From contig JANWWK010000064.1 of NCBI GenBank assembly GCA_025056175.1, positions 1 to 64,000 on the forward strand: a stretch of 64,000 nucleotides of DNA, given 5' to 3'. This DNA comes from Anaerolineales bacterium. Lineage in GTDB: Bacteria; Chloroflexota; Anaerolineae; Anaerolineales; Villigracilaceae. The notes beneath the pieces are model-generated. The model saw nothing but the letters and a program-made list of their open reading frames with translations, was not told where the DNA came from and made no database searches. A program made the position numbers and the translations under genes. Each line of letters opens with the position of its first letter. Positions within the stretch are counted from its first letter, which is position 1. This document shows positions 1 to 64,000 of this stretch, piece by piece.

Positions 1-447
1 AAACGCGCGCTGACGATAGCGGATTTCGAGCATATCGCCGCGCAATTCGCCTACTTGCTGTTCCAGGCGGTCGAGACGGGTTTCGCTTTTTCGTTGTGCC
101 TGAGCCAGTTCTTCAACCCGCTGTTCTGTGCGCTTCTGCGCCTGAGCCAGTTCTTCAACCCGCTGTTCTGTGCGCTTCTGCGCCTGAGCCAGTTCTTCAA
201 CCCGCTGTTCTGTGCGCTTTTGCGCTTCGGCCAGTTCACGCTGCGCCTGGGTGAGTTCTTCAACCCGCTGTTCTGTGCGCTTTTGCGCTTCGGCCAGTTC
301 ACGCTGTGTTTGGGCAATTTCACGCACGACCTGTGGCAAATCAAGCACTTCCCGCGTCAACAACAACTGACGCAGTTCCTCCCGCCATTCAGGATGTTCG
401 TACAACAATCGTATCAAATCACGATATTCGGAAACTTGAAATGCCAT
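1..447 (-). CDS. Coiled-coil protein, partial (C-terminus outside window)
   Basis: The reading frame opens at an ATG at 447, preceded by an AGGAG ribosome site, and stays open for 149 codons to the window edge. The N-terminus ([20 protein letters not shown]) matches a family of Chloroflexi and cyanobacterial proteins often annotated DUF3782-like; I infer this from memory of the family. From about residue 48 the protein is a heptad coiled coil built from near-identical 14-residue units ([14 protein letters not shown]), three of them exact at 42-bp spacing and others with a 7-residue (21-bp) insertion. In relatives such a coil precedes a PD-(D/E)XK nuclease-like domain, which would lie beyond the window. 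The function is unknown. Confidence 0.75.
96..305. repeat. Tandem 42-bp / 63-bp coding repeats
   Basis: Units starting with gagccagttcttcaac lie at 102, 144 and 186, exactly 42 bp apart. Two further diverged units are spaced 63 bp apart because of an added 21-bp block. All periods are multiples of 21 bp, so copy-number changes would add or remove whole heptads of the coiled coil without shifting the frame. Confidence 0.85.
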
Positions 448-498
448 TATTGTGCTCCTGATAGCCATTATAAATCAAATCAACCCAATTGTAAGAGC

Positions 499-524
499 AG
501 CGACCGCTTTATCTGGCGGTCGCT
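499..524 (-). terminator. Hairpin downstream of the foldase gene
   Basis: A perfect 9-bp stem (agcgaccgc / gcggtcgct) with an 8-nt loop lies between the stop of the peptidyl-prolyl isomerase gene and the next minus-strand gene. The tract after it on the minus strand is only weakly T-rich, so termination is plausible but not certain. Confidence 0.45.
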
Positions 525-577
525 CTACGTTCGCAAGGTTTGGGTTAACCCGTCATTTCTCGCTGAGAACTGAATGG

Positions 578-1885
578 CTATTGAAGCGCAGGTTCCGTCG
601 GCACGATTTCTTTCCAGAAAACATCATTGGTGGTAATTTGGGCTTTTTCGCGCAGTTCTTTCAAAAAAGTATTGAAGACGTTCTCTTTGTATTGTTGCAA
701 CTCGGTTTCCGTAAGCGGCATCCGCTGACGGTCAATCACCTGGATAATATGCCAGCCATACTCACTCTGCACAGGGTCGCTGATTTGACCCACAGGCAAA
801 CTGAAAGCAACTTCTTCAAAAGGTGCAACCATTCGTCCTTTGCCAAACCACCCCAGGTCACCGCCATTGTCTTTGCTGCCAGTGTCCATAGAAAACTCTG
901 CTGCAAGTTTGGCAAAGTCTTCACCGGCACGCAACTTTTCGACAATCGTCATTGCCAGGGCAGAATCGGCAACCAGAATATGCCGCGCCCACACCTTTTC
1001 TTGTTCAGGCTGAATGTCTTTGGTCACATCTGCCAGCAATTTATCACGTAACAACAAGCCTTCGTAAAAACGCAGGTAATCTTCACGGCTCATGCCGGTC
1101 TGTTCGGTGATGAATTTGACACGCTCATCGAACGCAGCCTGATAGCCTTCCAGCGTGTAGGGGGTCGCGGTTGGGAACGGTGTCGAGGTCGGTCCGGTTG
1201 TGGCCGTCGGACCAGCCGTCGCAGTTGGAGAAGGGGTAGCGGTTTCGGTGGGGGTTACGTTCGGGTCAGGAGTGGCCGTCGCTGTGGGTGTCACAGGAGA
1301 GGGGGTAGGAGTGATGGTTACAATCGCAAACGCCGTCGCGTTTGGGGTAGGAGTCGAGAAGGAAGTTGCTGTTGGCGCAGGGGTAGGAGTCCCATTTGCA
1401 TAATACCCAAAGCCTTCCTGCAACGCTTTTTCCAGTTCCTCCTGGCTCACGGTCAGGCCGCGCCGTGTTGCCTCTTGCCGGATAAGTGTGGTTTCAATCA
1501 TATAGTCCAGCACAGTCTGCCCAATGCTTTGAGGCGCATTCAAATTATTATAAATCTGTTGCAAGACCTGTCCAAAATTCGGGTCGCTCAATGGGTCTGA
1601 AGCGCCAAACATTTGGGCAAACTGATAATACTGGTTGAATTGATTAATCAACTGCACGCGCTGCAATTTAACCTGCTTGATAAAGTCACCAGCGCGGATA
1701 CTTTCACCATTCACGGTTGCGACCGCACGATACTGCAAAAAGACCGTATCAGCCAGGATGCCATAGGCCACAATGCCAATCACCACCACCGCAACGATGA
1801 TGGCAGTAATCCAAATGATACGTTCTTGCTGACGAACAACCTGCAAGTGAGCGACGTGTTTTTTGCTCTGTTTTTGGGGAGTCAT
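578..1885 (-). CDS. SurA/PrsA-like peptidylprolyl isomerase, membrane-anchored
   Basis: This is a 435-residue extracytoplasmic foldase. A short basic N-terminus is followed by one transmembrane helix (about residues 23-44) that anchors it. A SurA_N-like helical region follows (AVATVNGESIRAGDF), then a long Thr/Pro/Ala-rich linker (about 160-245), then a PpiC-type parvulin domain near residues 295-390 (ARHILVADS, GGDLGWFGKGRM, GWHIIQVID). Parvulins catalyse prolyl cis-trans isomerisation and assist folding of exported proteins. The start is the first ATG of the frame, with a weak upstream ribosome site. It lies 67 nt after rpsR, with a hairpin between, so it is probably expressed separately. 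The T/P-rich linker interrupting the foldase is typical of exported proteins in this lineage. Confidence 0.88.
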   Translation of the reverse strand: MTPQKQSKKHVAHLQVVRQQERIIWITAIIVAVVVIGIVAYGILADTVFLQYRAVATVNGESIRAGDFIKQVKLQRVQLINQFNQYYQFAQMFGASDPLSDPNFGQVLQQIYNNLNAPQSIGQTVLDYMIETTLIRQEATRRGLTVSQEELEKALQEGFGYYANGTPTPAPTATSFSTPTPNATAFAIVTITPTPSPVTPTATATPDPNVTPTETATPSPTATAGPTATTGPTSTPFPTATPYTLEGYQAAFDERVKFITEQTGMSREDYLRFYEGLLLRDKLLADVTKDIQPEQEKVWARHILVADSALAMTIVEKLRAGEDFAKLAAEFSMDTGSKDNGGDLGWFGKGRMVAPFEEVAFSLPVGQISDPVQSEYGWHIIQVIDRQRMPLTETELQQYKENVFNTFLKELREKAQITTNDVFWKEIVPTEPALQ

Positions 1886-1915
1886 ATCGTTCTACTCTTT
1901 CAGCGGCAAAAGTCA

Positions 1916-1942
1916 GGGGCATGGAGTGGTTTTCCATGCCCC
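1916..1942 (-). terminator. Hairpin ending the rpsF-ssb-rpsR operon
   Basis: A perfect 10-bp stem (ggggcatgga / tccatgcccc) with a 7-nt loop lies just after the rpsR stop. On the minus strand it is followed by TGACTTTTG, a short T tract, consistent with an intrinsic terminator. Confidence 0.6.
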
Positions 1943-1952
1943 GCATTTGCCG

Positions 1953-2234
1953 TTAGTCTTCGCGTCCACTGCTTACGAAGGGCAGCAGGGCGATGTGGCG
2001 GGCACGTTTGACGGCAACCGCCAGCGCACGTTGATGTCTGGCGCAGGTGCCGGTCTGGCGGCGCGGGCGAATTTTGCCTTCTTCTGTCACATAACGCTTG
2101 AGCAAATCTACGTTTTTGTAATCAATCCGCAGGTTTTTGTCGGCACAAAACTGACAGATTTTGGGGCGCGCATAAAAGCGGCGGTCAGTTGCATGACCGG
2201 CTTCTTCGCGTTCACGTTCACGATAGTCTTCCAT
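1953..2234 (-). CDS. rpsR: Small ribosomal subunit protein bS18
   Basis: This 93-residue protein carries the typical bS18 core ([23 protein letters not shown], here split by position at about residues 27-49, then [17 protein letters not shown]). bS18 binds bS6 and 16S rRNA in the platform of the 30S subunit. The early Cys-X2-Cys plus the later Cys suggests the zinc-binding form of the protein. It is the last gene of the rpsF-ssb-rpsR operon, 57 nt after ssb. rplI, which often follows in other bacteria, is not here. Confidence 0.96.
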
Positions 2235-2291
2235 AGTTTCATTACTCCATCCGGCAGGCGGTTCGCCGCCATGCGCGGGTTGTGATTGGGG

Positions 2292-2714
2292 TTAGAAGGG
2301 AAATTCATCCTCGTCGGCAGCTTGCGTTTCGGGAGCATCATTGTCTTCAGACACAGAATGGTTATTCGTGCTATTGTCGCGGCGGTCGCCCAACATCATC
2401 ATCTCGTTGGCAACAATTTCCACACTGCTGTGCTTGTTGCCTTCTTTGTCTTCCCATTTACGGGTTTGCAGGCGGCCTTCAATGTAAACCTGCTGTCCTT
2501 TGCTCAGATACTGTTTACAAATTTCAGCCAGGTTTCCCCAGGCGACAACATTGAACCATTCGGTTTCCTGATGCCGTTCCCCATCCACCGTACTCCAGGA
2601 ACGACTGGTAGCAACGCTAAAGGTCGTCACCGGACGGCCCGAAGGGGTATAACGCATTTCCGGGTCTCGTCCCAGATGTCCGATAATCATCACTTTATTC
2701 AAACCTCGACTCAT
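2292..2714 (-). CDS. ssb: Single-stranded DNA-binding protein
   Basis: This 140-residue SSB has an OB fold at the N-terminus (GLNKVMIIGHLGRDPEMRYT, WFNVVAWGNLAE, YIEGRLQTRKW) and ends in the acidic tail DEDEFPF, the conserved tip that binds partner proteins. It coats single-stranded DNA during replication, recombination and repair. A clear AAGGAGAG ribosome site precedes the ATG. Its position between rpsF and rpsR is the conserved bacterial arrangement, which couples SSB supply to ribosomal protein synthesis. Confidence 0.97.
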   Translation of the reverse strand: MSRGLNKVMIIGHLGRDPEMRYTPSGRPVTTFSVATSRSWSTVDGERHQETEWFNVVAWGNLAEICKQYLSKGQQVYIEGRLQTRKWEDKEGNKHSSVEIVANEMMMLGDRRDNSTNNHSVSEDNDAPETQAADEDEFPF

Positions 2715-2762
2715 CTTCGCTCTCCTTGCGCAGGAAACAGTTCAACCGACAGGATTGCAAAC

Positions 2763-3047
2763 TTATTCAGCCACAGTGAGCATGAAGCGCAGCACGTTTT
2801 CCTGGAAGCGCAGATTGCGTTCCAGTTCTGCTGCCGCAGCGGGGGGCATTGCCAGATACATCACCGCATACTGGCCTTCGCGCTGTTTACGAATGGTATA
2901 AGCCAGGCGACGGCGGCCCCAAACATCGAGTTTCTCGACGTTTCCGCCGAAATCGGTCACCCAATTGCTGACCTTTTCCAGAACACCTTTGAAGGCATTC
3001 TCGTCCAGGTCGGGGTGAACGATGCAGACCAACTCGTAGTTGTGCAT
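2763..3047 (-). CDS. rpsF: Small ribosomal subunit protein bS6
   Basis: The protein is 94 residues long, starting MHNYELVCIVHPDLDE, the normal bS6 length. A longer frame exists upstream, but the ATG at 3047 is chosen because it is preceded by a strong AGGAGGT ribosome site and because homologues begin here. bS6 pairs with bS18 on the 30S platform. It is the first gene of the operon with ssb and rpsR and has a GC-rich structured leader upstream. The conserved core IRKQREGQYAVMYLAMP is clear. Confidence 0.95.
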   Translation of the reverse strand: MHNYELVCIVHPDLDENAFKGVLEKVSNWVTDFGGNVEKLDVWGRRRLAYTIRKQREGQYAVMYLAMPPAAAAELERNLRFQENVLRFMLTVAE

Positions 3048-3154
3048 AGCAGGGAACCTCCTTTCCTCGGGATTGCCCCCGGTCCGAGCTGCCGCAGGCA
3101 GCGCCGGGAGCGGAAAGAGCCACGCGCTTGCGTGACTTGGACAAAGCGGGCTGT
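3048..3154 (-). promoter_or_regulatory. Structured 5' leader of rpsF, candidate bS6:bS18 autoregulatory element
   Basis: About 107 nt lie between the predicted promoter and the rpsF start. They contain a perfect 6-bp hairpin (stem 3088-3093 / 3097-3102, loop GCA) and an adjacent stem (3066-3070 with 3084-3088) that shares a base with it, so the two may compete. In many bacteria the rpsF leader binds the S6:S18 complex for autoregulation. I see the structure and the position, but I cannot confirm the family consensus by eye. Confidence 0.4.
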
Positions 3155-3183
3155 ATTTTAGCCGATTGTGACAAATTTGAGAA
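3155..3183 (-). promoter_or_regulatory. Predicted promoter of rpsF-ssb-rpsR
   Basis: On the minus strand, TTCTCA (3183-3178) and TAAAAT (3160-3155) are separated by 17 nt, a fair match to a sigma-70-type promoter. It lies upstream of the structured leader. Confidence 0.5.
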
Positions 3184-3220
3184 GGAGGAGATTTCCCCTC
3201 TTGCTGCCTTGCCCATTTGT

Positions 3221-3228
3221 TATACAAT
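3221..3228 (+). promoter_or_regulatory. Possible -10 element of ppgK
   Basis: TATACAAT lies 30 nt upstream of the ppgK start. No good -35 is visible at the right distance, so this is only a candidate. Confidence 0.3.
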
Positions 3229-3257
3229 TCCCCCATCCCAACGCACAGGAGGCAGGT

Positions 3258-3998
3258 ATGGACATTTTGGGCGTAGATGTAGGCGGTTCAGGCATCAAAG
3301 GTGCGCCAGTGAATACCGAAACAGGCGAATTGCTGACAGAACGCCGCCGCCTGAAGACCCCAAAAGGGGCAGAACCCAACGCCGTCATAGAAACGATTGC
3401 AGACATCGTTCGCTCTTTTTCGTGGCACGGCCCCATCGGGGTTGGTTTTCCAGGCCCCATCAAACACGGTGTGGTCAAAATGGCAGCCAACATCTCCAGC
3501 GCATGGGTGGGTTTGAACGCCGCTGAAGCGATTAGAGAAGCGACCGGTTGTGCGGTCACAGTCATTAATGATGCTGACGCTGCCGGGCTGGCCGAAGTGA
3601 CGTTTGGCGCAGGCAAAGGCGTGAAAGGGGTCATCATCATGGTGACGCTCGGCACAGGCATCGGCACGGCCATCTTTACCGATGGCAAACTGCTCCCGAA
3701 TGCGGAATTTGGCCACCTGAAAATTCGTGGAGAAGATGCCGAAACACGCGCATCCGATGCCGCCCGTCAACGCGAGGAACTCTCCTGGAAGAAATACGCC
3801 AGGCGATTGAACCGCTACTTCCGCGAAATGGAAAAACTGTTCTGGCCCGACCTGTTTATCCTGGGCGGCGGAATCAGCAAATACCACGCCAAATACCTGC
3901 CCCTGCTGACGGTCAACACGCCCATCGTCCCGGCACAGTTTCTCAACGAGGCCGGAATCGTCGGCGCGGCGCTGGCCGCCCGCCAGGAGACGCGCTAG
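3258..3998 (+). CDS. ppgK: Polyphosphate glucokinase (ROK family)
   Basis: This is a 246-residue cytoplasmic ROK-fold sugar kinase that phosphorylates glucose using polyphosphate, in many cases also ATP. The N-terminal phosphate-binding loop is DVGGSGIKG (7-15), the catalytic pair N104-D105 lies in [11 protein letters not shown], and GTGIGTA (132-138) and EFGH (150-153) complete the active site. The length and GFPGP motif fit PpgK better than longer ROK repressors or glucokinases. The ATG at 3258 is chosen over an upstream start because of the AGGAGG site at 3247-3252. It is divergent from rpsF and is followed at once by a strong terminator, so it is probably monocistronic. Confidence 0.93.
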
Positions 3999-4004
3999 CT
4001 GATA

Positions 4005-4035
4005 CCAAAACGCCGCGCGGCGCGCGGCGTTTTGG
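4005..4035. terminator. Bidirectional terminator between ppgK and tRNA-Leu
   Basis: A perfect 31-nt palindrome, with arms 4005-4019 and 4021-4035, has an A run on the left arm and a T run on the right arm around a pure GC core. It lies 7 nt after the ppgK stop and can serve ppgK and the convergent tRNA gene. Confidence 0.9.
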
Positions 4036-4056
4036 TTGGGGCTGGTATAATCACTG

Positions 4057-4138
4057 TGCCGAAGGAGGGAATCGAACCCTCACTCCTCACGGAACACGAT
4101 TTTGAGTCGTGCGCGTCTGCCAGTTCCGCCACTTCGGC
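4057..4138 (-). tRNA. tRNA-Leu (anticodon CAA)
   Basis: An 82-nt class II tRNA folds on the minus strand. The acceptor stem is GCCGAAG with CTTCGGC plus discriminator A. The anticodon stem CACGA/TCGTG encloses CTCAAAA, giving anticodon CAA (codon UUG). A long variable arm and the T loop GGTTCGATTCC are present. CCA is not encoded. The long variable arm and discriminator A support leucine. Confidence 0.96.
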
Positions 4139-4144
4139 AAACTG

Positions 4145-4167
4145 GGCGCAAATCAAAGATTTGCGCC
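4145..4167. repeat. Perfect inverted repeat in the tRNA-Leu 5' leader
   Basis: A 10-bp perfect stem (ggcgcaaatc / gatttgcgcc) with loop AAA lies between the -10 box of the tRNA promoter and the mature tRNA 5' end. It would form a hairpin in the pre-tRNA leader. It could also be a protein site upstream of the divergent GTPase gene. Confidence 0.75.
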
Positions 4168-4179
4168 ACAGTAAAGTTA

Positions 4180-4207
4180 AGTATATCACTCTCTCATATA
4201 AGGTCAA
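4180..4207 (-). promoter_or_regulatory. Promoter of tRNA-Leu
   Basis: On the minus strand TTGACC (4207-4202) and TATACT (4185-4180) are separated by 16 nt, a strong sigma-70-like promoter. Its -35 box overlaps the ribosome site and approaches the start codon of the divergent GTPase gene. Confidence 0.7.
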
Positions 4208-4208
4208 G

Positions 4209-5261
4209 ATGAAACTTGGAATTATCGGCCTGCCGCAAGCCGGCAAAACCACCCTGTTCAACGCTCTCACGCGCAGTCACACCCCCACCACCGCCTCTGC
4301 CGGGCGCATCGAAGTCCATACCGGCGTGGTAGATGTCCCCGACCCACGCGTGGACAAACTTTCGGCCATGTTCAAGCCCCGCAAAACCATCTATGCCAAA
4401 GTAACCTATGCCGACATTGCCGGGCTGGATGGTACGCAAAAAGGCATTTCGGGCCAGTTGCTCAACACGCTGGCGCAAATGGACGGTTTCATTCACGTCG
4501 TGCGCTGTTTTGAGGACGAAAATGTGCCGCATCCGGCCGGTTCGGTACATCCAGCGCGCGATGCAGAGGCCATGCTCTCCGAACTGCTGCTCAACGACCT
4601 GGTAGCCGTAGAGCGAAAGCTGGAACGCCTGGCCGATGAACGCCGCAAAGGTGGCACCGACAAAGCCCAAAATGAACGTCTAACGGTGCTGTTCACGCGC
4701 CTTAAAGAAGCGCTCGATGCCAGCATTCCGCTCCGCAAAGTGGATTTAACGCCCGATGACCAGAAGGAACTCGCCAGTTACGGGTTACTGACTCGCAAGC
4801 CGATTCTGACCGTCTTCAACCTGGGTGAAGGCCAGAGCGCCCCGGCCCTCGAACTCGACCACCCCTCCACTGCACTGCCTGGTAAGCTGGAGATGGAAAT
4901 TGCCCAACTGCCACCCGAAGACGCCCAAATGTTCATGGCCGAATACGGCATCACCGAGCCAGCTTTGCACCGCATGATTCGGCTCTCTTTTGATTTGCTT
5001 GGTCAACAAGTCTTCTTCACCGTCGGCGAAGACGAAGTGCGCGCCTGGACAACACGCCGTCACGCCACAGCAGTCGAATCGGCAGGCGAAATCCACACCG
5101 ACCTGGCACGTGGGTTCGTGCGCGCCGAAGTGGTGGCTTACGATGACCTGATTGCGCTTGGAAGCATGGCCGAATGCAAAGCCAAAGGCAAGTTCCGGCT
5201 GGAGGGGAAGGATTATATCGTCAAAGATGGCGACATCGTTCACATTCGGTCGAGCCTGTAA
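4209..5261 (+). CDS. YchF/OLA1-like GTPase-fold ATPase, divergent form
   Basis: This 350-residue Obg-related P-loop protein has its P-loop at GLPQAGKTT (7-15), where classical YchF has GLPNVGKST. It retains DIAGL (69-73), HVVRCFEDEN and a C-terminal TGS-like domain ending EGKDYIVKDGDIVHIR. Position 204-207 reads NLGE, the NxxE form that gives YchF/OLA1 its preference for ATP instead of the usual NKxD. The segment after DIAGL is shorter than in E. coli YchF. YchF proteins associate with ribosomes and stress responses. The ATG at 4209 is chosen because the frame upstream runs through the tRNA gene. I call it a YchF paralogue rather than YchF itself. Confidence 0.85.
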   Translation: MKLGIIGLPQAGKTTLFNALTRSHTPTTASAGRIEVHTGVVDVPDPRVDKLSAMFKPRKTIYAKVTYADIAGLDGTQKGISGQLLNTLAQMDGFIHVVRCFEDENVPHPAGSVHPARDAEAMLSELLLNDLVAVERKLERLADERRKGGTDKAQNERLTVLFTRLKEALDASIPLRKVDLTPDDQKELASYGLLTRKPILTVFNLGEGQSAPALELDHPSTALPGKLEMEIAQLPPEDAQMFMAEYGITEPALHRMIRLSFDLLGQQVFFTVGEDEVRAWTTRRHATAVESAGEIHTDLARGFVRAEVVAYDDLIALGSMAECKAKGKFRLEGKDYIVKDGDIVHIRSSL

Positions 5262-5306
5262 GCAAGCCGTATACTGCGCTCTGCGCCGGTGCAAACGGAT
5301 ATTTTC

Positions 5307-6713
5307 ATGACCGACTTATTCGACCATGCCCTCCATGAACGAATGAAGGCCGAAGCGCCGCTGGCCGCGCGCATGCGTCCGCGCACACTGGACGAATACA
5401 TCGGTCAGGAACACATCATTGGGCCGGGCAAACTTCTGCGCCGCGCCATCGAGACCGACCGGTTGTTCTCGTCTATCATCCTGTGGGGGCCGCCTGGCAC
5501 GGGCAAAACCACCCTGGCACAGGTGATTGCTAACCACACCAAAAGCCACTTTGAGACTCTCTCTGCGATTTTGTCGGGAAAAAGCGATTTACAAGACGTC
5601 ATCGCACGCGCTCAGGAACGAAATCGCCTGTACCGTCAGCGTACCATTCTGTTTGTGGATGAAATCCACCGCTGGAACAAAGCCCAGCAAGATGCACTCT
5701 TGCCCTTTGTAGAAAACGGCACGGTCACGCTGATTGGCGCAACCACCGAGAACCCATTCTTCGAGGTCATCGGAGCGCTCGTCAGTCGTTCGCGCATCTT
5801 CCAACTGCGTCATCTTAACCAGAATGAACTCGGTCAACTGCTCGACCGGGCGCTGGCCGACCCCGAACGCGGCTTTGGCCGACGCAAGGTGAACCTGACC
5901 CCGGAGGCACGCGCCCATCTTGTCAATGTTGCCAGCGGCGACGCGCGCAATGCTCTGAACGCACTGGAACTGGCGGTCGAATCTACGCCTCCCGATTCCA
6001 ACGGCATCATCCACATTACGCTGGAGGTGGCGCAAGAGTCCATTCAGCGCCGCGCAGTGTTATACGACAAAGATGGCGACGCCCACTACGATACCATTTC
6101 TGCCTTTATCAAATCGGTACGTGGTTCTGACCCCGATGCCGCCCTTTACTGGCTGGCAAAAATGCTGTACGCGGGGGAAGACCCGCGCTTCATCCTGCGC
6201 CGCCTGCTGATTCTGGCAGGCGAAGATATTGGCCTGGCCGACCCGTTGGGGTTGGTGGTAGCCGCCGCTGCCGCGCAAGCGTTCGATTACGTCGGCCTGC
6301 CGGAAGGGATTTACCCCCTGGTCGAGGCGACGCTTTATCTGGCAACTGCGCCCAAATCGAACAGCACCGGTGCCTATTTCAAAGCGATGCAGATTATCGA
6401 GCAAGAAGGTGCAGGTTCGGTCCCCAAACACCTGCAAGACGGAAACCGCGACCGCCAGGCGACCGGTCAGGGCGAGGGATACGTCTATCCCCACGAACAG
6501 GAAGGGCATTTCACCCCCCAGCAATATCTCCCACGTCGGCTTCTGGGGACGTATTTCTACCAGCCTTCTGACCAGGGCTACGAAATCGAAATCGAAGAGC
6601 GCCTGAAGCGATGGCGCGAAGCCCAAAAGCGCGCCCTCGGCATCGAAACAGAACGTCATCTGCCAGATTTATCGCACGAAAAAATCGAAGAGTTGAAACG
6701 CACCCTGAAATAA
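5307..6713 (+). CDS. rarA: Replication-associated recombination protein A (AAA+ ATPase)
   Basis: This is a 469-residue RarA/MgsA/WRNIP1 family ATPase that acts at stalled replication forks. The N-terminal [15 protein letters not shown] block, Walker [10 protein letters not shown] (61-69), Walker B with DEIH (118-121) and sensor 1 ATTENP are clear. The C-terminal tetramerisation region ends with the [13 protein letters not shown] element typical of RarA. The ATG at 5307 is preferred over an in-frame GTG at 5289 because homologues start MTDLF. Neither has a good ribosome site. It follows the YchF-like gene by 45 nt and may be cotranscribed with it. Confidence 0.93.
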
Positions 6714-6805
6714 CTGGTGTCAAACGCAGGATTCCCAAAAAAGTTGTTTGCAGGATAAGGTTTCGGTACTGACCAACCCGGACAAAGCAAAAGAAGAGGG
6801 TCTCA

Positions 6806-7711
6806 ATGGAGTTCAGCGTCATCATCCCCACTTTGAACGAAGAAGTTCTGCTCCCCCACCTGTTAGCCGACCTGCAAGCGCAAACCTTTCGAGATTTCGA
6901 GGTGATTGTGGCCGATGCCGGTTCACGCGACCGAACAGTGGAGATGGCTCAACAAATGGGTGCGCGTGTGGTGCCGGGCGGCATGCCCGCTGTCGGACGT
7001 AACCGTGGAGCCGAAGCCGCCAACGGCAACTTCCTGGTCTTTTTAGATGCCGATACCCGCGTCGCATCAGATTTTCTGGAAAAAGTTCATGCCGAACTGG
7101 AAGAGCGTTTTCTCGACCTGGCAACCTGCGAAATCCAGCCCATCTCAAACCATCCGCTCGATGGCCTGTTGCACGACTTCACCAACCTGGCGATAAAAAT
7201 CGGTCAATTTACCGACCCGCACGCGCCGGGGTTTTGTATCATCATCTCGCGGCGGCTGTTTCGGCGTGTAGGCGGATTCAACGAAAGCCTGAAACTGGCC
7301 GAAGACCACGACCTGGTGAAACGCGCCAGCCAGTTCCGTCCGCTGCGGGTTTTGAATTCGGCGCGGGTGCAGGTAAGTGTACGGCGGCTGGAGAAAGAGG
7401 GACGGGTCAATCTTATCAGCAAGTATGTGGCCGTTGAACTGTACCGCATCCTGTTAGGAGAAATCAAAACCGATATTTTCAAATACGAATTCGGCAACTT
7501 CAGCCGCGAACAACAGTTACAGTTAGACGCCAAAGTGAAACAATCGCGCAAACTGATTGCCGGCATTGGCAAAGAATACGCCCGCCTGCTCAAGTTAAGC
7601 GGTGGAAACCTGGCGGCCTTGCCTGCCGAAGCGCTGGACTTCCTGCGCGAGCAATTTGAAGCGCTTAAAGAGTTAATGCGGGGAATTGTGAAGATGATTG
7701 GAAAAGAATAA
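6806..7711 (+). CDS. Glycosyltransferase family 2
   Basis: This 301-residue GT-A fold enzyme starts with MEFSVIIPTLNEE, carries the nucleotide-sugar DAGSRDRT motif, a DADTRV metal-binding motif and a later AEDHDLVKRA acceptor-site motif. It lacks a multi-helix C-terminal membrane domain. Such enzymes transfer a sugar from an NDP-sugar to a lipid or glycan acceptor; the acceptor here cannot be told from sequence. An AAGAGGG ribosome site precedes the ATG. It stands alone between rarA and the convergent sugar transporter genes. Confidence 0.85.
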   Translation: MEFSVIIPTLNEEVLLPHLLADLQAQTFRDFEVIVADAGSRDRTVEMAQQMGARVVPGGMPAVGRNRGAEAANGNFLVFLDADTRVASDFLEKVHAELEERFLDLATCEIQPISNHPLDGLLHDFTNLAIKIGQFTDPHAPGFCIIISRRLFRRVGGFNESLKLAEDHDLVKRASQFRPLRVLNSARVQVSVRRLEKEGRVNLISKYVAVELYRILLGEIKTDIFKYEFGNFSREQQLQLDAKVKQSRKLIAGIGKEYARLLKLSGGNLAALPAEALDFLREQFEALKELMRGIVKMIGKE

Positions 7712-7745
7712 ACAGGCAAGCCCACCTATTTTCAGGCTTGCCTGT
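7712..7745. terminator. Terminator between the glycosyltransferase and gguB
   Basis: An 11-bp perfect stem (acaggcaagcc / ggcttgcctgt, loop of 12) starts right after the glycosyltransferase stop. On the minus strand it is followed by TTTATTCTTTT, which makes it a good terminator for the gguB operon. On the plus strand no T run follows. Confidence 0.7.
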
Positions 7746-7765
7746 ACAAAAAACATCCAGAAGGA

Positions 7766-8926
7766 TTACCCCTTATTTTTATTGTAGACATCGAAGAAGA
7801 CTGCCATCAGCAAAACAAACCCCTTAATGGCCTGTTGCCAATCAATTCCAATACCCAGGATAGACATCCCGTTATTCATCACGCCAATCACAAAGGCGCC
7901 AACAACCGCACCAATCACTGTTCCAATCCCGCCGCTCGCGGATGCGCCTCCAATAAAACAAGCAGCAATAACATCCAACTCGAAGCCCGTACCAGCTTTG
8001 GGCGTAGCAGTATTCAGCCGAGCGGCAACGATCATGCCTGCCAGAGCAGCTAAAACACCCATATTCACGAAGGTCATGAAAAGCAACTTTGAAGTATTTA
8101 CACCCGATAGACGCGCAGCCTTTTCATTTCCACCCATTGCATAAATTCGTCGTCCAAGCACTGTTTGGCTCGAAATAAAAGCAAACAGGGTAATCAACAC
8201 AGCCATTACAATCAATACATTTGGTAACCCCTTGTAAGATGCCATCAAATACGACAACCCCAAAACAGCAACAGCAATCAAGATATGTTTGGCAATAAAC
8301 AAGTACATCGGAACGACTTCAAAGCCATAATTCTGCTGGTTTTTTCTTGCACGATAGTCAAAAAATACCCATACAATCACTACAAATATGCCTATCAGCA
8401 TCGTTGTTAAGTGAAAACCTTCTATGTTGAAAACATCGGGAATAAATCCAGTACTCAACCGTTGAAAAGGCACCGGGAAGGGGCCTACTGCTTCGCCTTG
8501 CAAAATAAGTAAAGTAAGACCACGAAAGATAAGCATACCCGCCAGTGTAACAATGAAAGCAGGAATTTTGACATAAGCAACCCAGAATCCTTGCCAGGCA
8601 CCAATCAGGGCTCCAACCAGCAAGCAAATGAGCATAGTAAGGCTCCAATGAACTCCCAGTTTTACCATTAGAACAGCCGCAACTGCCCCAACAAATGCCG
8701 CTACAGAACCAACCGAAAGGTCTATCCAACCCGAAACAATAATCAACAACATGCCCAAAGCCATCACAATCACATAACTATTTTGCAGAACGAGATTGGT
8801 GATATTGACCGGGCGTAACAAGATACCATTTGTTGCAAACTGAAAAAACACCATAATCACAACCAGGGCAATCAACATGCCATACTCTCGCAAGTTGTTT
8901 CGGAGAAGAGCCAAAAGCGTTTTCAT
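7766..8926 (-). CDS. gguB: Sugar ABC transporter permease (GguB/MmsB type)
   Basis: This 386-residue polytopic inner-membrane permease belongs to the branched-chain/ribose/xylose permease superfamily (BPD_transp_2). It contains the typical WIDLSVGSVAAFVGA loop, the IPAFIVTLAGMLIFRGLTLL segment and GGNEKAARLSGVN. The ATG at 8926 is chosen over an upstream frame start because of its GAGGTGAG ribosome site. It is the last gene of the chvE-gguA-gguB operon, 17 nt after gguA, and should form the membrane channel with the GguA ATPase and the ChvE-like binding protein for import of a pentose or related monosaccharide. Confidence 0.92.
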   Translation of the reverse strand: MKTLLALLRNNLREYGMLIALVVIMVFFQFATNGILLRPVNITNLVLQNSYVIVMALGMLLIIVSGWIDLSVGSVAAFVGAVAAVLMVKLGVHWSLTMLICLLVGALIGAWQGFWVAYVKIPAFIVTLAGMLIFRGLTLLILQGEAVGPFPVPFQRLSTGFIPDVFNIEGFHLTTMLIGIFVVIVWVFFDYRARKNQQNYGFEVVPMYLFIAKHILIAVAVLGLSYLMASYKGLPNVLIVMAVLITLFAFISSQTVLGRRIYAMGGNEKAARLSGVNTSKLLFMTFVNMGVLAALAGMIVAARLNTATPKAGTGFELDVIAACFIGGASASGGIGTVIGAVVGAFVIGVMNNGMSILGIGIDWQQAIKGFVLLMAVFFDVYNKNKG

Positions 8927-8943
8927 GATGTTCTCACCTCGTT

Positions 8944-10467
8944 TTACTGCGTCATAATGCATTTCATGATTGATTCTTGCGACGCATCCCTGGCAAGCAT
9001 TTCACCAATGATTTTGCCGTCGCGCATGATGTAAATTCGGTCACACATACCAAGAATTTCAGGCAGTTCAGATGAAATAAGAATAACCGCCTTGCCTTCC
9101 TCTGCTAAATGATTGATGATGGTGTATATCTCATATTTTGCACCAACATCAATACCTCGTGTTGGCTCATCTAATATCAAAATCTCCGGTTCAGCAAAAA
9201 GCCATTTACTCAGAACAACTTTTTGCTGATTGCCTCCTGACAAATTGAGCACCTCTTGCATGATGCTGGAACACTTGATGTTCAAACGCTCTCGATAACC
9301 CATCGCAGTTCTCACCTCTCGCGGTTCATTGAGAACTCCGCCTACTGAAACTGCGCTCAAATTCGTCAGCGTAATGTTGTCCTTAATAGGCTTTATCAAA
9401 ACAAGACCATAAGATTTTCTGTCTTCAGTAACATACGCAATACCATTTTGAATGGCCTTATCAATCGTACTGACATCAATCTCTTTTCCGTACTTAAGTA
9501 CTTTGCCACTAATACGTACCCCATAAGAGTGACCAAACAAGCTCATTGCTAATTCAGTACGACCCGCGCCCATTAAGCCAGCAATACCAACAACTTCTCC
9601 CTGCCTGACATAAAGATTAACATTATTGCTCACTTTGCGGTCTTCATGGAGAGGGTGATACACATTCCAATCACGCACCTCAAAAATAACGTCCCCAATT
9701 TTGACATCACGCGGCGGAAAGCGATGGGTCAAATCACGCCCAACCATTCCGCGAATAATACGGTCTTCATCTACGTGTTCAGTGTGACAATCAATCGTTT
9801 CAATTGTGGTTCCATCTCGCAAAATAGTAATCGAATCCGCCACTTTTGAAACTTCGTTCAGTTTATGTGAAATCAAAATTGAAGAAATACCTTGTGCTTT
9901 GAGTTGTAACAGAAGGGACAGAAGTTTATCGCTATCACTTTCATTGAGCGATGCAGTCGGCTCATCGAGAATCAATAGCTTAACTCGTTTTGCCAGCGCT
10001 TTGGCAATTTCCACCAACTGTTGCTTTCCAACCCCGATATCCGTAATTAAGGTTTGTGGGGATTCGTGCAACCCCACACGGGCAAGCAATTCTTTTGCCT
10101 GGGCAATTGCTTCATTCCAGTGAATGATTCCATTTTGAGCGCGCTCATTCCCTAAAAATAGATTCTCTGCGATCGAAAGGAAAGGGACAAGCGCCAGCTC
10201 TTGATGAATAATCACCAGGCCAACTTTTTCAGATTCACTGATGTTATGGAATCGGCATTCCCGCCCTTCAAAAAAAATTTGTCCCTCATAAGTGCCATAG
10301 GGATAAACACCGCTCAGCACCTTCATGAGCGTTGATTTGCCCGCACCGTTTTCGCCAACTAAAGCGTGGATCTCTCCCCTTCGAACGCGAAAACTGACAT
10401 TATCGAGCGCTTTCACCCCTGGAAAAGTCTTTGTGATATTACGCATTTCAAGAATGACATCCGACAT
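8944..10467 (-). CDS. gguA: Sugar ABC transporter ATP-binding protein (GguA/MmsA type)
   Basis: This 507-residue ATPase has two nucleotide-binding domains in tandem, as in XylG, AraG and GguA. The first has GENGAGKST (38-46) and [14 protein letters not shown]. The second has the LSGGNQQKV signature and [12 protein letters not shown], with a degenerate second P-loop ([11 protein letters not shown]), a normal feature of the family. It energises import with GguB. An intercistronic hairpin separates it from chvE upstream, which fits lower expression of the ATPase than of the binding protein. Confidence 0.94.
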
Positions 10468-10525
10468 ATTTGTCCGTCCTGGAAAAGACCTGGGGATAGC
10501 AACGCAATGTTACACGAAAAATAAA

Positions 10526-10557
10526 GGTGTGTGAGAGAAAAATTTCTCTCACACACC
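10526..10557 (-). terminator. Intercistronic hairpin after the sugar-binding protein gene
   Basis: A perfect 15-bp stem (ggtgtgtgagagaaa / tttctctcacacacc) is followed on the minus strand by a T-rich stretch (TTTATTTTT). It lies between chvE and gguA. Such a structure would protect or partly terminate the message after the binding-protein gene. Confidence 0.8.
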
Positions 10558-10571
10558 GGGGGCGGAAGAAG

Positions 10572-11660
10572 TTACTTCAATTGGTCAGCAGTATAGTAAC
10601 CACTTTCAATCAGATATTTTTCGTAATTCGTAATATCCACGCTATAGGGAGTTAACAAATAGGAAGGCACAACTTTGACACCGTTATTATACGTTTTAGT
10701 GTCATTAATCGGCACTTCTTTCCCCTTAAGAGCCGCATCCACCATAATCGCCGCTTGCTTGGCTAACTCGCGTGTATCTTTGAAAACCGTATAGGTTTGT
10801 TCTCCAGCGATCATCGCCTTAATGGAAGCAATTTCAGCATCCTGGCCGGTTATGATGGGCATAGGTTGGTCAGGAGTGCCATAACCTACACTCTTGAGAG
10901 CCGAGATGATACCAATCGAGAGACCATCGTAGGGGGACAGAACTGCATCTACACGTTTATCTGTATAATACGCGCTCAACAGGTTTTCCATACGAGCCTG
11001 CGCAGCAATTCCATCCCAGCGCAACGTTGAGACTTTGTCCATTCCCATCTGACCAGACTGGACAACCAGCTTCCCACTGTCAATGTAGGGCTGCAAAATG
11101 GACATAGCCCCATCGTAAAAGTAGTAGGCATTGGTATCATCGGGAGAACCACCAAACAACTCAATGTTGAACGGGCCCGGTTTGTTTTTCAAATCCAAAC
11201 CAGTCTCAATTTGCTGCCCCATGATAACTCCCACACCAAAATTGTCAAACGTAACGTAATAATCAACATGAGGAGAATTAACCAGCAGACGGTCATAAGC
11301 AACAATCAGAATCCCTTTTTCTTTTGCCTTTGCCAGAGTGTCCGTCAAAGTGCTGCCGTCAATTGCTGCTATGATGAGAACATCCGCCCCTTTTGTAATC
11401 ATGTTCTCAATTTGGGCTAACTGATTGGGAATATCATCGTCCGCAAATTGCAAATCGGTATCATAACCCAAAGCCTGGAATTCTTTTACCATGCTTTCGC
11501 CATCAGAAATCCAACGGGTAGAAGATTTGGTCGGCATAGAAATGCCAATTAATTTCTTCTCTTCCGTCTGACCCGAAGACGCCTGCCCGCCGCACGCGCT
11601 CAACACAAGCGACAAAGCAATTACAAGCGCAGCAACAAAGTAGAGAGTGCTTCTCTTCAT
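10572..11660 (-). CDS. chvE: Sugar-binding lipoprotein of the ChvE family
   Basis: This 362-residue solute-binding protein has a lipoprotein signal peptide with lipobox LSACGG. The mature part is a periplasmic-binding-protein type 1 fold ([79 protein letters not shown]). It would capture a monosaccharide, plausibly L-arabinose or xylose given the neighbours. The ATG at 11660 is chosen for its AAGGAAGG site and because the signal peptide begins there. It is the first gene of the operon, directly behind a promoter overlapped by two operator palindromes. Confidence 0.92.
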
Positions 11661-11710
11661 AGGTTCCTTCCTTTCCAAAGGAAAAACGAGAGTAGTTATA
11701 GGCGCCGTTC

Positions 11711-11734
11711 GTTATCGATAACGTTATCGATAAC
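11711..11734. promoter_or_regulatory. Double operator for the LacI-family regulator
   Basis: Two abutting perfect copies of the palindrome GTTATCGATAAC cover 11711-11722 and 11723-11734, directly downstream of the chvE -10 box, where bound repressor would block transcription start. The same pattern with a few changes occurs upstream of the arabinose operon at 12902-12923. Confidence 0.85.
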
Positions 11735-11762
11735 ATTTTAGCACGATTGAGACAGCAGTCAA
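11735..11762 (-). promoter_or_regulatory. Promoter of the chvE-gguA-gguB operon
   Basis: On the minus strand TTGACT (11762-11757) and TAAAAT (11740-11735) are separated by 16 nt. The operator follows immediately, so the arrangement is a classical repressible promoter. Confidence 0.75.
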
Positions 11763-11797
11763 GAGTTTTTACACTTTCCCCTGTTCCAAAACTCCTT

Positions 11798-12838
11798 CTA
11801 CCCACTCACAACCGGCGTACTCTGCCGCACGACCAGACGTGTAGGCAGAACAATGGTGCGAGGCGCAAGCGCCTGACCAGCAGCATTGACCTGCTCCAAC
11901 AAAGTACGAACCGACAGTCGTCCCAATTCACGCAAGGGCTGCTCGATCGTGGTCAGGGAGGGCGTAAAATAAGCAGATTCGGCCAGGTTATCGAACCCAA
12001 CGACGGCCAAATCATCGGGAATACGAATGCCGTTCAGATGCGCATAATGCAACACCCCCAAGGCCATCTGGTCGTTACTGGCAAAAACAGCGTCCATGCG
12101 GGGATATTTCGTCTTCAATTCTGCAAAAGCCGCCTCCCCACTGGCTGAGTTCCAGTTCCCCTGCGCCCATTTATACGGGGCAAGTGAAATTCCGGCGCTT
12201 GTCAACGCATCTTCCCAACCCTGTTTGCGCTGACGGGCTTCCAGCCATTCGAGCGGACCGGTAATCAGCCCAATGTGCCGCCGCCCCGCCTGGAGCAAAT
12301 GCTCCACCGCCATACGCGCACCGCCGTAGTTATCAATACTGATGGTGGTGTAATTCGGGTTTGGCTGACACTTTAAGAAAACAATCGGCGGACACGAAAC
12401 CGGTAACTGCGATTGCGCGACCTTGACGTTTTCGTTCCACTCTGGCCCGGCGAAGACAATTCCCTCCACATGATGCGCCATAAGCGACTCGATAACCGGC
12501 ACGATGTTGGGTGTATCGAAACGGGGCAATTCTTTGAGCAAAAGCGAATAGCCCGCCTGTTCGGACTCTTCCGCAATCCCATTGAGCGTTTGCGAAACCC
12601 CAACATACTTTAGCCCGGCAATGATAACGCCCAGCGTGTAACTGCGCTGGCGCACCAGGCTGCGCGCCAGTGCGCTGGGTTGATAGCCAAGCGCGGCTAT
12701 CGTCCGCTCGACCAGTTCGCGCGTTTCGGGGGCTACATCAGGGCGTTGGTTAATGACCCGCGAAACCGTCTGGGTCGAAATGCCACAAGCCTGAGCCACA
12801 TCTTTGATGGTGACTTTACGCACCGATTTACGAGACAT
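11798..12838 (-). CDS. LacI-family transcriptional regulator, predicted pentose (arabinose) repressor
   Basis: This 346-residue regulator has a LacI helix-turn-helix at residues 9-32 (TIKDVAQACGISTQTVSRVI) followed by the hinge helix (GYQPSALARSLV). A periplasmic-binding-like effector domain follows, with IDNYGGARMAVEHLL, DAVFASNDQMALG and VVGFDNLAESAYF. The ATG at 12838 has an AAAGGAA site; a longer upstream frame would run into the divergent kinase gene. It sits between the sugar transporter operon and the divergent arabinose catabolic operon. Both promoters carry the same palindromic operator type, so it probably controls both. The effector is inferred, not seen. Confidence 0.9.
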   Translation of the reverse strand: MSRKSVRKVTIKDVAQACGISTQTVSRVINQRPDVAPETRELVERTIAALGYQPSALARSLVRQRSYTLGVIIAGLKYVGVSQTLNGIAEESEQAGYSLLLKELPRFDTPNIVPVIESLMAHHVEGIVFAGPEWNENVKVAQSQLPVSCPPIVFLKCQPNPNYTTISIDNYGGARMAVEHLLQAGRRHIGLITGPLEWLEARQRKQGWEDALTSAGISLAPYKWAQGNWNSASGEAAFAELKTKYPRMDAVFASNDQMALGVLHYAHLNGIRIPDDLAVVGFDNLAESAYFTPSLTTIEQPLRELGRLSVRTLLEQVNAAGQALAPRTIVLPTRLVVRQSTPVVSG

Positions 12839-12888
12839 ACAGTTCCTTTGGTTTGAATTTGGGCTATTGTATTTTACTATACATTTGT

Positions 12889-12894
12889 TATAAT
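12889..12894 (+). promoter_or_regulatory. -10 box of the arabinose operon
   Basis: A perfect TATAAT lies 70 nt upstream of the kinase start, directly before the operator. The -35 region (TTGTAT with 16-nt spacing) is a poor match. The divergent regulator promoter must lie in the same 126-nt region. Confidence 0.6.
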
Positions 12895-12901
12895 CTTTCG
12901 T

Positions 12902-12923
12902 GAACGATAACGGTAACGATAAC
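12902..12923. promoter_or_regulatory. Operator of the arabinose operon
   Basis: CGATAAC (12905-12911) followed by GTAACGATAAC (12913-12923) aligns position by position with the double palindrome at 11711-11734 when read on the opposite strand. It begins 7 nt after the -10 box, the same geometry as at chvE. Confidence 0.75.
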
Positions 12924-12964
12924 AAAGACACGCTCCGGCACAAACTGCACAGAGAGGAGAACGC

Positions 12965-14566
12965 ATGACCACAACCGAAGCACAAACCGCCATTGAACAG
13001 GCGCGCACTGCGCTTGGCATCGAGCTCGGTTCTACCCGCATCAAGGCCGTTCTCATCGGCGAAGACCATGCCCCGCTCGCATCAGGCAGTCATGAGTGGG
13101 AGAATCGTTACGAGAACGGCATTTGGACGTATCCCCTGCAGGAGGTATGGTCAGGACTGCAAAACGCCTTCCAGGCGCTGCGCGCAGAGGTGCAGGCACG
13201 GTACGGCATACCGCTGCGCACGGTGGGGGCAATGGGTTTCAGCGCCATGATGCACGGCTACCTGGCATTCGATGCTGCGGGCGACCTGCTCGTCCCCTTC
13301 CGCACCTGGCGCAACACCATCACCGGCCCAGCCGCCGCCGAACTAACCGAACGCTTCCAGTTCAACATCCCCCAGCGTTGGAGCATCGCCCATCTCTACC
13401 AGGCCATTTTGAACGATGAGCCCCATGTTCCCCATATCCACCGCCTGACCACGCTGGCCGGCTATGTTCACTGGAAACTCACCGGGCAGAATGTGTTGGG
13501 GATTGGGGAAGCCTCCGGGATGTTTCCGATTGACAGCGCACGCAACGACTACGACAACCGCATGATGTCTGCGTTCGACGCTCTGCTGGCCCAACGGGGT
13601 ATCGCATGGACACTGCGCGACATCCTGCCCGCAGTGCGGCTCGCCGGGGAACCCGCCGGAACACTGACCGAAGCAGGCGCACGCCTGCTGGACCCCTCCG
13701 GCGAACTCCAGGCTGGCATTCCACTCTGTCCGCCAGAAGGGGATGCCGGGACAGGAATGGTTGCCACCAATAGCGTCGCGCCCCGCACGGGCAACGTTTC
13801 TGCCGGCACGTCCGTTTTTGCAATGATTGTGCTGGAGCAGCCGCTCTCAAAGGTGTACCCCGAAATTGACCTGGTGACCACCCCCACCGGGAAACCGGTA
13901 GCAATGGTTCACAGCAACAACTGCACCTCCGACCTGAACGCATGGGTGGCGCTTTTCCAGGAATTTGCACAGGTCATGGGGATAGAAATCTCCGAATCGA
14001 AGCTGTACGAAACGCTCTATCGCCTGGCACTCACCGGCGAAGCGGATGCAGGCGGTTTGCTGGCCTACAACTACGTCTCTGGCGAACACATCACACACAT
14101 CGAGGCAGGCCGCCCGCTCTTCGTCCGCACCCCAGAAAGCCGCTTTACGCTGGCGAACTTCATGCGCACCCACCTGTTTGCCTCGTTAGGGGCGCTCAAA
14201 CTCGGCATGGACATTTTGCTGCAACAGGAAGGCGCGCAACTCGACCGCATCTTTGGGCATGGCGGCTTCTTCAAGACCCCCGAAGTGGGACAACGAATGA
14301 TGGCAGCAGCGCTGGGCGTGCCGGTTTCTGTGCTTTCCACCGCAGGAGAAGGCGGCGCCTGGGGCATGGCTTTGCTGGCAGCCTACCGGCAACAACGAGC
14401 ACAGGGCGAATCACTGGAAGCATATCTGACCGGGCGGGTCTTTGCCGGCCAGAATGCGCTGACCGTTGCACCCGACCCGGCAGACGTGGCTGGTTTTGCT
14501 GCTTTCATGGAGCGTTACAAGCGCGGGCTGGCGATTGAACAAACGGCGGGGGAGGCGCTGAAGTAA
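12965..14566 (+). CDS. araB: FGGY-family carbohydrate kinase, predicted L-ribulokinase
   Basis: This 533-residue sugar kinase of the FGGY fold has the N-terminal phosphate-binding [24 protein letters not shown], the central [12 protein letters not shown] and [11 protein letters not shown] motifs, and the C-terminal adenosine-binding region [20 protein letters not shown] with [12 protein letters not shown]. It is the first gene of an operon with araD and araA, so phosphorylation of L-ribulose is the likely role. It is not closely like enterobacterial AraB and resembles the xylulokinase-like branch. The ATG has an AGAGGAG site. It overlaps araD by one base (TAATG). Confidence 0.82.
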
Positions 14567-15273
14567 TGCTTGACGCGCTCAAAGAACAGGTCTTCCTCGC
14601 CAACCTGGAACTGCCCAAACATAGCCTGGTTACGTTCACGTGGGGAAACGTTTCCGGCATAGACCGGGCAAGCGGGCTGATGGTCATCAAACCTTCTGGC
14701 GTAGCGTATGAAGCACTGAAGCCGGATGACATGGTGGTCGTAGAACTGCAAACAGGCCGCGTAGCAGAAGGGAATCTCAAACCCTCGTCGGATACGCCTA
14801 CCCACCTGGAACTGTACCGCGCCTTTTCCAGCATCGGCGGCATCGTCCACACCCACAGCCGCTGGGCCACCGTCTTTGCCCAGGCCGGACACGGCATTGC
14901 GCCACTTGGCACCACCCACGCCGATTACTTCTACGGCGAAATTCCCTGCACGCGCCCAATGACCCCCGCAGAAATTCAGGGAGAATACGAACGCGCCACC
15001 GGTCTGCTGATTGTAGAAACCTTTGCCCAACGTGACCCTAATGCCATCCCCGGCGTGCTGGTGTACAGCCACGGGCCCTTCGTGTGGGGGCGCCATCCGA
15101 TGGATGCCGTTCATAACGCCGTCGTGCTGGAAGAAGTTGCCTTTATGAACTTCCACGCCCTGATGTTGACGCCCGGCCTGCCCCCCATGCAGCAGGAATT
15201 GCTGGAAAAACACTATCTGAGAAAACACGGTAAACATGCCTATTACGGACAGCAGACGATGGACAACAGATGA
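14566..15273 (+). CDS. araD: L-ribulose-5-phosphate 4-epimerase
   Basis: This 235-residue class II aldolase-fold, metal-dependent epimerase converts L-ribulose 5-phosphate to D-xylulose 5-phosphate. Motifs include the phosphate-binding [19 protein letters not shown], the [14 protein letters not shown] segment, zinc ligands in [14 protein letters not shown], and the second-half HGPFVWG with the later His ligand region. Its length fits AraD (about 231). The start codon overlaps the kinase stop, indicating translational coupling. araA follows after 51 nt. Confidence 0.95.
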
Positions 15274-15324
15274 CTGTAACGCGCCATCGTTACTTTGTCC
15301 CCTATCTTCCAAAGGAGAAATTCC

Positions 15325-16836
15325 ATGATTGACTTATCCCCTTACGAAATCTGGTTCGTCACCGGCAGCCAGCACTTATACGGGCCAAAGACCCTGGAAC
15401 AGGTGGCTGCCAACGCACGCGAAATCGCTGCCAGCCTGAATGCGGCAGCAGAAATCCCCGTCAGCGTGGTTTTCAAACCGGTTGTCACCACGCCTGAAGC
15501 GATTACCCAACTGTGCCAGCAGGCCAATGCCGCACCGAACTGCATCGGCCTGATTACCTGGATGCACACCTTTTCCCCCGCCAAGATGTGGATTTCCGGC
15601 CTGCGCCTGCTGAAGAAACCCTTTGCCCATTTGCACACACAATACAACCGCGAAATTCCCTGGTCTGAAATTGATATGAACTTCATGAACCTGAATCAGG
15701 CCGCACATGGCGACCGCGAATTCGGATTCATCGGGGCGCGGCTGCGGCTGGAGCGCAAGGTGGTGGTGGGGCATTGGCAAGACCCCGAAGTGCGGCGCGA
15801 ATTGGGGGTTTGGGCGCGCGCTGCCTGTGCATGGGCCGATTGGCAGGGCGCTAAAATCGCTCGCTTTGGCGATAACATGCGTGATGTGGCCGTTACCGAA
15901 GGCGATAAAGTTCAGGCGCAAATTCAATTCGGTTATGACGTGTATGGCTACGGTGTAGGAGACCTGGTCAAAGCAGTGAACGACGCCACCGAGGCAGAAA
16001 TCACCCAGACGATGCAGGCTTATCTGGACGAGTACGAGGTCGCTGCGGCTCTACGGCCTGGCGGCGAGCGAAACACGTCTCTGCGCGAAGGTGCGCGCAT
16101 TGAGGTTGGTCTGCGAAATTTTTTGAAAGCAGGCAACTTCAAAGCCTTCACCACCACCTTCGAGGACCTGCACGGCCTGACGCAGCTGCCCGGGCTGGCC
16201 GTCCAACGGCTGATGCGTGACGGCTACGGCTTCGGTGCTGAGGGCGACTGGAAAACTTCGGCGCTGGTGCGCGCAATGAAAGTGATGTCTGCCGGGCTGG
16301 AGGGCGGCGTCTCGTTCATGGAAGACTACACCTACCACTTCAGCACCAGCGGCGACAAGGTGCTGGGCGCGCATATGCTCGAAATCTGCCAATCGATTGC
16401 ACAGCCAGGGGTCAAACCGAAACTGGAGGTCTTACCGCTTTCGATTGGCGGAAAAGCCGACCCTGTGCGCCTGATTTTTGATGCCAACACTGGGACGGCA
16501 ATTGCCGCTTCGGTGATGGATATGGGACAGCGTTTCCGCATGGTAGCAAATGTGGTGGATGTCGTCCCGACCGATGAGCCGCTGCCCAAACTACCGGTAG
16601 CGCGCGCGCTGTGGCTGCCACGCCCCAACCTGAAAATCGCCGCCGCCGCGTGGATTTACGCCGGGGGAGCGCATCACACCGGTTTCAGTTTCGCCGTCAC
16701 TGCCGAACACCTGCGCGATTTTGCCGCCATGGCTGGCATCGAGTTCCTCTTGATTGACGAACGCACTGAAATTGAAAGTTTCAAAGAGAAACTGCGCTGG
16801 AACGATTTGTACTATCATCTTGCCAAAGGATTGTAA
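15325..16836 (+). CDS. araA: L-arabinose isomerase
   Basis: This 503-residue enzyme interconverts L-arabinose and L-ribulose, the first step of the pathway. The N-terminus ([14 protein letters not shown]), the [12 protein letters not shown] segment, [16 protein letters not shown], and EDYTYHF near the metal site are diagnostic. The C-terminal part includes GGAHHTGFS with metal-ligand histidines. The length matches E. coli AraA (500). The ATG at 15325 is chosen for its AAAGGAG site; the upstream in-frame start lacks one. It ends the araB-like/araD/araA operon, with a strong terminator downstream. Confidence 0.97.
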
Positions 16837-16869
16837 CAAGACCGGACAGAAGAACCCTACCCCAAGGCC

Positions 16870-16920
16870 AGATTCAAAAAAACAGTGGGTTGTTTGCAGG
16901 CCCACTGTTTTTTTGAATCT
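16870..16920 (+). terminator. Terminator of the arabinose operon
   Basis: A perfect 20-bp stem (16870-16889 with 16901-16920, loop of 11) contains CAGTGGG/CCCACTG followed by seven T residues, a textbook intrinsic terminator. The matching A run on the left arm makes it usable in both directions. Confidence 0.93.
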
Positions 16921-16976
16921 CTTGCCTTTTCCGGTCAAGTATGCTATTTTTAGGCAGGTCAACTTGTGGAGACGCC

Positions 16977-17360
16977 ATGCCAGAACCCCAAAAAACCGTT
17001 GTGGTTGTGGAAGATGAGACCGATGCCGCCGAAATGTTCGCAGAGATGATGCGCGTGAGCGGTTTTCGGGTGCTCAAAAGCTACTCTAGCGGCCCGGCCA
17101 TCAACTTAATCGCCAATGAACAGCCGGATGTGGTCATCCTGGACGTGATGATGCCCGATGTTTCCGGGCTGGAGGTGTTGAAATACATGCGCCGCAAGCC
17201 GGAGCTGGCGCACATTCCGGTCATCGTAGTGTCTGCTAAATCGCTGCCGGGGGATATTCAAACCGGCCTGGAAGCGGGGGCTTCTGTGTATTTGACCAAG
17301 CCCGTGGGATTTCTCGACCTTAAGCAGGCCGTCGAACAGGTTTTGCAACGTTCTTCATAA
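16977..17360 (+). CDS. Single-domain response regulator
   Basis: This 127-residue protein consists only of a receiver domain. The acidic pair E12-D13, the phosphoacceptor D56 (VVILDVMMPD), the Ser in VVSAKS and K108 in LTKPVG are all in place. It lacks an output domain, so it probably works in a phosphorelay or by protein contact. No histidine kinase is next to it. The ATG at 16977 is chosen since the receiver fold begins with KTVVVVEDE; an upstream start would add 12 unrelated residues. It is followed 8 nt later by thpR. Confidence 0.93.
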   Translation: MPEPQKTVVVVEDETDAAEMFAEMMRVSGFRVLKSYSSGPAINLIANEQPDVVILDVMMPDVSGLEVLKYMRRKPELAHIPVIVVSAKSLPGDIQTGLEAGASVYLTKPVGFLDLKQAVEQVLQRSS

Positions 17361-17368
17361 ACGCTTCC

Positions 17369-17953
17369 ATGAGTTTATTGCGCGCTTTTATTGCAATTGA
17401 AATTCCCTTCGAAATCAAACAAGCGATTTCCCGCCAAACGGCCAGCCTGCGCCAGTCCAGCGGGCGCGCCGTGCGCTGGGTGAGCGTGGAGAACATTCAC
17501 CTGACGCTCAAATTTCTGGGCCAGGTCTCCAGCGCCAACCTGGAGTTGCTGGCGCAAAGCGTGCGCGCTGAATGCGCGCACAGCACGCCGTTCTCGATTG
17601 CCGTAGAAGGATTGGGGTGTTTCCCAAACGCACGCCGCCCGCGCGTCTTGTGGATTGGGCTATCGGCGCCCCCGGCGCTGATACATTTACAACACCAAAT
17701 CGAGACCAGTGCCAACCGGCTCGGCTATCCGCCGGACGAAAAACCTTTTTCTCCCCACCTGACGATTGGGCGGGTACGCGAACAGGCCTCTACGGCAGAA
17801 TTGCAAACCCTGCGTTTGTTGCTGGAGCAGACCCACCTGCCATCGTTAGGAACCTTTTCCGTTAACGAAATCTGCTTTTACAGAAGTGACCTGAAGCCAG
17901 ACGGCCCGGTTTACACCCGTATCAGCACCGCCCGGCTGGGAGAAAACCCATAG
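17369..17953 (+). CDS. thpR: RNA 2',3'-cyclic phosphodiesterase (2H family)
   Basis: This 194-residue member of the LigT/ThpR branch of 2H phosphoesterases has the two catalytic HxTx motifs at H44-L-T46-L and H130-L-T132-I, in the right spacing. It opens RNA 2',3'-cyclic phosphates to 2'-phosphates and was first described as an RNA ligase activity. It lies 8 nt after the response regulator, so the two are probably cotranscribed. Confidence 0.94.
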   Translation: MSLLRAFIAIEIPFEIKQAISRQTASLRQSSGRAVRWVSVENIHLTLKFLGQVSSANLELLAQSVRAECAHSTPFSIAVEGLGCFPNARRPRVLWIGLSAPPALIHLQHQIETSANRLGYPPDEKPFSPHLTIGRVREQASTAELQTLRLLLEQTHLPSLGTFSVNEICFYRSDLKPDGPVYTRISTARLGENP

Positions 17954-17997
17954 CCCCCCACCAGGAACCCAAAACCCCAAAGGAGAAGAAGAACCGC

Positions 17998-18342
17998 TTG
18001 AAACCACTTGAACTTGCCCACACCGTTGTCAATGCGCTGGAGGAAAAGAAAGGCGAAGACATCCTCTTACTCGACCTGCAAAAGGTCGCCATGTTCACCG
18101 ATTATTTCGTCATCTGCACTGGCACTTCAGACCGTATGCTGGATGCCCTGGCCGAAGGCGTGGAAGATGCCGCCCGCGAGAAACATGACGCCAAAGGCCA
18201 CCGTGAAGGACAGGCTTCCAGCGGATGGGTGGTGGTCGATTTTGGGCAGGTCATCGTCCATCTGTTTGCGCCCGAAGTGCGCGATTATTACAAACTCGAA
18301 GACCTGTGGCGCGAGGGGAAAGTGTTATTGCGGCTGCAATGA
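17998..18342 (+). CDS. rsfS: Ribosomal silencing factor RsfS (Iojap family)
   Basis: This 114-residue protein of the RsfS/Iojap family binds uL14 and blocks subunit joining when nutrients are scarce. Diagnostic parts are LDLQKVAMFTDYFVICTGTS, the GWVVVDFGQVIVHLF segment and YYKLEDLW. The start appears to be TTG at 17998, preceded by AAGGAG about 12 nt upstream; no ATG lies near the family start. It is convergent with sbcC, with a single base between the two stop codons. Confidence 0.95.
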   Translation: MKPLELAHTVVNALEEKKGEDILLLDLQKVAMFTDYFVICTGTSDRMLDALAEGVEDAAREKHDAKGHREGQASSGWVVVDFGQVIVHLFAPEVRDYYKLEDLWREGKVLLRLQ

Positions 18343-18343
18343 A

Positions 18344-20899
18344 CTATATCACCCGCACACGGCTGCCCTGCGGCGTCTTTTCGACCTCGATACGATTCGG
18401 AAAAGCGTCTTTCAAGTCGTCCAGGTGCGTGATGATGAGAATTTTGGCAAAATCGCGGCGAACGGCATTGATGGCCTCAACCAAGCGCTGACGGCCAAGC
18501 GCATCTTGCGAGCCGAATCCTTCATCAATAAAAAGGGTTTGCAAACGGGCGCCGGTGCGCTGAGCCAACACTTCAGCAAGCGCCAGCCGAATGGCAAAAT
18601 TGACTCGGAAGGCCTCACCGCCCGAAAACATCTCGTAATCGCGCACGCCAGCGCCATCGCTAATCTGAATATCGAGCGTTTCTTTCAGGTCTTCGCGTTT
18701 CCTGTCTCTGTAACCTGCCTGGGTGATGAAGCGCACACTCATTGTGCCGTTAGAAAGCCGGTCGAGCAGTTCATTGGCTTTCTCCTCGATTTGGGGCAAA
18801 GCCTGCTCAATCAACAGGGCCGGTACACCATCTTTGCCAAAAGCGCGTTCCAACCGTTTGAAGCGGCCAATCTCCAGCGCACAGGCTTCGCGGTCCGCCT
18901 CCACCTGTTTTTTTTGCGCCCGGCGCTTTTCCAGCACTTCTACCAGCTGACGCGCCGCGCCAATTCGTTGCATCAGGTCGGCTTCCTGTTCCTTGACGTC
19001 ATAAAAGTCGCGTTCGGCCTGGTCAAAATCGGGGATTTCGCTCTCGGCTTGTTGCAGGGCAACCACTGCCTGGGCATACGCATCTTCTTGATTATCAATC
19101 AAAGATTGTAAATTTTGGATTTGGGAACGCAAATCGGCAATTTCACGCGCCAGCGGTTCCAAAGCGGCACGCGCTTTCGCCAGTTCCAGCCATTCCTGTT
19201 CCACCGTGCGGCCTTCCTGCTCGGCTTTCCGCAGGGCGTCGTGCGCAGCGGGGTCATATCCCAGCACAGCCAATTCACGCTCGATTTCAAATAAACGAAG
19301 ACGGGCTTCGGGCGCAAAGGTTTCGGCGCTCAACAACTGTTCGACTTCCTCCAGACGCGCCAGACCCTGGTTTTGCCAGTCGGCGATGGCTTTTTCGGCA
19401 GCACGCAGGCGTTCCTGGAGGGAGGACATCTTTGCAGCACGGCGCACCCGTTCGTTATCCACATCTGCAAGCGATTGAGCTTGCTGCTCCAGGATGCGGA
19501 TTTGTTCTTCGAGCGTTTTCATGACCTCGCGGTTCAGTCGCCAACGGTCGCCTTTTTCTTTGCCTTCGACGCGCAGTTGCGCAGCCAGCGAATCGCGGTG
19601 TTGCTCCGTAAGCGGCTGACCGCACAGGGGACAGGTCGCGTCCTCCAGAGCAGAAACCCGGTCGAGACGGGTTTTGAGCGCATCCATTTCAAGTTTCAGG
19701 TTGCTGTTTTCGGTCTGTAACTGCTTGAGCAGTTCTCGTTTTTCTTGCCATTCCTGTTCAACCTGCTTCCGCTGTTCTGTGCATGTTTCGGCCTCGCGCA
19801 AGGCGTTTTCAGCCTGTTCGATTTCTGATTTGAGCATTTCCATCGCTTTTTGCTGTTCACCAATAGAGGAGGCCTGATTGTGCAGTAACTGCCGTTCCTG
19901 TTCCAGGCGCGCGCGCTCGGCGTGGATGGTATCTAATAGCGGCTGGCGGCGTTTTTCAGCCTCGCGGAACTGCCCGGAGAGAGCCTCCCAACGGGCAAGT
20001 TCTTCTCGAGATGCCTGCCAGGCAAGGTAACGGGCTTCGATTTCAGCAGCGCGCTGGATGAAAGCCATCTGATGCCCCGATTCGGCCTCGCGCTCGGCCA
20101 AACGTCCCCTGAGCAAATGCAGGTCACGCCGGGAACGTTCCAGTTCGGCCTCCATCTTGCGAACTTGCTCCCGCTGATTTTCGAGCAAATTCCGCATGGT
20201 TTCTGCCTGACGGTAGCGGGCTTCTCGTTCGGCGAGCAGAGATTGTACCTGCTTCAACTGATGTTCCAGAGCATTCAAACTGGCCCGGCGCGCGCTTTCC
20301 TGCGCAAGTTCATCGTTGATTTCCTTCAACCGCCCCTCCAGCTGGTTCAACTCAGCCTCCACGACTTTACGGCGTTCAGCGGCACGCTCTCGATAGGTTT
20401 CCCAACGCTCCAGGCCGAGAATACTGCCCAGAATACGTTTACGTTCACTCGCTTTTTGCTGGGCAAACTGGTCGGCTTTGCCCTGCAGGAAGAACGAGGC
20501 ATTCACAAAGGTATCGTAATCAAGCCGCAAAATGCTCTCGATGCGCGCCTGCGTGGCGCGCGTGGTGGTTTCGGTCAGCGGCTTCCAGCGCCCGTTGTGC
20601 TGAATCTGGAATTCCAGCACCGTGCTTTTGCCACGCGTCAGGCTGCGCCGGACACGGTACGTATCACCTTCGTAGGCAAAGGTGAGCAGGACTTCAGCCG
20701 TATCACAGGCGGCGTTGATGAGTTCCTCGCCACGTTTGCGTGCTTCGCCGAATAGACTCCAGGTGAACGCATCGAGCAGGGACGATTTGCCCGCGCCGTT
20801 ATGGCCGGAAATGCAAGCCAGTTGAAACATCGTGAAATCGAGTTCCACTGGGGTGCGATACGATAGAAAACCAGAGAGAGACAACTTTAACGGAATCAT
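18344..20899 (-). CDS. sbcC: SbcC/Rad50-type DNA repair ATPase
   Basis: This 851-residue SMC-like ATPase has a split nucleotide-binding head: Walker A GHNGAGKS (32-39) at the N-terminus, and YEMFSGGEAFRVNFAIRLAL plus LFIDEGFGSQD at the C-terminus. Long coiled coils lie between them, broken at the middle by a zinc hook CPLC (423-426). With the SbcD nuclease such proteins cut hairpins and DNA ends. It is shorter than E. coli SbcC (1048 residues) because the coils are shorter. No sbcD lies next to it in this window. Upstream is the divergent lipoprotein gene. Confidence 0.92.
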   Translation of the reverse strand: MIPLKLSLSGFLSYRTPVELDFTMFQLACISGHNGAGKSSLLDAFTWSLFGEARKRGEELINAACDTAEVLLTFAYEGDTYRVRRSLTRGKSTVLEFQIQHNGRWKPLTETTTRATQARIESILRLDYDTFVNASFFLQGKADQFAQQKASERKRILGSILGLERWETYRERAAERRKVVEAELNQLEGRLKEINDELAQESARRASLNALEHQLKQVQSLLAEREARYRQAETMRNLLENQREQVRKMEAELERSRRDLHLLRGRLAEREAESGHQMAFIQRAAEIEARYLAWQASREELARWEALSGQFREAEKRRQPLLDTIHAERARLEQERQLLHNQASSIGEQQKAMEMLKSEIEQAENALREAETCTEQRKQVEQEWQEKRELLKQLQTENSNLKLEMDALKTRLDRVSALEDATCPLCGQPLTEQHRDSLAAQLRVEGKEKGDRWRLNREVMKTLEEQIRILEQQAQSLADVDNERVRRAAKMSSLQERLRAAEKAIADWQNQGLARLEEVEQLLSAETFAPEARLRLFEIERELAVLGYDPAAHDALRKAEQEGRTVEQEWLELAKARAALEPLAREIADLRSQIQNLQSLIDNQEDAYAQAVVALQQAESEIPDFDQAERDFYDVKEQEADLMQRIGAARQLVEVLEKRRAQKKQVEADREACALEIGRFKRLERAFGKDGVPALLIEQALPQIEEKANELLDRLSNGTMSVRFITQAGYRDRKREDLKETLDIQISDGAGVRDYEMFSGGEAFRVNFAIRLALAEVLAQRTGARLQTLFIDEGFGSQDALGRQRLVEAINAVRRDFAKILIITHLDDLKDAFPNRIEVEKTPQGSRVRVI

Positions 20900-21015
20900 G
20901 GTCTGATTCTACCCCACGCTGAATGTCATCGGGAATGGTGACATTTGACCATTTAAAAAGACATTCAGACAAATTAGAATTACATATCTCAAACCAGTTT
21001 TATGGAGGGTCAACC

Positions 21016-21843
21016 ATGACCAGAAAATCTCTTGTCTTCGGATGGATTGCAGTGACGATTCTGGGGCTTGCCAGCCTGGCATGCGGAAGTGGACCGATTG
21101 CGGCGCTGTTTGCCTCCCCTACCCCTACGGCAACCAACACCCCAACGCCAACACCCACTTCAACTCCCACGCTAACCCCTACTCCTACTGCGACCCCCAG
21201 CCCCACCCCTACTGAAACCCCTACACCAACCCCGCTGCCCACCGGCACGAGCAAAGAAGAACGCCCCGATGGGACAACAGTGTTCCGTGATTTTGACTAC
21301 AAATATGAAATCACCTTCCCCCCGCAATGGAAGGTGGTGCGCCTGGACGCGCGCGAACTCAATCAAATCATCAGTGCGACAGGAGAGACCAATCCACAAC
21401 TAAAAGAAACGCTCCAGGCGCTGAAAGGGATAGACAAGAATCTCTTCCGCGTCTTTGTGTTCGATACCCAGCCGGAGCATGTTCGCGGCACCCAGTTGAC
21501 AAACATCAACATCACTGTTCCCAGCGATGCGTTCTTCAAGAGCATGTCGCCCGCTTTCCTGGTCGAGTTGCTGGCCGAAGGCATGCCCAACCAGATGAAA
21601 GGCTACAAAGTGCTGAACACAGGGTCGGGAAAGAATCCGAACGGTGTCGAAACCGGTTTTATCGAAGCACAGCAAACACTGAAAGACGCGCGCGGAGCAA
21701 ACGTGGTGGTGTATCAGAAAATTGTGCTTTTCCAACTGGCGGATGGGAACGGGGTCATCACTTTTACCACGCTGTTCGACTTGAAGAGCGCGACTCTGCC
21801 GATTTTCGATACCATTGTGGAAAGCATCAGGACGCTGGAGTAA
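21016..21843 (+). CDS. Lipoprotein with Thr/Pro-rich linker
   Basis: This is a 275-residue secreted lipoprotein. It has a signal peptide with a lipobox-like LASLACGS (Cys near residue 22), then about 45 residues of Thr/Pro repeats (TPTPTPTSTPTLTPT and similar), then a globular domain starting FDYKYEITFPPQWKVV, which recalls the photosystem-II PsbP/Mog1-like family of extracytoplasmic proteins; that assignment is tentative. The ATG at 21016 follows GGAGGG and fits the signal peptide. It is divergent from sbcC and convergent with the radical SAM operon. The function is unknown. Confidence 0.8.
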   Translation: MTRKSLVFGWIAVTILGLASLACGSGPIAALFASPTPTATNTPTPTPTSTPTLTPTPTATPSPTPTETPTPTPLPTGTSKEERPDGTTVFRDFDYKYEITFPPQWKVVRLDARELNQIISATGETNPQLKETLQALKGIDKNLFRVFVFDTQPEHVRGTQLTNINITVPSDAFFKSMSPAFLVELLAEGMPNQMKGYKVLNTGSGKNPNGVETGFIEAQQTLKDARGANVVVYQKIVLFQLADGNGVITFTTLFDLKSATLPIFDTIVESIRTLE

Positions 21844-21859
21844 CTGGCTATGCCCACCC

Positions 21860-21888
21860 GTTGCCCTCTCCCGCCAGGAGAGGGCAAC
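21860..21888. terminator. Hairpin between the lipoprotein gene and the radical SAM operon
   Basis: An 11-bp perfect stem (gttgccctctc / gagagggcaac, loop of 7) lies in the 57-nt gap between convergent genes. There is no T run on either side, so it may act as a transcript end or stability element. Confidence 0.5.
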
Positions 21889-21900
21889 AGCCACAGACGG

Positions 21901-23046
21901 TCAGGAATACAGTTTCTCCCACGCATCGGTGAGGATATTCCCCAAGACGATGTGCGCCATGCCCTGCGCGGGGAGGACATCGCCGTCGGGTTCAACATAG
22001 AGCCAGGCTTTGCCCGCCCCGGAGGGAACGGCATCGCCCGCGACTTCGAGCGCGACCGGATTGGCGGCCGAATATGGCACGGGCAAGTCGAAAACCAGGC
22101 GCAAGCCCATTTCGCCGGCCAAATCGCGTAGAACGGCCAGTTCCTCGTGCAGAGATTGCTCAGAAATGCTCAAAGACATGGCTTCGATGCCGGCTGCGTG
22201 CAATTTTTGCATTAGAGCCGGTGCGGTTTGCACATTTTTGGGGGTAATGGTCAGGTGGACGGCCAGGAAAATATCGGCCACCAGAGCATTTTGAAGCGCC
22301 TGCCAGTTCGGCTCGCTGCGCGAAGGCAACACTATCATCAGGTGGTCCAGGCCGGTTTGCAGCAGAGTATCCAGGTATTCTTTTTGGGCCAGTTTGTGAC
22401 CATCGGTGAGCAGGCCGCAGACCTGACCGTTCTTTTCAGCGCGCGCAATCAGGTCGGGCAGGTCTTCGCGCAAGGTGGGTTCGCCGCCGGTAAACACAAT
22501 GTGCGGTACGCCATAAGCCCAGACCTTATCGAGAATGCTCAACCACTCTGCAGTCGTGAGTTCCCGTTCGACCCGTTTTTGGGGCGCATCGAACGGGTCG
22601 GCACCAGGCGGAAGGCGATATGTCAGCGCGCAATCCAGGCGTAACGGGGCGGTCAATTGCGTCGAGTTGGGGGGAACACGCTCGAAATCGAGATACGAAA
22701 TCGGGTCCAGGTCTTCTTTGCGAATAAGCGTTTCGATGCGTTCGATGAAATCCAGGTAATCTTTTTGGGCCTGTTCACGGCGGATGCGGTAACGCGAAGC
22801 AATCTCGCGGGCAGTTTGGACAGGAGAATCGCCGCGAATGAAGTGCAGGGCAAATTCGGCAGCCGTGGGGTTCAGGTGCAAAACAGTGCTGGCATTGACA
22901 ATCAGCAATCCGCTCCCATCCTGGTGCAGACGCAGATGCAGGCGGTAGGGTTGTTTGTCTTCAGGGGGTGATTGGTAATGATACATGGCTGCCGGAAGCG
23001 GCTGAACAGGGGTGAAAAACGTCTTGATGCGCTCGAACAGGTTCAT
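21901..23046 (-). CDS. PqqD-fused radical SAM paralogue without cluster cysteines (predicted pseudoenzyme)
   Basis: This 381-residue protein aligns along its length with the intact radical SAM enzyme at 24087-25475. It has a PqqD-like peptide-binding domain (about 45-110; LIVNASTVLHLNPTAAEF) and a radical SAM barrel with PHIVFTGGEPTLRED retained (181-195). Where the partner has CNNDCAHC, this one reads LPPGADPF (145-152), so none of the three iron-sulfur ligands remain. The SPASM Cys in the VEPDGDVLP block is also replaced by Ala. Only C139 and C210 are present in the whole protein. It is the last gene of the operon, 13 nt after its neighbour. It cannot be a classical radical SAM catalyst; a substrate-binding or scaffold role is inferred. 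Confidence 0.88.
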   Translation of the reverse strand: MNLFERIKTFFTPVQPLPAAMYHYQSPPEDKQPYRLHLRLHQDGSGLLIVNASTVLHLNPTAAEFALHFIRGDSPVQTAREIASRYRIRREQAQKDYLDFIERIETLIRKEDLDPISYLDFERVPPNSTQLTAPLRLDCALTYRLPPGADPFDAPQKRVERELTTAEWLSILDKVWAYGVPHIVFTGGEPTLREDLPDLIARAEKNGQVCGLLTDGHKLAQKEYLDTLLQTGLDHLMIVLPSRSEPNWQALQNALVADIFLAVHLTITPKNVQTAPALMQKLHAAGIEAMSLSISEQSLHEELAVLRDLAGEMGLRLVFDLPVPYSAANPVALEVAGDAVPSGAGKAWLYVEPDGDVLPAQGMAHIVLGNILTDAWEKLYS

Positions 23047-23059
23047 GAGCTTGCTCCTT

Positions 23060-24082
23060 TTAATGACCGGGCTTGATGTCTTCCAAAAAGAACAGGATGA
23101 AGTAGCCAACCAGCAAAACCAGCCAACCGACCAGCTGCACCAGGTCCAGAAAACCGCTCCAGGTCATCGAAAAATTCTCCTGAATGGTGCTGATAAGGCC
23201 TTGCAGATTATCGAGTTTGTCTTGAATGACCTGTTTCCACTCGTCCAGGTAGAATTCATCCCGGATAATTTTGTAGAGTTTGGCCGTGTACCAATCACCA
23301 ATCAGGAGCAGGTTTTGCTCGGTATGTTCGAATTCCAGTATGATGTCGAGCCGGTGGTTGACGATGCGGCGCAGTGTGGTGCGGGTAGGACCGAAAACAG
23401 AAAATTTGCTCTGCTGAAAGATGCGGCTGATGGTTTGCAGAATGCCTTCAATGGACTGGTTCAACATGCGATAGCGCAGGAGCTGGTAGGTGCCAATTTT
23501 GAGCAATTCCAGTTCGGATTGAAAATCTCCTTCCGGCGAAAAGATAACCGCCCCTTCCCAATCTACCACCGTCAGGTCGCGCTGTGTGTAACGCAAACGC
23601 GAAACGAGCACTTCGCTGATTTCCGTTTCATCTAAAATTTCATGGTGCGAACGAATAAAGCGCGCCAGAGAGTCAGCGTTGGAATCCACAAAGGAATCGG
23701 CGGGGCCAACCGAATCACGCACCATGAGAACGAGATAGGTCTCGAACAGGCCGCTGGTGCGGTATTTCGCAGGCAAGAAGCGTATTTGCAAGGCTTCTTC
23801 GATACGCTGGCGTTTCTGGATGGAACCCAGGCTGAGCGGGTCGGGCAGGTGAAAACGGCATTCCAACATCTGCACGCGCTGTTCGTAGCGCTGGCGGGTG
23901 ATGTTCAGCGGCACACCTTCGAGGCTCACGGTTTCTACCCCAAGTGTGTAGACGCGAATATCTACCGGCTGGAAGTAGGGGGCATCCTTCAGCCCGGTGA
24001 CCGGTTCGGCAAACGATTTGCCATCCGCCTCATCAGGAAAGGCCAGCAAGAAGCAGATTTCGGAATGTATCAAGGAACTCAT
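23060..24082 (-). CDS. Membrane-anchored protein resembling the RMD1/YagE (DUF155) family
   Basis: This is a 340-residue protein. The C-terminal part has the layout of RMD1/YagE proteins: a region around DWEGAVIFSPEG, helical segments ending DKLDNLQGLISTIQENF, then one C-terminal transmembrane helix (LVQLVGWLVLLVGYFILFF) and the tail LEDIKPGH. This likeness is by eye and tentative. The start ATG at 24082 lies 4 nt after the stop of the radical SAM gene and has no ribosome site of its own, so translation is probably coupled. It sits between the active and the degenerate radical SAM genes, so it is a likely part of the same system. Its biochemical function is unknown. Confidence 0.75.
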   Translation of the reverse strand: MSSLIHSEICFLLAFPDEADGKSFAEPVTGLKDAPYFQPVDIRVYTLGVETVSLEGVPLNITRQRYEQRVQMLECRFHLPDPLSLGSIQKRQRIEEALQIRFLPAKYRTSGLFETYLVLMVRDSVGPADSFVDSNADSLARFIRSHHEILDETEISEVLVSRLRYTQRDLTVVDWEGAVIFSPEGDFQSELELLKIGTYQLLRYRMLNQSIEGILQTISRIFQQSKFSVFGPTRTTLRRIVNHRLDIILEFEHTEQNLLLIGDWYTAKLYKIIRDEFYLDEWKQVIQDKLDNLQGLISTIQENFSMTWSGFLDLVQLVGWLVLLVGYFILFFLEDIKPGH

Positions 24083-24086
24083 GAAA

Positions 24087-25475
24087 TTATGGCGCTGGTT
24101 GAGCAACGTTCTTGGGGAACAAAGGAGCAAATTGCAACGGACAGCCGCCACCACATTCCGCCAGTAAGGCACAACCTTCACACTTGATGGGTAAATTTTG
24201 TCGTTCGCGCAGGGTCACAGCCAGGGGATGATTCCAAAGCGCGTCCCACGTATCGCGCAGCCAATTTCCCAAGGGACGGTAGTAGGACTGGCAGGGGAGA
24301 ACATCGCCGTTCGGTTCGATGCAGAGATTGTACTGCGCTGCTGTACAGCCTTTTACGCCCAGTTCCATCTGAACAGGGTCGAAGCGGCAGTATTGGGTGG
24401 GCGTGTACCAGATGAGTTTCTGCCCATGTGCTGCGGTCTTTTGGCGGGCAATTTCTAACAATGGTTTCAACTCTGCTTCGGGCAGCCCCGTCCCAACAGC
24501 AGCGCCCTTGCCAGCATAAATAAGCGCATTCAAGCCCACCGTTGGCACGCCCAAATCGGCCAGAAAATCGAGCGTCGCCGGAATGGTGTGGGCATTGGTG
24601 GTCAGCATGGTGGTATTGGTCATAACGAACAGCCGGGTCTGCAGAGCGTTTTGCAGGCCGCGCAGGGTCTGGTCAAAGGCAGCGGCGCGCACCATCTGGT
24701 TATGAATTTCTGGTTCGCAGGATTCGAGGGTGATTTGCACATGGTCGAGACCAGCCTGGACAAGTTTCTCCACATAACGCGGGTCGCTCAGGCGGCGTCC
24801 GTTGGTATTCAGGCCGGTGATTTGTCCATTGGCTTCGGCATAAGCAATCAGTTCGGGCAGGTCTTCGCGTAAAGTCGGCTCGCCGCCGGTAAAAACGATG
24901 TGCGGAATGCCCAGAGACCAGGCTTTCTGGATGACCTGTTTCCAGCGGTCAGTATCCAGTTCGCCCTTCGCCCTCATTCCCGACCCTTCTTCCGCGGAGA
25001 GAACCGGATGTTCCAGGTTGTAGCAATGGGCGCAATCGTTGTTGCAGCGATACGTCAGTGCCAGGTCGAGACGGTAGGGCGCCGAAGGACGCACACTGAA
25101 CGGCGGCACGGTTTCCAGGTTGAGCTCATGCACCGGACAGGCGCCATCGGGGCGCAGCAGGTTAGCAAGTTGAACGTGAAACGTCGCAAGGTCCGATTTC
25201 AGGGTCTGGTGGTCAACCTTCCAACGGCTTTTTATTTCTTTGCGAATGTCGTCGTCAGGTTTGCCATCGAGCGTCAACTTCGCCATGAGCGCGGCGGTGG
25301 GGTTCAAGTGCATGATGCGGTTGGCATTGACAATCAGCGTGCCAGTTCCATCCACATCAAGGCGCAGGTGAACGCGCGCTTTCTCGCCGGGTTGCTCAAT
25401 CAGGTAGTGATACAGTCCCGGTTTCGAGTTTGGAATTTCAGATTTTTGCTTGAACCAACCAGAAAACATGTTCAT
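24087..25475 (-). CDS. PqqD-fused radical SAM/SPASM peptide-modifying enzyme
   Basis: This 462-residue enzyme begins with a PqqD-like recognition domain (about 35-108; LIVNANRIMHLNPTAA). The radical SAM barrel follows, with the [4Fe-4S] motif C144-NND-C148-AH-C151 and the SAM-binding GGE at 197-199. A SPASM-type C-terminus has Cys at 363, 377, 385, 395 and then the exact CX2CX5CX3C pattern at 432, 435, 441 and 445, which would hold auxiliary clusters. Enzymes of this type install thioether or carbon-carbon links in ribosomally made peptides. The ATG at 25475 follows an AGGT site; a second ATG lies two codons on. The gene upstream encodes a protein with a Cys-Ala tail, the obvious candidate substrate. 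Confidence 0.92.
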   Translation of the reverse strand: MNMFSGWFKQKSEIPNSKPGLYHYLIEQPGEKARVHLRLDVDGTGTLIVNANRIMHLNPTAALMAKLTLDGKPDDDIRKEIKSRWKVDHQTLKSDLATFHVQLANLLRPDGACPVHELNLETVPPFSVRPSAPYRLDLALTYRCNNDCAHCYNLEHPVLSAEEGSGMRAKGELDTDRWKQVIQKAWSLGIPHIVFTGGEPTLREDLPELIAYAEANGQITGLNTNGRRLSDPRYVEKLVQAGLDHVQITLESCEPEIHNQMVRAAAFDQTLRGLQNALQTRLFVMTNTTMLTTNAHTIPATLDFLADLGVPTVGLNALIYAGKGAAVGTGLPEAELKPLLEIARQKTAAHGQKLIWYTPTQYCRFDPVQMELGVKGCTAAQYNLCIEPNGDVLPCQSYYRPLGNWLRDTWDALWNHPLAVTLRERQNLPIKCEGCALLAECGGGCPLQFAPLFPKNVAQPAP

Positions 25476-25529
25476 TTTGATACCTGTCAAGCCACTCAAG
25501 CATCGAAAATTGTCCATCATCAGGCCAGA

Positions 25530-27197
25530 TTAACGCCCTCCGCCCGCACAGGCGCAGGCGCACCCGGCACAGGCGCAGGCACAGGCGCAGCCTCCGCCGC
25601 CAGAGCGATAACTGCCTGAACGCGAAGGCGGCGGGGGTGGGTTAGTGACTTTGGTGACCGATTCGGCAAAGCCACCGCCCAGCACCCGTTGGGCAAAATT
25701 CTGTGTGCCAGTCACAATAGAAGCCGCCAGTTCAGCGCCGGGCAAAGAGCGCGGGGAAGCAGATGGAAAAGCAGGTGGGGTAGATGGAGCAGATGGGGTA
25801 GATGGCAGCGAGGTGCGATAGACGGGGTCGTAGCGTCCCCACCAGGTCGGCACGTAGATGGGCCCGGTAAATATGCGCCGCGCGCGGTCATCATAGTCCT
25901 TATCCAGCATCGTCCACTCGAGGGTTTCTTCGAGCATCTGGCTTTTCACTTCCGGCGTTCCAGCAGATTCGATTTGCTTCCAGGCTTTTTCATTGATGGC
26001 TTTGTAATACTCGATGGTCTCTTTGCCGCTAAACCCTTTCATCTTCTCTGTGACGCTCTTAACCAGCCGCACAGTCATGTTTCGTAACAGTTCACGCCGT
26101 TCGCTCAAGTTGGGACGGCGAAAGGCTTCCAGAAAGTCTTTTTCGTATTCGCGCAAGCCTTCGGGCAGGGGTTCGACAATGGAAAGTTCCAGCGGGTCAC
26201 GTTTTTCGACCTGTGCCGCGCCTTTCTTGACCACGCCAAACAAAATCATTTGCATCACCTTTTCGAGCGGTTGCCCCATCAAAATTGCCGCTTCAACCGC
26301 CGTCAGACCGCGCTTGATGCCGTGTCCTTCAATCGAAATTTTTGGGGGGATGTATTGTTTCTTGCGGCGCTGTTCCTGCACGGCCGTCAGAACAGGCAGC
26401 CCGAAGAAAAAGAGCCCAAAGCAGCAAAACGACAGAAGGTTAGTCACCACACCGAACACCCATACGATTGCGCCAAGCAGCAAATCCAAGAACGTCGTGC
26501 GGACGATGGCATCTTCAGGCAAATATCTGGCCGGATACGAAGCTCCAAAGGTATATTGAGTGTAACCGTTGGCCTCTGCACTGCGCCAGGTATAGGTTAC
26601 CCGGCCTTCGGCATCAAACCCAAAAGCGGGTTCGGCTGCGCCCGGCCAGTTGCGGGGAGGGTGGTAACGCGGTTCATCTGCCGTTACCCCCTGCGGCAGG
26701 TGAAAAGTCACCGTCAAATCGGTTTTGCCGCTGACGTATTCCGACCCGAACCAGGTGGGAGAAAATTCGCCACTGGCATAGGTCTCATCCTGAGAGTCAG
26801 GATAGTACATGCGCTCAATTTTGCCGATGAAGACATGCACCGTGCCGGCTTTTCCGGGCGGAATGGCCTGCGCACCGAGTTCGACCGCCACGCCATAGGC
26901 GCCGTCGCCTTGATAATCGGTGGTGACCCGAACAGGGACACCACCAACATCCGCGCTGATGGTCTCAAAGGAATAACTGCCGTTCGGTAAGCCCACATCT
27001 ACGAAATCAATCGGGCTGGCGCCTGGGTCGTTCAGGAAGGTGAATTGATAATCTACCGCTACTGTGCCATCGTTGTTCCAGTAAACATGCACTACTTCCT
27101 GCGGGAGTTGGAAACGGTAAGTCTGCGCCGCGGCACTGCTGGAAAGGCCAAACACCAGAGCGCAGGCCAGAAGGAAGGCCAGAATACGATGTTTCAT
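25530..27197 (-). CDS. DUF2207-like membrane protein with Cys-Ala repeat tail (candidate modified substrate)
   Basis: The protein has 555 residues: a signal peptide (1-24), an extracytoplasmic beta-rich domain (about 25-230) like the DUF2207 N-terminal domain, a long hydrophobic stretch (235-273) followed by the basic segment QEQRRKKQ, then a cytosolic domain and a Pro/Ser-rich spacer. The last residues are GGGG followed by CACACACAGCACACAGGGR (537-555), with seven Cys at 537, 539, 541, 543, 546, 548 and 550. Positive charges after the membrane segment place the tail in the cytosol, where the adjacent radical SAM enzyme would meet it. It lies 13 nt after the zinc-ribbon gene and 54 nt before the radical SAM gene. 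No function is known to me. Confidence 0.88.
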   Translation of the reverse strand: MKHRILAFLLACALVFGLSSSAAAQTYRFQLPQEVVHVYWNNDGTVAVDYQFTFLNDPGASPIDFVDVGLPNGSYSFETISADVGGVPVRVTTDYQGDGAYGVAVELGAQAIPPGKAGTVHVFIGKIERMYYPDSQDETYASGEFSPTWFGSEYVSGKTDLTVTFHLPQGVTADEPRYHPPRNWPGAAEPAFGFDAEGRVTYTWRSAEANGYTQYTFGASYPARYLPEDAIVRTTFLDLLLGAIVWVFGVVTNLLSFCCFGLFFFGLPVLTAVQEQRRKKQYIPPKISIEGHGIKRGLTAVEAAILMGQPLEKVMQMILFGVVKKGAAQVEKRDPLELSIVEPLPEGLREYEKDFLEAFRRPNLSERRELLRNMTVRLVKSVTEKMKGFSGKETIEYYKAINEKAWKQIESAGTPEVKSQMLEETLEWTMLDKDYDDRARRIFTGPIYVPTWWGRYDPVYRTSLPSTPSAPSTPPAFPSASPRSLPGAELAASIVTGTQNFAQRVLGGGFAESVTKVTNPPPPPSRSGSYRSGGGGCACACACAGCACACAGGGR

Positions 27198-27210
27198 CGC
27201 GCTGCTCCCT

Positions 27211-27609
27211 TTACCATTTGGGTTCTTCGGTCAGTTGATACGTCGCCTGGCAGTAGGGACAGGTCACCACCGGCGCACCAGCCATAATTTTGATGTCGTT
27301 GGAGGTAATGGGCCCGCCGCAAGACTGGCATTTCATTTGGGAGACTTTCGTTTCGCCAGGTAAATCCACTTTCATCGTCACCTGTTGAACGACCTCGGTC
27401 TTTTGCCCGCGCATGCCCATCCACACCAGCCCGCCACCGCCTGCAAAAAAGAGCAGAGAGAGACAAACGAAACCGATTCCAAACGTCAACCAGTTGGAAC
27501 TGCCGCTCTGGGCGGTGGAACCAATCAGAAGCAGCGCGCCATAGCCAAGCAAGCACAAACCAATCAGAAACAAAAGCGCCGCGCCGATGAATGCTGCTGT
27601 CTTTCCCAT
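27211..27609 (-). CDS. Small membrane protein with C-terminal zinc ribbon
   Basis: This is a 132-residue protein with two transmembrane helices (about 8-30 and 42-66) and a C-terminal zinc-ribbon-like domain with Cys pairs at 94/97 (KCQSCGGP) and 117/120 (TCPYCQ). It has a strong AGGAGG ribosome site and is the first gene of the radical SAM operon, directly behind a good promoter. Its role is unknown; in this context it might deliver metal or contact the Cys-tailed protein, but that is only inferred from position. Confidence 0.82.
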   Translation of the reverse strand: MGKTAAFIGAALLFLIGLCLLGYGALLLIGSTAQSGSSNWLTFGIGFVCLSLLFFAGGGGLVWMGMRGQKTEVVQQVTMKVDLPGETKVSQMKCQSCGGPITSNDIKIMAGAPVVTCPYCQATYQLTEEPKW

Positions 27610-27642
27610 ACGAAAGCCTCCTAAAAGAACAGATTAACCTTC

Positions 27643-27671
27643 AGTGTAGCACGCGCTACAGGCCAAGACAA
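27643..27671 (-). promoter_or_regulatory. Promoter of the radical SAM / Cys-tail operon with overlapping inverted repeat
   Basis: On the minus strand TTGTCT (27671-27666) and TACACT (27648-27643) are separated by exactly 17 nt. A perfect inverted repeat TGTAGC-N4-GCTACA (27645-27660) overlaps the -10 box and spacer, a typical place for an operator. The regulator is not known. Confidence 0.6.
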
Positions 27672-27776
27672 ATGACTTTCGTCTGTTTTTGCATGTGATT
27701 TGGATGTTCACGCGCAGGGTGTTTTGGGATTGAATAGCCGGGGTTCAGCCGTCTTCGGACAACCTTAAATGAATAA

Positions 27777-27808
27777 CCCGGACGTTCACACGTGGCATGA
27801 AGTCCGGG
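27777..27808 (-). terminator. Terminator of metG
   Basis: A two-part stem (cccggac with gtccggg, then ttca with tgaa) lies 37 nt after the metG stop. On the minus strand it is followed by TTATTCATTT. It separates metG from the downstream radical SAM operon. Confidence 0.7.
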
Positions 27809-27844
27809 CGGGATGGAGCAACGGATATGTTTCGTCGGTCAGGA

Positions 27845-29647
27845 TTAACGTCCCAGCCGGGCACGCTCTTCTTCGGCCAGTTTCTCATCCAATTTCTTGA
27901 AGAGGGGCGCGGGTGGGTTGAGTCTTGCGCCGGGTTGCAACTGGCTGGGCTGCCATTGCACGCCAGTTTCGGCTTCGGCAGGGCGATACCGCAGGACAGT
28001 GTGCGCACCGAGGGAATCTTGAACTTCTTCGGTGTACTGAGCGCCAAAGAGCGGCGTCTGATAGCCAAAAAAGCCATGCAGTTTTTCGGAGGAGAAGGGC
28101 AAAATAGGCGCAAACAGCAGTTTGAGCGAATCAATGGCGCGCAAGGCGGTGTAAATCGTCCGTGCAGCAGATTCGCGGTCGGTTTTGATGGCCGTCCACG
28201 GGGCGTTCGCATCCAGGTAACGGTTGACTTCGGTCGCCAGACGGAGGCATTCTTTCAAAGCGTCGCGCAATTTCACAGCGTCGTAGAGCGCGCCAACCGA
28301 CTGAAAGCCGTTCTCGATGGTAGCGAGCAGTTCCCGGTCAGAATCACGCAAAGTAGCCAGGTCCACCGGCGGGACGCAGCCCTCCCAATGTTTATAACTG
28401 AAAGAAAGTACACGGTTTGCCAGGTTGCCCCAGGTGGCAACCAGCTCGCTGTTATTGCGCGCTATGAACTCGCCCCAATCCCAATCGCTGTCTTTGGCTT
28501 CAGGCATGTTGACGGTCAGGTAGTAACGGAGAGCGTCGGCATCGTATCGGGTCAGGGCATCACGACCCCATACCGCCCAGTTGCGGCTGCCGCTGATTTT
28601 TTGCCCCTCCAGGTTCATGAACTGGTTGGCGGGGACATCGTAAGGCAGGGTGAGCAAAATACCCTGTTCACCGTTGAAGATTTCGGCAAATTTCTCACCC
28701 ACACCCATCAGTTCTGCTGGCCAAAGCGAGGTGTGGAAGAAAATGTTGTCTTTGCCGATAAAATAGAACTGGCGCGCCTGTGGGTTAGCCCACCACTGCT
28801 TCCAGGCTTCGGGTTGACCACTGATGCGCGCCCACTCGATGGCCGCTGAGAGATAACCAATGACCGCCTCGAACCAGACGTACAGACATTTGCCAGCCCA
28901 ACCTTCCACCGGAACCGGAATACCCCAGTCCAAATCACGGGTGATGGGGCGCGGCTTGAGGCCTTCGGCGTTGATTTTGCCAAGCGATTCTCCCAGCACA
29001 GTCTCACGCATGTGTCCGGCGCGGGCTTTCAAGAACTCCACCACGCGCGGTTCAAGTTTGGACAGGTCAATATAGAAATGCTCAGTTTCGCGCAATTCGG
29101 GGGTGGAGGTATCTCCAGCCCATTTGGAGCGCGGGTTGATTAATTTCGCCGGTTCCAGCACGTTGCCACACTTATCGCACTGGTCAGAGCGTGCGCCCTC
29201 AAAACCGCAAATGTAGCACGTGCCTTCGATGTAACGGTCAGGCAGGAATTTACCTAAGCCAGGCGAATACCATTGTGGTTCGACTCTGGTAAAGAGATAA
29301 CCATTCTCTTTCAACGCCAGGAAGATGCTCTGTGAGACTTTGAAGTGATTCTCGGTATGGGTGCTGGTAAACAGGTCATAAGTGATACCATAACCCTGGA
29401 AGACTTCCAGAAAAGTGGCATGATATTGTTTGTACACTTCTTCGACCGGCTTCTTGAGTTTATCAGCGCTCATGGTGACGGGCGTGCCATGCGAATCACT
29501 GCCAGACACGACCAGGACACGATTCCCTTTCAGACGGTGGTAGCGCGCGACGATGTCACCGGGCAGGTGCGAGCCGGTGATGTTGCCGACGTGGATTTCG
29601 GCGTTGGCGTAAGGCCAGGCGATGGCGATTAAGATGTGTTCAGACAT
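27845..29647 (-). CDS. metG: Methionyl-tRNA synthetase
   Basis: This 600-residue class I aminoacyl-tRNA synthetase charges tRNA-Met. The HIGH-type signature is HVGN within ANAEIHVGNITGSH, the connective-peptide zinc knuckle has Cys pairs in CYICGFEG and CDKCG, and the KMSKS loop reads KISGS. The anticodon-binding helical domain follows. The C-terminal tRNA-binding OB domain found in many MetRS proteins is absent. The ATG at 29647 is chosen because the protein family begins MSEHILIAIAWPYANAEIH and AAAGGAA precedes it; the frame upstream is non-coding leader. Confidence 0.96.
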   Translation of the reverse strand: MSEHILIAIAWPYANAEIHVGNITGSHLPGDIVARYHRLKGNRVLVVSGSDSHGTPVTMSADKLKKPVEEVYKQYHATFLEVFQGYGITYDLFTSTHTENHFKVSQSIFLALKENGYLFTRVEPQWYSPGLGKFLPDRYIEGTCYICGFEGARSDQCDKCGNVLEPAKLINPRSKWAGDTSTPELRETEHFYIDLSKLEPRVVEFLKARAGHMRETVLGESLGKINAEGLKPRPITRDLDWGIPVPVEGWAGKCLYVWFEAVIGYLSAAIEWARISGQPEAWKQWWANPQARQFYFIGKDNIFFHTSLWPAELMGVGEKFAEIFNGEQGILLTLPYDVPANQFMNLEGQKISGSRNWAVWGRDALTRYDADALRYYLTVNMPEAKDSDWDWGEFIARNNSELVATWGNLANRVLSFSYKHWEGCVPPVDLATLRDSDRELLATIENGFQSVGALYDAVKLRDALKECLRLATEVNRYLDANAPWTAIKTDRESAARTIYTALRAIDSLKLLFAPILPFSSEKLHGFFGYQTPLFGAQYTEEVQDSLGAHTVLRYRPAEAETGVQWQPSQLQPGARLNPPAPLFKKLDEKLAEEERARLGR

Positions 29648-29701
29648 AGACAATTCCTTTTGAGGATTGAAGAATTCAGGGGTTGGAGAAGGCAAAGAAA
29701 C

Positions 29702-29789
29702 AAAAAGGACTGCCCTCGCGCTGGACAGCCCTCCGGTGACGGCGTTTTGACGTGCTAACGCGTTCCCTTCGACGCTGTCCCGGCGAGGG
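29702..29789 (-). promoter_or_regulatory. Attenuator-like leader of metG
   Basis: Between tatC and metG, read on the minus strand, two mutually exclusive structures can form. One is a 9-bp hairpin (29723-29731 with 29707-29715) directly followed by TTTTTG, an intrinsic terminator 50 nt before the metG start. The other pairs CCCTCGC (29789-29783) with GCGAGGG (29719-29713) and GGACAGC (29780-29774) with GCTGTCC (29729-29723), which removes the terminator. No T-box antiterminator sequence (GGTGGnACC) is visible. It may instead be the tat operon terminator with a downstream metG promoter. Confidence 0.5.
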
Positions 29790-29844
29790 TGGGCATGGAC
29801 ATCATGAACATCGCGTGAAACACAGTCAACATATTTTAATTTTA

Positions 29845-30774
29845 CTATATCTTCTCGTCTACAGCTCGGTTTCGGCTGATTATCTGCGCTGCTGCGCTGA
29901 ACAAAATGCTGAAGAAGTACAACATTGCCAGCGGCAACATGGTAATACCCATCGTCAGCGCATCGGTGGTGGGGGTAATCAACGCAGAGACGACAGCAAT
30001 CAGCACCAGCGCCAGCCGCCACTGCTCCAGAAGCATAGCGGGCTTCACCAGCCCGATGGCCGAAAGAACGTAAATGAGCAGGGGAAACTCGAAGGCCAAT
30101 CCAATCCAGAACAGGAGACCCGTGACAAATTTGATGTAGCTATCCACCGTCCAGTTGACCGTGACCTGGATGAACCCGGTCTCGATGAACGGTAAGGCGA
30201 CCGGCAACAGGATGTAATAGGTAAACGCCATGCCGCTCACAAAGAACAGGGCTGCCAGCGGAATGAACAACAGGCTGAACTGCCGCTCACGGGGCATCAG
30301 TCCGGGCGCAAGGAACAGCCAAACTTCAAACGCGAGATACGGAGAGGCAAACACCAACCCTGAAATCAGCGCAACGCGCATGAACACGCCCACCGTTTCG
30401 GTCACTGCCACAGCCTGAAGACGTTCCAACCCACCCACCGGTACGGACAGGAAGGCCACCAGGTCATTTGTAAAATAGAACGACAAAGCCGTCGTCACAA
30501 TGACCGCTGCCAGCATCCGCAATAAGTGCTTGCGGAGGGCATCGAGTTCTTCCAAAATGCTCTCCGGACGTTGAAAGGCATCGCTAATTGCATCAATGAC
30601 CGGGCGGTCTTCTGGCACTTCGGTCAGAAAGCGGTAAAACACCGAACGGCGAAAGGCATCGGTGACGGGACGAAAAAGCCACGCCAGCAGGCGAAACGGC
30701 AAGAGAAACAGCCACCTGGTCAATCGAAACGGAGCGGCGATGAGCCAGGCAATAGCACGACGAAGACGCGGCAT
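29845..30774 (-). CDS. tatC: Sec-independent protein translocase TatC
   Basis: This 309-residue inner-membrane protein has six predicted helices with TatC motifs: ESILEELDALRKHL at the N-terminal cytoplasmic side, SPYLAFEVWLFLAPGL, the YYILLPVALPF segment and FEFPLLIYVLSAIGLV with the conserved Glu/Pro. TatC recognises twin-arginine signals on folded exported proteins. It has an unusual N-terminal extension of about 70 residues with basic amphipathic segments before the normal start region. It lies 6 nt after the TatA/B gene. A likely client, the L,D-transpeptidase with SRRDFLK, is encoded at 60932. Confidence 0.95.
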   Translation of the reverse strand: MPRLRRAIAWLIAAPFRLTRWLFLLPFRLLAWLFRPVTDAFRRSVFYRFLTEVPEDRPVIDAISDAFQRPESILEELDALRKHLLRMLAAVIVTTALSFYFTNDLVAFLSVPVGGLERLQAVAVTETVGVFMRVALISGLVFASPYLAFEVWLFLAPGLMPRERQFSLLFIPLAALFFVSGMAFTYYILLPVALPFIETGFIQVTVNWTVDSYIKFVTGLLFWIGLAFEFPLLIYVLSAIGLVKPAMLLEQWRLALVLIAVVSALITPTTDALTMGITMLPLAMLYFFSILFSAAAQIISRNRAVDEKI

Positions 30775-30780
30775 AGCAGG

Positions 30781-31173
30781 TCAGGATTCGGAGGTGGGGG
30801 GAGAGGAGGGCGGCAGCGTTTGACCCTGCACAGGCGCAGCTGGTTTGGAGGGGAACGGCGCCGCCAGAATCTGCCGCCGGGCTGTTTCGACTTCTTCCAG
30901 GCTCTGGCGGGCAGCGGTTTCTACGTTTCCTTTCACCTGTTGCACTTCGGCCTGAAGTTCTTCTAACCCGGCTTCACGCATGAGTTTGACGGGCAGCTGC
31001 TGAATTTCACGCCCGGTGTTACGCATCACCTGCCAGGTAGGCGACGTGACGAAAGCGCGCAAAGCACGTCCAATGGTGCGCCCGGCTTTGACCATATCTT
31101 TTGGACCGAGCAAGATGAGCGCCAGAAGAACAATGAAGAAAATTTCAGGCAGGCCGATGCCCAAAATGTCCAT
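30781..31173 (-). CDS. Twin-arginine translocase subunit TatA/TatB
   Basis: This 130-residue protein starts MDILGIGLPEIFFIVLLALILLG (positions 1-23), the single membrane helix plus Gly hinge of the TatA/B family, followed by the amphipathic helix and a long Pro/Ser-rich tail. The Glu in LPE and the length favour TatB, but one gene may serve both roles in this lineage. The ATG at 31173 follows AAAGGCGG and overlaps the nusB stop region, so expression with nusB and tatC is likely. Confidence 0.88.
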   Translation of the reverse strand: MDILGIGLPEIFFIVLLALILLGPKDMVKAGRTIGRALRAFVTSPTWQVMRNTGREIQQLPVKLMREAGLEELQAEVQQVKGNVETAARQSLEEVETARRQILAAPFPSKPAAPVQGQTLPPSSPPTSES

Positions 31174-31174
31174 C

Positions 31175-31627
31175 CTAACCGCCTTTCTTGAGGAGCGAGG
31201 CCAGGATGTGTTGATGGTCGGCCAAACTCCCCAGTACGCCGTTGACAAAGCGCGGAGCAGTATCAGAGCCAAAGGTTTTTGCCAGTTCTACTGCTTCGTT
31301 AATGGCAACTTTGAGCGGTGTGACTTCTGCAACGGCAAATTCCCAAACAGCCATGCGCAGGATGTTACGGTCAATCGCGGCTATCTGGTCGAAAGGCCAT
31401 TCCGGCGCATATTCGGCAATGACATCATCAAGCCGGGCGGCGATGGGGTAAACGCCAAAGATGATTTGCCGGGCAAACTCCACCAGGTCTTCGCTCAGGC
31501 CATCCTGGCCCTCAGTGCGTTCGTCTTCCAGACGCTGCTGGAGAACATCGCCTGGACGGTGGTCGGTCAAATCTACTTCGTAAAGTACTTGCAGGGCCAG
31601 TGCGCGCGCCCTGGTGCGAGATTTCAT
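31175..31627 (-). CDS. nusB: Transcription antitermination protein NusB
   Basis: This 150-residue all-helical protein begins RTRARALALQVLYEVD and contains DQIAAIDRNILRMAVWEF and AINEAVELAKTFGSDTAPRFVNGVLG, all hallmarks of NusB. NusB with NusE (S10) loads on boxA RNA to prevent early termination in rRNA operons. It lies 6 nt after the Asp23-family gene and next to tatA/B in one operon starting at fabG. Confidence 0.96.
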   Translation of the reverse strand: MKSRTRARALALQVLYEVDLTDHRPGDVLQQRLEDERTEGQDGLSEDLVEFARQIIFGVYPIAARLDDVIAEYAPEWPFDQIAAIDRNILRMAVWEFAVAEVTPLKVAINEAVELAKTFGSDTAPRFVNGVLGSLADHQHILASLLKKGG

Positions 31628-31633
31628 AAGCGG

Positions 31634-31984
31634 TTATTCGCCTGCCTGGTATTCGATGTCTTCGATGTGGATATTGACGTGGCCGACTTCCATGCCGACC
31701 ATTTCGGAGATGGCGCGCGCCACCTGCGTCTGCACATTCCGGCTCACTTCGCGCACGTTGTAACCGCTCTTGAGAACAAGATACAGTTCGATATACACCA
31801 GCCCATCTTCAACGGTCAGCCGTACACCATCATCGGCGCCACGCCGAAAAAGGCGGTCGAACCCGCCAGGAACAGACGCCAGGCGGGCAACACCTTCGAC
31901 ACCCAGAGCGGCCATACGCGCAATTGTCAGCAAGACATCTGGGGCCAAAGTGGTCTTACCGGGGGAACGATATTCTTCGGTCAT
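31634..31984 (-). CDS. Asp23/Gls24 family envelope stress protein (DUF322)
   Basis: This 116-residue protein contains the Asp23 core: LLTIARMAALGVEGVARL, VYIELYLVLKSGYNVREVSRNVQTQV and NVHI-like VGHVNIHIEDIEY. Family members in Firmicutes associate with the membrane and counter envelope stress; here the role is inferred. It sits between fabG and nusB, a common position for this family next to nusB. A good AAGGAG site overlaps the end of fabG. Confidence 0.9.
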   Translation of the reverse strand: MTEEYRSPGKTTLAPDVLLTIARMAALGVEGVARLASVPGGFDRLFRRGADDGVRLTVEDGLVYIELYLVLKSGYNVREVSRNVQTQVARAISEMVGMEVGHVNIHIEDIEYQAGE

Positions 31985-31993
31985 GATTTCTCC

Positions 31994-32752
31994 TTACATC
32001 ATTGCCATACCACCATCCACGCCCAGCACCTGCCCGGTGATGTAGGCAGCCTGGTCGCTGGCGAGAAACGCCACCGCATAGGCAATCTCTTCAGGTTGGC
32101 CTTTGCGTCCCAAAGGAACGAGTTTGAGCGCGGCTTCCAGCGTTTCGGGTGGCATGGAAAGCAGGATTTCCGTATCCACAAAACCAGGCGCCACTGCGTT
32201 GACGGTGATGTTGCGCCCGGCCACCTCACGCGCCAGGGCTTTGGTAAAACCAATTTGCCCGGCTTTGGAGGCAGAATAGTTGGTCTGACCGGGGTTGCCC
32301 ATTTGCCCGGCCACAGAAGCAATGTTGATGATGCGGCCGTAGCGCTTGCGCATCATGTGTTTGACTGCCGCCTTGGAACAAATAAACGTGGATTTCAGGT
32401 TGGTATCCAGCACGGCATCCCAGTCTTCTTCGGTCAGCATCATAATCAACTTATCGCGGGTGATTCCAGCGTTGTTGACCAGGATGTGCAGGTCGCCGAA
32501 GGTTTCGATGGCGAATTTGATGAGATTCTGCGCCGCAGCAGGGTCGGCCACATCTGCCTGGAAGGCAGCAGCCTGCCCACCCCAGCCCTGAATCTCGCGG
32601 ACGACGGCTTCTGCCGCTTCGGGAGACCTGTTGTAATTGACAACCACCTTTGCGCCACGGCGAGCCAGTTCGAGGGCAATCGCGCGTCCGATGCCACGCG
32701 AGCCGCCCGTCACCACAGCCACTTTGTCTTTCAGCGATAAGAACTCACTCAT
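31994..32752 (-). CDS. fabG: 3-oxoacyl-ACP reductase FabG-type SDR
   Basis: This 252-residue short-chain dehydrogenase has the NADP-binding [16 protein letters not shown] in [12 protein letters not shown], the catalytic Ser-Tyr-Lys ([22 protein letters not shown]) and the C-terminal [12 protein letters not shown], which fits FabG closely. FabG reduces 3-oxoacyl-ACP in fatty-acid elongation. An AGGAG site precedes the ATG and a TATAAT lies just upstream. It is the first gene of the fabG-asp23-nusB-tatA/B-tatC series. Other SDR substrates cannot be excluded since no other fab genes are nearby. Confidence 0.9.
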
Positions 32753-32772
32753 GCGTTTGCTCCTGAGGGGGA

Positions 32773-32778
32773 ATTATA
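32773..32778 (-). promoter_or_regulatory. -10 box of the fabG operon
   Basis: TATAAT on the minus strand lies 21 nt upstream of the fabG start. The -35 region is a weak match, so promoter assignment rests on the -10 alone. Confidence 0.45.
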
Positions 32779-32838
32779 CACGAGGATACAACACGGGGAA
32801 CGGGGAGGAGTGACGGGGAAAGCAGAGAGAGAAAACCG

Positions 32839-33486
32839 TCAGCATTTCCGAAATCCAAATCCCAGCGCCAAACCGGCAAGCATGACAAAACTGACGATGT
32901 AGACGACGGCATCCTGCCAGAAGCGAAGCGGGAAGAGACGAATCAGGGTATCGTCATAGCGGAAAATCCAGGAATCGCCCTCGAAGAACAGGCTGTGAAA
33001 CCAGGCAAAGAACTGCCAGAACGAAATGGCTGCAAACGCCCCCAACGCTGCCAGCAGGCCAACTGTCAGAAAGCCGCCCCAGCGTAAACCAGCGCAGAAA
33101 GCCGGCATCTGGCGCGTCCGCCAGGCCCATACAGCAACGAGAGCCAGCAAGGCCAGGTTGACGTACCAGACCCGCAACAGCATCTGCACCACGTTCTTGA
33201 CATCCAGCATGTGCTGGAGTTCGCGTTCATTGTAGATAGGCGTACCGTTCTCAAAGCGCAGCCCGGCCAGAAACGACAGGTCGGCATCGTTGAGCAGATA
33301 CTCGATGGACGGCCTGGCCCAACGCAGTCGGTCTTCGAGCGTAAAGCCATACGGGTCGGCAGGAAAACCCGGCATGCGGTATTCAATTTCGGGGAAAAGC
33401 GGCGTCATCAACAAGCGTGCGCCAAGCATGATAAGCACAAAGGGAACAAGCAAAGCAGTAAGCCAGGAAATCAGTTTCGACAGCAT
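32839..33486 (-). CDS. TIGR01906 family (DUF1461) integral membrane protein
   Basis: This 215-residue protein has four predicted transmembrane helices: near the N-terminus, two in the middle (VWYVNLALLALVAVWAW and FLTVGLLAALGAFAAISFW) and one at the C-terminus. The extracytoplasmic loops contain the motif FPADPYGFTLEDRLRW and YNERELQHMLDVKNVV, which match the DUF1461/TIGR01906 family. The function of the family is not known. The ATG follows GGAGATA. It is encoded 27 nt after the spermidine-synthase-like gene on the same strand. Confidence 0.82.
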   Translation of the reverse strand: MLSKLISWLTALLVPFVLIMLGARLLMTPLFPEIEYRMPGFPADPYGFTLEDRLRWARPSIEYLLNDADLSFLAGLRFENGTPIYNERELQHMLDVKNVVQMLLRVWYVNLALLALVAVWAWRTRQMPAFCAGLRWGGFLTVGLLAALGAFAAISFWQFFAWFHSLFFEGDSWIFRYDDTLIRLFPLRFWQDAVVYIVSFVMLAGLALGFGFRKC

Positions 33487-33513
33487 AAGTATCTCCAGAG
33501 AGATTGAGTACGC

Positions 33514-35064
33514 TTACTTCAGTTCCTGCACTCCACCCGTCAGAATGAAGTTCAACACCAGGCTGTTCGTCACCCATTCGATGGGCGAACGGTCATCGGT
33601 ATAGACCGTGCCACCAGCAGGTGCAGGCTGAAGAGCGGCGTAGGTAATGGTGGCGGCCTGCACCAGCAGCGGCGGCGCGTTCGGGTCACGCTGCAGGGCA
33701 GCCAGGTTGAAGGCCAGGTTATCGGGCGAGGTGGGCTGTCTGGTGGCAAACAAAATCGAGTTGAAGGTATATGGCAAATCCATCACATGGGTTGAGGGCA
33801 AAACCGTGCGAATGGTGGCTGCCAGGTCGTTGATGAGCCGTCGGTCGTTGGGTGCGCGTCCGATGTTAATTGCCAGCACACCATCCTCGGTCAAGTGCGC
33901 GGCGCAAATGGCAAAAAATTCCTGCGTGGTCAGGTGCGGCGGGATGTAAGGCGGACGGTAGGCGTCCACCACGATAATATCATACTGATACGGGCTGTGT
34001 TCCAGTCCCCAGCGGCCATCGGCGGCATAGGCGTTCAGGTTGGGCAGAGTCATCCCAAAGTATTCCCGCCCAACCTCGATGATTTCCGGGTCAATTTCCC
34101 AGCCATCTATCGGAATCGGGCCATAAATGGCCGTTGCCTGGCGGGCAGCCGTGCCAGCGGCCAGACCGATGATTGCCATGCGCTCCACCTGAGTCGTGCG
34201 AAAGGGCGGCGGGTTGAACAACGGCCCCACCGAAAACTGTTCCCACGGGCCGCCGTAGAACAACTCGGTGGGGTGATATTGCGAATGTACGCCCTGACCC
34301 TCGTTTAACCGCAAATAGCGCGTGCCATTCAGTTCCAAAACCTCGATGTAGTTATAAGCGGATTCGGCTTCGTAAATCTGTCCTGGCGTAGATTTGATAC
34401 GATAATCGTTGAGCAGGGCAAGCAGTCCCAAAAAGAGCGGCATGACCAGAAAAGGCAAAACGGTCCGCAGGCCGGCTTCTCGCCACAGACCGAGCAACGC
34501 CACCAGGAGCATGATGCCGCTGAAAAGTAGAAAAGAGAGCGTGACCCCAATGAGCGGAAACAAGACCAGCGTAGGGAGAAAAGCCCCCAGCACCGACCCC
34601 AACGTGGAGAGCGCATATACTGCCCCGGCCACATTCCCTGCGCGAGTGGGGTCTTCTACCAGCAAGCGGATGACGAACGGCGAGGTCACTGCCAGCAAGG
34701 TGATGGGAACGCTGAACAGGATGAGCGTGGCGGCAAATGCGCCAAAAGCGGCATCCAGGCGCAAACTGTCAAACGCCAGCGCTGCTCCGCGCAAGACCGG
34801 TTGTGCCACGAACGGGACAATCCCCAGCGCAAACGCCCCCAGTGCCAGGATGGTAAACAACGTGCGCGGATACGGTGAACGGTCGGCCCAGCGGCCGCCT
34901 AACTGATAGCCAGCAGCAAAATAGACCAGAATCAGGCCGATGACGCTGGCCCATACCAGGTTACTGGAACCGTAAATGGTCTGCAGCAGGCGCGAAGCGC
35001 CAAACTCAGCGGCCAGGGTGGTCATGCCAGAGAAAAAGACGGTAAAGTAGAGAAAGCGGCGCAT
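33514..35064 (-). CDS. Fused membrane / spermidine synthase-like protein
   Basis: This 516-residue protein has an N-terminal membrane domain of about seven helices (GMTTLAAEFGASRLLQTIYG opening, as in fused MFS/spermidine synthase proteins) and a C-terminal Rossmann methyltransferase-like domain. The latter has IGLAAGTAARQATAIYG, DGWEIDPEIIEVGREYF and DIIVVDAYRPPYIPPHLTT, matching spermidine synthase. The usual D-x-x-D pair for putrescine binding is not complete, so the true substrate is open. The start is taken at the ATG at 35064; a TTG 12 nt upstream is also possible. The neighbours give no further hint. Confidence 0.83.
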   Translation of the reverse strand: MRRFLYFTVFFSGMTTLAAEFGASRLLQTIYGSSNLVWASVIGLILVYFAAGYQLGGRWADRSPYPRTLFTILALGAFALGIVPFVAQPVLRGAALAFDSLRLDAAFGAFAATLILFSVPITLLAVTSPFVIRLLVEDPTRAGNVAGAVYALSTLGSVLGAFLPTLVLFPLIGVTLSFLLFSGIMLLVALLGLWREAGLRTVLPFLVMPLFLGLLALLNDYRIKSTPGQIYEAESAYNYIEVLELNGTRYLRLNEGQGVHSQYHPTELFYGGPWEQFSVGPLFNPPPFRTTQVERMAIIGLAAGTAARQATAIYGPIPIDGWEIDPEIIEVGREYFGMTLPNLNAYAADGRWGLEHSPYQYDIIVVDAYRPPYIPPHLTTQEFFAICAAHLTEDGVLAINIGRAPNDRRLINDLAATIRTVLPSTHVMDLPYTFNSILFATRQPTSPDNLAFNLAALQRDPNAPPLLVQAATITYAALQPAPAGGTVYTDDRSPIEWVTNSLVLNFILTGGVQELK

Positions 35065-35125
35065 AACAAATCTCAATTTATCAAGAGAAACGGAGCGTTT
35101 GAGCGAATATGGCTATCCACAAGCA

Positions 35126-35770
35126 TCAGACGGTCTGGCTGTTGAGGTGGTGCGTATCGCCAATCACCTGCACCCGCCAGTGGTGAGCATGCGGCGTGTA
35201 AGTAAAAACCGAAAAAGAAGTATTTTCCAGCCGAAAATGCGCGCCCTGACGGTTGGCCTGCGGCGTGATTCCCAAAATCGAGTAGAGCACTTTGTTCAAA
35301 ATAGCGCCATGCGAAACCACCAGATAGCGCGCCGGGGGGCGCAGTAAGAGTTTGTGCAGCGCCTGTCCGCCGCGCAGGTACAGTTCCCAGTCGCTTTCTC
35401 CCTGCTCGCTCCAGGACTGGTAGGGGTTGAGGAACGGTGGTTCCGGGTAACGGGCGCGGATTTCGTCGAGAGTCATGCCAGAGCGCAGCCCCATGTTGCG
35501 CTCCATCCAGAGCGAGTCGGTCTCGAAGTTGGGAATTCCCAACGCCTCTGCAATGATTTGGGCAGTTTCGCGCGCACGCAGGAGCGGGCTGGTGATGACG
35601 CAGTCGAAGTTCACCCCTTCAACCTTCCAGCGCGCGGCCAGTTTGCGCGCCTGTTCGCGCCCGGTTTCCGAGAGCGGAAAATCAGCGTGTCCTTGCAGGC
35701 GGTTCTCTGCGTTCCCCACCGATTCGCCATGCCGCAGGAGGGTAATGTGAAAGACGGAAACGTCGCTCAT
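35126..35770 (-). CDS. Histidine phosphatase family protein
   Basis: This 214-residue phosphoglycerate-mutase-fold enzyme has the catalytic RHGES near residue 13, ITSPLLRARETA, the acid region MERNMGLRSGMT, and the second catalytic His in VVSHGAI. It is a phosphatase or mutase of unknown substrate. Its start overlaps the stop of the upstream membrane glycosyltransferase by 4 nt (ATGA), so it belongs to the glycan cluster operon and may act on a sugar phosphate or lipid-linked phosphate. Confidence 0.88.
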   Translation of the reverse strand: MSDVSVFHITLLRHGESVGNAENRLQGHADFPLSETGREQARKLAARWKVEGVNFDCVITSPLLRARETAQIIAEALGIPNFETDSLWMERNMGLRSGMTLDEIRARYPEPPFLNPYQSWSEQGESDWELYLRGGQALHKLLLRPPARYLVVSHGAILNKVLYSILGITPQANRQGAHFRLENTSFSVFTYTPHAHHWRVQVIGDTHHLNSQTV

Positions 35771-37338
35771 GGCTGCTTTCGGGGAGAGACAGAATAGATG
35801 ACGCCATCGGCGGCGCGATACACCGGCTGAATCTCGGCAATTCGATACAAATCGCCCGGCGTATAGAAGATTTTGAACGGGTCATCCTCGAACCAGAGCA
35901 GATAGCCGGGTTTGTCATAAGGCCAGCCGGCCATATTGTGCTTAAAGTCGTCCCACGTCCACTCGGCGCGTTTGGGTATCAGGTAGGTCATCAGGTGACG
36001 GGTGAAGAACCAGACCGGAGCAGGGATATTGCTGTAAAGCACAGCGTCTGGCTCGCGTTCGAGCAAAGCGCGAGTTTGTTGAATCAGTTCGGATTCGTGA
36101 TACTTACGCACGTTATATAAGTTGTACCCTGCTTCCCCATCCCGCAGACTCAGGCGCAGATACTTTGTCAGCCTGTTCACCGGCAGCAACAACCAGATGG
36201 AGAAAACAAGCAGCAGGGCAACATTTCCCCAGCGCTCCGAAAGCCGCAGATGCGGTCGAATGAGATGATGAAAAGTCAGGAACAGGGTGACCAAAATCGG
36301 CACCAGCAGGAGTGCATAATAGCGGTCAGAAGCCAGCGCGCGATGGTCTGCCGTTTGCGCCATCAGAGCAGTAGCGGCAAATTTAACCACTGCAAACGAG
36401 GTGGATACCAACACCAGAGGATGGGTATATTCCCGCCCCCATTGCTGCCAGTGCTGTTTTCGGTTGACCAGCAGCAAAACCAGTAAGAGAACAGAAAAAA
36501 CGACCAGCGCATCCCATTTTCCATCGGGAGAGATGGGGCGGTAAGGAACAAACCAGTAGAAGATTTTACGCAACGCTTGCAGGATGTTTTCCAATACGAA
36601 AACATTCCCTTTGCTGGAAATGCCCCACAATGTGCCGGTGGGCAGGTAATTGTGAAAGTAAATCCATCCGCCAACCGGCGCAAAGGAGAGCAACCCCAAC
36701 CCTGCCGCGCGTAAGAGACCTGCTTTCAGGTTGGTGCGCCACGCCCACAGGACGACCAGGCCGGCGACGACGATATGGCTCATTCCGGCCCAACGAAGCA
36801 GAGAAGCGCCAATGCCAAGCAAAATCATGCCCCAAAAGGCGCGCCGCGAGCGTGTTTCGAGATATTCACGCCCTGCAAAAAACAGAAGCAGAGAAAAAGT
36901 CAGAAACAACGGCTCGGTCAAAAGCGAGGTGTGCATGGCAAGCGCCGAGGGCGAAAGGCAAACCACCAGCAGAGCAAGCCAGGCATAAAGTGGTCTCTGC
37001 GCAAACACCTGCCTCAAAAACAGCCCGCTCAGAAATAAATTGACGCCCCATAAGAAAAGATTGAGATACCAGCCGACGAGGAATACATCTGCACGGGTCA
37101 GAGAAGCGAGAGCGGCAATCAGCCACGGAAAGAGCGGAGGAAAAACCAGCAATCTCCCCTGGTCGTAATCTATCAGGCCGCGTCCCTTCAGCAAATTATC
37201 CGCAAACGCAATATAACGCATCGCGTCGGTGGGAAGGCCGCCACCATAGCGGGAGGTTGCCAGCCACGCAATGAATATCCCTGCCAGCGACACGGCAAGG
37301 ATAAACATCCACCCTGCATGTTTTCGCAAGCCTGTCAT
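35767..37338 (-). CDS. GT39/ArnT-like membrane glycosyltransferase
   Basis: This 523-residue polytopic membrane protein has about ten helices. The first extracytoplasmic loop carries LPTDAMRYIAFADNLLKGRG, where the Asp matches the catalytic acid of the GT-C fold, followed by FPPLFPWLIAAL. The C-terminal part is a soluble extracytoplasmic domain (YSNIPAPVWFFTRH, PKRAEWTWDDFKHN). Such enzymes transfer sugars from polyprenyl-phosphate donors outside the membrane. Four-base overlaps link it to both neighbours. The donor is probably made by the dolichyl-phosphate mannose synthase-like GT2 just upstream. Confidence 0.82.
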   Translation of the reverse strand: MTGLRKHAGWMFILAVSLAGIFIAWLATSRYGGGLPTDAMRYIAFADNLLKGRGLIDYDQGRLLVFPPLFPWLIAALASLTRADVFLVGWYLNLFLWGVNLFLSGLFLRQVFAQRPLYAWLALLVVCLSPSALAMHTSLLTEPLFLTFSLLLFFAGREYLETRSRRAFWGMILLGIGASLLRWAGMSHIVVAGLVVLWAWRTNLKAGLLRAAGLGLLSFAPVGGWIYFHNYLPTGTLWGISSKGNVFVLENILQALRKIFYWFVPYRPISPDGKWDALVVFSVLLLVLLLVNRKQHWQQWGREYTHPLVLVSTSFAVVKFAATALMAQTADHRALASDRYYALLLVPILVTLFLTFHHLIRPHLRLSERWGNVALLLVFSIWLLLPVNRLTKYLRLSLRDGEAGYNLYNVRKYHESELIQQTRALLEREPDAVLYSNIPAPVWFFTRHLMTYLIPKRAEWTWDDFKHNMAGWPYDKPGYLLWFEDDPFKIFYTPGDLYRIAEIQPVYRAADGVIYSVSPRKQP

Positions 37339-38279
37339 CCGCTTTTTCTCCGCTTTAACAAATAGATTGGCCGTCCCTTGACCTGCTGAAAAATATAGCC
37401 CACGTAAACGCCGATGAACCCCAGCAAAATCATGATGATTCCGCTGGCAATCAGCAGAATTGCCATCAGCGAACTCCAGCCGGGGGCGATATAGACATTG
37501 GCTGGTTTGGTGATGAAAATGAACAGCACGTAAATGATTTGCGCCGCTGCCAGAAGCAGGAATAGCCCGCCAACGCTCAAGCCGATATAAAGCGGCATGA
37601 GCGAAAACGAGAAAATGGCATCGGAAGCCAGGCGCAGCATTTTGCCCAGTGAATATTTCGACTTGCCGGCCATCCGTTTTTGTTCGTGATAAGGCAAGAT
37701 GACACTGCGGTATCCTATCCAGGCAATCATGCCGCGCAGAAAACGGTGATATTCGGGCATGGATTTGAGCGCCTCAAGCGCCTGACGCGAGAGGGCGCGG
37801 AAATCTGCCGCGCCAGGCGCAATTGGAGTACCGCTAATTTTGTTGATGAGCCAGTAAAACGCCTCCGAAGTGGCTTTCTTGAACGAAAAACCGCTTTCTT
37901 CCTCGATTCTCTGCGCCTGAACGATGTCATACCCTTGTTCGATGAGCGCAATCATTTGCGGAATCATCTCCGGCGGATGCTGGCCGTCGCCATCGAGAGA
38001 GATGACGATGTCCCCTTCGGCATGGTCCAAACCGGCGGTCAGCGCGGCCTGGTGTCCAAAGTTGCGGCTGAGGGTGAGAATCCGCACCCGCTCATCCTGC
38101 GCAGCCAGGCGTTCCAGCGAGGCATCCGTCCCGTCGGTTGAACCGTCATCCACATAGTAAATCCAAAAGCGATGCGGCAGGGCATCCAGCACCGCCGCAA
38201 TTCTGGCGTGGGTGGTTTCGATAACCCCGGCTTCGTTGAAAACGGGAATGACGAGGGAGACGTGCAGGGAATCTGGCAT
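37335..38279 (-). CDS. Glycosyltransferase family 2, polyprenyl-phosphate sugar synthase-like
   Basis: This 314-residue enzyme has an N-terminal GT-A domain (VSLVIPVFNEAGVIE, DDGSTDGTDASL, SRNFGHQAALTAGLDHA, SLDGDGQHPPE) and two C-terminal transmembrane helices, the layout of GtrB and DPM1-like synthases. These attach a sugar to undecaprenyl phosphate for use by GT-C enzymes. Its stop overlaps the start of the GT39-like gene by 4 nt, supporting a donor-synthase/transferase pair. Confidence 0.9.
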   Translation of the reverse strand: MPDSLHVSLVIPVFNEAGVIETTHARIAAVLDALPHRFWIYYVDDGSTDGTDASLERLAAQDERVRILTLSRNFGHQAALTAGLDHAEGDIVISLDGDGQHPPEMIPQMIALIEQGYDIVQAQRIEEESGFSFKKATSEAFYWLINKISGTPIAPGAADFRALSRQALEALKSMPEYHRFLRGMIAWIGYRSVILPYHEQKRMAGKSKYSLGKMLRLASDAIFSFSLMPLYIGLSVGGLFLLLAAAQIIYVLFIFITKPANVYIAPGWSSLMAILLIASGIIMILLGFIGVYVGYIFQQVKGRPIYLLKRRKSG

Positions 38280-38287
38280 GAGGGAAT

Positions 38288-39352
38288 CTATCGCTTGGCG
38301 TAATTCTTCTCCAGCCAGGCGGCATAGCTATCCTTCTGAAGGATAGACTGCACCCATGCGGGATTGTCCAGATACCACCGAACGGTGGCGCGCAGGCCGC
38401 TGCGCAAGTCATGGCGCGGCGACCAGCCGAGTTCAGACTGAATTTTGGCAATATCCATCGCGTAACGGCGGTCGTGACCGGGTCGGTCTTGGACATAGGT
38501 TATCAGTCGGTCGTGAGGGGCGCCCTGAGGGTGGAATTCATCCAAAAGCACGCAAATTTCGCGCACGATTTCGATGTTGTAAGGCTGGTTTCCACCGCCT
38601 ACGTTGTAGGTTTCGCCTGCTTTTCCACTTTTCAATACAAGATGAATGGCTTCACAGTGGTCTTCGACGTACAGCCAATCCCGAATCTGTTTGCCATCGC
38701 CATAAACGGGCAATGGTTTGCCCTGCACTGCGTTCAACACCATGAGGGGAATCAGTTTTTCGGGAAACTGATAAGGGCCGTAATTGTTCGAGCAGTTCGT
38801 CAGGCTGACGGGCAAGCCGTAGGTGTGGAAATAAGCGCGAACCAGATGGTCAGAAGCCGCTTTGCTGGCCGAATAAGGCGAACGCGGGTCATAGGGGGTG
38901 GTTTCGGTGAAAGCAGGGTCTTCGGGAGCCAACGACCCGAAGACTTCATCGGTCGAGACGTGATGGAAGCGGCGTCCCTCGAATCCGCCCGTCTCTTTCC
39001 AAACAGTTTTGGCAGCATCCAGCAGGGTGAACGTGCCGACGATGTTGGTCTGCACAAAGGCCGCCGGGCCGTGAATCGAGCGGTCTACGTGCGATTCGGC
39101 GGCAAAATGCACAACCGTATCAATCGCGTGTTCCCGCATCAGACGCATCACCAGGTCGTTGTCGCAAATATCGCCCCGAATGAAGGTGTGGCGCGATTCA
39201 TCCGGCAGGTTCTTGAGATTTTCGAGCGAACCGGCGTAGGTGAGGGCGTCTAAATTGTAAATGTGAACCGCCGGTTCGACCTGAAGCAGATAGCGGACGA
39301 AATTCGCGCCAATGAAGCCGGCACCGCCGGTGACAAGGATATTTTTCATCAT
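38288..39352 (-). CDS. rfbB: dTDP-glucose 4,6-dehydratase
   Basis: This 354-residue extended SDR has the NAD-binding [16 protein letters not shown], the [12 protein letters not shown] block, the catalytic STDEVFG and [12 protein letters not shown] (Tyr-Lys), and [19 protein letters not shown]. It converts dTDP-glucose to dTDP-4-keto-6-deoxyglucose. The ATG at 39352 is chosen because GAGGTGG lies at the right distance and because it overlaps the upstream stop as ATGA; an ATG two codons earlier is too near the ribosome site. With the downstream-acting RffA-type aminotransferase at 41423 it would give dTDP-4-amino-4,6-dideoxygalactose. Confidence 0.95.
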
Positions 39353-41415
39353 GGACATTCCACCTCTTGTTGAAATTGTGCGAAGGCCTGTTCCAGGCCA
39401 TCATGATTGGGATTTTCTTGTAACACCTGCTTCCACAAATCACACACCATCGGACCTGCTCGTAACGCAAATGTGGAGACGTGGAGTGACAAATCTCGCG
39501 CCTGCTCAAAATCGGCCTCTCGCAAAAGCGCCTCGATAAATGGCAGATACTCAAACGCTTCTTTCGAGTTGAGACCAGATTGCTGCACTTCGCGCCAGTA
39601 TCGCGCGACAGCCTGCCAATCGCCGTTTTGACGAGCCAGGTCAGCCTTCTGGTAGAAATAACACCAGTCTTTAGGCGATTCAACCCCCAATTGTTCAACC
39701 AGAAAAGGATGTGGTGCTGCTGACGGGAGAATCAGTTCTGGCCTGACACCTGGAACGTTAGGAAGCATCCAGACGCTCAAAAAATAACTGGCAATCAGCG
39801 CATCTTGCGGACGATAAACCCGCAGGCATTGGCCCTGTTCCGGTTCAAAGGCAAACAAAACCGCTTGCAGGCTATTGCCCTCGAAAACAATCGAGCGATG
39901 TTGAGCAGATAAGCGCATCCCCTCCCCGAATTGGCGGTAATTTCTGCCAAAATCGTTCGCCATTCTAAAAAACCAATACCTGGCGCGCCGCGGTTTCTCG
40001 CTGCGCGGGCGGGCATAGAGCGTGTTGATGGCGTAAGCAGTGGGATAATCTCCCATCAGATACAACACTTCCCCATCGGCCACCAGTGCCGTGCCAGGCG
40101 TCAGTTGTGGAATGCGTAAAGTCAGTTGGCGGTAGAAATTGACTTGTTTTCTCCACGCCAGGCGAAAATCATTGGTGTAACGAAAATGCCAGCCAACAGA
40201 TAAACCAAACAATGCGGCCAGCAAAACAAGACGCGCTCGCGGGGAGGTCACCAAAAGTTCCAGCAAGGCAATCACCACCATCGAAGCGCCCAGCATAGAT
40301 GCCATCCCAAAACGGCTGTTCCAGAGCGGGTTTTTGGCATTGAGGAACAAACCGCCTACATACGGCGGAATCAGGCCAAAGAGAAGAATCACGCTGCCTA
40401 AAACAAGCGCTTCGCGCGGCCATCGAACGCGCAGCCCCTCGTCCGATTCTGAAAAGGACTGGCGGCTGAAATAGTAAAACGCCAGAGTCGCCGACGATAA
40501 GACCAGCAAGAACGCAAACTGATTGGCGCGCACGGTCAAATCGAAGGCGCCGGGGTCGAGTACTGCGTACCATGAAGAAACGACAATCAGAAGTGTATCG
40601 GGGAGCAGATTGACCAGAATCAGCCAGAGCCCTTCGAGCGGATTGCGGAGTAAGGCTTCAACCAGCACCGGCTGATTACGGTTTTCGATAGGGACTTGAT
40701 AAACGAAAAAACGCCAGTAAATGTAAATGCCAAACGCCAATAAGTAAGGCAGCCAGTAACGCAGTGAGAGCAGAAGGCGCTCTTTGGGTTTCCTCTGCCG
40801 CCCGGCCAGCGCAAACCACAGAAAGACCGGACGCGCAAACTCCAGCCCGGCAAAGTATTCTCCCGAAAGGATGTTGAACGCTCCGGCCAGAATGGACAGC
40901 GCGGTGTAAAGCCAATCCCGCTCAGGATGCTGGACGGAGAGTATCATGCAGTAAAGCGAAAGCCCAAATGAGAAATAGGCCACCCAAACCTGCGAGAACG
41001 TCACCGCCATTGGCTGGAGAGTAAAGAATGGGTGCAAGGCAAAAATCAGCGCGACAAAAAACGTCTCGCGGGGATGGGCCGGCCACAGACGGCGGAGAAT
41101 CAGCCAGAACACCACCACCGTCAACCAGCGGGCAAGCAAAGAGGCCACCTGCCAGGCAAGCGGTGAATAGCCGAGCAGAGCAAACTGGGCGTTGTTCAGG
41201 ATGCTGGCAAACGGTGTGCCATCATAATACATGAAATCCCAAATACCCTGCGGGCCAAGGGCATAATGGTTGTATACAAAAATCCAATCATCCTGATAGA
41301 AACCCAGGTCAGGCAGCAACAGGCCAAATGCCAGCATCAGCGCAGCCAGAAAAGCCAGCGGAATGCTCCAGGTTGGAAAACGAAACTTCAATATCGCAGA
41401 AAATCGCTCGCGCAT
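39349..41415 (-). CDS. Large membrane protein, GT-C-like fold, unknown function
   Basis: This 688-residue protein has about eleven predicted helices in the first 420 residues and a soluble C-terminal part of about 260 residues. The first loop contains [18 protein letters not shown], an acidic pair at the place of the GT-C catalytic residue. The end of the protein ([33 protein letters not shown]) has helical repeats of TPR type. It is probably a polyprenyl-phosphate-sugar dependent glycosyltransferase or a subunit of one, judged by topology and cluster position. Its stop overlaps the rfbB start by 4 nt. Confidence 0.75.
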
Positions 41416-41422
41416 TCAAGTC

Positions 41423-42559
41423 CTAACATGCAAATTCTTGCACCGCCTGGATGACGAATTGCTGGTCATCCCCGGTCAGGTCATTGTAGAAAGGCAAACG
41501 CACCAGCCGGTCGCTCACCGCTTCGGTCACCGGGCAATCGCCGGGTTTTCCGCCAAACTTGCGCCCCATTTCCGAGAGATGGAGAGGCAGGTAGTGGAAA
41601 ACGGCATAGATGCCGCGTTCGCGCAAATGTCGGATGAAACGCTGACGGGTCTCCAGGTCGGGCAGGAGCAGGTAAAACATGTGCCAGGCCTGTTCCGTGT
41701 GGGCCGGAACCAACGGCAAACGGACACCGTTGGCTTGTGCCCAGGCCTGCAAGCCAGCCCAATACGTCTCCCACACGCGGCGGCGGTGCGTCTGAATCTT
41801 CTCACGCATTTCCAGCTGCCCAAACAGGAAGGCTGCCAGCACATCAGAGGGCAGGTAGGAAGAACCAATATCTACCCACGTGTATTTATCCACCTGTCCT
41901 CGAAAGAAGCGGCTGCGGTTGGTGCCTTTCTCGCGGATGATTTCGGCGCGTTCGATGTATTTTTCATCGTTGATAAGCAGCGCGCCGCCCTCGCCGCAGG
42001 AAAAGTTTTTGGTTTCGTGGAAGCTCTGCGCGGCCATCACCCCAAAGGTGCCAAGATAACGGCCTTTGTATTTTCCAAACAATCCATGTGCGTTGTCTTC
42101 TACGACCGGAATGCCGCGCTGCGTGGCAATCTCCAAAATGGCATCCATTTCACAGCCCACACCAGCGTAATGCACCGGAACGATGGCTTTTGTGCGTGGC
42201 GTGATGGCCTGTGCCAGTTTGGTCTCATCCAGGTTGAGCGTATCGGGGCGGATATCTACAAAAACCGGTCTGGCACCGCGCAAAACAAAGGCATTGACGG
42301 TCGAAACAAAGGTGAAATCGGGGATGATGACTTCATCGCCGGGCTGAATATCGAGCAAAATTGCCATCATCTCCAGCGCATGGGTGCAACTGGTGGTGAG
42401 CAGTGCTTTTTGCACCCCTAGCGTTTGCTCCAAATAGGCATGGCACTTTTTGGTGAACGAACCATCGCCGGAAATTTGCCCGGCGACGATGGACTGGGCG
42501 ACATATTCCAGTTCCCGGCCAACCAGTGCAGGGTGGTTGAAATCAATCGAGCGCGGCAT
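41423..42559 (-). CDS. rffA: dTDP-4-amino-4,6-dideoxygalactose transaminase (DegT/DnrJ/EryC1 family)
   Basis: This 378-residue PLP-dependent sugar aminotransferase has the N-terminal GDGSFTKKCHAYLEQ, TTSCTHALEM, the DFTFVSTVNAFVLRGA motif, VVEDNAHGLFG, and the PLP-lysine in FHETKNFSCGEGGALL. These fit RffA/WecE rather than other DegT members. It aminates dTDP-4-keto-6-deoxyglucose, the RfbB product, at C4. Its end is 7 nt from the large membrane protein gene and its start overlaps the end of the WbqC gene by 17 nt. A related subfamily with a different sugar cannot be excluded. Confidence 0.9.
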   Translation of the reverse strand: MPRSIDFNHPALVGRELEYVAQSIVAGQISGDGSFTKKCHAYLEQTLGVQKALLTTSCTHALEMMAILLDIQPGDEVIIPDFTFVSTVNAFVLRGARPVFVDIRPDTLNLDETKLAQAITPRTKAIVPVHYAGVGCEMDAILEIATQRGIPVVEDNAHGLFGKYKGRYLGTFGVMAAQSFHETKNFSCGEGGALLINDEKYIERAEIIREKGTNRSRFFRGQVDKYTWVDIGSSYLPSDVLAAFLFGQLEMREKIQTHRRRVWETYWAGLQAWAQANGVRLPLVPAHTEQAWHMFYLLLPDLETRQRFIRHLRERGIYAVFHYLPLHLSEMGRKFGGKPGDCPVTEAVSDRLVRLPFYNDLTGDDQQFVIQAVQEFAC

Positions 42560-43256
42560 GTTGTCGTTTTCCGGTGATGTACGAAAGGGCTTCCGGCCCG
42601 GTCATGAACAAGAGGTCGAGAATGCTCACGAACGGGTCGTAGGGCGGATAAAGCTGCGGATATTCAGGATAGTGGTATTCCATATATTCGAGCGAAATAC
42701 CAGCCTGGTCAAATTTTTCGGGCTGGATGTAATCACGGGCTGAGGGGCCGCTGATGTAGTGGGTAGCGCCTACAGCCTGAAGTATCTGAATCAACCGGTC
42801 GGTTTTTTCGCCGGTGATGCCGGTCAGTTCCGAAGAACGCATGAAACGGGTATGATGAATCCCCAGTTCACGGGCGAGAGCAATCGTAAAGTCAATTGTG
42901 AAATCGGCCAAAAGTGGGTCACGCCGTTCATAAAACTGCGCTAAAAGCGCAGTGTAACGTTGAAAATACGGCGTCCGCGCGTAAGCGAACTTCAGCGCTT
43001 TCCAGTGGCTTTCTGCCCAGGGTTTTGACCAATCCACACGCACATCTTTAATCAACAATCCGGCAGTTGCCCCCGCGCTATGAACCGGGATTGTCAACCA
43101 TTGTTTTCCCTGCGCCGTTTTGATTTGGTTGCGGTTGCGCCAGCCATGCTTGTCGTACTGCACATCGTCATAGAAAATGAACAGGTCGGCGCGGCGAATC
43201 TGGTCGAAGTAGCCGCGCCAGGGGATATAGGAAGGTTGTAAGATGACCACATTCAT
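42543..43256 (-). CDS. WbqC-like family protein
   Basis: This 237-residue protein starts MNVVILQPSYIPWRGYFDQI and carries YDDVQYDKHGWRNRNQIKT and LTIPVHS, the conserved WbqC signature. WbqC proteins occur in O-antigen and other surface-polysaccharide clusters, where they are thought to act in amino-sugar modification (possibly acyl or glycyl transfer), though the reaction is not settled. It lies directly upstream of the aminotransferase gene with overlapping reading frames, which fits action on the amino sugar. Confidence 0.92.
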   Translation of the reverse strand: MNVVILQPSYIPWRGYFDQIRRADLFIFYDDVQYDKHGWRNRNQIKTAQGKQWLTIPVHSAGATAGLLIKDVRVDWSKPWAESHWKALKFAYARTPYFQRYTALLAQFYERRDPLLADFTIDFTIALARELGIHHTRFMRSSELTGITGEKTDRLIQILQAVGATHYISGPSARDYIQPEKFDQAGISLEYMEYHYPEYPQLYPPYDPFVSILDLLFMTGPEALSYITGKRQHAALD

Positions 43257-43265
43257 CGGCGCAAC

Positions 43266-43628
43266 TTACCCCCGGCTGGCAATAATCATTCCGGCAATAA
43301 TCAGAATCATGCCGAGTATTTTGGGTGCGGTGATGGCCTCGCGGAACAGGAGGGCGCTCAATACCAGCACCAGCACATACGAGAGCGTGGTAAATGGGTA
43401 GGCATGGCTCAGGTCGAGCGTGCGCAACGCCAACCACCAGAAGAGAGAGGCCAGAAAGGCCGACCCGTAACTGGCGATTATCCACGGGTTGAGCGCCACG
43501 CGCACCATAAACCAGAAGCGCTCCCCCCAGCCTTCAGGCATGGCCGCGATGACTTGTGCCTGCCATTTGAAGACAACCTGGCCGAAAACGGTGAGCAAAA
43601 CCATCAAAAGAATGTAAAAGTAGGCGAT
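43266..43628 (-). CDS. SMR/EamA-like small membrane transporter
   Basis: This protein has four transmembrane helices. The first (YFYILLMVLLTVFGQVVFK) aligns with helix 1 of EmrE-type proteins, and the last (ILGMILIIAGMIIASRG) has the typical ending. It resembles ArnE/ArnF flippases as well as SMR pumps; the glycan-cluster position favours flipping of a lipid-linked sugar. The start is odd: GGAGG lies 6 nt before an ATC at 43628, while the nearest ATG at 43604 would cut into helix 1. I give the ATC start (120 residues); an ATG start would give 112. Confidence 0.7.
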   Translation of the reverse strand: MAYFYILLMVLLTVFGQVVFKWQAQVIAAMPEGWGERFWFMVRVALNPWIIASYGSAFLASLFWWLALRTLDLSHAYPFTTLSYVLVLVLSALLFREAITAPKILGMILIIAGMIIASRG

Positions 43629-43708
43629 AAGACACCTCCAGCACTTTTCCGACCTGGATTTTTCTGCCACAAGCAAAGAGAGACGGACGAGAGACGGGCG
43701 TAAGTTAC

Positions 43709-44341
43709 TTACAGCCGCACCAGAATCGTCCAATCGTACAGGTTATAGTCATGCAACAACGCCACGTTACGTGAAAAATTGCGCTTGCAGTAGTCAAAAA
43801 AGAACAGCGGGTCGCCAAAATACAGGTCGGGGCGTTGCGCCATGCGGTCGGGGTCGGAGTAACTGGTCAGCATGTTGAACCCAAACCCCTTGCGGCTCAG
43901 ACGGGCAATTTTGCCGAGCAATTCCAGAATGAAGGCGCGCCAGGCTTCGCTATCGGCGTCAAACTTCATGTTGAAGATGCCGCATGCAATGGTGTAATCG
44001 GCGGGAGTCAGGTCGGCTTCGCGGGTGAAGAAGCGCCAATCCACCCCTTCTGGCTTCTGCCGCAGGGCATGTTGTATCATCGCTTCGGAAATATCGAAGC
44101 CCTGATACGAAAACTGATAGCCTTTTTGCAGCAGATAATGCGCCAGGGCGCCATACCCAGAACCGTAATCAATCAACGAGAACGGCTCCGCGGGGGGAGG
44201 CAGCAATTTCATCAACTGGTCAAAGCGCGTTTGTTGTGCTTCGGGAGAGTTGTAATCTACCCCCTGCGGACTGGGCCCAAGCCGGTTGACTTTTTCGCTG
44301 AAGAATTCATCAAGCTGACGCAACACACGTTCAGTGGACAT
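43709..44341 (-). CDS. SAM-dependent methyltransferase
   Basis: This 210-residue class I methyltransferase fold has motif I LIDYGSGYGALAHYLL, motif II FDISEAMIQHA and the ACGIFNMKF segment. The substrate is unknown; a sugar or a lipid carrier is possible given the cluster. The 3' end FNMLTSYSDPDRMAQRPDLYFGDP is typical of a small family of glycan-cluster methyltransferases. Its start overlaps the end of the upstream GT2 gene by 11 nt. Confidence 0.85.
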   Translation of the reverse strand: MSTERVLRQLDEFFSEKVNRLGPSPQGVDYNSPEAQQTRFDQLMKLLPPPAEPFSLIDYGSGYGALAHYLLQKGYQFSYQGFDISEAMIQHALRQKPEGVDWRFFTREADLTPADYTIACGIFNMKFDADSEAWRAFILELLGKIARLSRKGFGFNMLTSYSDPDRMAQRPDLYFGDPLFFFDYCKRNFSRNVALLHDYNLYDWTILVRL

Positions 44342-45269
44342 CCAATTTCTCCGATTGATAAATTTGTCGAATAATGGTGTAAGGGCGCTGTTTGGTCTCG
44401 GTGAAAATCACTGAGAGATAAATCGCTATCACGCCCAAACTGAAAATGGTAAGACCGCCAAGAAACCAGATGGAAAGCACAATGGTCGTAAAACCATCCG
44501 GCGGCTTGCCGACAAACAAATAGACGTACATTGTGTACAGAAAATACAAAAACGACAAGCCCAGAATGACAACGCCGGTAGCGGCAATGTAGAGAAGCGG
44601 GCGATTGCTAAAGGCCGTCACCGACCGGATGGTAAGTGCAATTTTACGTTGTAAGGTGTAAGTGGTGGTGGGTTTGCTGTGCTTGTGAACCGTAACCGGC
44701 ACCTGCTCGAAACCGGTAATCGTCCATAGACCACCGATATCCAGTTCACTCTCGCGGTGCAGGAGCAAAGCATCCACATAGCGGCGAGTCATCAGACGCG
44801 CCATGAGCAGATTCTCTGGTATCTTGTGGGAAGAAAGCGCATTGAACAGGCGATAGTACAGCCCACCGCTCCATCGCTCGAACCAGCCACCCTTGCGGGT
44901 ATCCTGCACGCCGTAAACGACATCGGCGCGCGGATGTTTCTGCATCTCCTGATAAAACTGCGCCACCAGTTCCGGCTCTTCTTCCAGGTCTACGTCAATC
45001 AGAAACACCAGGTCGCCTGTTGCGTGCATCAAGCCGGTCATGGCCGCTTTGTGGTGGCCAAAATTGCGCGAAAGGTCTATCACCTTCACGCGCGGGTCGC
45101 GTTCTGACAGGCGCACAGCCACGTCGAGGGAATCATCGGGCGAACCATCGTTGACGAAGACAAATTCCAGCTCAGCAGGAATCACCTGGCAGGCAGCACA
45201 GGTGCGCTCGTAAAACGGTTGGATGTAGGGGGAGGAATAATACAACGTCGTGACAATTGAAAGTTTCAT
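44331..45269 (-). CDS. Glycosyltransferase family 2 with C-terminal membrane helices
   Basis: This 312-residue GtrB/DPM-type enzyme has VTTLYYSSPYI at the N-terminus, VNDGSPDDSLDVAV, DLSRNFGHHKAAMTGLMHA, IDVDLEEEPELV and two C-terminal helices (LLYIAATGVVILGLSFLYFL and LSIWFLGGLTIFSLGVIAIYLS). It would charge a polyprenyl phosphate with a sugar. It is a second copy of the kind found at 37335, which suggests that two different lipid-linked sugars are made. Confidence 0.88.
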   Translation of the reverse strand: MKLSIVTTLYYSSPYIQPFYERTCAACQVIPAELEFVFVNDGSPDDSLDVAVRLSERDPRVKVIDLSRNFGHHKAAMTGLMHATGDLVFLIDVDLEEEPELVAQFYQEMQKHPRADVVYGVQDTRKGGWFERWSGGLYYRLFNALSSHKIPENLLMARLMTRRYVDALLLHRESELDIGGLWTITGFEQVPVTVHKHSKPTTTYTLQRKIALTIRSVTAFSNRPLLYIAATGVVILGLSFLYFLYTMYVYLFVGKPPDGFTTIVLSIWFLGGLTIFSLGVIAIYLSVIFTETKQRPYTIIRQIYQSEKLDVH

Positions 45270-45335
45270 AAAAGACCCTGACGCGGGGCTATTTTACCCC
45301 ATCTCCCCCTCAATCTTGCAATCAAAACCACAGGG

Positions 45336-46181
45336 TCACAACCTGAAGATAAGCGTCACAGCCCACAGAAACACCGTCAGCAGGATTTGCAGCACATCAC
45401 GGCGTATCCATTGTTCTACATCCTCGTGAAGCAAGGCAATCTGAACCGCGGCGTAAGAATACAGCGTGGTGTACGGGCTGATGAGCGGCCCAACAGCCAG
45501 GGCCAAAAAAGGATTGCGGTTGCGAATGGCTAACCACAAGAACAGCAATCCGAGAGGCACTCCATAGGGAAAGATGCTGCGATTCCAGGGGTTAACAGAA
45601 GGCATGAAGAACAACCTTTCTGCCAGGACGGGAAACAGCACGAACGTCAACGCCAATCCCAGCGTCACCGGCGCAAACGTGGCAAAAACACGCCGCCAGC
45701 GGTCGGTCTTCCAGGCATCCACCAGGTAGTAAATTGCTGCCCCAAACCCAAGTTGGGGTTTGATGAACAGGACGAACAATCCCCAGGCAGGAGGCAATAA
45801 CACCCCAGCAAGCACAAAAATATCCAGATTGTTCGCCAGTAAACCGCCAATAAAGGTGGGGGAGAGAAACAAGGCAATCGCAGCCAGAGGAGGTGCTTTA
45901 ACTTTCCAGGCAATCCAGAAAAAAACGGCCACGCTTGCGGCAAAAAACAGTCCACGCGCGAATTCCGGATGAAAAAAAGCAAAAGGAAGTAACAGCAAAA
46001 CCGTCCAGGGAGGGTTGGCAAAGGTGCGAACCGTATAAGGATTCTGCCCCTGGAGTACACTTTCGACCACTGGACGATAGGTACCGTCCCAATCCGCATT
46101 TGGTAATTGGGAAGCAAAAACGGCTACTCCCAAAAAGATTGCCAGCCCAACAAGTATCCAGTGTCGGTGCAGTATTTTCAT
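45336..46181 (-). CDS. Membrane protein, GT87-like (DUF2029)
   Basis: This 281-residue protein has about eight helices. The first loop has NADWDGTYRPVVESVLQGQNP, with a GT-C-like Asp, and a later loop has NPWNRSIFPYG. It resembles the shorter members of the DUF2029 / GT87 mannosyltransferase family. The assignment is by topology and loop motifs only. It lies between the glycan cluster and the ABC exporter genes on the same strand, 4 nt after the ABC ATPase gene. Confidence 0.7.
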   Translation of the reverse strand: MKILHRHWILVGLAIFLGVAVFASQLPNADWDGTYRPVVESVLQGQNPYTVRTFANPPWTVLLLLPFAFFHPEFARGLFFAASVAVFFWIAWKVKAPPLAAIALFLSPTFIGGLLANNLDIFVLAGVLLPPAWGLFVLFIKPQLGFGAAIYYLVDAWKTDRWRRVFATFAPVTLGLALTFVLFPVLAERLFFMPSVNPWNRSIFPYGVPLGLLFLWLAIRNRNPFLALAVGPLISPYTTLYSYAAVQIALLHEDVEQWIRRDVLQILLTVFLWAVTLIFRL

Positions 46182-46185
46182 AAGT

Positions 46186-47097
46186 TTAGCCTTTCGCGAG
46201 GGTTAAAAACACATCTTCCAGCGTTGGCTCTCCTTTTTGGATGGAGGCAATGGTCACGCCCGTCGCAGCCAGTGCGCTTTTGAGGGTTTGCTCCCCCAAG
46301 CCTTGCTCGACAATCACCCGCAGGTGGTCGCCCGCCAGGGCGGCGCGCAGCACGCCGGGAGTTTGTTCCAGCGCCCCCAGTCCGGCCAGCAGGGCTGCGG
46401 TATAGATTTCGTAGACCTGCCCAGGAACATACCGCTCCTTCAGGACGAGCGGCGTATCCATCGCCAGCAATTTACCATCGCGCATCATCCCTACGCGATG
46501 GCAGTATTCAGCCTCGTCCATGTAGTGGGTAGTGACCAGGATGGTGACACCCTGTGCCGCCAGGTCGTAAATCAAATCCCAAAAGGCGCGGCGGGCATTG
46601 GGGTCCACGCCGCTGGTGGGTTCATCCAGAAACAGGAGTTGCGGGCGGTGGACAATTGCAATCCCCAGCGCCAGGCGCTGCCGCCATCCCGCCGAAAGTT
46701 CGCGTGTCAGGACGGTTTCGTGGCCCGACAAGCCAACCTGCGCCAGCGTTTCTTGAATGCGCGCCGGGTCGTTGATGCCGTACACGCCACCGTAAAAGAC
46801 CAGGTTCTCCCAAACGGTCAGGTCATCGTAAATGGCAAACTTTTGCGACATATACCCGGCGCGGGCGCGCACCTGCTCCGATTGGCGGAATGAATCGAAG
46901 CCGAGAACGATGGCGCTGCCGGAGGTCGGCGCCAGCAGACCGAGCAGCATCCGAATGGTGGTCGTCTTGCCGCAGCCGTTGGGCCCCAGGTAGCCAACGA
47001 TTTCACCGGGATTAACTTCAAAGGAAACATGGTCAACGGCGGTAAAATCGCCAAATTTGCGGGTCAATTCATCCACGTAGATAACAGGTAAGGGCAT
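46186..47097 (-). CDS. ABC exporter ATP-binding protein (YbhF first-half type)
   Basis: This 303-residue ATPase has Walker A GPNGCGKTTTIR, the Q-loop region MSQKFAIYDDLTVWENLVF, a variant signature ELSAGWRQRLALG, and Walker B LLFLDEPTSGVDP. The C-terminal portion has the family-typical EPTLEDVFLTLAKG. It resembles one half of the double ATPase YbhF; the second half-like ATPase is at 49972. The SAGWRQR signature, in place of SGGMKQK, is also seen in the first half of YbhF-type proteins. The ATG at 47097 is chosen because the fold begins at VIYVDELTRKFG. Confidence 0.9.
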   Translation of the reverse strand: MPLPVIYVDELTRKFGDFTAVDHVSFEVNPGEIVGYLGPNGCGKTTTIRMLLGLLAPTSGSAIVLGFDSFRQSEQVRARAGYMSQKFAIYDDLTVWENLVFYGGVYGINDPARIQETLAQVGLSGHETVLTRELSAGWRQRLALGIAIVHRPQLLFLDEPTSGVDPNARRAFWDLIYDLAAQGVTILVTTHYMDEAEYCHRVGMMRDGKLLAMDTPLVLKERYVPGQVYEIYTAALLAGLGALEQTPGVLRAALAGDHLRVIVEQGLGEQTLKSALAATGVTIASIQKGEPTLEDVFLTLAKG

Positions 47098-47193
47098 GGG
47101 AACTCCGGAAAGGCAGAATTCGGAATGATGAAGGAGGAAAATCGAAAATCTCCGGCACAGGACGGTCAACGAGGGTAGAGAGGTCTATTGTTA

Positions 47194-49062
47194 TCATGCC
47201 GCCTCCACAGTTTTGTAGGCCCGCAAGCGCGATTCCTGGGACGCACCGCGCAGACCAATCAGTTTGTAAAGCCTGACGGGCTCCTGCTTGCCTTTGACCT
47301 GCGTTTCGGCCACAAATTCACAGTCAAACTCGGCTTCCACCCGCCGATAGACGGCCTCGCTCATCAGCACAGGCCAGGCATAAGTCTTGGTCAAATCCTG
47401 AATGCGCGCCGCCAGGTTGACGTGGTCACCGATGACGGTGTAGTTGATACGCTGTTCCGAACCGAGCAGACCCACAAAGACTTCGCCGCAATCGAGGCCT
47501 ACGCCAATCTCGAAGCGCTCCGGGGCAATTCCTTGCGCGCTCCAGCGTGCCATCAGGCCATCGAGCGCAAGACGCATCTCCAACGCGGCACGCACTGCCC
47601 GCCGAGCATGGTCAGACATCGGCAGCGGTTCCCCGAAGAAGGCCAGAATGGCGTCGCCTTCATACTTATCCACCGTGCCGCCGTTCCGGTGAATAATTTC
47701 AGTCATCTCAGCCAGGTAGGGATTGAGCAGGGCAACGACCTGTTCCGGTGCAAGCCGCTCAGACAGCGAGGTAAAGCCACGAATGTCCGAAAACAGGATG
47801 GTCAGGTCGGCGCGTTTGTTGAGCGCTTCCAGGCGCGGGGTCTGAAGCAATTGTTCAACCATCGCCGGGGCGATAAAACGGCTAAACAGGCGGCGGATAC
47901 GGGCTTTCTCGCGCTCCTGAGCAATGGCCTGCTCCAGACCAGGCAGGACGACGCCCAGAAAGAGCATGGTTTCCGCGCCGGTCACGGGCAGGAACAGGCG
48001 GAAGCGCACAAACACAAGCAGCGCCAGGAGCGCATAAACAAGCATTCCGGTCAGCATGGTAGCCAACATCCACGCCGGGCTGTGCAGACGACCTATCCAC
48101 GCCGCCAGCAGCGCCATGAGCGCAATCGCCACCAGATTGACCCAGACCGGCGCAACTTGCAGGGAAACCCCTGCGAGAATCGCCGCCAGCAAATTCGCAA
48201 TCACTTCCACGCCAGGCATCGGGCGGCGCGCCGAAAACGGGGTAGGATAAATATCCTGCAAGCTGCTGGAGGTTGCCCCCAAGAGGACGATTTTGCCGCG
48301 AAAGGCTTCAGGGGGATAATCCCCCAGCGGGATACGCGCCGCAGAGTAGTAGGGATACGTCCCGGTTGGACCGGCATACGGTACGAGAATCCGCCCCTGA
48401 TAGAGCGGAATGAGACGTCCATTGAACAGCAAGGCTCGTTGCGAGACGGGAACAGGAGATTCCGCCTGGAGCAGAGACCGGGCCAGCGCAAACGCCCAGT
48501 GACAGAAGACCTGCCCATCGAAGGAGTCGCAAGCCGGAACGGCGCGCAAAACGGCATCCTCATCCGCACGGACAGCGGTAATGCCCAGTCCATCGAACAC
48601 CTGGCGATAGAGTGGAAGCGGCAGGTGCAGCGTTTCCGTGCCAAGAGAAGGGTCACGCGTCACTTGCAGTACACCGGCAGAAAATTCGGCCTGGCGGAGT
48701 GCTTCAGCCAGCGCCAAATCGCCCTGCGGGTCAGAATCCGGCTCGAAAAGGAAAATATCTACCCCTATGGCACGCGCACCCGCTGCGTTCAACCAGTTCA
48801 CAATCTCGGCCAGGTCGCGGCGCGGCCAGGGCCAGCGGGAGGGATTCCAGGCGAGCGAGAAATCGTCTATGGCAGCAATCACAATATCAGGATGCGGAGC
48901 AACCGGGCGCGCCAGGCGCAAAAACCAATCACGAAACGCATAATCGCCCCGCTCCAGCGGCGAGGACCAATCCGGCAGGATGGCACTCAGTTCCAGCAAA
49001 ACCAGCAGAAAGGCAATGCTGATGAGCAACCAGGCGCGCGGAGAGAGGGAAAACCGTTTCAT
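47194..49062 (-). CDS. CHASE2-domain adenylate cyclase
   Basis: This 622-residue class III cyclase has an N-terminal helix, a large extracytoplasmic CHASE2 sensor (GDYAFRDWFLRL, RWPWPRRDLAEIVNWL, IGVDIFLFEPDSD), three membrane helices near residues 305-385, and a cytosolic catalytic domain. The last has FSDIRGFTSLSERL (metal Asp), GTVDKYEGDAILAFFGEP (substrate Lys and metal Asp) and NYTVIGDHVNLAARI, which fit ATP as substrate. It overlaps the FecR-domain gene by 4 nt, a common pairing. Both lie inside the ABC exporter gene series. Confidence 0.92.
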   Translation of the reverse strand: MKRFSLSPRAWLLISIAFLLVLLELSAILPDWSSPLERGDYAFRDWFLRLARPVAPHPDIVIAAIDDFSLAWNPSRWPWPRRDLAEIVNWLNAAGARAIGVDIFLFEPDSDPQGDLALAEALRQAEFSAGVLQVTRDPSLGTETLHLPLPLYRQVFDGLGITAVRADEDAVLRAVPACDSFDGQVFCHWAFALARSLLQAESPVPVSQRALLFNGRLIPLYQGRILVPYAGPTGTYPYYSAARIPLGDYPPEAFRGKIVLLGATSSSLQDIYPTPFSARRPMPGVEVIANLLAAILAGVSLQVAPVWVNLVAIALMALLAAWIGRLHSPAWMLATMLTGMLVYALLALLVFVRFRLFLPVTGAETMLFLGVVLPGLEQAIAQEREKARIRRLFSRFIAPAMVEQLLQTPRLEALNKRADLTILFSDIRGFTSLSERLAPEQVVALLNPYLAEMTEIIHRNGGTVDKYEGDAILAFFGEPLPMSDHARRAVRAALEMRLALDGLMARWSAQGIAPERFEIGVGLDCGEVFVGLLGSEQRINYTVIGDHVNLAARIQDLTKTYAWPVLMSEAVYRRVEAEFDCEFVAETQVKGKQEPVRLYKLIGLRGASQESRLRAYKTVEAA

Positions 49063-49958
49063 GGGCGCGGGAAAGGGAGAGACGGCTCAGGCGTGCGGAC
49101 GGGAGGCGCAACCGGAAGCCCACCCGGAGCAGTTGGTAGAATGCCCGGCAGAGCAGGCAGGCCATCGGGAAGCGCTGGCGTTTCCAGCGGCAAAGGCGGC
49201 AGGGCAGTGAGGGTAGCGTTCACCAGCGGCAAGATGCCTTCAACTTCGGGGTTCTCCTGCCGCCAGCGGCGCAAATCGTTCTCCGTCAGGCGAAACACAT
49301 CCAGCGCAGGCGGCGTGCTATCGTTCCACCGGGGCGGAACGCGCACACCTTGCCCGCCGGTCAATTCGAGCGAAATGTAGGGCGTGACCAGGGTGCAGAA
49401 CCCCTCCAGGCACTGTACCAGCAGGCCGCCTTCGGGGAGAAGGGAAACAAGCATGTACGAACCGCGCACAGCGGCATTTCCAAACTCAGTTTCGACTTCC
49501 ACGCTTCCACCGCCGGTGAGCAGGACGAAAATTTCCCCCAACAAGAGCCGCACACGGGTAAACAGGCCGGTTTCTTCCGGGTGGCTTTCCTGCAAGGTGA
49601 AGAGCGTGCGGGGCAGTAGGCGCAGCATCGTACCGGAGCGTAAATCCAGCCGGGCGCGGCCTTCTTCACCGGTACGAACCTGCGCGCCCATCCAGAGCGG
49701 CTGGGGGACAAAGGCTGGCTGGAAGTCAGCACTTTCCATCGGACGTGAGGCCACTTCACCGCTCGTTTCCGCAAGATGGGCATCTGGCAAGGCCGTTTCG
49801 GTCGGGAGCAGCGTTGCTTCAACAAAAGGCGTATGGGAGGGACGCGGCGAAGGAGAAACGGGGACAGCAGCAGGAGGCACGGCAGGAGCCACCGGAGCGC
49901 AAGCGGCGAGCAAGAGCATCCCCACGAAGCAACAGAGAAACGCAAACAACACTTTCAT
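49059..49958 (-). CDS. FecR-domain lipoprotein
   Basis: This 299-residue lipoprotein has signal peptide and lipobox LLLAACAP, a Ser/Pro/Thr-rich spacer, a FecR-type beta domain (QVRTGEEGRARLDLRSGTML, GEIFVLLTGGGSVEVETEFG, AAVRGSYMLV, and QCLEGFCTLV) and a Pro-rich C-terminal tail. In many bacteria a FecR-domain protein is paired with a CHASE2 protein and may present an extracytoplasmic signal. The stop overlaps the cyclase start, and it lies 13 nt after the ABC ATPase gene. Confidence 0.87.
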   Translation of the reverse strand: MKVLFAFLCCFVGMLLLAACAPVAPAVPPAAVPVSPSPRPSHTPFVEATLLPTETALPDAHLAETSGEVASRPMESADFQPAFVPQPLWMGAQVRTGEEGRARLDLRSGTMLRLLPRTLFTLQESHPEETGLFTRVRLLLGEIFVLLTGGGSVEVETEFGNAAVRGSYMLVSLLPEGGLLVQCLEGFCTLVTPYISLELTGGQGVRVPPRWNDSTPPALDVFRLTENDLRRWRQENPEVEGILPLVNATLTALPPLPLETPALPDGLPALPGILPTAPGGLPVAPPVRTPEPSLPFPRP

Positions 49959-49971
49959 TCACTCTCCAGGC

Positions 49972-50940
49972 TCAGGAGAATGCGATAAACACATCCTCCA
50001 GCGTGGCAGGGACAGGACGCAGAGCATCAATCGAAACACCCATCGGCTGAAGTTGGGCGGGCAGGCGGCGCATCACCGCTTCGGCCTGACCAGATTCTAC
50101 CCGCAGATGCAGCCGGTCGCCAAAGGCCTGCACATCTTCCACGCCAGGGACTTCTGCCGCGTGATGGCGAATCTCGGTCAGCGGGCTGCCGCGCAATTCG
50201 AGAATGCGCCCCTCGAGCCGGGCGCGCAATTCGCCGGGCGTACCTTCGACAATCAATTGGCCCTTCTTCATAAACCCGACGCGATGACAGCGGGCGGCCT
50301 CGTCCATGTAGGGGGTAGAGATGAGGACAGAGACCCCCCTCCGGCTCCCCCCATTTTCTCCGAAGATAGAGGGAGAGTCAGAGGTGGGTGTACTGACCAG
50401 ATGAATAATCAACTGCCAGAAATCCTGCCGGGTGACGGGGTCAACGCCGGTGGTGGGTTCGTCAAGCAGCAGGACGCGCGGACGGGTGACCAGGGCCGAG
50501 GCCAGGCCGAGTTTTTGTTTCATTCCGCCCGAAAGCTGCCCGGCAAAACGGTCCCTGAAGTCTGCCAATCCCACAAATTCGAGGATTTCCAGTGAGCGCG
50601 GATACCACTCATCTGGTCTGAGCCCGCGCACTTCGGCAAAAAAACGGATGTTTTCCAGCACGGTCAAATCTTCGTACATCGAAAAACGCTGGGAGAGATA
50701 GCCAATCTGCTCACGGGCCTGCTCGGTCTGGCGGCGAAGGTCGAAACCGCAGACACTGACCTCGCCTGCATCGGGCTTCAGCGCGCCACAAATCAACCGC
50801 AGCGTGGTCGTCTTCCCGGCCCCATCCGCGCCGACCAGGCCGTAAATCTCGCCCGGCGCGATGGTCAGGCTCAAAGCATTCACCGCCGCCAGATGTCCAA
50901 AATTTTTTCGTAACCCGCGTGCTTCGACGTGTGCCATCAT
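49972..50940 (-). CDS. ABC exporter ATP-binding protein (YbhF second-half type) with in-frame palindromic insert
   Basis: This 322-residue ATPase has Walker A GADGAGKTTTLR, QIGYLSQRFSMYEDLTVLEN, signature QLSGGMKQKLGLA, Walker B VLLLDEPTTGVDP and the H-loop region STPYMDEAARCH. Between the D-loop helix (FWQLIIHLVS) and GVSVLIS it carries about 18 extra residues (TPTSDSPSIFGENGGSRR) that no relative, including the paralogue at 46186, needs; they are encoded by a 57-bp palindromic element. The insert lies on a surface helix end, so the protein may still work. The ATG at 50940 is chosen over an upstream TTG. It is read after the HlyD-like adaptor gene. Confidence 0.9.
   Translation of the reverse strand: MMAHVEARGLRKNFGHLAAVNALSLTIAPGEIYGLVGADGAGKTTTLRLICGALKPDAGEVSVCGFDLRRQTEQAREQIGYLSQRFSMYEDLTVLENIRFFAEVRGLRPDEWYPRSLEILEFVGLADFRDRFAGQLSGGMKQKLGLASALVTRPRVLLLDEPTTGVDPVTRQDFWQLIIHLVSTPTSDSPSIFGENGGSRRGVSVLISTPYMDEAARCHRVGFMKKGQLIVEGTPGELRARLEGRILELRGSPLTEIRHHAAEVPGVEDVQAFGDRLHLRVESGQAEAVMRRLPAQLQPMGVSIDALRPVPATLEDVFIAFS
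50333..50389. repeat. 57-bp palindromic element inside an ABC ATPase gene
   Basis: Arms 50333-50351 and 50371-50389 pair at 15 of 19 positions (one of them G-U) around a 19-nt loop. The element is exactly 19 codons long and translates without a stop. It looks like a small mobile palindrome of REP or RPE type. Confidence 0.6.
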
Positions 50941-50975
50941 TTCAACCTGCTCCAAAGGGACATCCTCTTTTTACC

Positions 50976-51043
50976 ACTCATTACTGTCCACTGCTCACTG
51001 ATTACTGCTCACTGCTCACTGTCCACTGATTACTGATTACTGA
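50976..51043. repeat. Heptanucleotide array ACTGnnn after hlyD-like gene
   Basis: Nine consecutive heptamers of the form ACTGATT, ACTGCTC or ACTGTCC (the first is ACTCATT), plus a partial tenth, run in strict period 7. The array runs over the stop codon of the adaptor gene (stop at 51030-51032), so its last codons lie in the repeat. Confidence 0.85.
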
Positions 51044-52376
51044 ACCTGACATCCGCAGGCATACCCGGTTTCAACTTCCCCTGCGGGTCATCGAGGCGCA
51101 GTTTGATGGCAAAGACGGTGGTCTTGCGGCCTTCAACGGTCTGGACATTGCGCGGGGTGAACTCGGCGCGGTCGGAGATGTGGACAACTATAGCGCGGAA
51201 GGTCTCGCCGGGGAAGGAGTCAACCGTCACACTGACGGTCTGGCCGAGCGTCACTTCGCCGTAGCGGTCTTCGGGGATGTAAACGGTCAAGGTCAGGTCG
51301 GAGAGATTGGCGAGGGTGAGCGCCACCGAACCGGGGCTGACGACTTCGCCTGGCTGGACGCTGCGAGTCAAAATGACGCCATCGGCGGGGGCGGTGAGGG
51401 TCAGTTTAGCAATTTGGGTCTCAATGACCTTCAGGTTGGCTTCAGCCTGCGCGACGGCGGTTTTGGCCTGCGACAGGGCGGCTTCGGCCTGTTCGACGAC
51501 TTTTTGCGCGGCCAGCACTTTGGGGGAATTTAAGCCGGTCTGCAAAGCGCGCAGACGGTCGGCGGCGCGGTCGGCGCGCTCTTGCGCCAGGCGCAGGTCG
51601 GCGCGGGCTTCGAGAATATCTTGAGCGGCTTCGGTGGTCAGGAGGTCATCATAGGCTTTTTGGGCGTCTTCCAGCTCCGATTGAGCGTCGTCGAAACGGG
51701 TTTGGGCGGCATCGCGCAGGGTCTGGTCGGCGCCGGAGGTGGAATCAAGCAGGGATTTGGCCAGGTCGTAAGCGGCGCGGGCGGCGGCCAGGCGGCGTTC
51801 GGCTTCGAGAAAGTCCTGTCCGGCGGTCTGCTTTTGGTAAGAGGCCAGGCGGTCAGCGGCTTTGTCGAGCGATTGGCGGGCGGCGGCGCGTTCGGCTTCG
51901 GCGGCAGTCAGCTGCTCGGCACGGGTAAAGTACCAGGAGGGCTGGTCGAACTCGGTCGGCTTGCTCAATTTCCAATCGGCGGCGCGGACGGCGGCTTCTT
52001 CGGTCAGGGCAGCCTGAACGGTAAGGTCGTACTGCGCCTGCGCGGAGGCGAGCGCGGCCTCAGCGGTGACGACAGCCGCTTTAACAGAAGCCAGGTTCGA
52101 GGCAGCAAGAGCGCGCTGCGCTTCGAGCAGAGAAGGGTCGAGGCGCAGGAGAACCTGCCCGGCAGAGACTGAATCCCCTTCTTCCACCAACACTTCCAAG
52201 ACCTTCCCGGCCACTTCGGGCGCGATGGAGGTCTGGACGGTTTCCACCGTGCCGGAGGCGGTCAGGCCGGTTTCGGCGGCGGGCTGAAATTGCGGCCACA
52301 AGAAGTAGGCAGCCGCGCCGAAAATGGCGAGCAGGACGATGATGATGACGGGAACAGGCGGGCGGTTGTGGTTCAT
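51030..52376 (-). CDS. HlyD-family membrane fusion protein (YbhG-like)
   Basis: This 448-residue adaptor has one N-terminal helix (VIIIVLLAIFGAAAYFLW), a lipoyl half-motif (VQTSIAPEVAGKVLEVLVEE), a very long Ala/Glu/Gln-rich coiled-coil hairpin (about 85-315), the second lipoyl half (LTAPADGVILTRSVQPGEVV) and a beta-barrel domain. It bridges the ABC exporter to the outside. It is 13 nt after the permease gene. Its last codons (SNQ stop) are formed by the heptanucleotide array. Confidence 0.9.
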   Translation of the reverse strand: MNHNRPPVPVIIIVLLAIFGAAAYFLWPQFQPAAETGLTASGTVETVQTSIAPEVAGKVLEVLVEEGDSVSAGQVLLRLDPSLLEAQRALAASNLASVKAAVVTAEAALASAQAQYDLTVQAALTEEAAVRAADWKLSKPTEFDQPSWYFTRAEQLTAAEAERAAARQSLDKAADRLASYQKQTAGQDFLEAERRLAAARAAYDLAKSLLDSTSGADQTLRDAAQTRFDDAQSELEDAQKAYDDLLTTEAAQDILEARADLRLAQERADRAADRLRALQTGLNSPKVLAAQKVVEQAEAALSQAKTAVAQAEANLKVIETQIAKLTLTAPADGVILTRSVQPGEVVSPGSVALTLANLSDLTLTVYIPEDRYGEVTLGQTVSVTVDSFPGETFRAIVVHISDRAEFTPRNVQTVEGRKTTVFAIKLRLDDPQGKLKPGMPADVRFSNQ

Positions 52377-52389
52377 AAACAGACTCCAA

Positions 52390-53517
52390 TCAATCCAAAC
52401 GTTTGCGGAACCGGAGCGCGGCAGCGGTCATGATAACCAGGCCGAACACGGTCAGAGCGGCGAAATCGGGAAAGATGCTTTCCAGACCAACGCCCTTGAG
52501 CAAGAGGACGCGAATGATGCTCAGATAGTAGCGCAGGGGCATGGCGTAGGAAATCCATTGCAGGATTTTGGGCATGGCCTCGAGCGGAAAGAAAAAACCG
52601 GAGAGGAAAATGCTCGGCAGCAGGGTCATCCAAACCGTCAGCATGGCCTCCTGCTGGGTGTTAGCAACGGTGGAGGCGAACAGGCCAATCCCCAAACCGG
52701 AGAGCAGAAAAATGGCCGAGACGCCGATAATCAGCGAGAGCGAGCCGCGAATGGGTACGCCAAACCACCAGTGGCCGACGAACAGGACGGTGAGCGTATC
52801 GAACAGCGCCAGGATGGTGTAGGGCATGATTTTGCCGATGACCAGTTCCCACGGGCGAATGGGGGTGACGATGAGCTGTTCGATGGTGCCGCGCTCGCGC
52901 TCGCGGACGACCGCCGAGGCGGTGAGAATGGCGGTGATGGCGTAGAGAATCATGCCGATTACGCCCGGAATCATGAAGTGCGCGCTGATGAGGTCAGGGT
53001 TGTACCAGACGGTGGTGCGGACTTCGACCGGCGGCTGGAGTTTGAGCGCCAGGCCAGAGCGGGCGACTTTTTCGGCCAGAATGGAGGTGGCGTGACTCTG
53101 CCCGATGAGCTGTGCTGCCGAGAGCGCGGTGGAGGCCACGGTCGGGTCGGAGCCATCGAGAATGAACATTACCCGGGCATCGCCCGCTTTCAGGCGGCTG
53201 GCATAATCGGGCGGGATGATGAGCGCGGCTTTGGCCTGACCGGTTTCGATGAGCCGTTGGAGTTCGGCCTCCGACCCGGCATCGTAGGCCAGGGCAAAAT
53301 AATCGGCGGCGCGATATGAGTCGAGCAGGGCGCGCGATTCGGCGCTTTTGCTCTGGTCGAAGACCGCCAGCGGCACGTTGCGCACATCGTTGGTGGCGGC
53401 GTAGCCGAGCAGGAACAACTGCATGATGGGAATGACCAGAATCAGGGCCAGCGTGCGCCGGTCACGGAAAATCTGGATGAATTCTTTGCGGATGATGGAG
53501 GCAAGGCGTGAGTTCAT
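52390..53517 (-). CDS. ABC-2 type exporter permease (YbhS/YbhR-like)
   Basis: This 375-residue permease has the ABC-2 layout: helix 1 (TLALILVIPIMQLFLLGYA), a large extracytoplasmic domain (about 45-175), then five C-terminal helices including VVRERERGTIEQLIVTPIRPWEL, the coupling segment of this family, and SGFFFPLEAMPKILQWISYAMPLRYY. It would form a channel with the two ATPases. The E. coli system has two permease genes (ybhS, ybhR); only one is found here, so it may act as a homodimer. Confidence 0.9.
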   Translation of the reverse strand: MNSRLASIIRKEFIQIFRDRRTLALILVIPIMQLFLLGYAATNDVRNVPLAVFDQSKSAESRALLDSYRAADYFALAYDAGSEAELQRLIETGQAKAALIIPPDYASRLKAGDARVMFILDGSDPTVASTALSAAQLIGQSHATSILAEKVARSGLALKLQPPVEVRTTVWYNPDLISAHFMIPGVIGMILYAITAILTASAVVRERERGTIEQLIVTPIRPWELVIGKIMPYTILALFDTLTVLFVGHWWFGVPIRGSLSLIIGVSAIFLLSGLGIGLFASTVANTQQEAMLTVWMTLLPSIFLSGFFFPLEAMPKILQWISYAMPLRYYLSIIRVLLLKGVGLESIFPDFAALTVFGLVIMTAAALRFRKRLD

Positions 53518-53520
53518 GAG

Positions 53521-53583
53521 GGATTGGAGGATTGAGGATTAAGGATTGAGGGATTGGAGCATTGAAGATTGAGGGATTGAAGT
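53521..53583. repeat. Purine-rich GGATTGA tandem repeats
   Basis: ATTG (once ATTA) recurs at 53523, 53531, 53538, 53545, 53553, 53561, 53568 and 53576, a period of 7 to 8 nt, with GA-rich spacers. The array lies directly upstream of the permease start codon and thus in its presumed leader. Confidence 0.75.
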
Positions 53584-53605
53584 GACAGAAAAGAAATACC
53601 AGAGC

Positions 53606-53640
<35 letters not shown>

Positions 53641-53642
53641 CA

Positions 53643-54269
53643 TTATTCCGCATTCTGGCTTCCGCTTTCCAGCACGCCGTGCATAAAAATTTCCATGAAG
53701 TGTTCGAGTTTCATTTCACCAATGCCAGGCGGCACCGAAGCGTTCCCCACCAGAAAATCGGTCAAATAAAAAGCCAGGATATTGCCGATGAACGCGCGAA
53801 TCAGATACGGGGGAGGCATATCCTGCCGCACGCCGCTGCCAGGAGCAATGAAACGCTGAAGCAGGGGCAACGCCATCGGAAAAACCGTCTCCAGCACTTT
53901 GGGAAAATGCCGCCCCTCGAACTCAACGATTTCGATGAACATCAGTTTGATGAAATCGGAGCGGTGTCCCATCTCCTGCTCCACCAGGCGGGCCGCGTTG
54001 CGGATGAACTCTTCGGTGGTGGCGCCGGGCGCGGCCTGCAAAACCGGCAAAATTTGCAGGTAGGGGTGTTTGCTGATAATCAATTCCTGAAAAATCGCAT
54101 CCTTGCTCTCGAAGTGATTGTAGATGCCGCCAAGCGCAATGCCGGCTTTTTGGGCAATCTGGCGCATGGAGGTGGCTGAATAGCCCTGCGTCAGGAACAG
54201 GTCGTAAGCCGAATCGAGAATCGCGGCGCGAGTGCGCTCGCCTTTGCTGACGGATTCTTCAGGGAACAT
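53643..54269 (-). CDS. TetR-family transcriptional regulator
   Basis: This 208-residue repressor has the TetR helix-turn-helix at about residues 10-55 (RAAILDSAYDLFLTQGYSAT, MRQIAQKAGIALGGIYNHFE, SKDAIF). The C-terminal ligand domain is not assignable. The ATG at 54269 is preferred over earlier in-frame starts because a perfect TetR-type palindrome at 54283-54296 lies just upstream of it and would otherwise be inside the gene. It heads the series TetR, permease, HlyD, ATPase, as CecR (YbiH) does for ybhGFSR, and is probably autoregulated. Confidence 0.9.
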   Translation of the reverse strand: MFPEESVSKGERTRAAILDSAYDLFLTQGYSATSMRQIAQKAGIALGGIYNHFESKDAIFQELIISKHPYLQILPVLQAAPGATTEEFIRNAARLVEQEMGHRSDFIKLMFIEIVEFEGRHFPKVLETVFPMALPLLQRFIAPGSGVRQDMPPPYLIRAFIGNILAFYLTDFLVGNASVPPGIGEMKLEHFMEIFMHGVLESGSQNAE

Positions 54270-54282
54270 CTCTGCTCTCAAA

Positions 54283-54296
54283 AACGAACGTTCGTT
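54283..54296. promoter_or_regulatory. TetR-family operator palindrome
   Basis: AACGAACGTTCGTT is a perfect 14-bp palindrome 14 nt upstream of the TetR start codon. Its size and place fit a site for the regulator encoded beside it; it may also affect the divergent MFS gene. Confidence 0.75.
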
Positions 54297-54361
54297 CACT
54301 TTCATCATACTCCGTTGCAGGCAGTTTGTCAACTCACAGCCACAAAATCCGGCTTGTTTGC

Positions 54362-54367
54362 TATACT
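54362..54367 (+). promoter_or_regulatory. Possible -10 box of the MFS gene
   Basis: TATACT lies 78 nt upstream of the MFS transporter start. The -35 region at 17-nt spacing is poor, so this is a weak call. Confidence 0.35.
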
Positions 54368-54444
54368 CGCAGGGTTGTGCAGGTCAAAGTTTGCGGCTCG
54401 CTGTTCCCTTTCTGCTCCAACGCCCGGAGAGGAGCATAAGATTT

Positions 54445-55707
54445 ATGACCACCGTTTCCGCCTTTATTCATAAACATCTTCGCTTCAACGTTTTTATCGG
54501 CCTGATAGATGCCGCATTTTTCGGCATTGGCTGGGGATTCAGTTCCTTTGGCACGATTATCCCCCTGTTCGTCAGCCAGATGACCGATTCGGCTATTCTG
54601 ATTGGCCTGATTCCGGCGATTCATGCCGTGGGCTGGCAGCTGCCGCAACTGTTCACGGCCAATCAGGTAGCGCGCTTGCGGCGCTACAAACCGATGGTGA
54701 TGATGATGACCATCCACGAACGCCTGCCGTTTATGGGGCTGGCGCTGGCCGCCTGGCTCATGCCAGTCTGGGGGGCAAAGGCCATCTTGCCAATGACGTT
54801 TCTCTTGCTCATCTGGCAGGGATTAGGGTCGGGCTTCACAGCCAATCCCTGGCAGAGCATGATTGCCAAAATCATCCCCTCCGAAGCGCGGGGGTCTTTT
54901 TTTGGTTTACAGGCTGCCGTTGCGAATATCACCATCAGTGGAGCGGCTGTGCTGGCTGGCTACCTGCTCGACCTGTTCGAGAGTCCGCGCGATTACGTGC
55001 TGTGCTTTGGGATTGCCTCGCTGGCCTACTGGCTCTCGATGGCCGTGCTGGGTCTCACCCGCGAACCGCAGGATGAAGAAAAAGTGCTGCCGGAGCGTGA
55101 AACCCCCGTTTTTTCGGGCATGATGACAATTTTGCGCCGCGACCGGAACTTCGCCGCATTTATGCTGGTACGCATTTTGTACCAGTTCGCCACTATGGGC
55201 TTTGCGTTCTACATCGTTTACGGCCTGCGCCGATTCGAGATGGGGCCGGTCATTGCCGGGTACTTAACTGCCACCCTCACCATTACCCAAACAATTGCCA
55301 ACGCCGGCATGGGCTGGCTGGGTGACCGGGTAGGGCATCGCGCCATGCTGATTATTGGCATGGCTGCGGTGGTGGTCAGTTCTCTGCTGGCGTGGGGTGC
55401 GCCCTCGGTCAACTGGCTGTACCCGGTCTTCATTTTTGCGGCACTTGCCAACGTAGCCTATTGGACGATTGGCATGGCAATCACCGTAGAGTTCGGCACA
55501 GAGGCCGAACGTCCGGTGTATATCGGCATGTCGAACACGCTGGTCGCACCCTTCACCATCGTCGCGCCCATTCTGGGCGGGTGGATTGCCGATTCGTTCG
55601 GCTATCAGGCGACCTTCCTGGCTTCGGCCATCGGCGGGGTCATCGTAACGTTGATGATGATTTGCCTGGTCGAAGACCCCCGTCAGCGTGAAGGCAAACC
55701 TGTGTAA
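54445..55707 (+). CDS. MFS transporter
   Basis: This 420-residue major facilitator superfamily protein has about twelve helices and the inter-helix arginine-rich motif GDRVGHRAMLI (motif A) in the second half. The first half has LRRYKPMVMMMTIHERLPF at the place of motif A, and EARGSFFGLQAAVANI. The ATG at 54445 is chosen because it has a GGAG site and the hydrophobic core starts after it; the longer frame upstream runs through the TetR operator region. The substrate is unknown. It is divergent from tetR, so the shared region may coordinate them. Confidence 0.87.
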   Translation: MTTVSAFIHKHLRFNVFIGLIDAAFFGIGWGFSSFGTIIPLFVSQMTDSAILIGLIPAIHAVGWQLPQLFTANQVARLRRYKPMVMMMTIHERLPFMGLALAAWLMPVWGAKAILPMTFLLLIWQGLGSGFTANPWQSMIAKIIPSEARGSFFGLQAAVANITISGAAVLAGYLLDLFESPRDYVLCFGIASLAYWLSMAVLGLTREPQDEEKVLPERETPVFSGMMTILRRDRNFAAFMLVRILYQFATMGFAFYIVYGLRRFEMGPVIAGYLTATLTITQTIANAGMGWLGDRVGHRAMLIIGMAAVVVSSLLAWGAPSVNWLYPVFIFAALANVAYWTIGMAITVEFGTEAERPVYIGMSNTLVAPFTIVAPILGGWIADSFGYQATFLASAIGGVIVTLMMICLVEDPRQREGKPV

Positions 55708-56032
55708 CCAAACACCCGCATAGCGCTGCGATTTTGTGCTAACATTAACGAACGAAAACGCGGCTTCGCCGGAACGGGAATCGCCCAAACGGGTACTTCG
55801 ACCCGCCCCTCTGGCTGGTTACAATCGTCTGGCGAACGAGAATATGCTTTTCATCACAGCCATTGGCGAAAAAAAGCATTGATTCCCGTGCCAAAATTTT
55901 GTATCCTGAATACGAACCCAATTTGTCTGACAACCTTCGCAGGTGAGAAAGGAGGCTTGCAGAAACGTTTATCCACCTTTTTCTTTGTCCGCTGTCTTCC
56001 CTGAACCATTCAAAAAACGGAGGAGTATCACT
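55708..56032. other. Intergenic region upstream of the nucleoside importer
   Basis: These 325 nt hold no convincing gene. There are two small hairpins near the start (cggc ttc gccg and cgggt/acccg), a promoter at 55879-55907 and a GGAGGAG ribosome site at the end. I looked for a purine riboswitch and did not find the conserved loop sequences. Confidence 0.6.
55879..55907 (+). promoter_or_regulatory. Promoter of the BMP nucleoside importer operon
   Basis: TTGATT (55879-55884) and TATCCT (55902-55907) are separated by exactly 17 nt. The 5' leader would be about 120 nt long. Confidence 0.6.
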
Positions 56033-57259
56033 ATGCAAAAGAATCTGTTTCGCCTTACCCTGCTGATGGCCGTTTTTGCGCTCATCCTGACCGCCTGCGG
56101 CCAGGCGCCTGCAGCCCAAACCGGCGGCGAAAGCGCCCAGGCCGAAAAACTTAAGGCCTGTTTCATTTACGTTGGTCCCATCGGCGATATTGGCTGGACA
56201 AACGCTCACGATGTAGGCCGCCGCTACGTGGACGAGAAGTACGACTGGCTGGAGACCGCTTACGCCGAATCCGTGCCGGAATCTGACTCGGAACGCTTCA
56301 TTGACCGCTTCGTGGTGGAAGAAAAATGCAAAGTCGTCTTCACCACATCCTTCGGCTTCATGGATGCCACCCTGGCCGCCGCGCAAAAATACCCCGATAA
56401 CTTCTTCTTCCACGTTTCGGGTTACAAGCGCGCCCCCAACATGGGGACTCTGATGGCCGATTTCTATCAGTTGTACTACCTCAACGGTCTGATGGCCGGT
56501 GCGCTCACCAAATCGGGCAAAGTGGGTTATGTGGCCGCGCACCCCATCCCCGAACTGATTCGCCACATCAACGCCTTTACGCGGGGTGTGCGCGAGGTCA
56601 ACCCGAACGCCACTGTGGAAGTCAACTGGATTTTTGCCTGGTATGACCCGGCCAAAGCCCGCGAAGCCGCCGAGGCGCTTATTGCCAAAGGGGTAGATGT
56701 GCTGGCCTTCACCGAAGATACCGCCACCGTCGTGCAGGTTGCCGAGGAGTACACCGCCAAAGGGCAACCCGTTTACTCCTTCGGTCACTACAGCCCAATG
56801 GCGCAGTTCGGGCCGAAATCCCTGGTCAGCGGCCAGCTGGTAGATTGGGGCGTCCTGTACGAAGACATCCTGACCAAGATTCATCTGGGCATCTATACCA
56901 CCAAAAACCTGGAGAACGTGGACTACTGGGGTCTGTTGAGCGGCTATCCGAACCTGGGCGGGCGCGCAGCAGTGGAATTGGGCGGCAAATTCGGCGAACC
57001 GATTAACCCGGTGTTCGAGGCTGACCTGAAAGCGCGAAAAGTCAACGACCCCGTTCTGGGCGAAATCAGCGTGTATGACCTGGTGTTCAAGCGCATCGAG
57101 CAGATGAAAGACCCCGCCGTTCTGTTCGACCCGTTCACCGGACCCATCAACGACCAGGATGGCAATCTCAAAGTCAAAGCCGGGCAACGGCTATCGTACT
57201 TCGAGGTCACGACCATCAACTGGTTCGTGGAAGGCGTCATCGGTAAAGCCAACCCATAA
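56033..57259 (+). CDS. BMP/PnrA-family nucleoside-binding lipoprotein
   Basis: This 408-residue solute-binding lipoprotein has signal peptide and lipobox LILTACGQ. The mature part is the BMP (Med/PnrA) family: CFIYVGPIGDIGWTNAHD, VVFTTSFGFMDATLAAAQKYPD, FHVSGYKRAPNMGTLMADFYQ, and KVGYVAAHPIPELIRHINAF. Known relatives bind purine nucleosides. It is longer than typical PnrA by about 50 residues at the C-terminus. The ATG at 56033 has a perfect GGAGGAG site. The ATPase and two permeases follow, and a nucleoside hydrolase is nearby. Confidence 0.92.
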   Translation: MQKNLFRLTLLMAVFALILTACGQAPAAQTGGESAQAEKLKACFIYVGPIGDIGWTNAHDVGRRYVDEKYDWLETAYAESVPESDSERFIDRFVVEEKCKVVFTTSFGFMDATLAAAQKYPDNFFFHVSGYKRAPNMGTLMADFYQLYYLNGLMAGALTKSGKVGYVAAHPIPELIRHINAFTRGVREVNPNATVEVNWIFAWYDPAKAREAAEALIAKGVDVLAFTEDTATVVQVAEEYTAKGQPVYSFGHYSPMAQFGPKSLVSGQLVDWGVLYEDILTKIHLGIYTTKNLENVDYWGLLSGYPNLGGRAAVELGGKFGEPINPVFEADLKARKVNDPVLGEISVYDLVFKRIEQMKDPAVLFDPFTGPINDQDGNLKVKAGQRLSYFEVTTINWFVEGVIGKANP

Positions 57260-57276
57260 AAGAATTCGTTGTTCGC

Positions 57277-57311
57277 ATTGGGTGGGAGGCAGAATTTGCC
57301 CCCCACCCAAT
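57277..57311 (+). terminator. Intercistronic hairpin after the nucleoside-binding protein gene
   Basis: attgggtggg pairs with cccacccaat (57277-57286, 57302-57311), and inside ggca pairs with tgcc. It lies between the binding protein and ATPase genes, with TTTGTAT after it. As at chvE, it may lower expression of the downstream genes relative to the binding protein. Confidence 0.7.
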
Positions 57312-57336
57312 TTGTATCACTGGACTGGAGGCAGGC

Positions 57337-58893
57337 ATGACATCCGCTAAGCCGGAACACACGCTCGCTGTTGCCCTGCGCGGAATCGTCAAACGCTTTC
57401 CCGGCGTCACCGCGAATGACCGCGCTAACCTGGAAGTGCGGCGGGGAGAAATTCACGCTTTGCTGGGCGAAAACGGCGCCGGCAAAACCTCGCTGATGAA
57501 TGTGCTGTACGGCATCTACCACCCAGACGAAGGTGAAATCTGGGTGAAAGGACGGCGCGTGACCATTCACTCCCCGCACGACGCCATCACGCTAGGAATC
57601 GGGATGATTCATCAGCAATTTCGTCTGGTACAGACCCATACCGTCCTGGAAAACGTCATCCTGGGTTTGCGAGAGCGTTTCTTTTTCCCCGAACAAAGCG
57701 CGCGCCCGCGCATTCTGGCGCTGGCCGAGAAATATGGCCTGAAAGTGGACCCGGATGCGCGCATCTGGCAACTTTCGGCAGGCGAACAGCAACGGGTAGA
57801 AATTCTCAAAGCGCTCTATCGAGGGGTCGAAATTCTGATTATGGATGAGCCGACTTCCATGCTCACCCCCGGCGAGGCGCTTGAGCTGCTCCACATCCTG
57901 CGGCGCATGACCGCCGAGGGGCTGACGGTCATTTTCATCACCCACAAACTGGAAGAGGTGATGGAAGTAAGCGACCGTGTGACGGTCATGCGGGCGGGCA
58001 AATCCATTGCCACGCTGGAAACAGCGCAGACCAACGTGCGTGAACTGGCGCAATTGATGGTGGGACGCGATGTCTTGTTCCGATTAGAGAAAAAAGCCGT
58101 GACACCTGGCGCACCTGTGCTGAAGGTGGAAAATCTGAACGTTGTGAGCGACAAGGGGCTTCCGGCGGTCGTCAATCTCTCGCTGGAGGTGCGCGCCGGA
58201 GAGATTTTGGGCATTGCGGGCGTTTCGGGCAACGGTCAGCGCGAACTGGTTGAGGCGATTGCCGGGCTAAGGCCGGTTTCCGGCGGCAAAATCCTGTTCC
58301 AGGGCGAAGATGTGACCCAGACACCGCCGCGCATGCGCATCGAACGAGGAATCGGCTTTGTGCCGGGCGAACGCTGGATGGCGCTCATCCCCAGCATGAG
58401 CGTGGCCGAAAACATGATTCTCAAAAACTACGCACGGCCTCCCATTGGCCGCAAGGTGTTTTTGGATGCCGAAGCCGTTGCCACCCATGCCGACACACTC
58501 ATCCGCGAATACGCCATCTCCACCCCCAACCGGCAGACGCCCATCAAACGGCTTTCGGGCGGCAACATTCAACGCGCTCTACTGGCGCGGGAGATGACCG
58601 AGCGGCCTGCCCTGCTCCTGGTGGCGCAGCCCACCAGCGGCCTGGATGTGGGCGCAACGGAAACGATTTGGAATCTCCTGTTGGAAGAGCGCGCGCGCGG
58701 CGCAGCAGTTCTGCTCATTTCTGATGACTTGAAAGAAGCCATGGCGCTCAGCGACCGGCTGGCGGTGCTTTTCGAGGGGCAAATCATGGGAGAATTTACG
58801 GCACAAACAATGGATTTGGAAAAAATTGGCCTGATGATGGCCGGCGCACTGCGCCAGCCGACAGCAGAACCCACCGCAGGAGAACCGGCATGA
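57337..58893 (+). CDS. Nucleoside ABC transporter ATP-binding protein
   Basis: This 518-residue protein has two ABC ATPase domains, as in YufO/NupA/RbsA-like nucleoside importers. The first has GENGAGKTSLMN, GMIHQQFRLV, QLSAGEQQRVEIL and LIMDEPTSMLTPGEA. The second has GVSGNGQRELVEAI, KRLSGGNIQRALLARE and LVAQPTSGLDVG, where Walker B has Gln in place of the usual Asp-Glu pair, typical of the degenerate second site. It has a GGAGGC ribosome site. It overlaps the next permease gene by 4 nt. Confidence 0.93.
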   Translation: MTSAKPEHTLAVALRGIVKRFPGVTANDRANLEVRRGEIHALLGENGAGKTSLMNVLYGIYHPDEGEIWVKGRRVTIHSPHDAITLGIGMIHQQFRLVQTHTVLENVILGLRERFFFPEQSARPRILALAEKYGLKVDPDARIWQLSAGEQQRVEILKALYRGVEILIMDEPTSMLTPGEALELLHILRRMTAEGLTVIFITHKLEEVMEVSDRVTVMRAGKSIATLETAQTNVRELAQLMVGRDVLFRLEKKAVTPGAPVLKVENLNVVSDKGLPAVVNLSLEVRAGEILGIAGVSGNGQRELVEAIAGLRPVSGGKILFQGEDVTQTPPRMRIERGIGFVPGERWMALIPSMSVAENMILKNYARPPIGRKVFLDAEAVATHADTLIREYAISTPNRQTPIKRLSGGNIQRALLAREMTERPALLLVAQPTSGLDVGATETIWNLLLEERARGAAVLLISDDLKEAMALSDRLAVLFEGQIMGEFTAQTMDLEKIGLMMAGALRQPTAEPTAGEPA

Positions 58894-59963
58894 ATCTTCC
58901 CAGCCTTCGCATCGAGAAACGCCTGTCTTCGCCGCGCTGGCTTCCGGCCGCATCGCTGACCGTTGGGCTGCTTCTGGCGCTCGTGACGGTTGCCGTCATC
59001 TTCGCCACCTTAGGCGTAGACCCGCTCACGGCGTTTCAGCGCATCTTTCGCGGCGGGTTTGGCAGTTTTTACGGCCTGCAAGAGACGGTCACCAAATCTA
59101 TCCCGCTGATGCTGGCCGGGGTAGGCCTGACGCTGGCTTTTCGGGGACGGATGTACAACATCGGCGCCGAAGGCCAGTTCATGATTGGCGCCATCTTCGC
59201 CACCGGCATCGTGCGCCTGTTCCCCACCTGGCCGGGCTTTCTCTTGTTGCCGGCGATGTTTGTGGGCGGTTTTTTGGGTGGGGCGCTGTGGGCGAGCATT
59301 CCGGCGCTGCTCAAAACGCGCTTCCGGGTAGACGAGACCCTGACCAGCCTGATGCTGGTGTATGTGGCGTATGAGGCCGTCAAGTTCCTGGTATACGGCC
59401 CCTGGCGCGGCTCGGATACACGCGGTTTTCCGATTACGGACGAGTTTCCCGCTGCAGCGCACATCCCCATTCTGCCTGGCACACGTGTTCACTACGTGAC
59501 CCTGCTGCTGGCAATTGCAGCAGCAATTCTGGTGTATTTGCTGCTGACGCGCACCAAACTGGGGTATGAAATTCGCGTGACCGGAGAAAACCCCGAAGCA
59601 GCGCGCTACGCCGGGATGGATTACCGTAAAGTGGCATTACTGGTGATGCTCATCAGCGGAGGACTGGCCGGTCTGGCCGGCATGGGCGAGGTGGCAGGCA
59701 TTCACTTTCGCCTGCGCCCGCCAGAGGCACTCTCACCAGGCTATGGGTTCACCGCCATTATTGTGGCCTGGCTGGCGCGGCTTAACCCGCTGGCAGCCAT
59801 GCTGACGGCCTTTTTGCTGGGCGGGCTGCTGGTGGGCGGTGATGCCATTCAGATTGCGTTGAACCTGCCCGCCGCCACCGTGCAGATTTTCAACGGTGTC
59901 ATTCTTCTGTTCGTGATTGCCTCAGAACTTTTCAATCAATACCGCCTGCGCCTGGAGAGATGA
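58890..59963 (+). CDS. Nucleoside ABC transporter permease (first)
   Basis: This 357-residue permease is of the BPD_transp_2 family, YufP/NupB type. It has the RGRMYNIGAEGQFMIGA segment, the KTRFRVDETLTSLMLVYVAY segment and GMDYRKVALLVMLISGGLAGLAG. It has about ten helices. It would form a heterodimer with the next permease. Four-base overlaps on both sides indicate translational coupling with the ATPase and second permease. Confidence 0.92.
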   Translation: MNLPSLRIEKRLSSPRWLPAASLTVGLLLALVTVAVIFATLGVDPLTAFQRIFRGGFGSFYGLQETVTKSIPLMLAGVGLTLAFRGRMYNIGAEGQFMIGAIFATGIVRLFPTWPGFLLLPAMFVGGFLGGALWASIPALLKTRFRVDETLTSLMLVYVAYEAVKFLVYGPWRGSDTRGFPITDEFPAAAHIPILPGTRVHYVTLLLAIAAAILVYLLLTRTKLGYEIRVTGENPEAARYAGMDYRKVALLVMLISGGLAGLAGMGEVAGIHFRLRPPEALSPGYGFTAIIVAWLARLNPLAAMLTAFLLGGLLVGGDAIQIALNLPAATVQIFNGVILLFVIASELFNQYRLRLER

Positions 59964-60931
59964 CTATGCCCGATTTCGTTGCAGGACTTCTGGAGAACTT
60001 GCTCACCATTCTGGTCACGGTCGTGCTTGCCATTCCGGCGGCTATCCGCGCTGGAACGCCCCTGCTCTATGGCACGCTGGGCGAAGTATATGCCGAACGC
60101 TCTGGCATTTTGAACCTGGGGATGGAAGGGATGATGATTATGGGCGCGGTCTCCGGTTTTGCGGCGGCGCAGACGACCGGTAGTGCAGCGCTGGGCATCC
60201 TGACAGCAGCGCTGGTGGGCGGGCTGTTTGCGCTTATCCATGCGTTTGCCAGCATCACCCTGCGGGTGAACCAGGTCGTTTCGGGGCTGGCACTGACCAT
60301 GCTGGGGCTGGGCATCAGCAGTCTGATGGGAAAGCAATTCGTCGGCCAGCCCTTGGCAGCTCGCCTTCAACCGCTGGAAATCCCGGTTTTGAGCAATCTG
60401 CCTATCGTGGGTGAACTCTTCTTCCAATTCGACCTGATGGTGTATTTGAGCATTGTGCTGGTGCCGGTTTTATGGTTTTTTCTCTACAAAACCCGGCTGG
60501 GCATCACGCTGCGCTCGGTGGGGGAAAACCCGGCGGCTGCTGACGCACTGGGGGTAGATGTGACCTTCGTGCGCTACGCCGCCGTGGTCTTCGGTGGCAT
60601 GATGGCCGGCATTGGCGGCTCGTATCTTTCCATCTCCTACGCACCAGCCTGGATAGAAGGCATGACCGCCGGCGCCGGCTGGATTGTGGTGGCACTGACT
60701 ATTTTTGCCATGTGGGACCCAAGTCGTGCCTTACTGGGGGCTTATCTTTTCGGCGGGGTGCGGGTGTTACAGTTTCGTCTTCAACCGCTGGGAATTTCTC
60801 CGAATTTGCTGAATATGCTCCCCTACCTGCTCACCATCCTGGTCTTATGGCTCAGTTCAGACCAGGCCGCCAAACGACGCATTGGCGCACCTGCCGCGCT
60901 GATGACGGCTTACGCACGCGAGGAGCGGTAA
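59960..60931 (+). CDS. Nucleoside ABC transporter permease (second)
   Basis: This 323-residue permease is the YufQ/NupC-type partner: AGTPLLYGTLGEVYAERSGI, LNLGMEGMMIMGAVSGF, VNQVVSGLALTMLGLG and GENPAAADALGVDVTFVRY are characteristic. About eight helices are predicted. The ATG at 59960 is inside the TGA overlap with the first permease; a second ATG two codons later is possible. It ends adjacent to the convergent L,D-transpeptidase stop with no spacer. Confidence 0.92.
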   Translation: MTMPDFVAGLLENLLTILVTVVLAIPAAIRAGTPLLYGTLGEVYAERSGILNLGMEGMMIMGAVSGFAAAQTTGSAALGILTAALVGGLFALIHAFASITLRVNQVVSGLALTMLGLGISSLMGKQFVGQPLAARLQPLEIPVLSNLPIVGELFFQFDLMVYLSIVLVPVLWFFLYKTRLGITLRSVGENPAAADALGVDVTFVRYAAVVFGGMMAGIGGSYLSISYAPAWIEGMTAGAGWIVVALTIFAMWDPSRALLGAYLFGGVRVLQFRLQPLGISPNLLNMLPYLLTILVLWLSSDQAAKRRIGAPAALMTAYAREER

Positions 60932-62083
60932 CTAAAACGTCCGCTGCGTAGATTTGACGACCGTACCGTGTTCAGGCAGGCTGCGACGCTCCTCACCCGC
61001 CGCCAGCGAGACGTAGGGGGTCGTCCAGCGAAAAATCCATTTGGCATCCTCAGGTCGCACGTTAACACAGCCGTGCGAACGCGGCTCTCCAAACGCATTG
61101 TGCCAGTGCGCGCCATGAATGGCAACTCCGCCCTGAATGTAAGTACACCAGGGAACCGCAGGCGTGGAGTAGCCGGAGGACTCGTTTCCAGCGGTCATGT
61201 TTTTGGAAATAATCTTCCAGTGCGTGAGCAACGTGCCGGTGGGGGTGGCATATTTATCGCTCACTTCGCCCGTAGCAGGGTCAAACACCCGTCCCGAAGC
61301 AATGCGGCAAAAGAAGACCTCCCGTCCGGCTTCGTAGCACGAGAGCGTCTGGAAATCCAGATTGATGGCGATGGTCTTGTCGTTAGGGTCTACCTCCGGG
61401 CTAATCATCGAGACATCTTCGTCAGTCAGCACTTTGAAGGCCGCTCCATCGGCCCAGTAGAATTCGCCATAAGCGCCGTAGCCATAACCACGCCCATTTG
61501 CGTCTTCGTTCCAGCGGTATTCCACGAAACCGTTCGAGGTACGGATTCGGTCTATCCAGACCACCTGACCGTAATACAGGCGGGGAGGAAAGTTGTACGC
61601 GATATGGTCGAGCAGCCAGGGCGAAACAATGTTGCCTTCATGTGCCAAATCCACATACGGCACGGTGACTTCAGCCCAAAAGCCATTTTGTCCGGCGGGC
61701 ATTTCGGTCAGGGGCGTGTTGGGCAGGTTACGGGTTGGCTGCACCATCGAACCGTAAATGTAACCTTCCGGCGTCTGCACATACTTCTGGTTGACCAGAC
61801 CACCAATCACATTCCCGACTACTTCCCGCTCCCATACCACGAGCGTATCGGCCTGCAATTTGCGAATGGAGGTGTTGAGCGCCGGGTCGTTGGTTGGGCG
61901 GCTGCGCAGGTCAATGCCGTTATCTACCACGCGTCCAATAATAGGGCTATTGGGGAATTGCGGCAAACGCCTGGGACGGGCAAGCGCTTCTAAATCAGGC
62001 CACCGGTAAGGACGCAGCGCCAACGCACCCAGGCCCAGGGCGGAGAGTTTGAGAAAATCACGGCGAGAAAGAACTCTGGTCAT
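60932..62083 (-). CDS. L,D-transpeptidase (YkuD) with Tat signal
   Basis: This 383-residue exported enzyme begins with a twin-arginine signal (SRRDFLK followed by a hydrophobic stretch ALGLGALAL). The middle has an SH3-like domain (DNGIDLRSRPTNDPALNTSI) and the C-terminal YkuD domain has the active site HGAHWHN with SHGCVNV, where the Cys is the nucleophile. It would cross-link peptidoglycan or attach proteins to it. The ATG at 62083 follows GAAGGTGA; an upstream GTG would give three extra residues. The Tat genes of this window could export it. Confidence 0.92.
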   Translation of the reverse strand: MTRVLSRRDFLKLSALGLGALALRPYRWPDLEALARPRRLPQFPNSPIIGRVVDNGIDLRSRPTNDPALNTSIRKLQADTLVVWEREVVGNVIGGLVNQKYVQTPEGYIYGSMVQPTRNLPNTPLTEMPAGQNGFWAEVTVPYVDLAHEGNIVSPWLLDHIAYNFPPRLYYGQVVWIDRIRTSNGFVEYRWNEDANGRGYGYGAYGEFYWADGAAFKVLTDEDVSMISPEVDPNDKTIAINLDFQTLSCYEAGREVFFCRIASGRVFDPATGEVSDKYATPTGTLLTHWKIISKNMTAGNESSGYSTPAVPWCTYIQGGVAIHGAHWHNAFGEPRSHGCVNVRPEDAKWIFRWTTPYVSLAAGEERRSLPEHGTVVKSTQRTF

Positions 62084-62224
62084 CGCGTTCACCTTCAGTA
62101 CGAGATGGGAGAATTGTACCCGAAACTATCCGCCTTCCCGAACGCCTGCAAAGCAATCCACAGTGATACAATCAACACACTTCTGTTACATCATACCTCT
62201 GGCTGAAGAAGCACCCACTTTCGA

Positions 62225-63169
62225 ATGCCCAAACGCCTGCTCCTAGATACCGACCCCGGCATAGACGATTCGCTTGCCATCCTGCTTGCGCTGGCCTCAC
62301 CCGAACTTTCGCTGGAAGGAATCAGCGTGGTACACGGCAACTGTTCTGTTGAACAAGCCGTGACCAACGCCCTTGCGGTGCTGGAGCTGGCTGGAGCAAG
62401 TCACATTCCGGTTGCGCGCGGTTGCGAACTGCCACTGGTTCAGCCCTCCCTGCTCGCCCCGGAAACGCATGGGCAAAGCGGTTTGGGTTATGCCAAACTG
62501 CCCCCTCCGCAAAGGCAACCCATCCGCCAACATGCGGTGGATTTTCTCATCGAAAAACTGCTTGCCGCGCCTGGCGAATACACCGTAGCGGCTATTGGAC
62601 CACTCACCAACCTGGCCCTGGCAATGCGAAAGGAGCCGCGTATCATCCCGGCCATTCGGGAGCTGGTTATCATGGGCGGCGCCATCCGGCATCCAGGAAA
62701 CACCACTCCGCTGGCCGAATTCAATACCTATGTAGACCCCCATGCAGCGCACATCGTCTTTCATGCCGGCGCGCCGATAACACTCGTGCCGCTGGATGTC
62801 ACCTACCAGTGCATTCTGACTCCTGCCGATGTTGCCCGCCTGCTGCAAATCGATTCGCCCCTTGTACGCTTCATCGCCGAGGCAACGCGCTTCTACATGG
62901 AGTTTCACGATTCCTATCAAGGTATCGAAGGCTGCGTCATCAACGACCCTCTGGCACTGGCACTCACCTTTGCCCCCGCTTTGTGTGAGTACGAAGAATA
63001 TTTCGTGGATGTGGACATTCAGGGCGGCGTTTCGATGGGCAAAACCTTTGCCGATTTCTACCACATGACCGAGAAACCTGCCAATATGCGTGTTGCGCTC
63101 AACGTGCATACGAGGGAATTCATCACCCTGTTTCTGGAGCGCATCGAACGGCTGGCCAGGGAATTGTAA
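62225..63169 (+). CDS. Inosine-uridine preferring nucleoside hydrolase family
   Basis: This 314-residue enzyme of the IunH/nucleoside hydrolase fold has the N-terminal metal-binding LLDTDPGIDDSLAI, AAIGPLTNLALAM, ELVIMGGAI, EFNTYVDPHAAHIVF and the late catalytic region INDPLALAL (Asp ligand). It splits nucleosides to base and ribose. Together with the nucleoside importer at 56033-60931 this gives a salvage route. The ribosome site is weak. The sensor gene follows directly after its stop. Confidence 0.92.
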   Translation: MPKRLLLDTDPGIDDSLAILLALASPELSLEGISVVHGNCSVEQAVTNALAVLELAGASHIPVARGCELPLVQPSLLAPETHGQSGLGYAKLPPPQRQPIRQHAVDFLIEKLLAAPGEYTVAAIGPLTNLALAMRKEPRIIPAIRELVIMGGAIRHPGNTTPLAEFNTYVDPHAAHIVFHAGAPITLVPLDVTYQCILTPADVARLLQIDSPLVRFIAEATRFYMEFHDSYQGIEGCVINDPLALALTFAPALCEYEEYFVDVDIQGGVSMGKTFADFYHMTEKPANMRVALNVHTREFITLFLERIERLAREL

Positions 63170-64000
63170 ATGCCCACTCTTTACCTGACCCCCGCATCCA
63201 TCAGTTACCTGAACCAGTTCCTTCTGTCGCTGTCCATCACGGTCTATCTGATATGGCGGTTCGCGGTCAGGCCAAACACCCGCGCTTCCACCGCCGACCG
63301 CTTTCTCGTCCTTTTTTTCATCACGACCACGTTGTTCTCGCTGGCGCTGTTTCTGGAAGTCTCTTTCCTGCCCACAGCGCGATTGATTGTGGTGTACCTG
63401 CTGAACAGCCTGCTGGCGCTGCTGCTGGTATTTCTGATTCAATTCGCCTACAGTTTTCCTGAGCCTGTTCCGCAACAGAAAATCGAACGCTGGCTTGCGT
63501 TACTGGTCAGCCTGGCCTATCTGGGTTGGGAATTGAAGATTGCGATCGAACGCTTTTTGCTGCTGAGCCAGGCAGAAGTGATTTTTCGCCCTCCCAACCT
63601 GGATTACTGGCCGGTTGCGCTTTTCGGATGGGTGGTGTTCGTGTTTGCGCGCGGCACCGTCAAACACTGGCACAACGTGGCTGCGCGCCGCTTTGCGCTC
63701 ATTTTTCTGATGCCGGTCATCTTGATGCTCTTGACGATTGGCCGCTCTTATGACTACATTTCCACGCCGTTTTATCACATCTCCGTCTCGGTTGGAATTC
63801 TGCTGTGTATTTTCCTGTTCGCATTGAATTACCTGGTCTCTCAGCCGGAATCCACTTCATTGTTGGCCAAATTCTCTGGCACCGTGCTGACCGCCACGCT
63901 ATCGCTCTTTGGCGTAATTGCCTGGCTGGTAACACCGGCCTACGCGGCGCAATATCGGCCTGCGCTGATAGATAACCGCACCATCCGCTTCACGCCCAAC
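63170..64000 (+). CDS. Multi-pass membrane protein, partial (7TM sensor-like N-terminus)
   Basis: An ATG directly after the nucleoside hydrolase stop opens a frame of 277 codons with no stop up to the window edge. It has about seven hydrophobic segments (for example FLLSLSITVYLIWRF, FFITTTLFSLALFL, LLNSLLALLLVFLIQF, HISVSVGILLCIFLFAL, TATLSLFGVIAWLV) joined by short loops, then a soluble part begins near DNRTIRFTPN. The layout fits the 7TM input region seen in front of kinase, cyclase or ATPase modules in this phylum. The output domain is outside the window. Confidence 0.7.
   Translation, partial: MPTLYLTPASISYLNQFLLSLSITVYLIWRFAVRPNTRASTADRFLVLFFITTTLFSLALFLEVSFLPTARLIVVYLLNSLLALLLVFLIQFAYSFPEPVPQQKIERWLALLVSLAYLGWELKIAIERFLLLSQAEVIFRPPNLDYWPVALFGWVVFVFARGTVKHWHNVAARRFALIFLMPVILMLLTIGRSYDYISTPFYHISVSVGILLCIFLFALNYLVSQPESTSLLAKFSGTVLTATLSLFGVIAWLVTPAYAAQYRPALIDNRTIRFTPN

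Follow-up and report, generated by a model that had tools for sequence, protein, structure and literature searches.

Results

Organization of the locus

The window analysed here is a 64,000-nt stretch of an Anaerolineales genome (contig JANWWK010000064.1, positions 1 to 64,000). As the initial annotation had described, its ORF list contains five consecutive genes on the minus strand between 21901 and 27609, arranged in the order A-B-C-D-E; the gaps between them are about 13, 54, 13 and 13 nt. Gene A (27211–27609; minus strand, as for all features given here) encodes a 132-aa membrane protein with two N-terminal hydrophobic stretches. The CxxC...CxxC module at its C-terminus agrees with its earlier designation as a zinc-ribbon protein, but its zinc-ribbon matches in Pfam were sub-threshold only. 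Gene B (25530–27197) encodes a 555-aa tailed membrane protein, the N-terminal half of which comprises a signal peptide, a beta ectodomain (residues about 27–228) and a transmembrane region (about 236–272), while the C-terminal half comprises a helical, predicted cytosolic domain (about 282–450), a linker and a Cys-Ala tail. The C-terminus of the protein reads ...GGGGCACACACAGCACACAGGGR, and the tail itself (residues 537–555; 25533–25589) is CACACACAGCACACAGGGR, with 7 Cys and 7 Ala; this is the proposed site of modification.

Gene C (24087–25475) encodes a 462-aa PqqD/RRE–radical SAM–SPASM enzyme, the proposed modifier of the tail. It carries a PqqD-like (RRE) domain proposed to bind B near the tail (residues 49–104; 25164–25331), the CxxxCxxC radical SAM motif (residues 144–151; 25023–25046) and a SPASM region with auxiliary-cluster cysteines (residues 377–445; 24141–24347), the last recognized by PF13186 and by alignment. 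Gene D (23060–24073) encodes a 337-aa protein with a C-terminal hydrophobic segment and matched no family in Pfam or NCBIfam; the RMD1/YagE-like (DUF155) identity first suggested for it found nothing in Pfam beyond a spurious match (E = 0.13). Gene E (21901–23046) encodes a 381-aa PqqD–radical SAM pseudoenzyme with a truncated SPASM region. None of the NCBIfam equivalogs fitted any of the five ORFs. Two regulatory features in the same annotation, a single promoter and a metG terminator, were not borne out: the region upstream of A yielded no sigma-70-like promoter, and terminator-like matches did not exceed those in shuffled sequences.

The nearest relative shared the order metG-A-B-C-D-E, most others had A-B-C-(D)-E, and A lay directly upstream of B in most relatives. 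The full set proposed as a unit was therefore recovered in the closest genome, but gene D was present in only 7 of 38 relatives' loci and missing from most homologous operons. Clustering of neighbouring genes returned only lineage-local neighbours, the largest cluster probably being an artefact of off-frame translations of the tail, and no neighbour other than A and E was consistently present. These results indicated that the five-gene set is one local arrangement of a core that consists of the tailed protein and the radical SAM enzyme, usually accompanied by a zinc ribbon.

Conservation of the Cys-Ala tail

The Cys-Ala-tailed membrane protein of the initial annotation proved to be a real and conserved feature, as the tail ended the B proteins of all 30 first-found relatives of the same order, far beyond chance, with slight variation in repeat number. 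In an alignment of 24 proteins (the window protein and 23 bacterial and archaeal relatives), the last 19 residues of B showed a mean identity of 94% to the window protein; the ectodomain averaged only 35% and the cytosolic domain 40%. The Ala residues that alternate with Cys in the tail were as invariant as the Cys residues in this alignment. Cys and Ala were equal in number in all plain CA tails (seven of each in the window protein, 6 to 8 in the others), and Ala was slightly less frequent than Cys in VS-containing archaeal tails.

We also compared the last 15 residues of the tail at 48 related loci, where they were CACAGCACACAGGGR in 47 cases and carried one substitution in the remaining case. 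These 48 loci used 48 different DNA sequences for the segment: third codon positions were on average 45% identical, one first position varied, and second positions were invariant. Origins of the tail by chance or as a microsatellite were both rejected because different DNA sequences encode a near-identical peptide. Against a chance or low-complexity tail there was, in addition, its confinement to the C-termini of related membrane proteins, the only place where it occurred; against a microsatellite, the freedom of third positions beside nearly invariant first and second positions. This codon pattern indicates that the tail is maintained at the protein level, under strong selection.

Pairing of the tailed protein with the radical SAM enzyme

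Co-occurrence of B and C was evaluated across the order in 61 relatives, with thresholds fixed before the result was seen. B was present in 46 of the 61 genomes and C in the same 46, both being absent from the same 15. A profile search of 221 genomes of the phylum likewise placed B and C in the same 14 genomes, with the same 207 lacking both. By simple counting, which ignores kinship, the probability of identical sets is 1.4e−14 for the 61 genomes and 2e−22 for the 221 genomes. Joint absences were scattered, including within three genera whose other members have both genes. Homologues of B in genomes without the radical SAM gene, which the initial annotation had named as evidence against its proposal, were thus sought in 61 and 221 genomes, and in each sample the two presence sets coincided exactly.

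Linkage was examined at a larger scale among the listed matches of a scan of GTDB genomes, in which 88 of 110 tail-bearing ORFs lay within 2.5 kb of a C-type enzyme gene on their own strand. Thirteen of the other 22 were cut at a sequence edge on the side where the enzyme was expected, one was a second tail with the enzyme 160 nt away on the opposite strand, and one was a probable chance match. For the seven that remained unlinked, a genome-wide check found a strong C elsewhere in six of the seven assemblies; overall, 11 of 12 assemblies checked in this way carried a strong C copy. The exception was an assembly, possibly incomplete, in which the tail was present and the enzyme was not detected genome-wide. 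Six DNA matches, the probable chance match among them, had neither scaffold nor enzyme and served as internal controls.

In Clostridia C precedes B, whereas in most other groups B precedes C, so that linkage of tail and enzyme has been kept through rearrangement and does not reflect a single inherited order. The pairing also recurred with different body domains across Bacteria and Archaea. The proposed co-occurrence of the tail with the PqqD–radical SAM gene was therefore upheld in a broader form, recurring with a different gene order, different body domains and a different Cys repeat. That C would act on the tail of B as part of a full-length membrane protein has strong comparative support.

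Structure and topology of the tailed protein

AlphaFold2 modelled B (mean pLDDT 80.6, pTM 0.47) with a confident beta ectodomain, followed by a membrane helix region and a helical domain on the cytosolic side, and left the tail disordered. The ectodomain fold resembled the N-terminal domain of M1 peptidases and ribophorin I, resemblances that do not clearly indicate a function, and sequence searches gave no homologue of known structure. B also matched no Pfam family. Its earlier classification as DUF2207-like was abandoned: PF09972 and PF20990 were not reached by B, and each was matched below cut-off by only 1 of 24 homologues.

Apart from a signal peptide, most homologues of B contain a single hydrophobic segment, with three to six K/R residues after it. 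Because a single transmembrane segment followed by K/R places what comes after it inside the cell, the tail is probably cytosolic. The cytosol is where radical SAM enzymes work. The hydrophobic stretch of the window protein is longer than in its homologues and can be read as one or two segments; as the model draws two helices there, we took the topology of the window protein from its homologues.

The radical SAM enzyme and its inactive paralogue

The description of C as a PqqD-fused radical SAM/SPASM enzyme was confirmed, with PqqD (PF05402), Radical_SAM (PF04055, E = 1.8e−28) and SPASM (PF13186) all above the Pfam cut-off and the CxxxCxxC motif present, its Cys144, Cys148 and Cys151 being invariant in 24 homologues. 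The nearest solved relative by profile was the sactisynthase SkfB (E = 8e−37), followed by PqqE and SuiB, with CteB more distant. Among NCBIfam radical SAM peptide maturases, the best score of C was 116 against a cut-off of 500, and the C-type enzymes of Clostridia, Asgard archaea and Krumholzibacteria likewise fell under the equivalog cut-offs.

The PqqD and radical SAM domains of E were also above the Pfam cut-off and lacked CxxxCxxC. Not one of the three radical SAM cysteines, nor any SPASM cysteine, was retained in the 41 E sequences, whereas all 41 kept the TGGE motif. The pairing of an active with an inactive radical SAM paralogue, as first annotated, is thus conserved, the activity of C being predicted. 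The epithet "cysteine-less" held for the cluster positions but not for the whole protein, as E of the window has two Cys (137 and 208), neither at a cluster position. Judged by these residues, E is a catalytically dead paralogue of C. Second radical SAM paralogues without CxxxCxxC were also found in Pirellulales, Armatimonadetes and some Chloroflexi, and at least two arrangements with a dead partner therefore exist; in many systems, those of Clostridia and archaea included, no dead paralogue lies nearby.

A role in anti-phage defence was considered and rejected. PADLOC gave only partial matches of C and E to viperin radical SAM-domain models, which we discounted because they are expected of any radical SAM protein, and none for A, B or D.

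Taxonomic reach and variety of tails

A scan of GTDB species genomes for DNA encoding CACACAGGG returned at least 117 stretches, and the tail was found in at least 10 phyla, several archaeal groups included. Bacterial carriers comprised Anaerolineales, across which B has full-length relatives, Lachnospiraceae and other Clostridia, Pirellulales, Zixibacteria, Aminicenantes, Coatesbacteria, Armatimonadetes and Krumholzibacteria. The archaeal carriers were Heimdall-, Hodar- and Sigynarchaeota, Bathyarchaeota, Thermoproteota, Thermoplasmatota, Methanomassiliicoccales and Methanocella. Most of the genomes compared are metagenome-assembled; named isolates with the tail are Ornatilinea apprima, Leptolinea sp. 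HRD-7 and Gemmiger formicilis.

The scaffold that bears the tail varied among these groups. In most Clostridial proteins the ectodomain could be detected by profile and was followed by a transmembrane segment, a zinc ribbon, the tail and a conserved AGCSxKDFY extension. Short proteins of Krumholzibacteria and Aminicenantes retained a profile-detectable ectodomain and lacked the cytosolic domain of the long form. Zinc ribbons were found beside or inside the tailed protein, and the tails of Bathy- and Thermoproteota had the form CVCACAxCACACACVSCACACAGGG.

A sister family in the same class carried a different repeat, (CHSA)n, which as HSACHSACHSACVHDACHSACVHDAC... ended a B-type protein in 14 of 15 genomes and had Ala before nearly every Cys. 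A C-type enzyme (298–359 bits) adjoined the repeat in 10 of the 12 loci read, and the other two were cut on the enzyme side. The repeat has thus changed while the enzyme family was retained, which is the behaviour expected of a substrate.

Discussion

A proposed post-translational modification system

We propose, with a probability of about 0.68, that these genes encode a post-translational modification system in which C forms thioethers on the Cys-Ala tail of B, the tail stays attached, and E assists. B would be a signal-peptide, one-pass membrane protein with its beta domain outside and a cytosolic C-terminus that ends in the Cys-Ala repeat. The PqqD (RRE) domain of C would bind B, probably on the linker that leads into the tail, and C would then apply 5'-deoxyadenosyl radical chemistry to the tail. 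The comparative evidence suggests that C chemically crosslinks the tail. Most likely, the sulfur of Cys would be joined to carbons of Ala, which is present in equal number, by as many as seven thioethers in B, each with a loss of 2 H. Both elements of such a reaction have precedents: QhpD makes thioethers within a protein (PMC8172795), and the thioethers of RumC use Ala acceptors and a Cys-x-Cys donor pair (PMC6779426). E, which keeps the RRE and the SAM-loop motif, would most likely serve C or B as a binding partner or scaffold; TrnC and TrnD work as a complex through their RREs, and only the radical activity of TrnC is strictly required (PMC12093266). Once modified, the tail would act without leaving B. 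It may form a rigid, thiol-capped or metal-binding module through which the outside domain is coupled to a response in the cytosol. The conservation of the tail, its dedicated pairing with C and the loss of catalytic residues in E are what the data show; the cytosolic topology, the tail as substrate, the thioether chemistry, the role of E, the retention of the tail and its part in signalling are what we infer from sequence and from knowledge of the enzyme family. Points that weigh against the proposal are the one assembly with a tail and no detected enzyme, the suitability of CxC repeats for metal binding in the absence of crosslinks, the metagenomic origin of most genomes, the disordered tail of the AlphaFold2 model and the ambiguity between one and two helices in the window protein.

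A wider reading, which we put forward tentatively and consider less likely than not, is that of an ancient pan-prokaryotic system in which a dedicated RRE–radical SAM enzyme knits CA or CHSA repeats, located at the cytosolic terminus of a transmembrane protein, into an attached polycyclic thioether module that transmits or gates a transmembrane signal, assisted by a pseudo-radical-SAM protein in Anaerolineales and some other bacteria. The polycyclic module could consist of radical-made lanthionine or sactionine ladders.

Alternative roles of the tail

The tail might instead be a metallothionein-like ligand of a metal or cluster through free CxC thiols, with C making another change or modifying one or two residues. 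Repeated CxC motifs are typical of metal-thiolate proteins, and the tail of B shares them; the zinc ribbons beside or inside the tailed proteins point the same way, as does the precedent of bufferins, enzyme-modified Cys-rich peptides that are reported to be able to bind copper (PMC12452194). Pure metal binding does not, however, require Ala to be as invariant as Cys, and the strict pairing with a thioether-type radical SAM enzyme and the return of Cys:Ala pairing in the different (CHSA)n tail also argue against this role, which we regard as unlikely. Somewhat more doubtful still is that modification is followed by cleavage and release of the tail as a true RiPP, with the body of B as leader, anchor or delivery device. 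The position of the putative core at the C-terminus, the RRE fused to the enzyme and the conserved GGGR end would suit such a peptide, but the body of B, ectodomain included, is conserved and greatly exceeds the usual size of a leader, the tail probably faces the cytosol, and Clostridial tails run on into the conserved AGCSxKDFY segment. Nor did any peptidase or exporter family recur in the operons, the neighbour search covering linked genes.

We consider it very improbable that the tail draws C (and E) to the membrane as a docking, redox or sulfur-relay element while the substrate of C lies elsewhere. Only A and E are consistent neighbours, and another substrate could be encoded at a distance; yet no other part of B is as conserved as the tail, a different Cys repeat occurs with the same enzyme family, as expected of a substrate, and RRE-SPASM enzymes with Cys-rich partners normally modify these partners (PMC8172795).

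Significance

If C does form thioethers on the attached tail of B, this would be a widespread and apparently undescribed protein modification, the probable substrate being a cytosolic membrane-protein end common to many bacterial phyla, gut Lachnospiraceae, Methanomassiliicoccales and Asgard archaea. To our knowledge, radical SAM peptide chemistry has been found almost only in small secreted peptides and a few enzyme subunits. We found no description of the tailed protein–enzyme system in open-access papers, nor any such paper on radical SAM in the isolate Ornatilinea, and no curated family in Pfam or NCBIfam names either the tailed protein or the enzyme. The system would belong with radical SAM modification of ribosomal products, and there is a real chance that it represents a new class of membrane-protein modification. 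RiPP-like modifications that form part of resident membrane proteins would then be opened up as a class. It would also make a conserved, naturally dead radical SAM partner available for study, and the cultured hosts O. apprima, Leptolinea sp. HRD-7 and G. formicilis make the system directly testable.

Comparison with known systems

DUF2207 proteins have an outside beta domain, a membrane segment and a Gly-rich C-terminus. This layout is similar to that of B, but neither a Cys-Ala tail nor linkage to a radical SAM enzyme defines DUF2207. TIGR04133 and TIGR04134 are a radical SAM/SPASM protein and a membrane-attached protein that are genetically paired, an arrangement like the one described here, yet the Clostridial C-type enzyme scores 82.5 bits against the TIGR04133 cut-off of 425. 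Metallothioneins are small, soluble, metal-binding proteins with CxC repeats; the tail of B has CxC repeats and might bind metal, and B itself is neither small nor soluble.

Among peptide-modifying enzymes, the sactisynthases SkfB, AlbA, RumMC2 and TrnC/TrnD have the RRE–radical SAM–SPASM/Twitch architecture of C and form Cys thioethers, including to Ala in RumC, while the chemistry of C is only predicted. TrnC and TrnD are two paralogues of which one is strictly needed, as might hold for C and E, but E is without any cluster cysteine. Sactisynthase substrates are small secreted peptides, in contrast to a Cys repeat that ends a 555-residue membrane protein. The ranthipeptides, or SCIFF peptides (CteB, PapB), likewise combine many Cys in a C-terminal core with a SPASM enzyme; their precursors are small, with Cys-Asp/Glu or S-Cbeta/gamma links and no membrane scaffold, whereas B is itself such a scaffold. 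The short leader-plus-core precursor of sactipeptides and ranthipeptides is thus not seen here, as the putative core ends a 555-aa membrane protein. QhpD is a radical SAM/SPASM enzyme that makes several thioethers in a protein subunit and not in a free peptide (PMC8172795). Its substrate QhpC, the gamma subunit of quinohemoprotein amine dehydrogenase, is small and has Cys-Asp/Glu crosslinks, whereas B carries a Cys-Ala repeat and occurs in both Bacteria and Archaea.

Gene arrangements and neighbours at related loci

Among the matches listed, the pairing of the Cys-Ala tail with the PqqD-radical SAM-SPASM enzyme had a sole exception, locus L187 of a Clostridial assembly (G451), in which the tail was intact and no C-type enzyme, that is, no relative of enzyme C, was detected; this assembly is possibly incomplete. 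Two genes of a kind were observed at each of two other loci, one on a Lachnospiraceae contig (L130), where a single enzyme gene was surrounded by two tailed genes on opposite strands, and one on a Clostridium contig (L127) carrying two B-type genes and two radical SAM genes. At three loci (L065:3063-6195, L171 and L190), the arrangement was split, with a C-type enzyme adjoining a tailless B-like cytosolic half and with tailed B and pseudoenzyme E encoded on the other strand; the L065 enzyme had its own GGGGCSGCSGSCG stretch close to its end.

Two small genes also recurred near the operon, one for a small Cys-containing protein that by eye resembles the C_GCAxxG_C_C family (7 loci; L059:12024-12533 and six others) and one for a short, putatively PAS-like protein (12 Anaerolineales loci; L052:4480-4980 and eleven others).

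The B-type ectodomain was further found, without the tail, inside a larger fusion protein (L246:691-3393; G253:C13), with what was judged by eye to be a Ser/Thr protein kinase domain on one side and a formylglycine-generating-enzyme-like domain on the other, and this fusion hints at a sensor role for the ectodomain.
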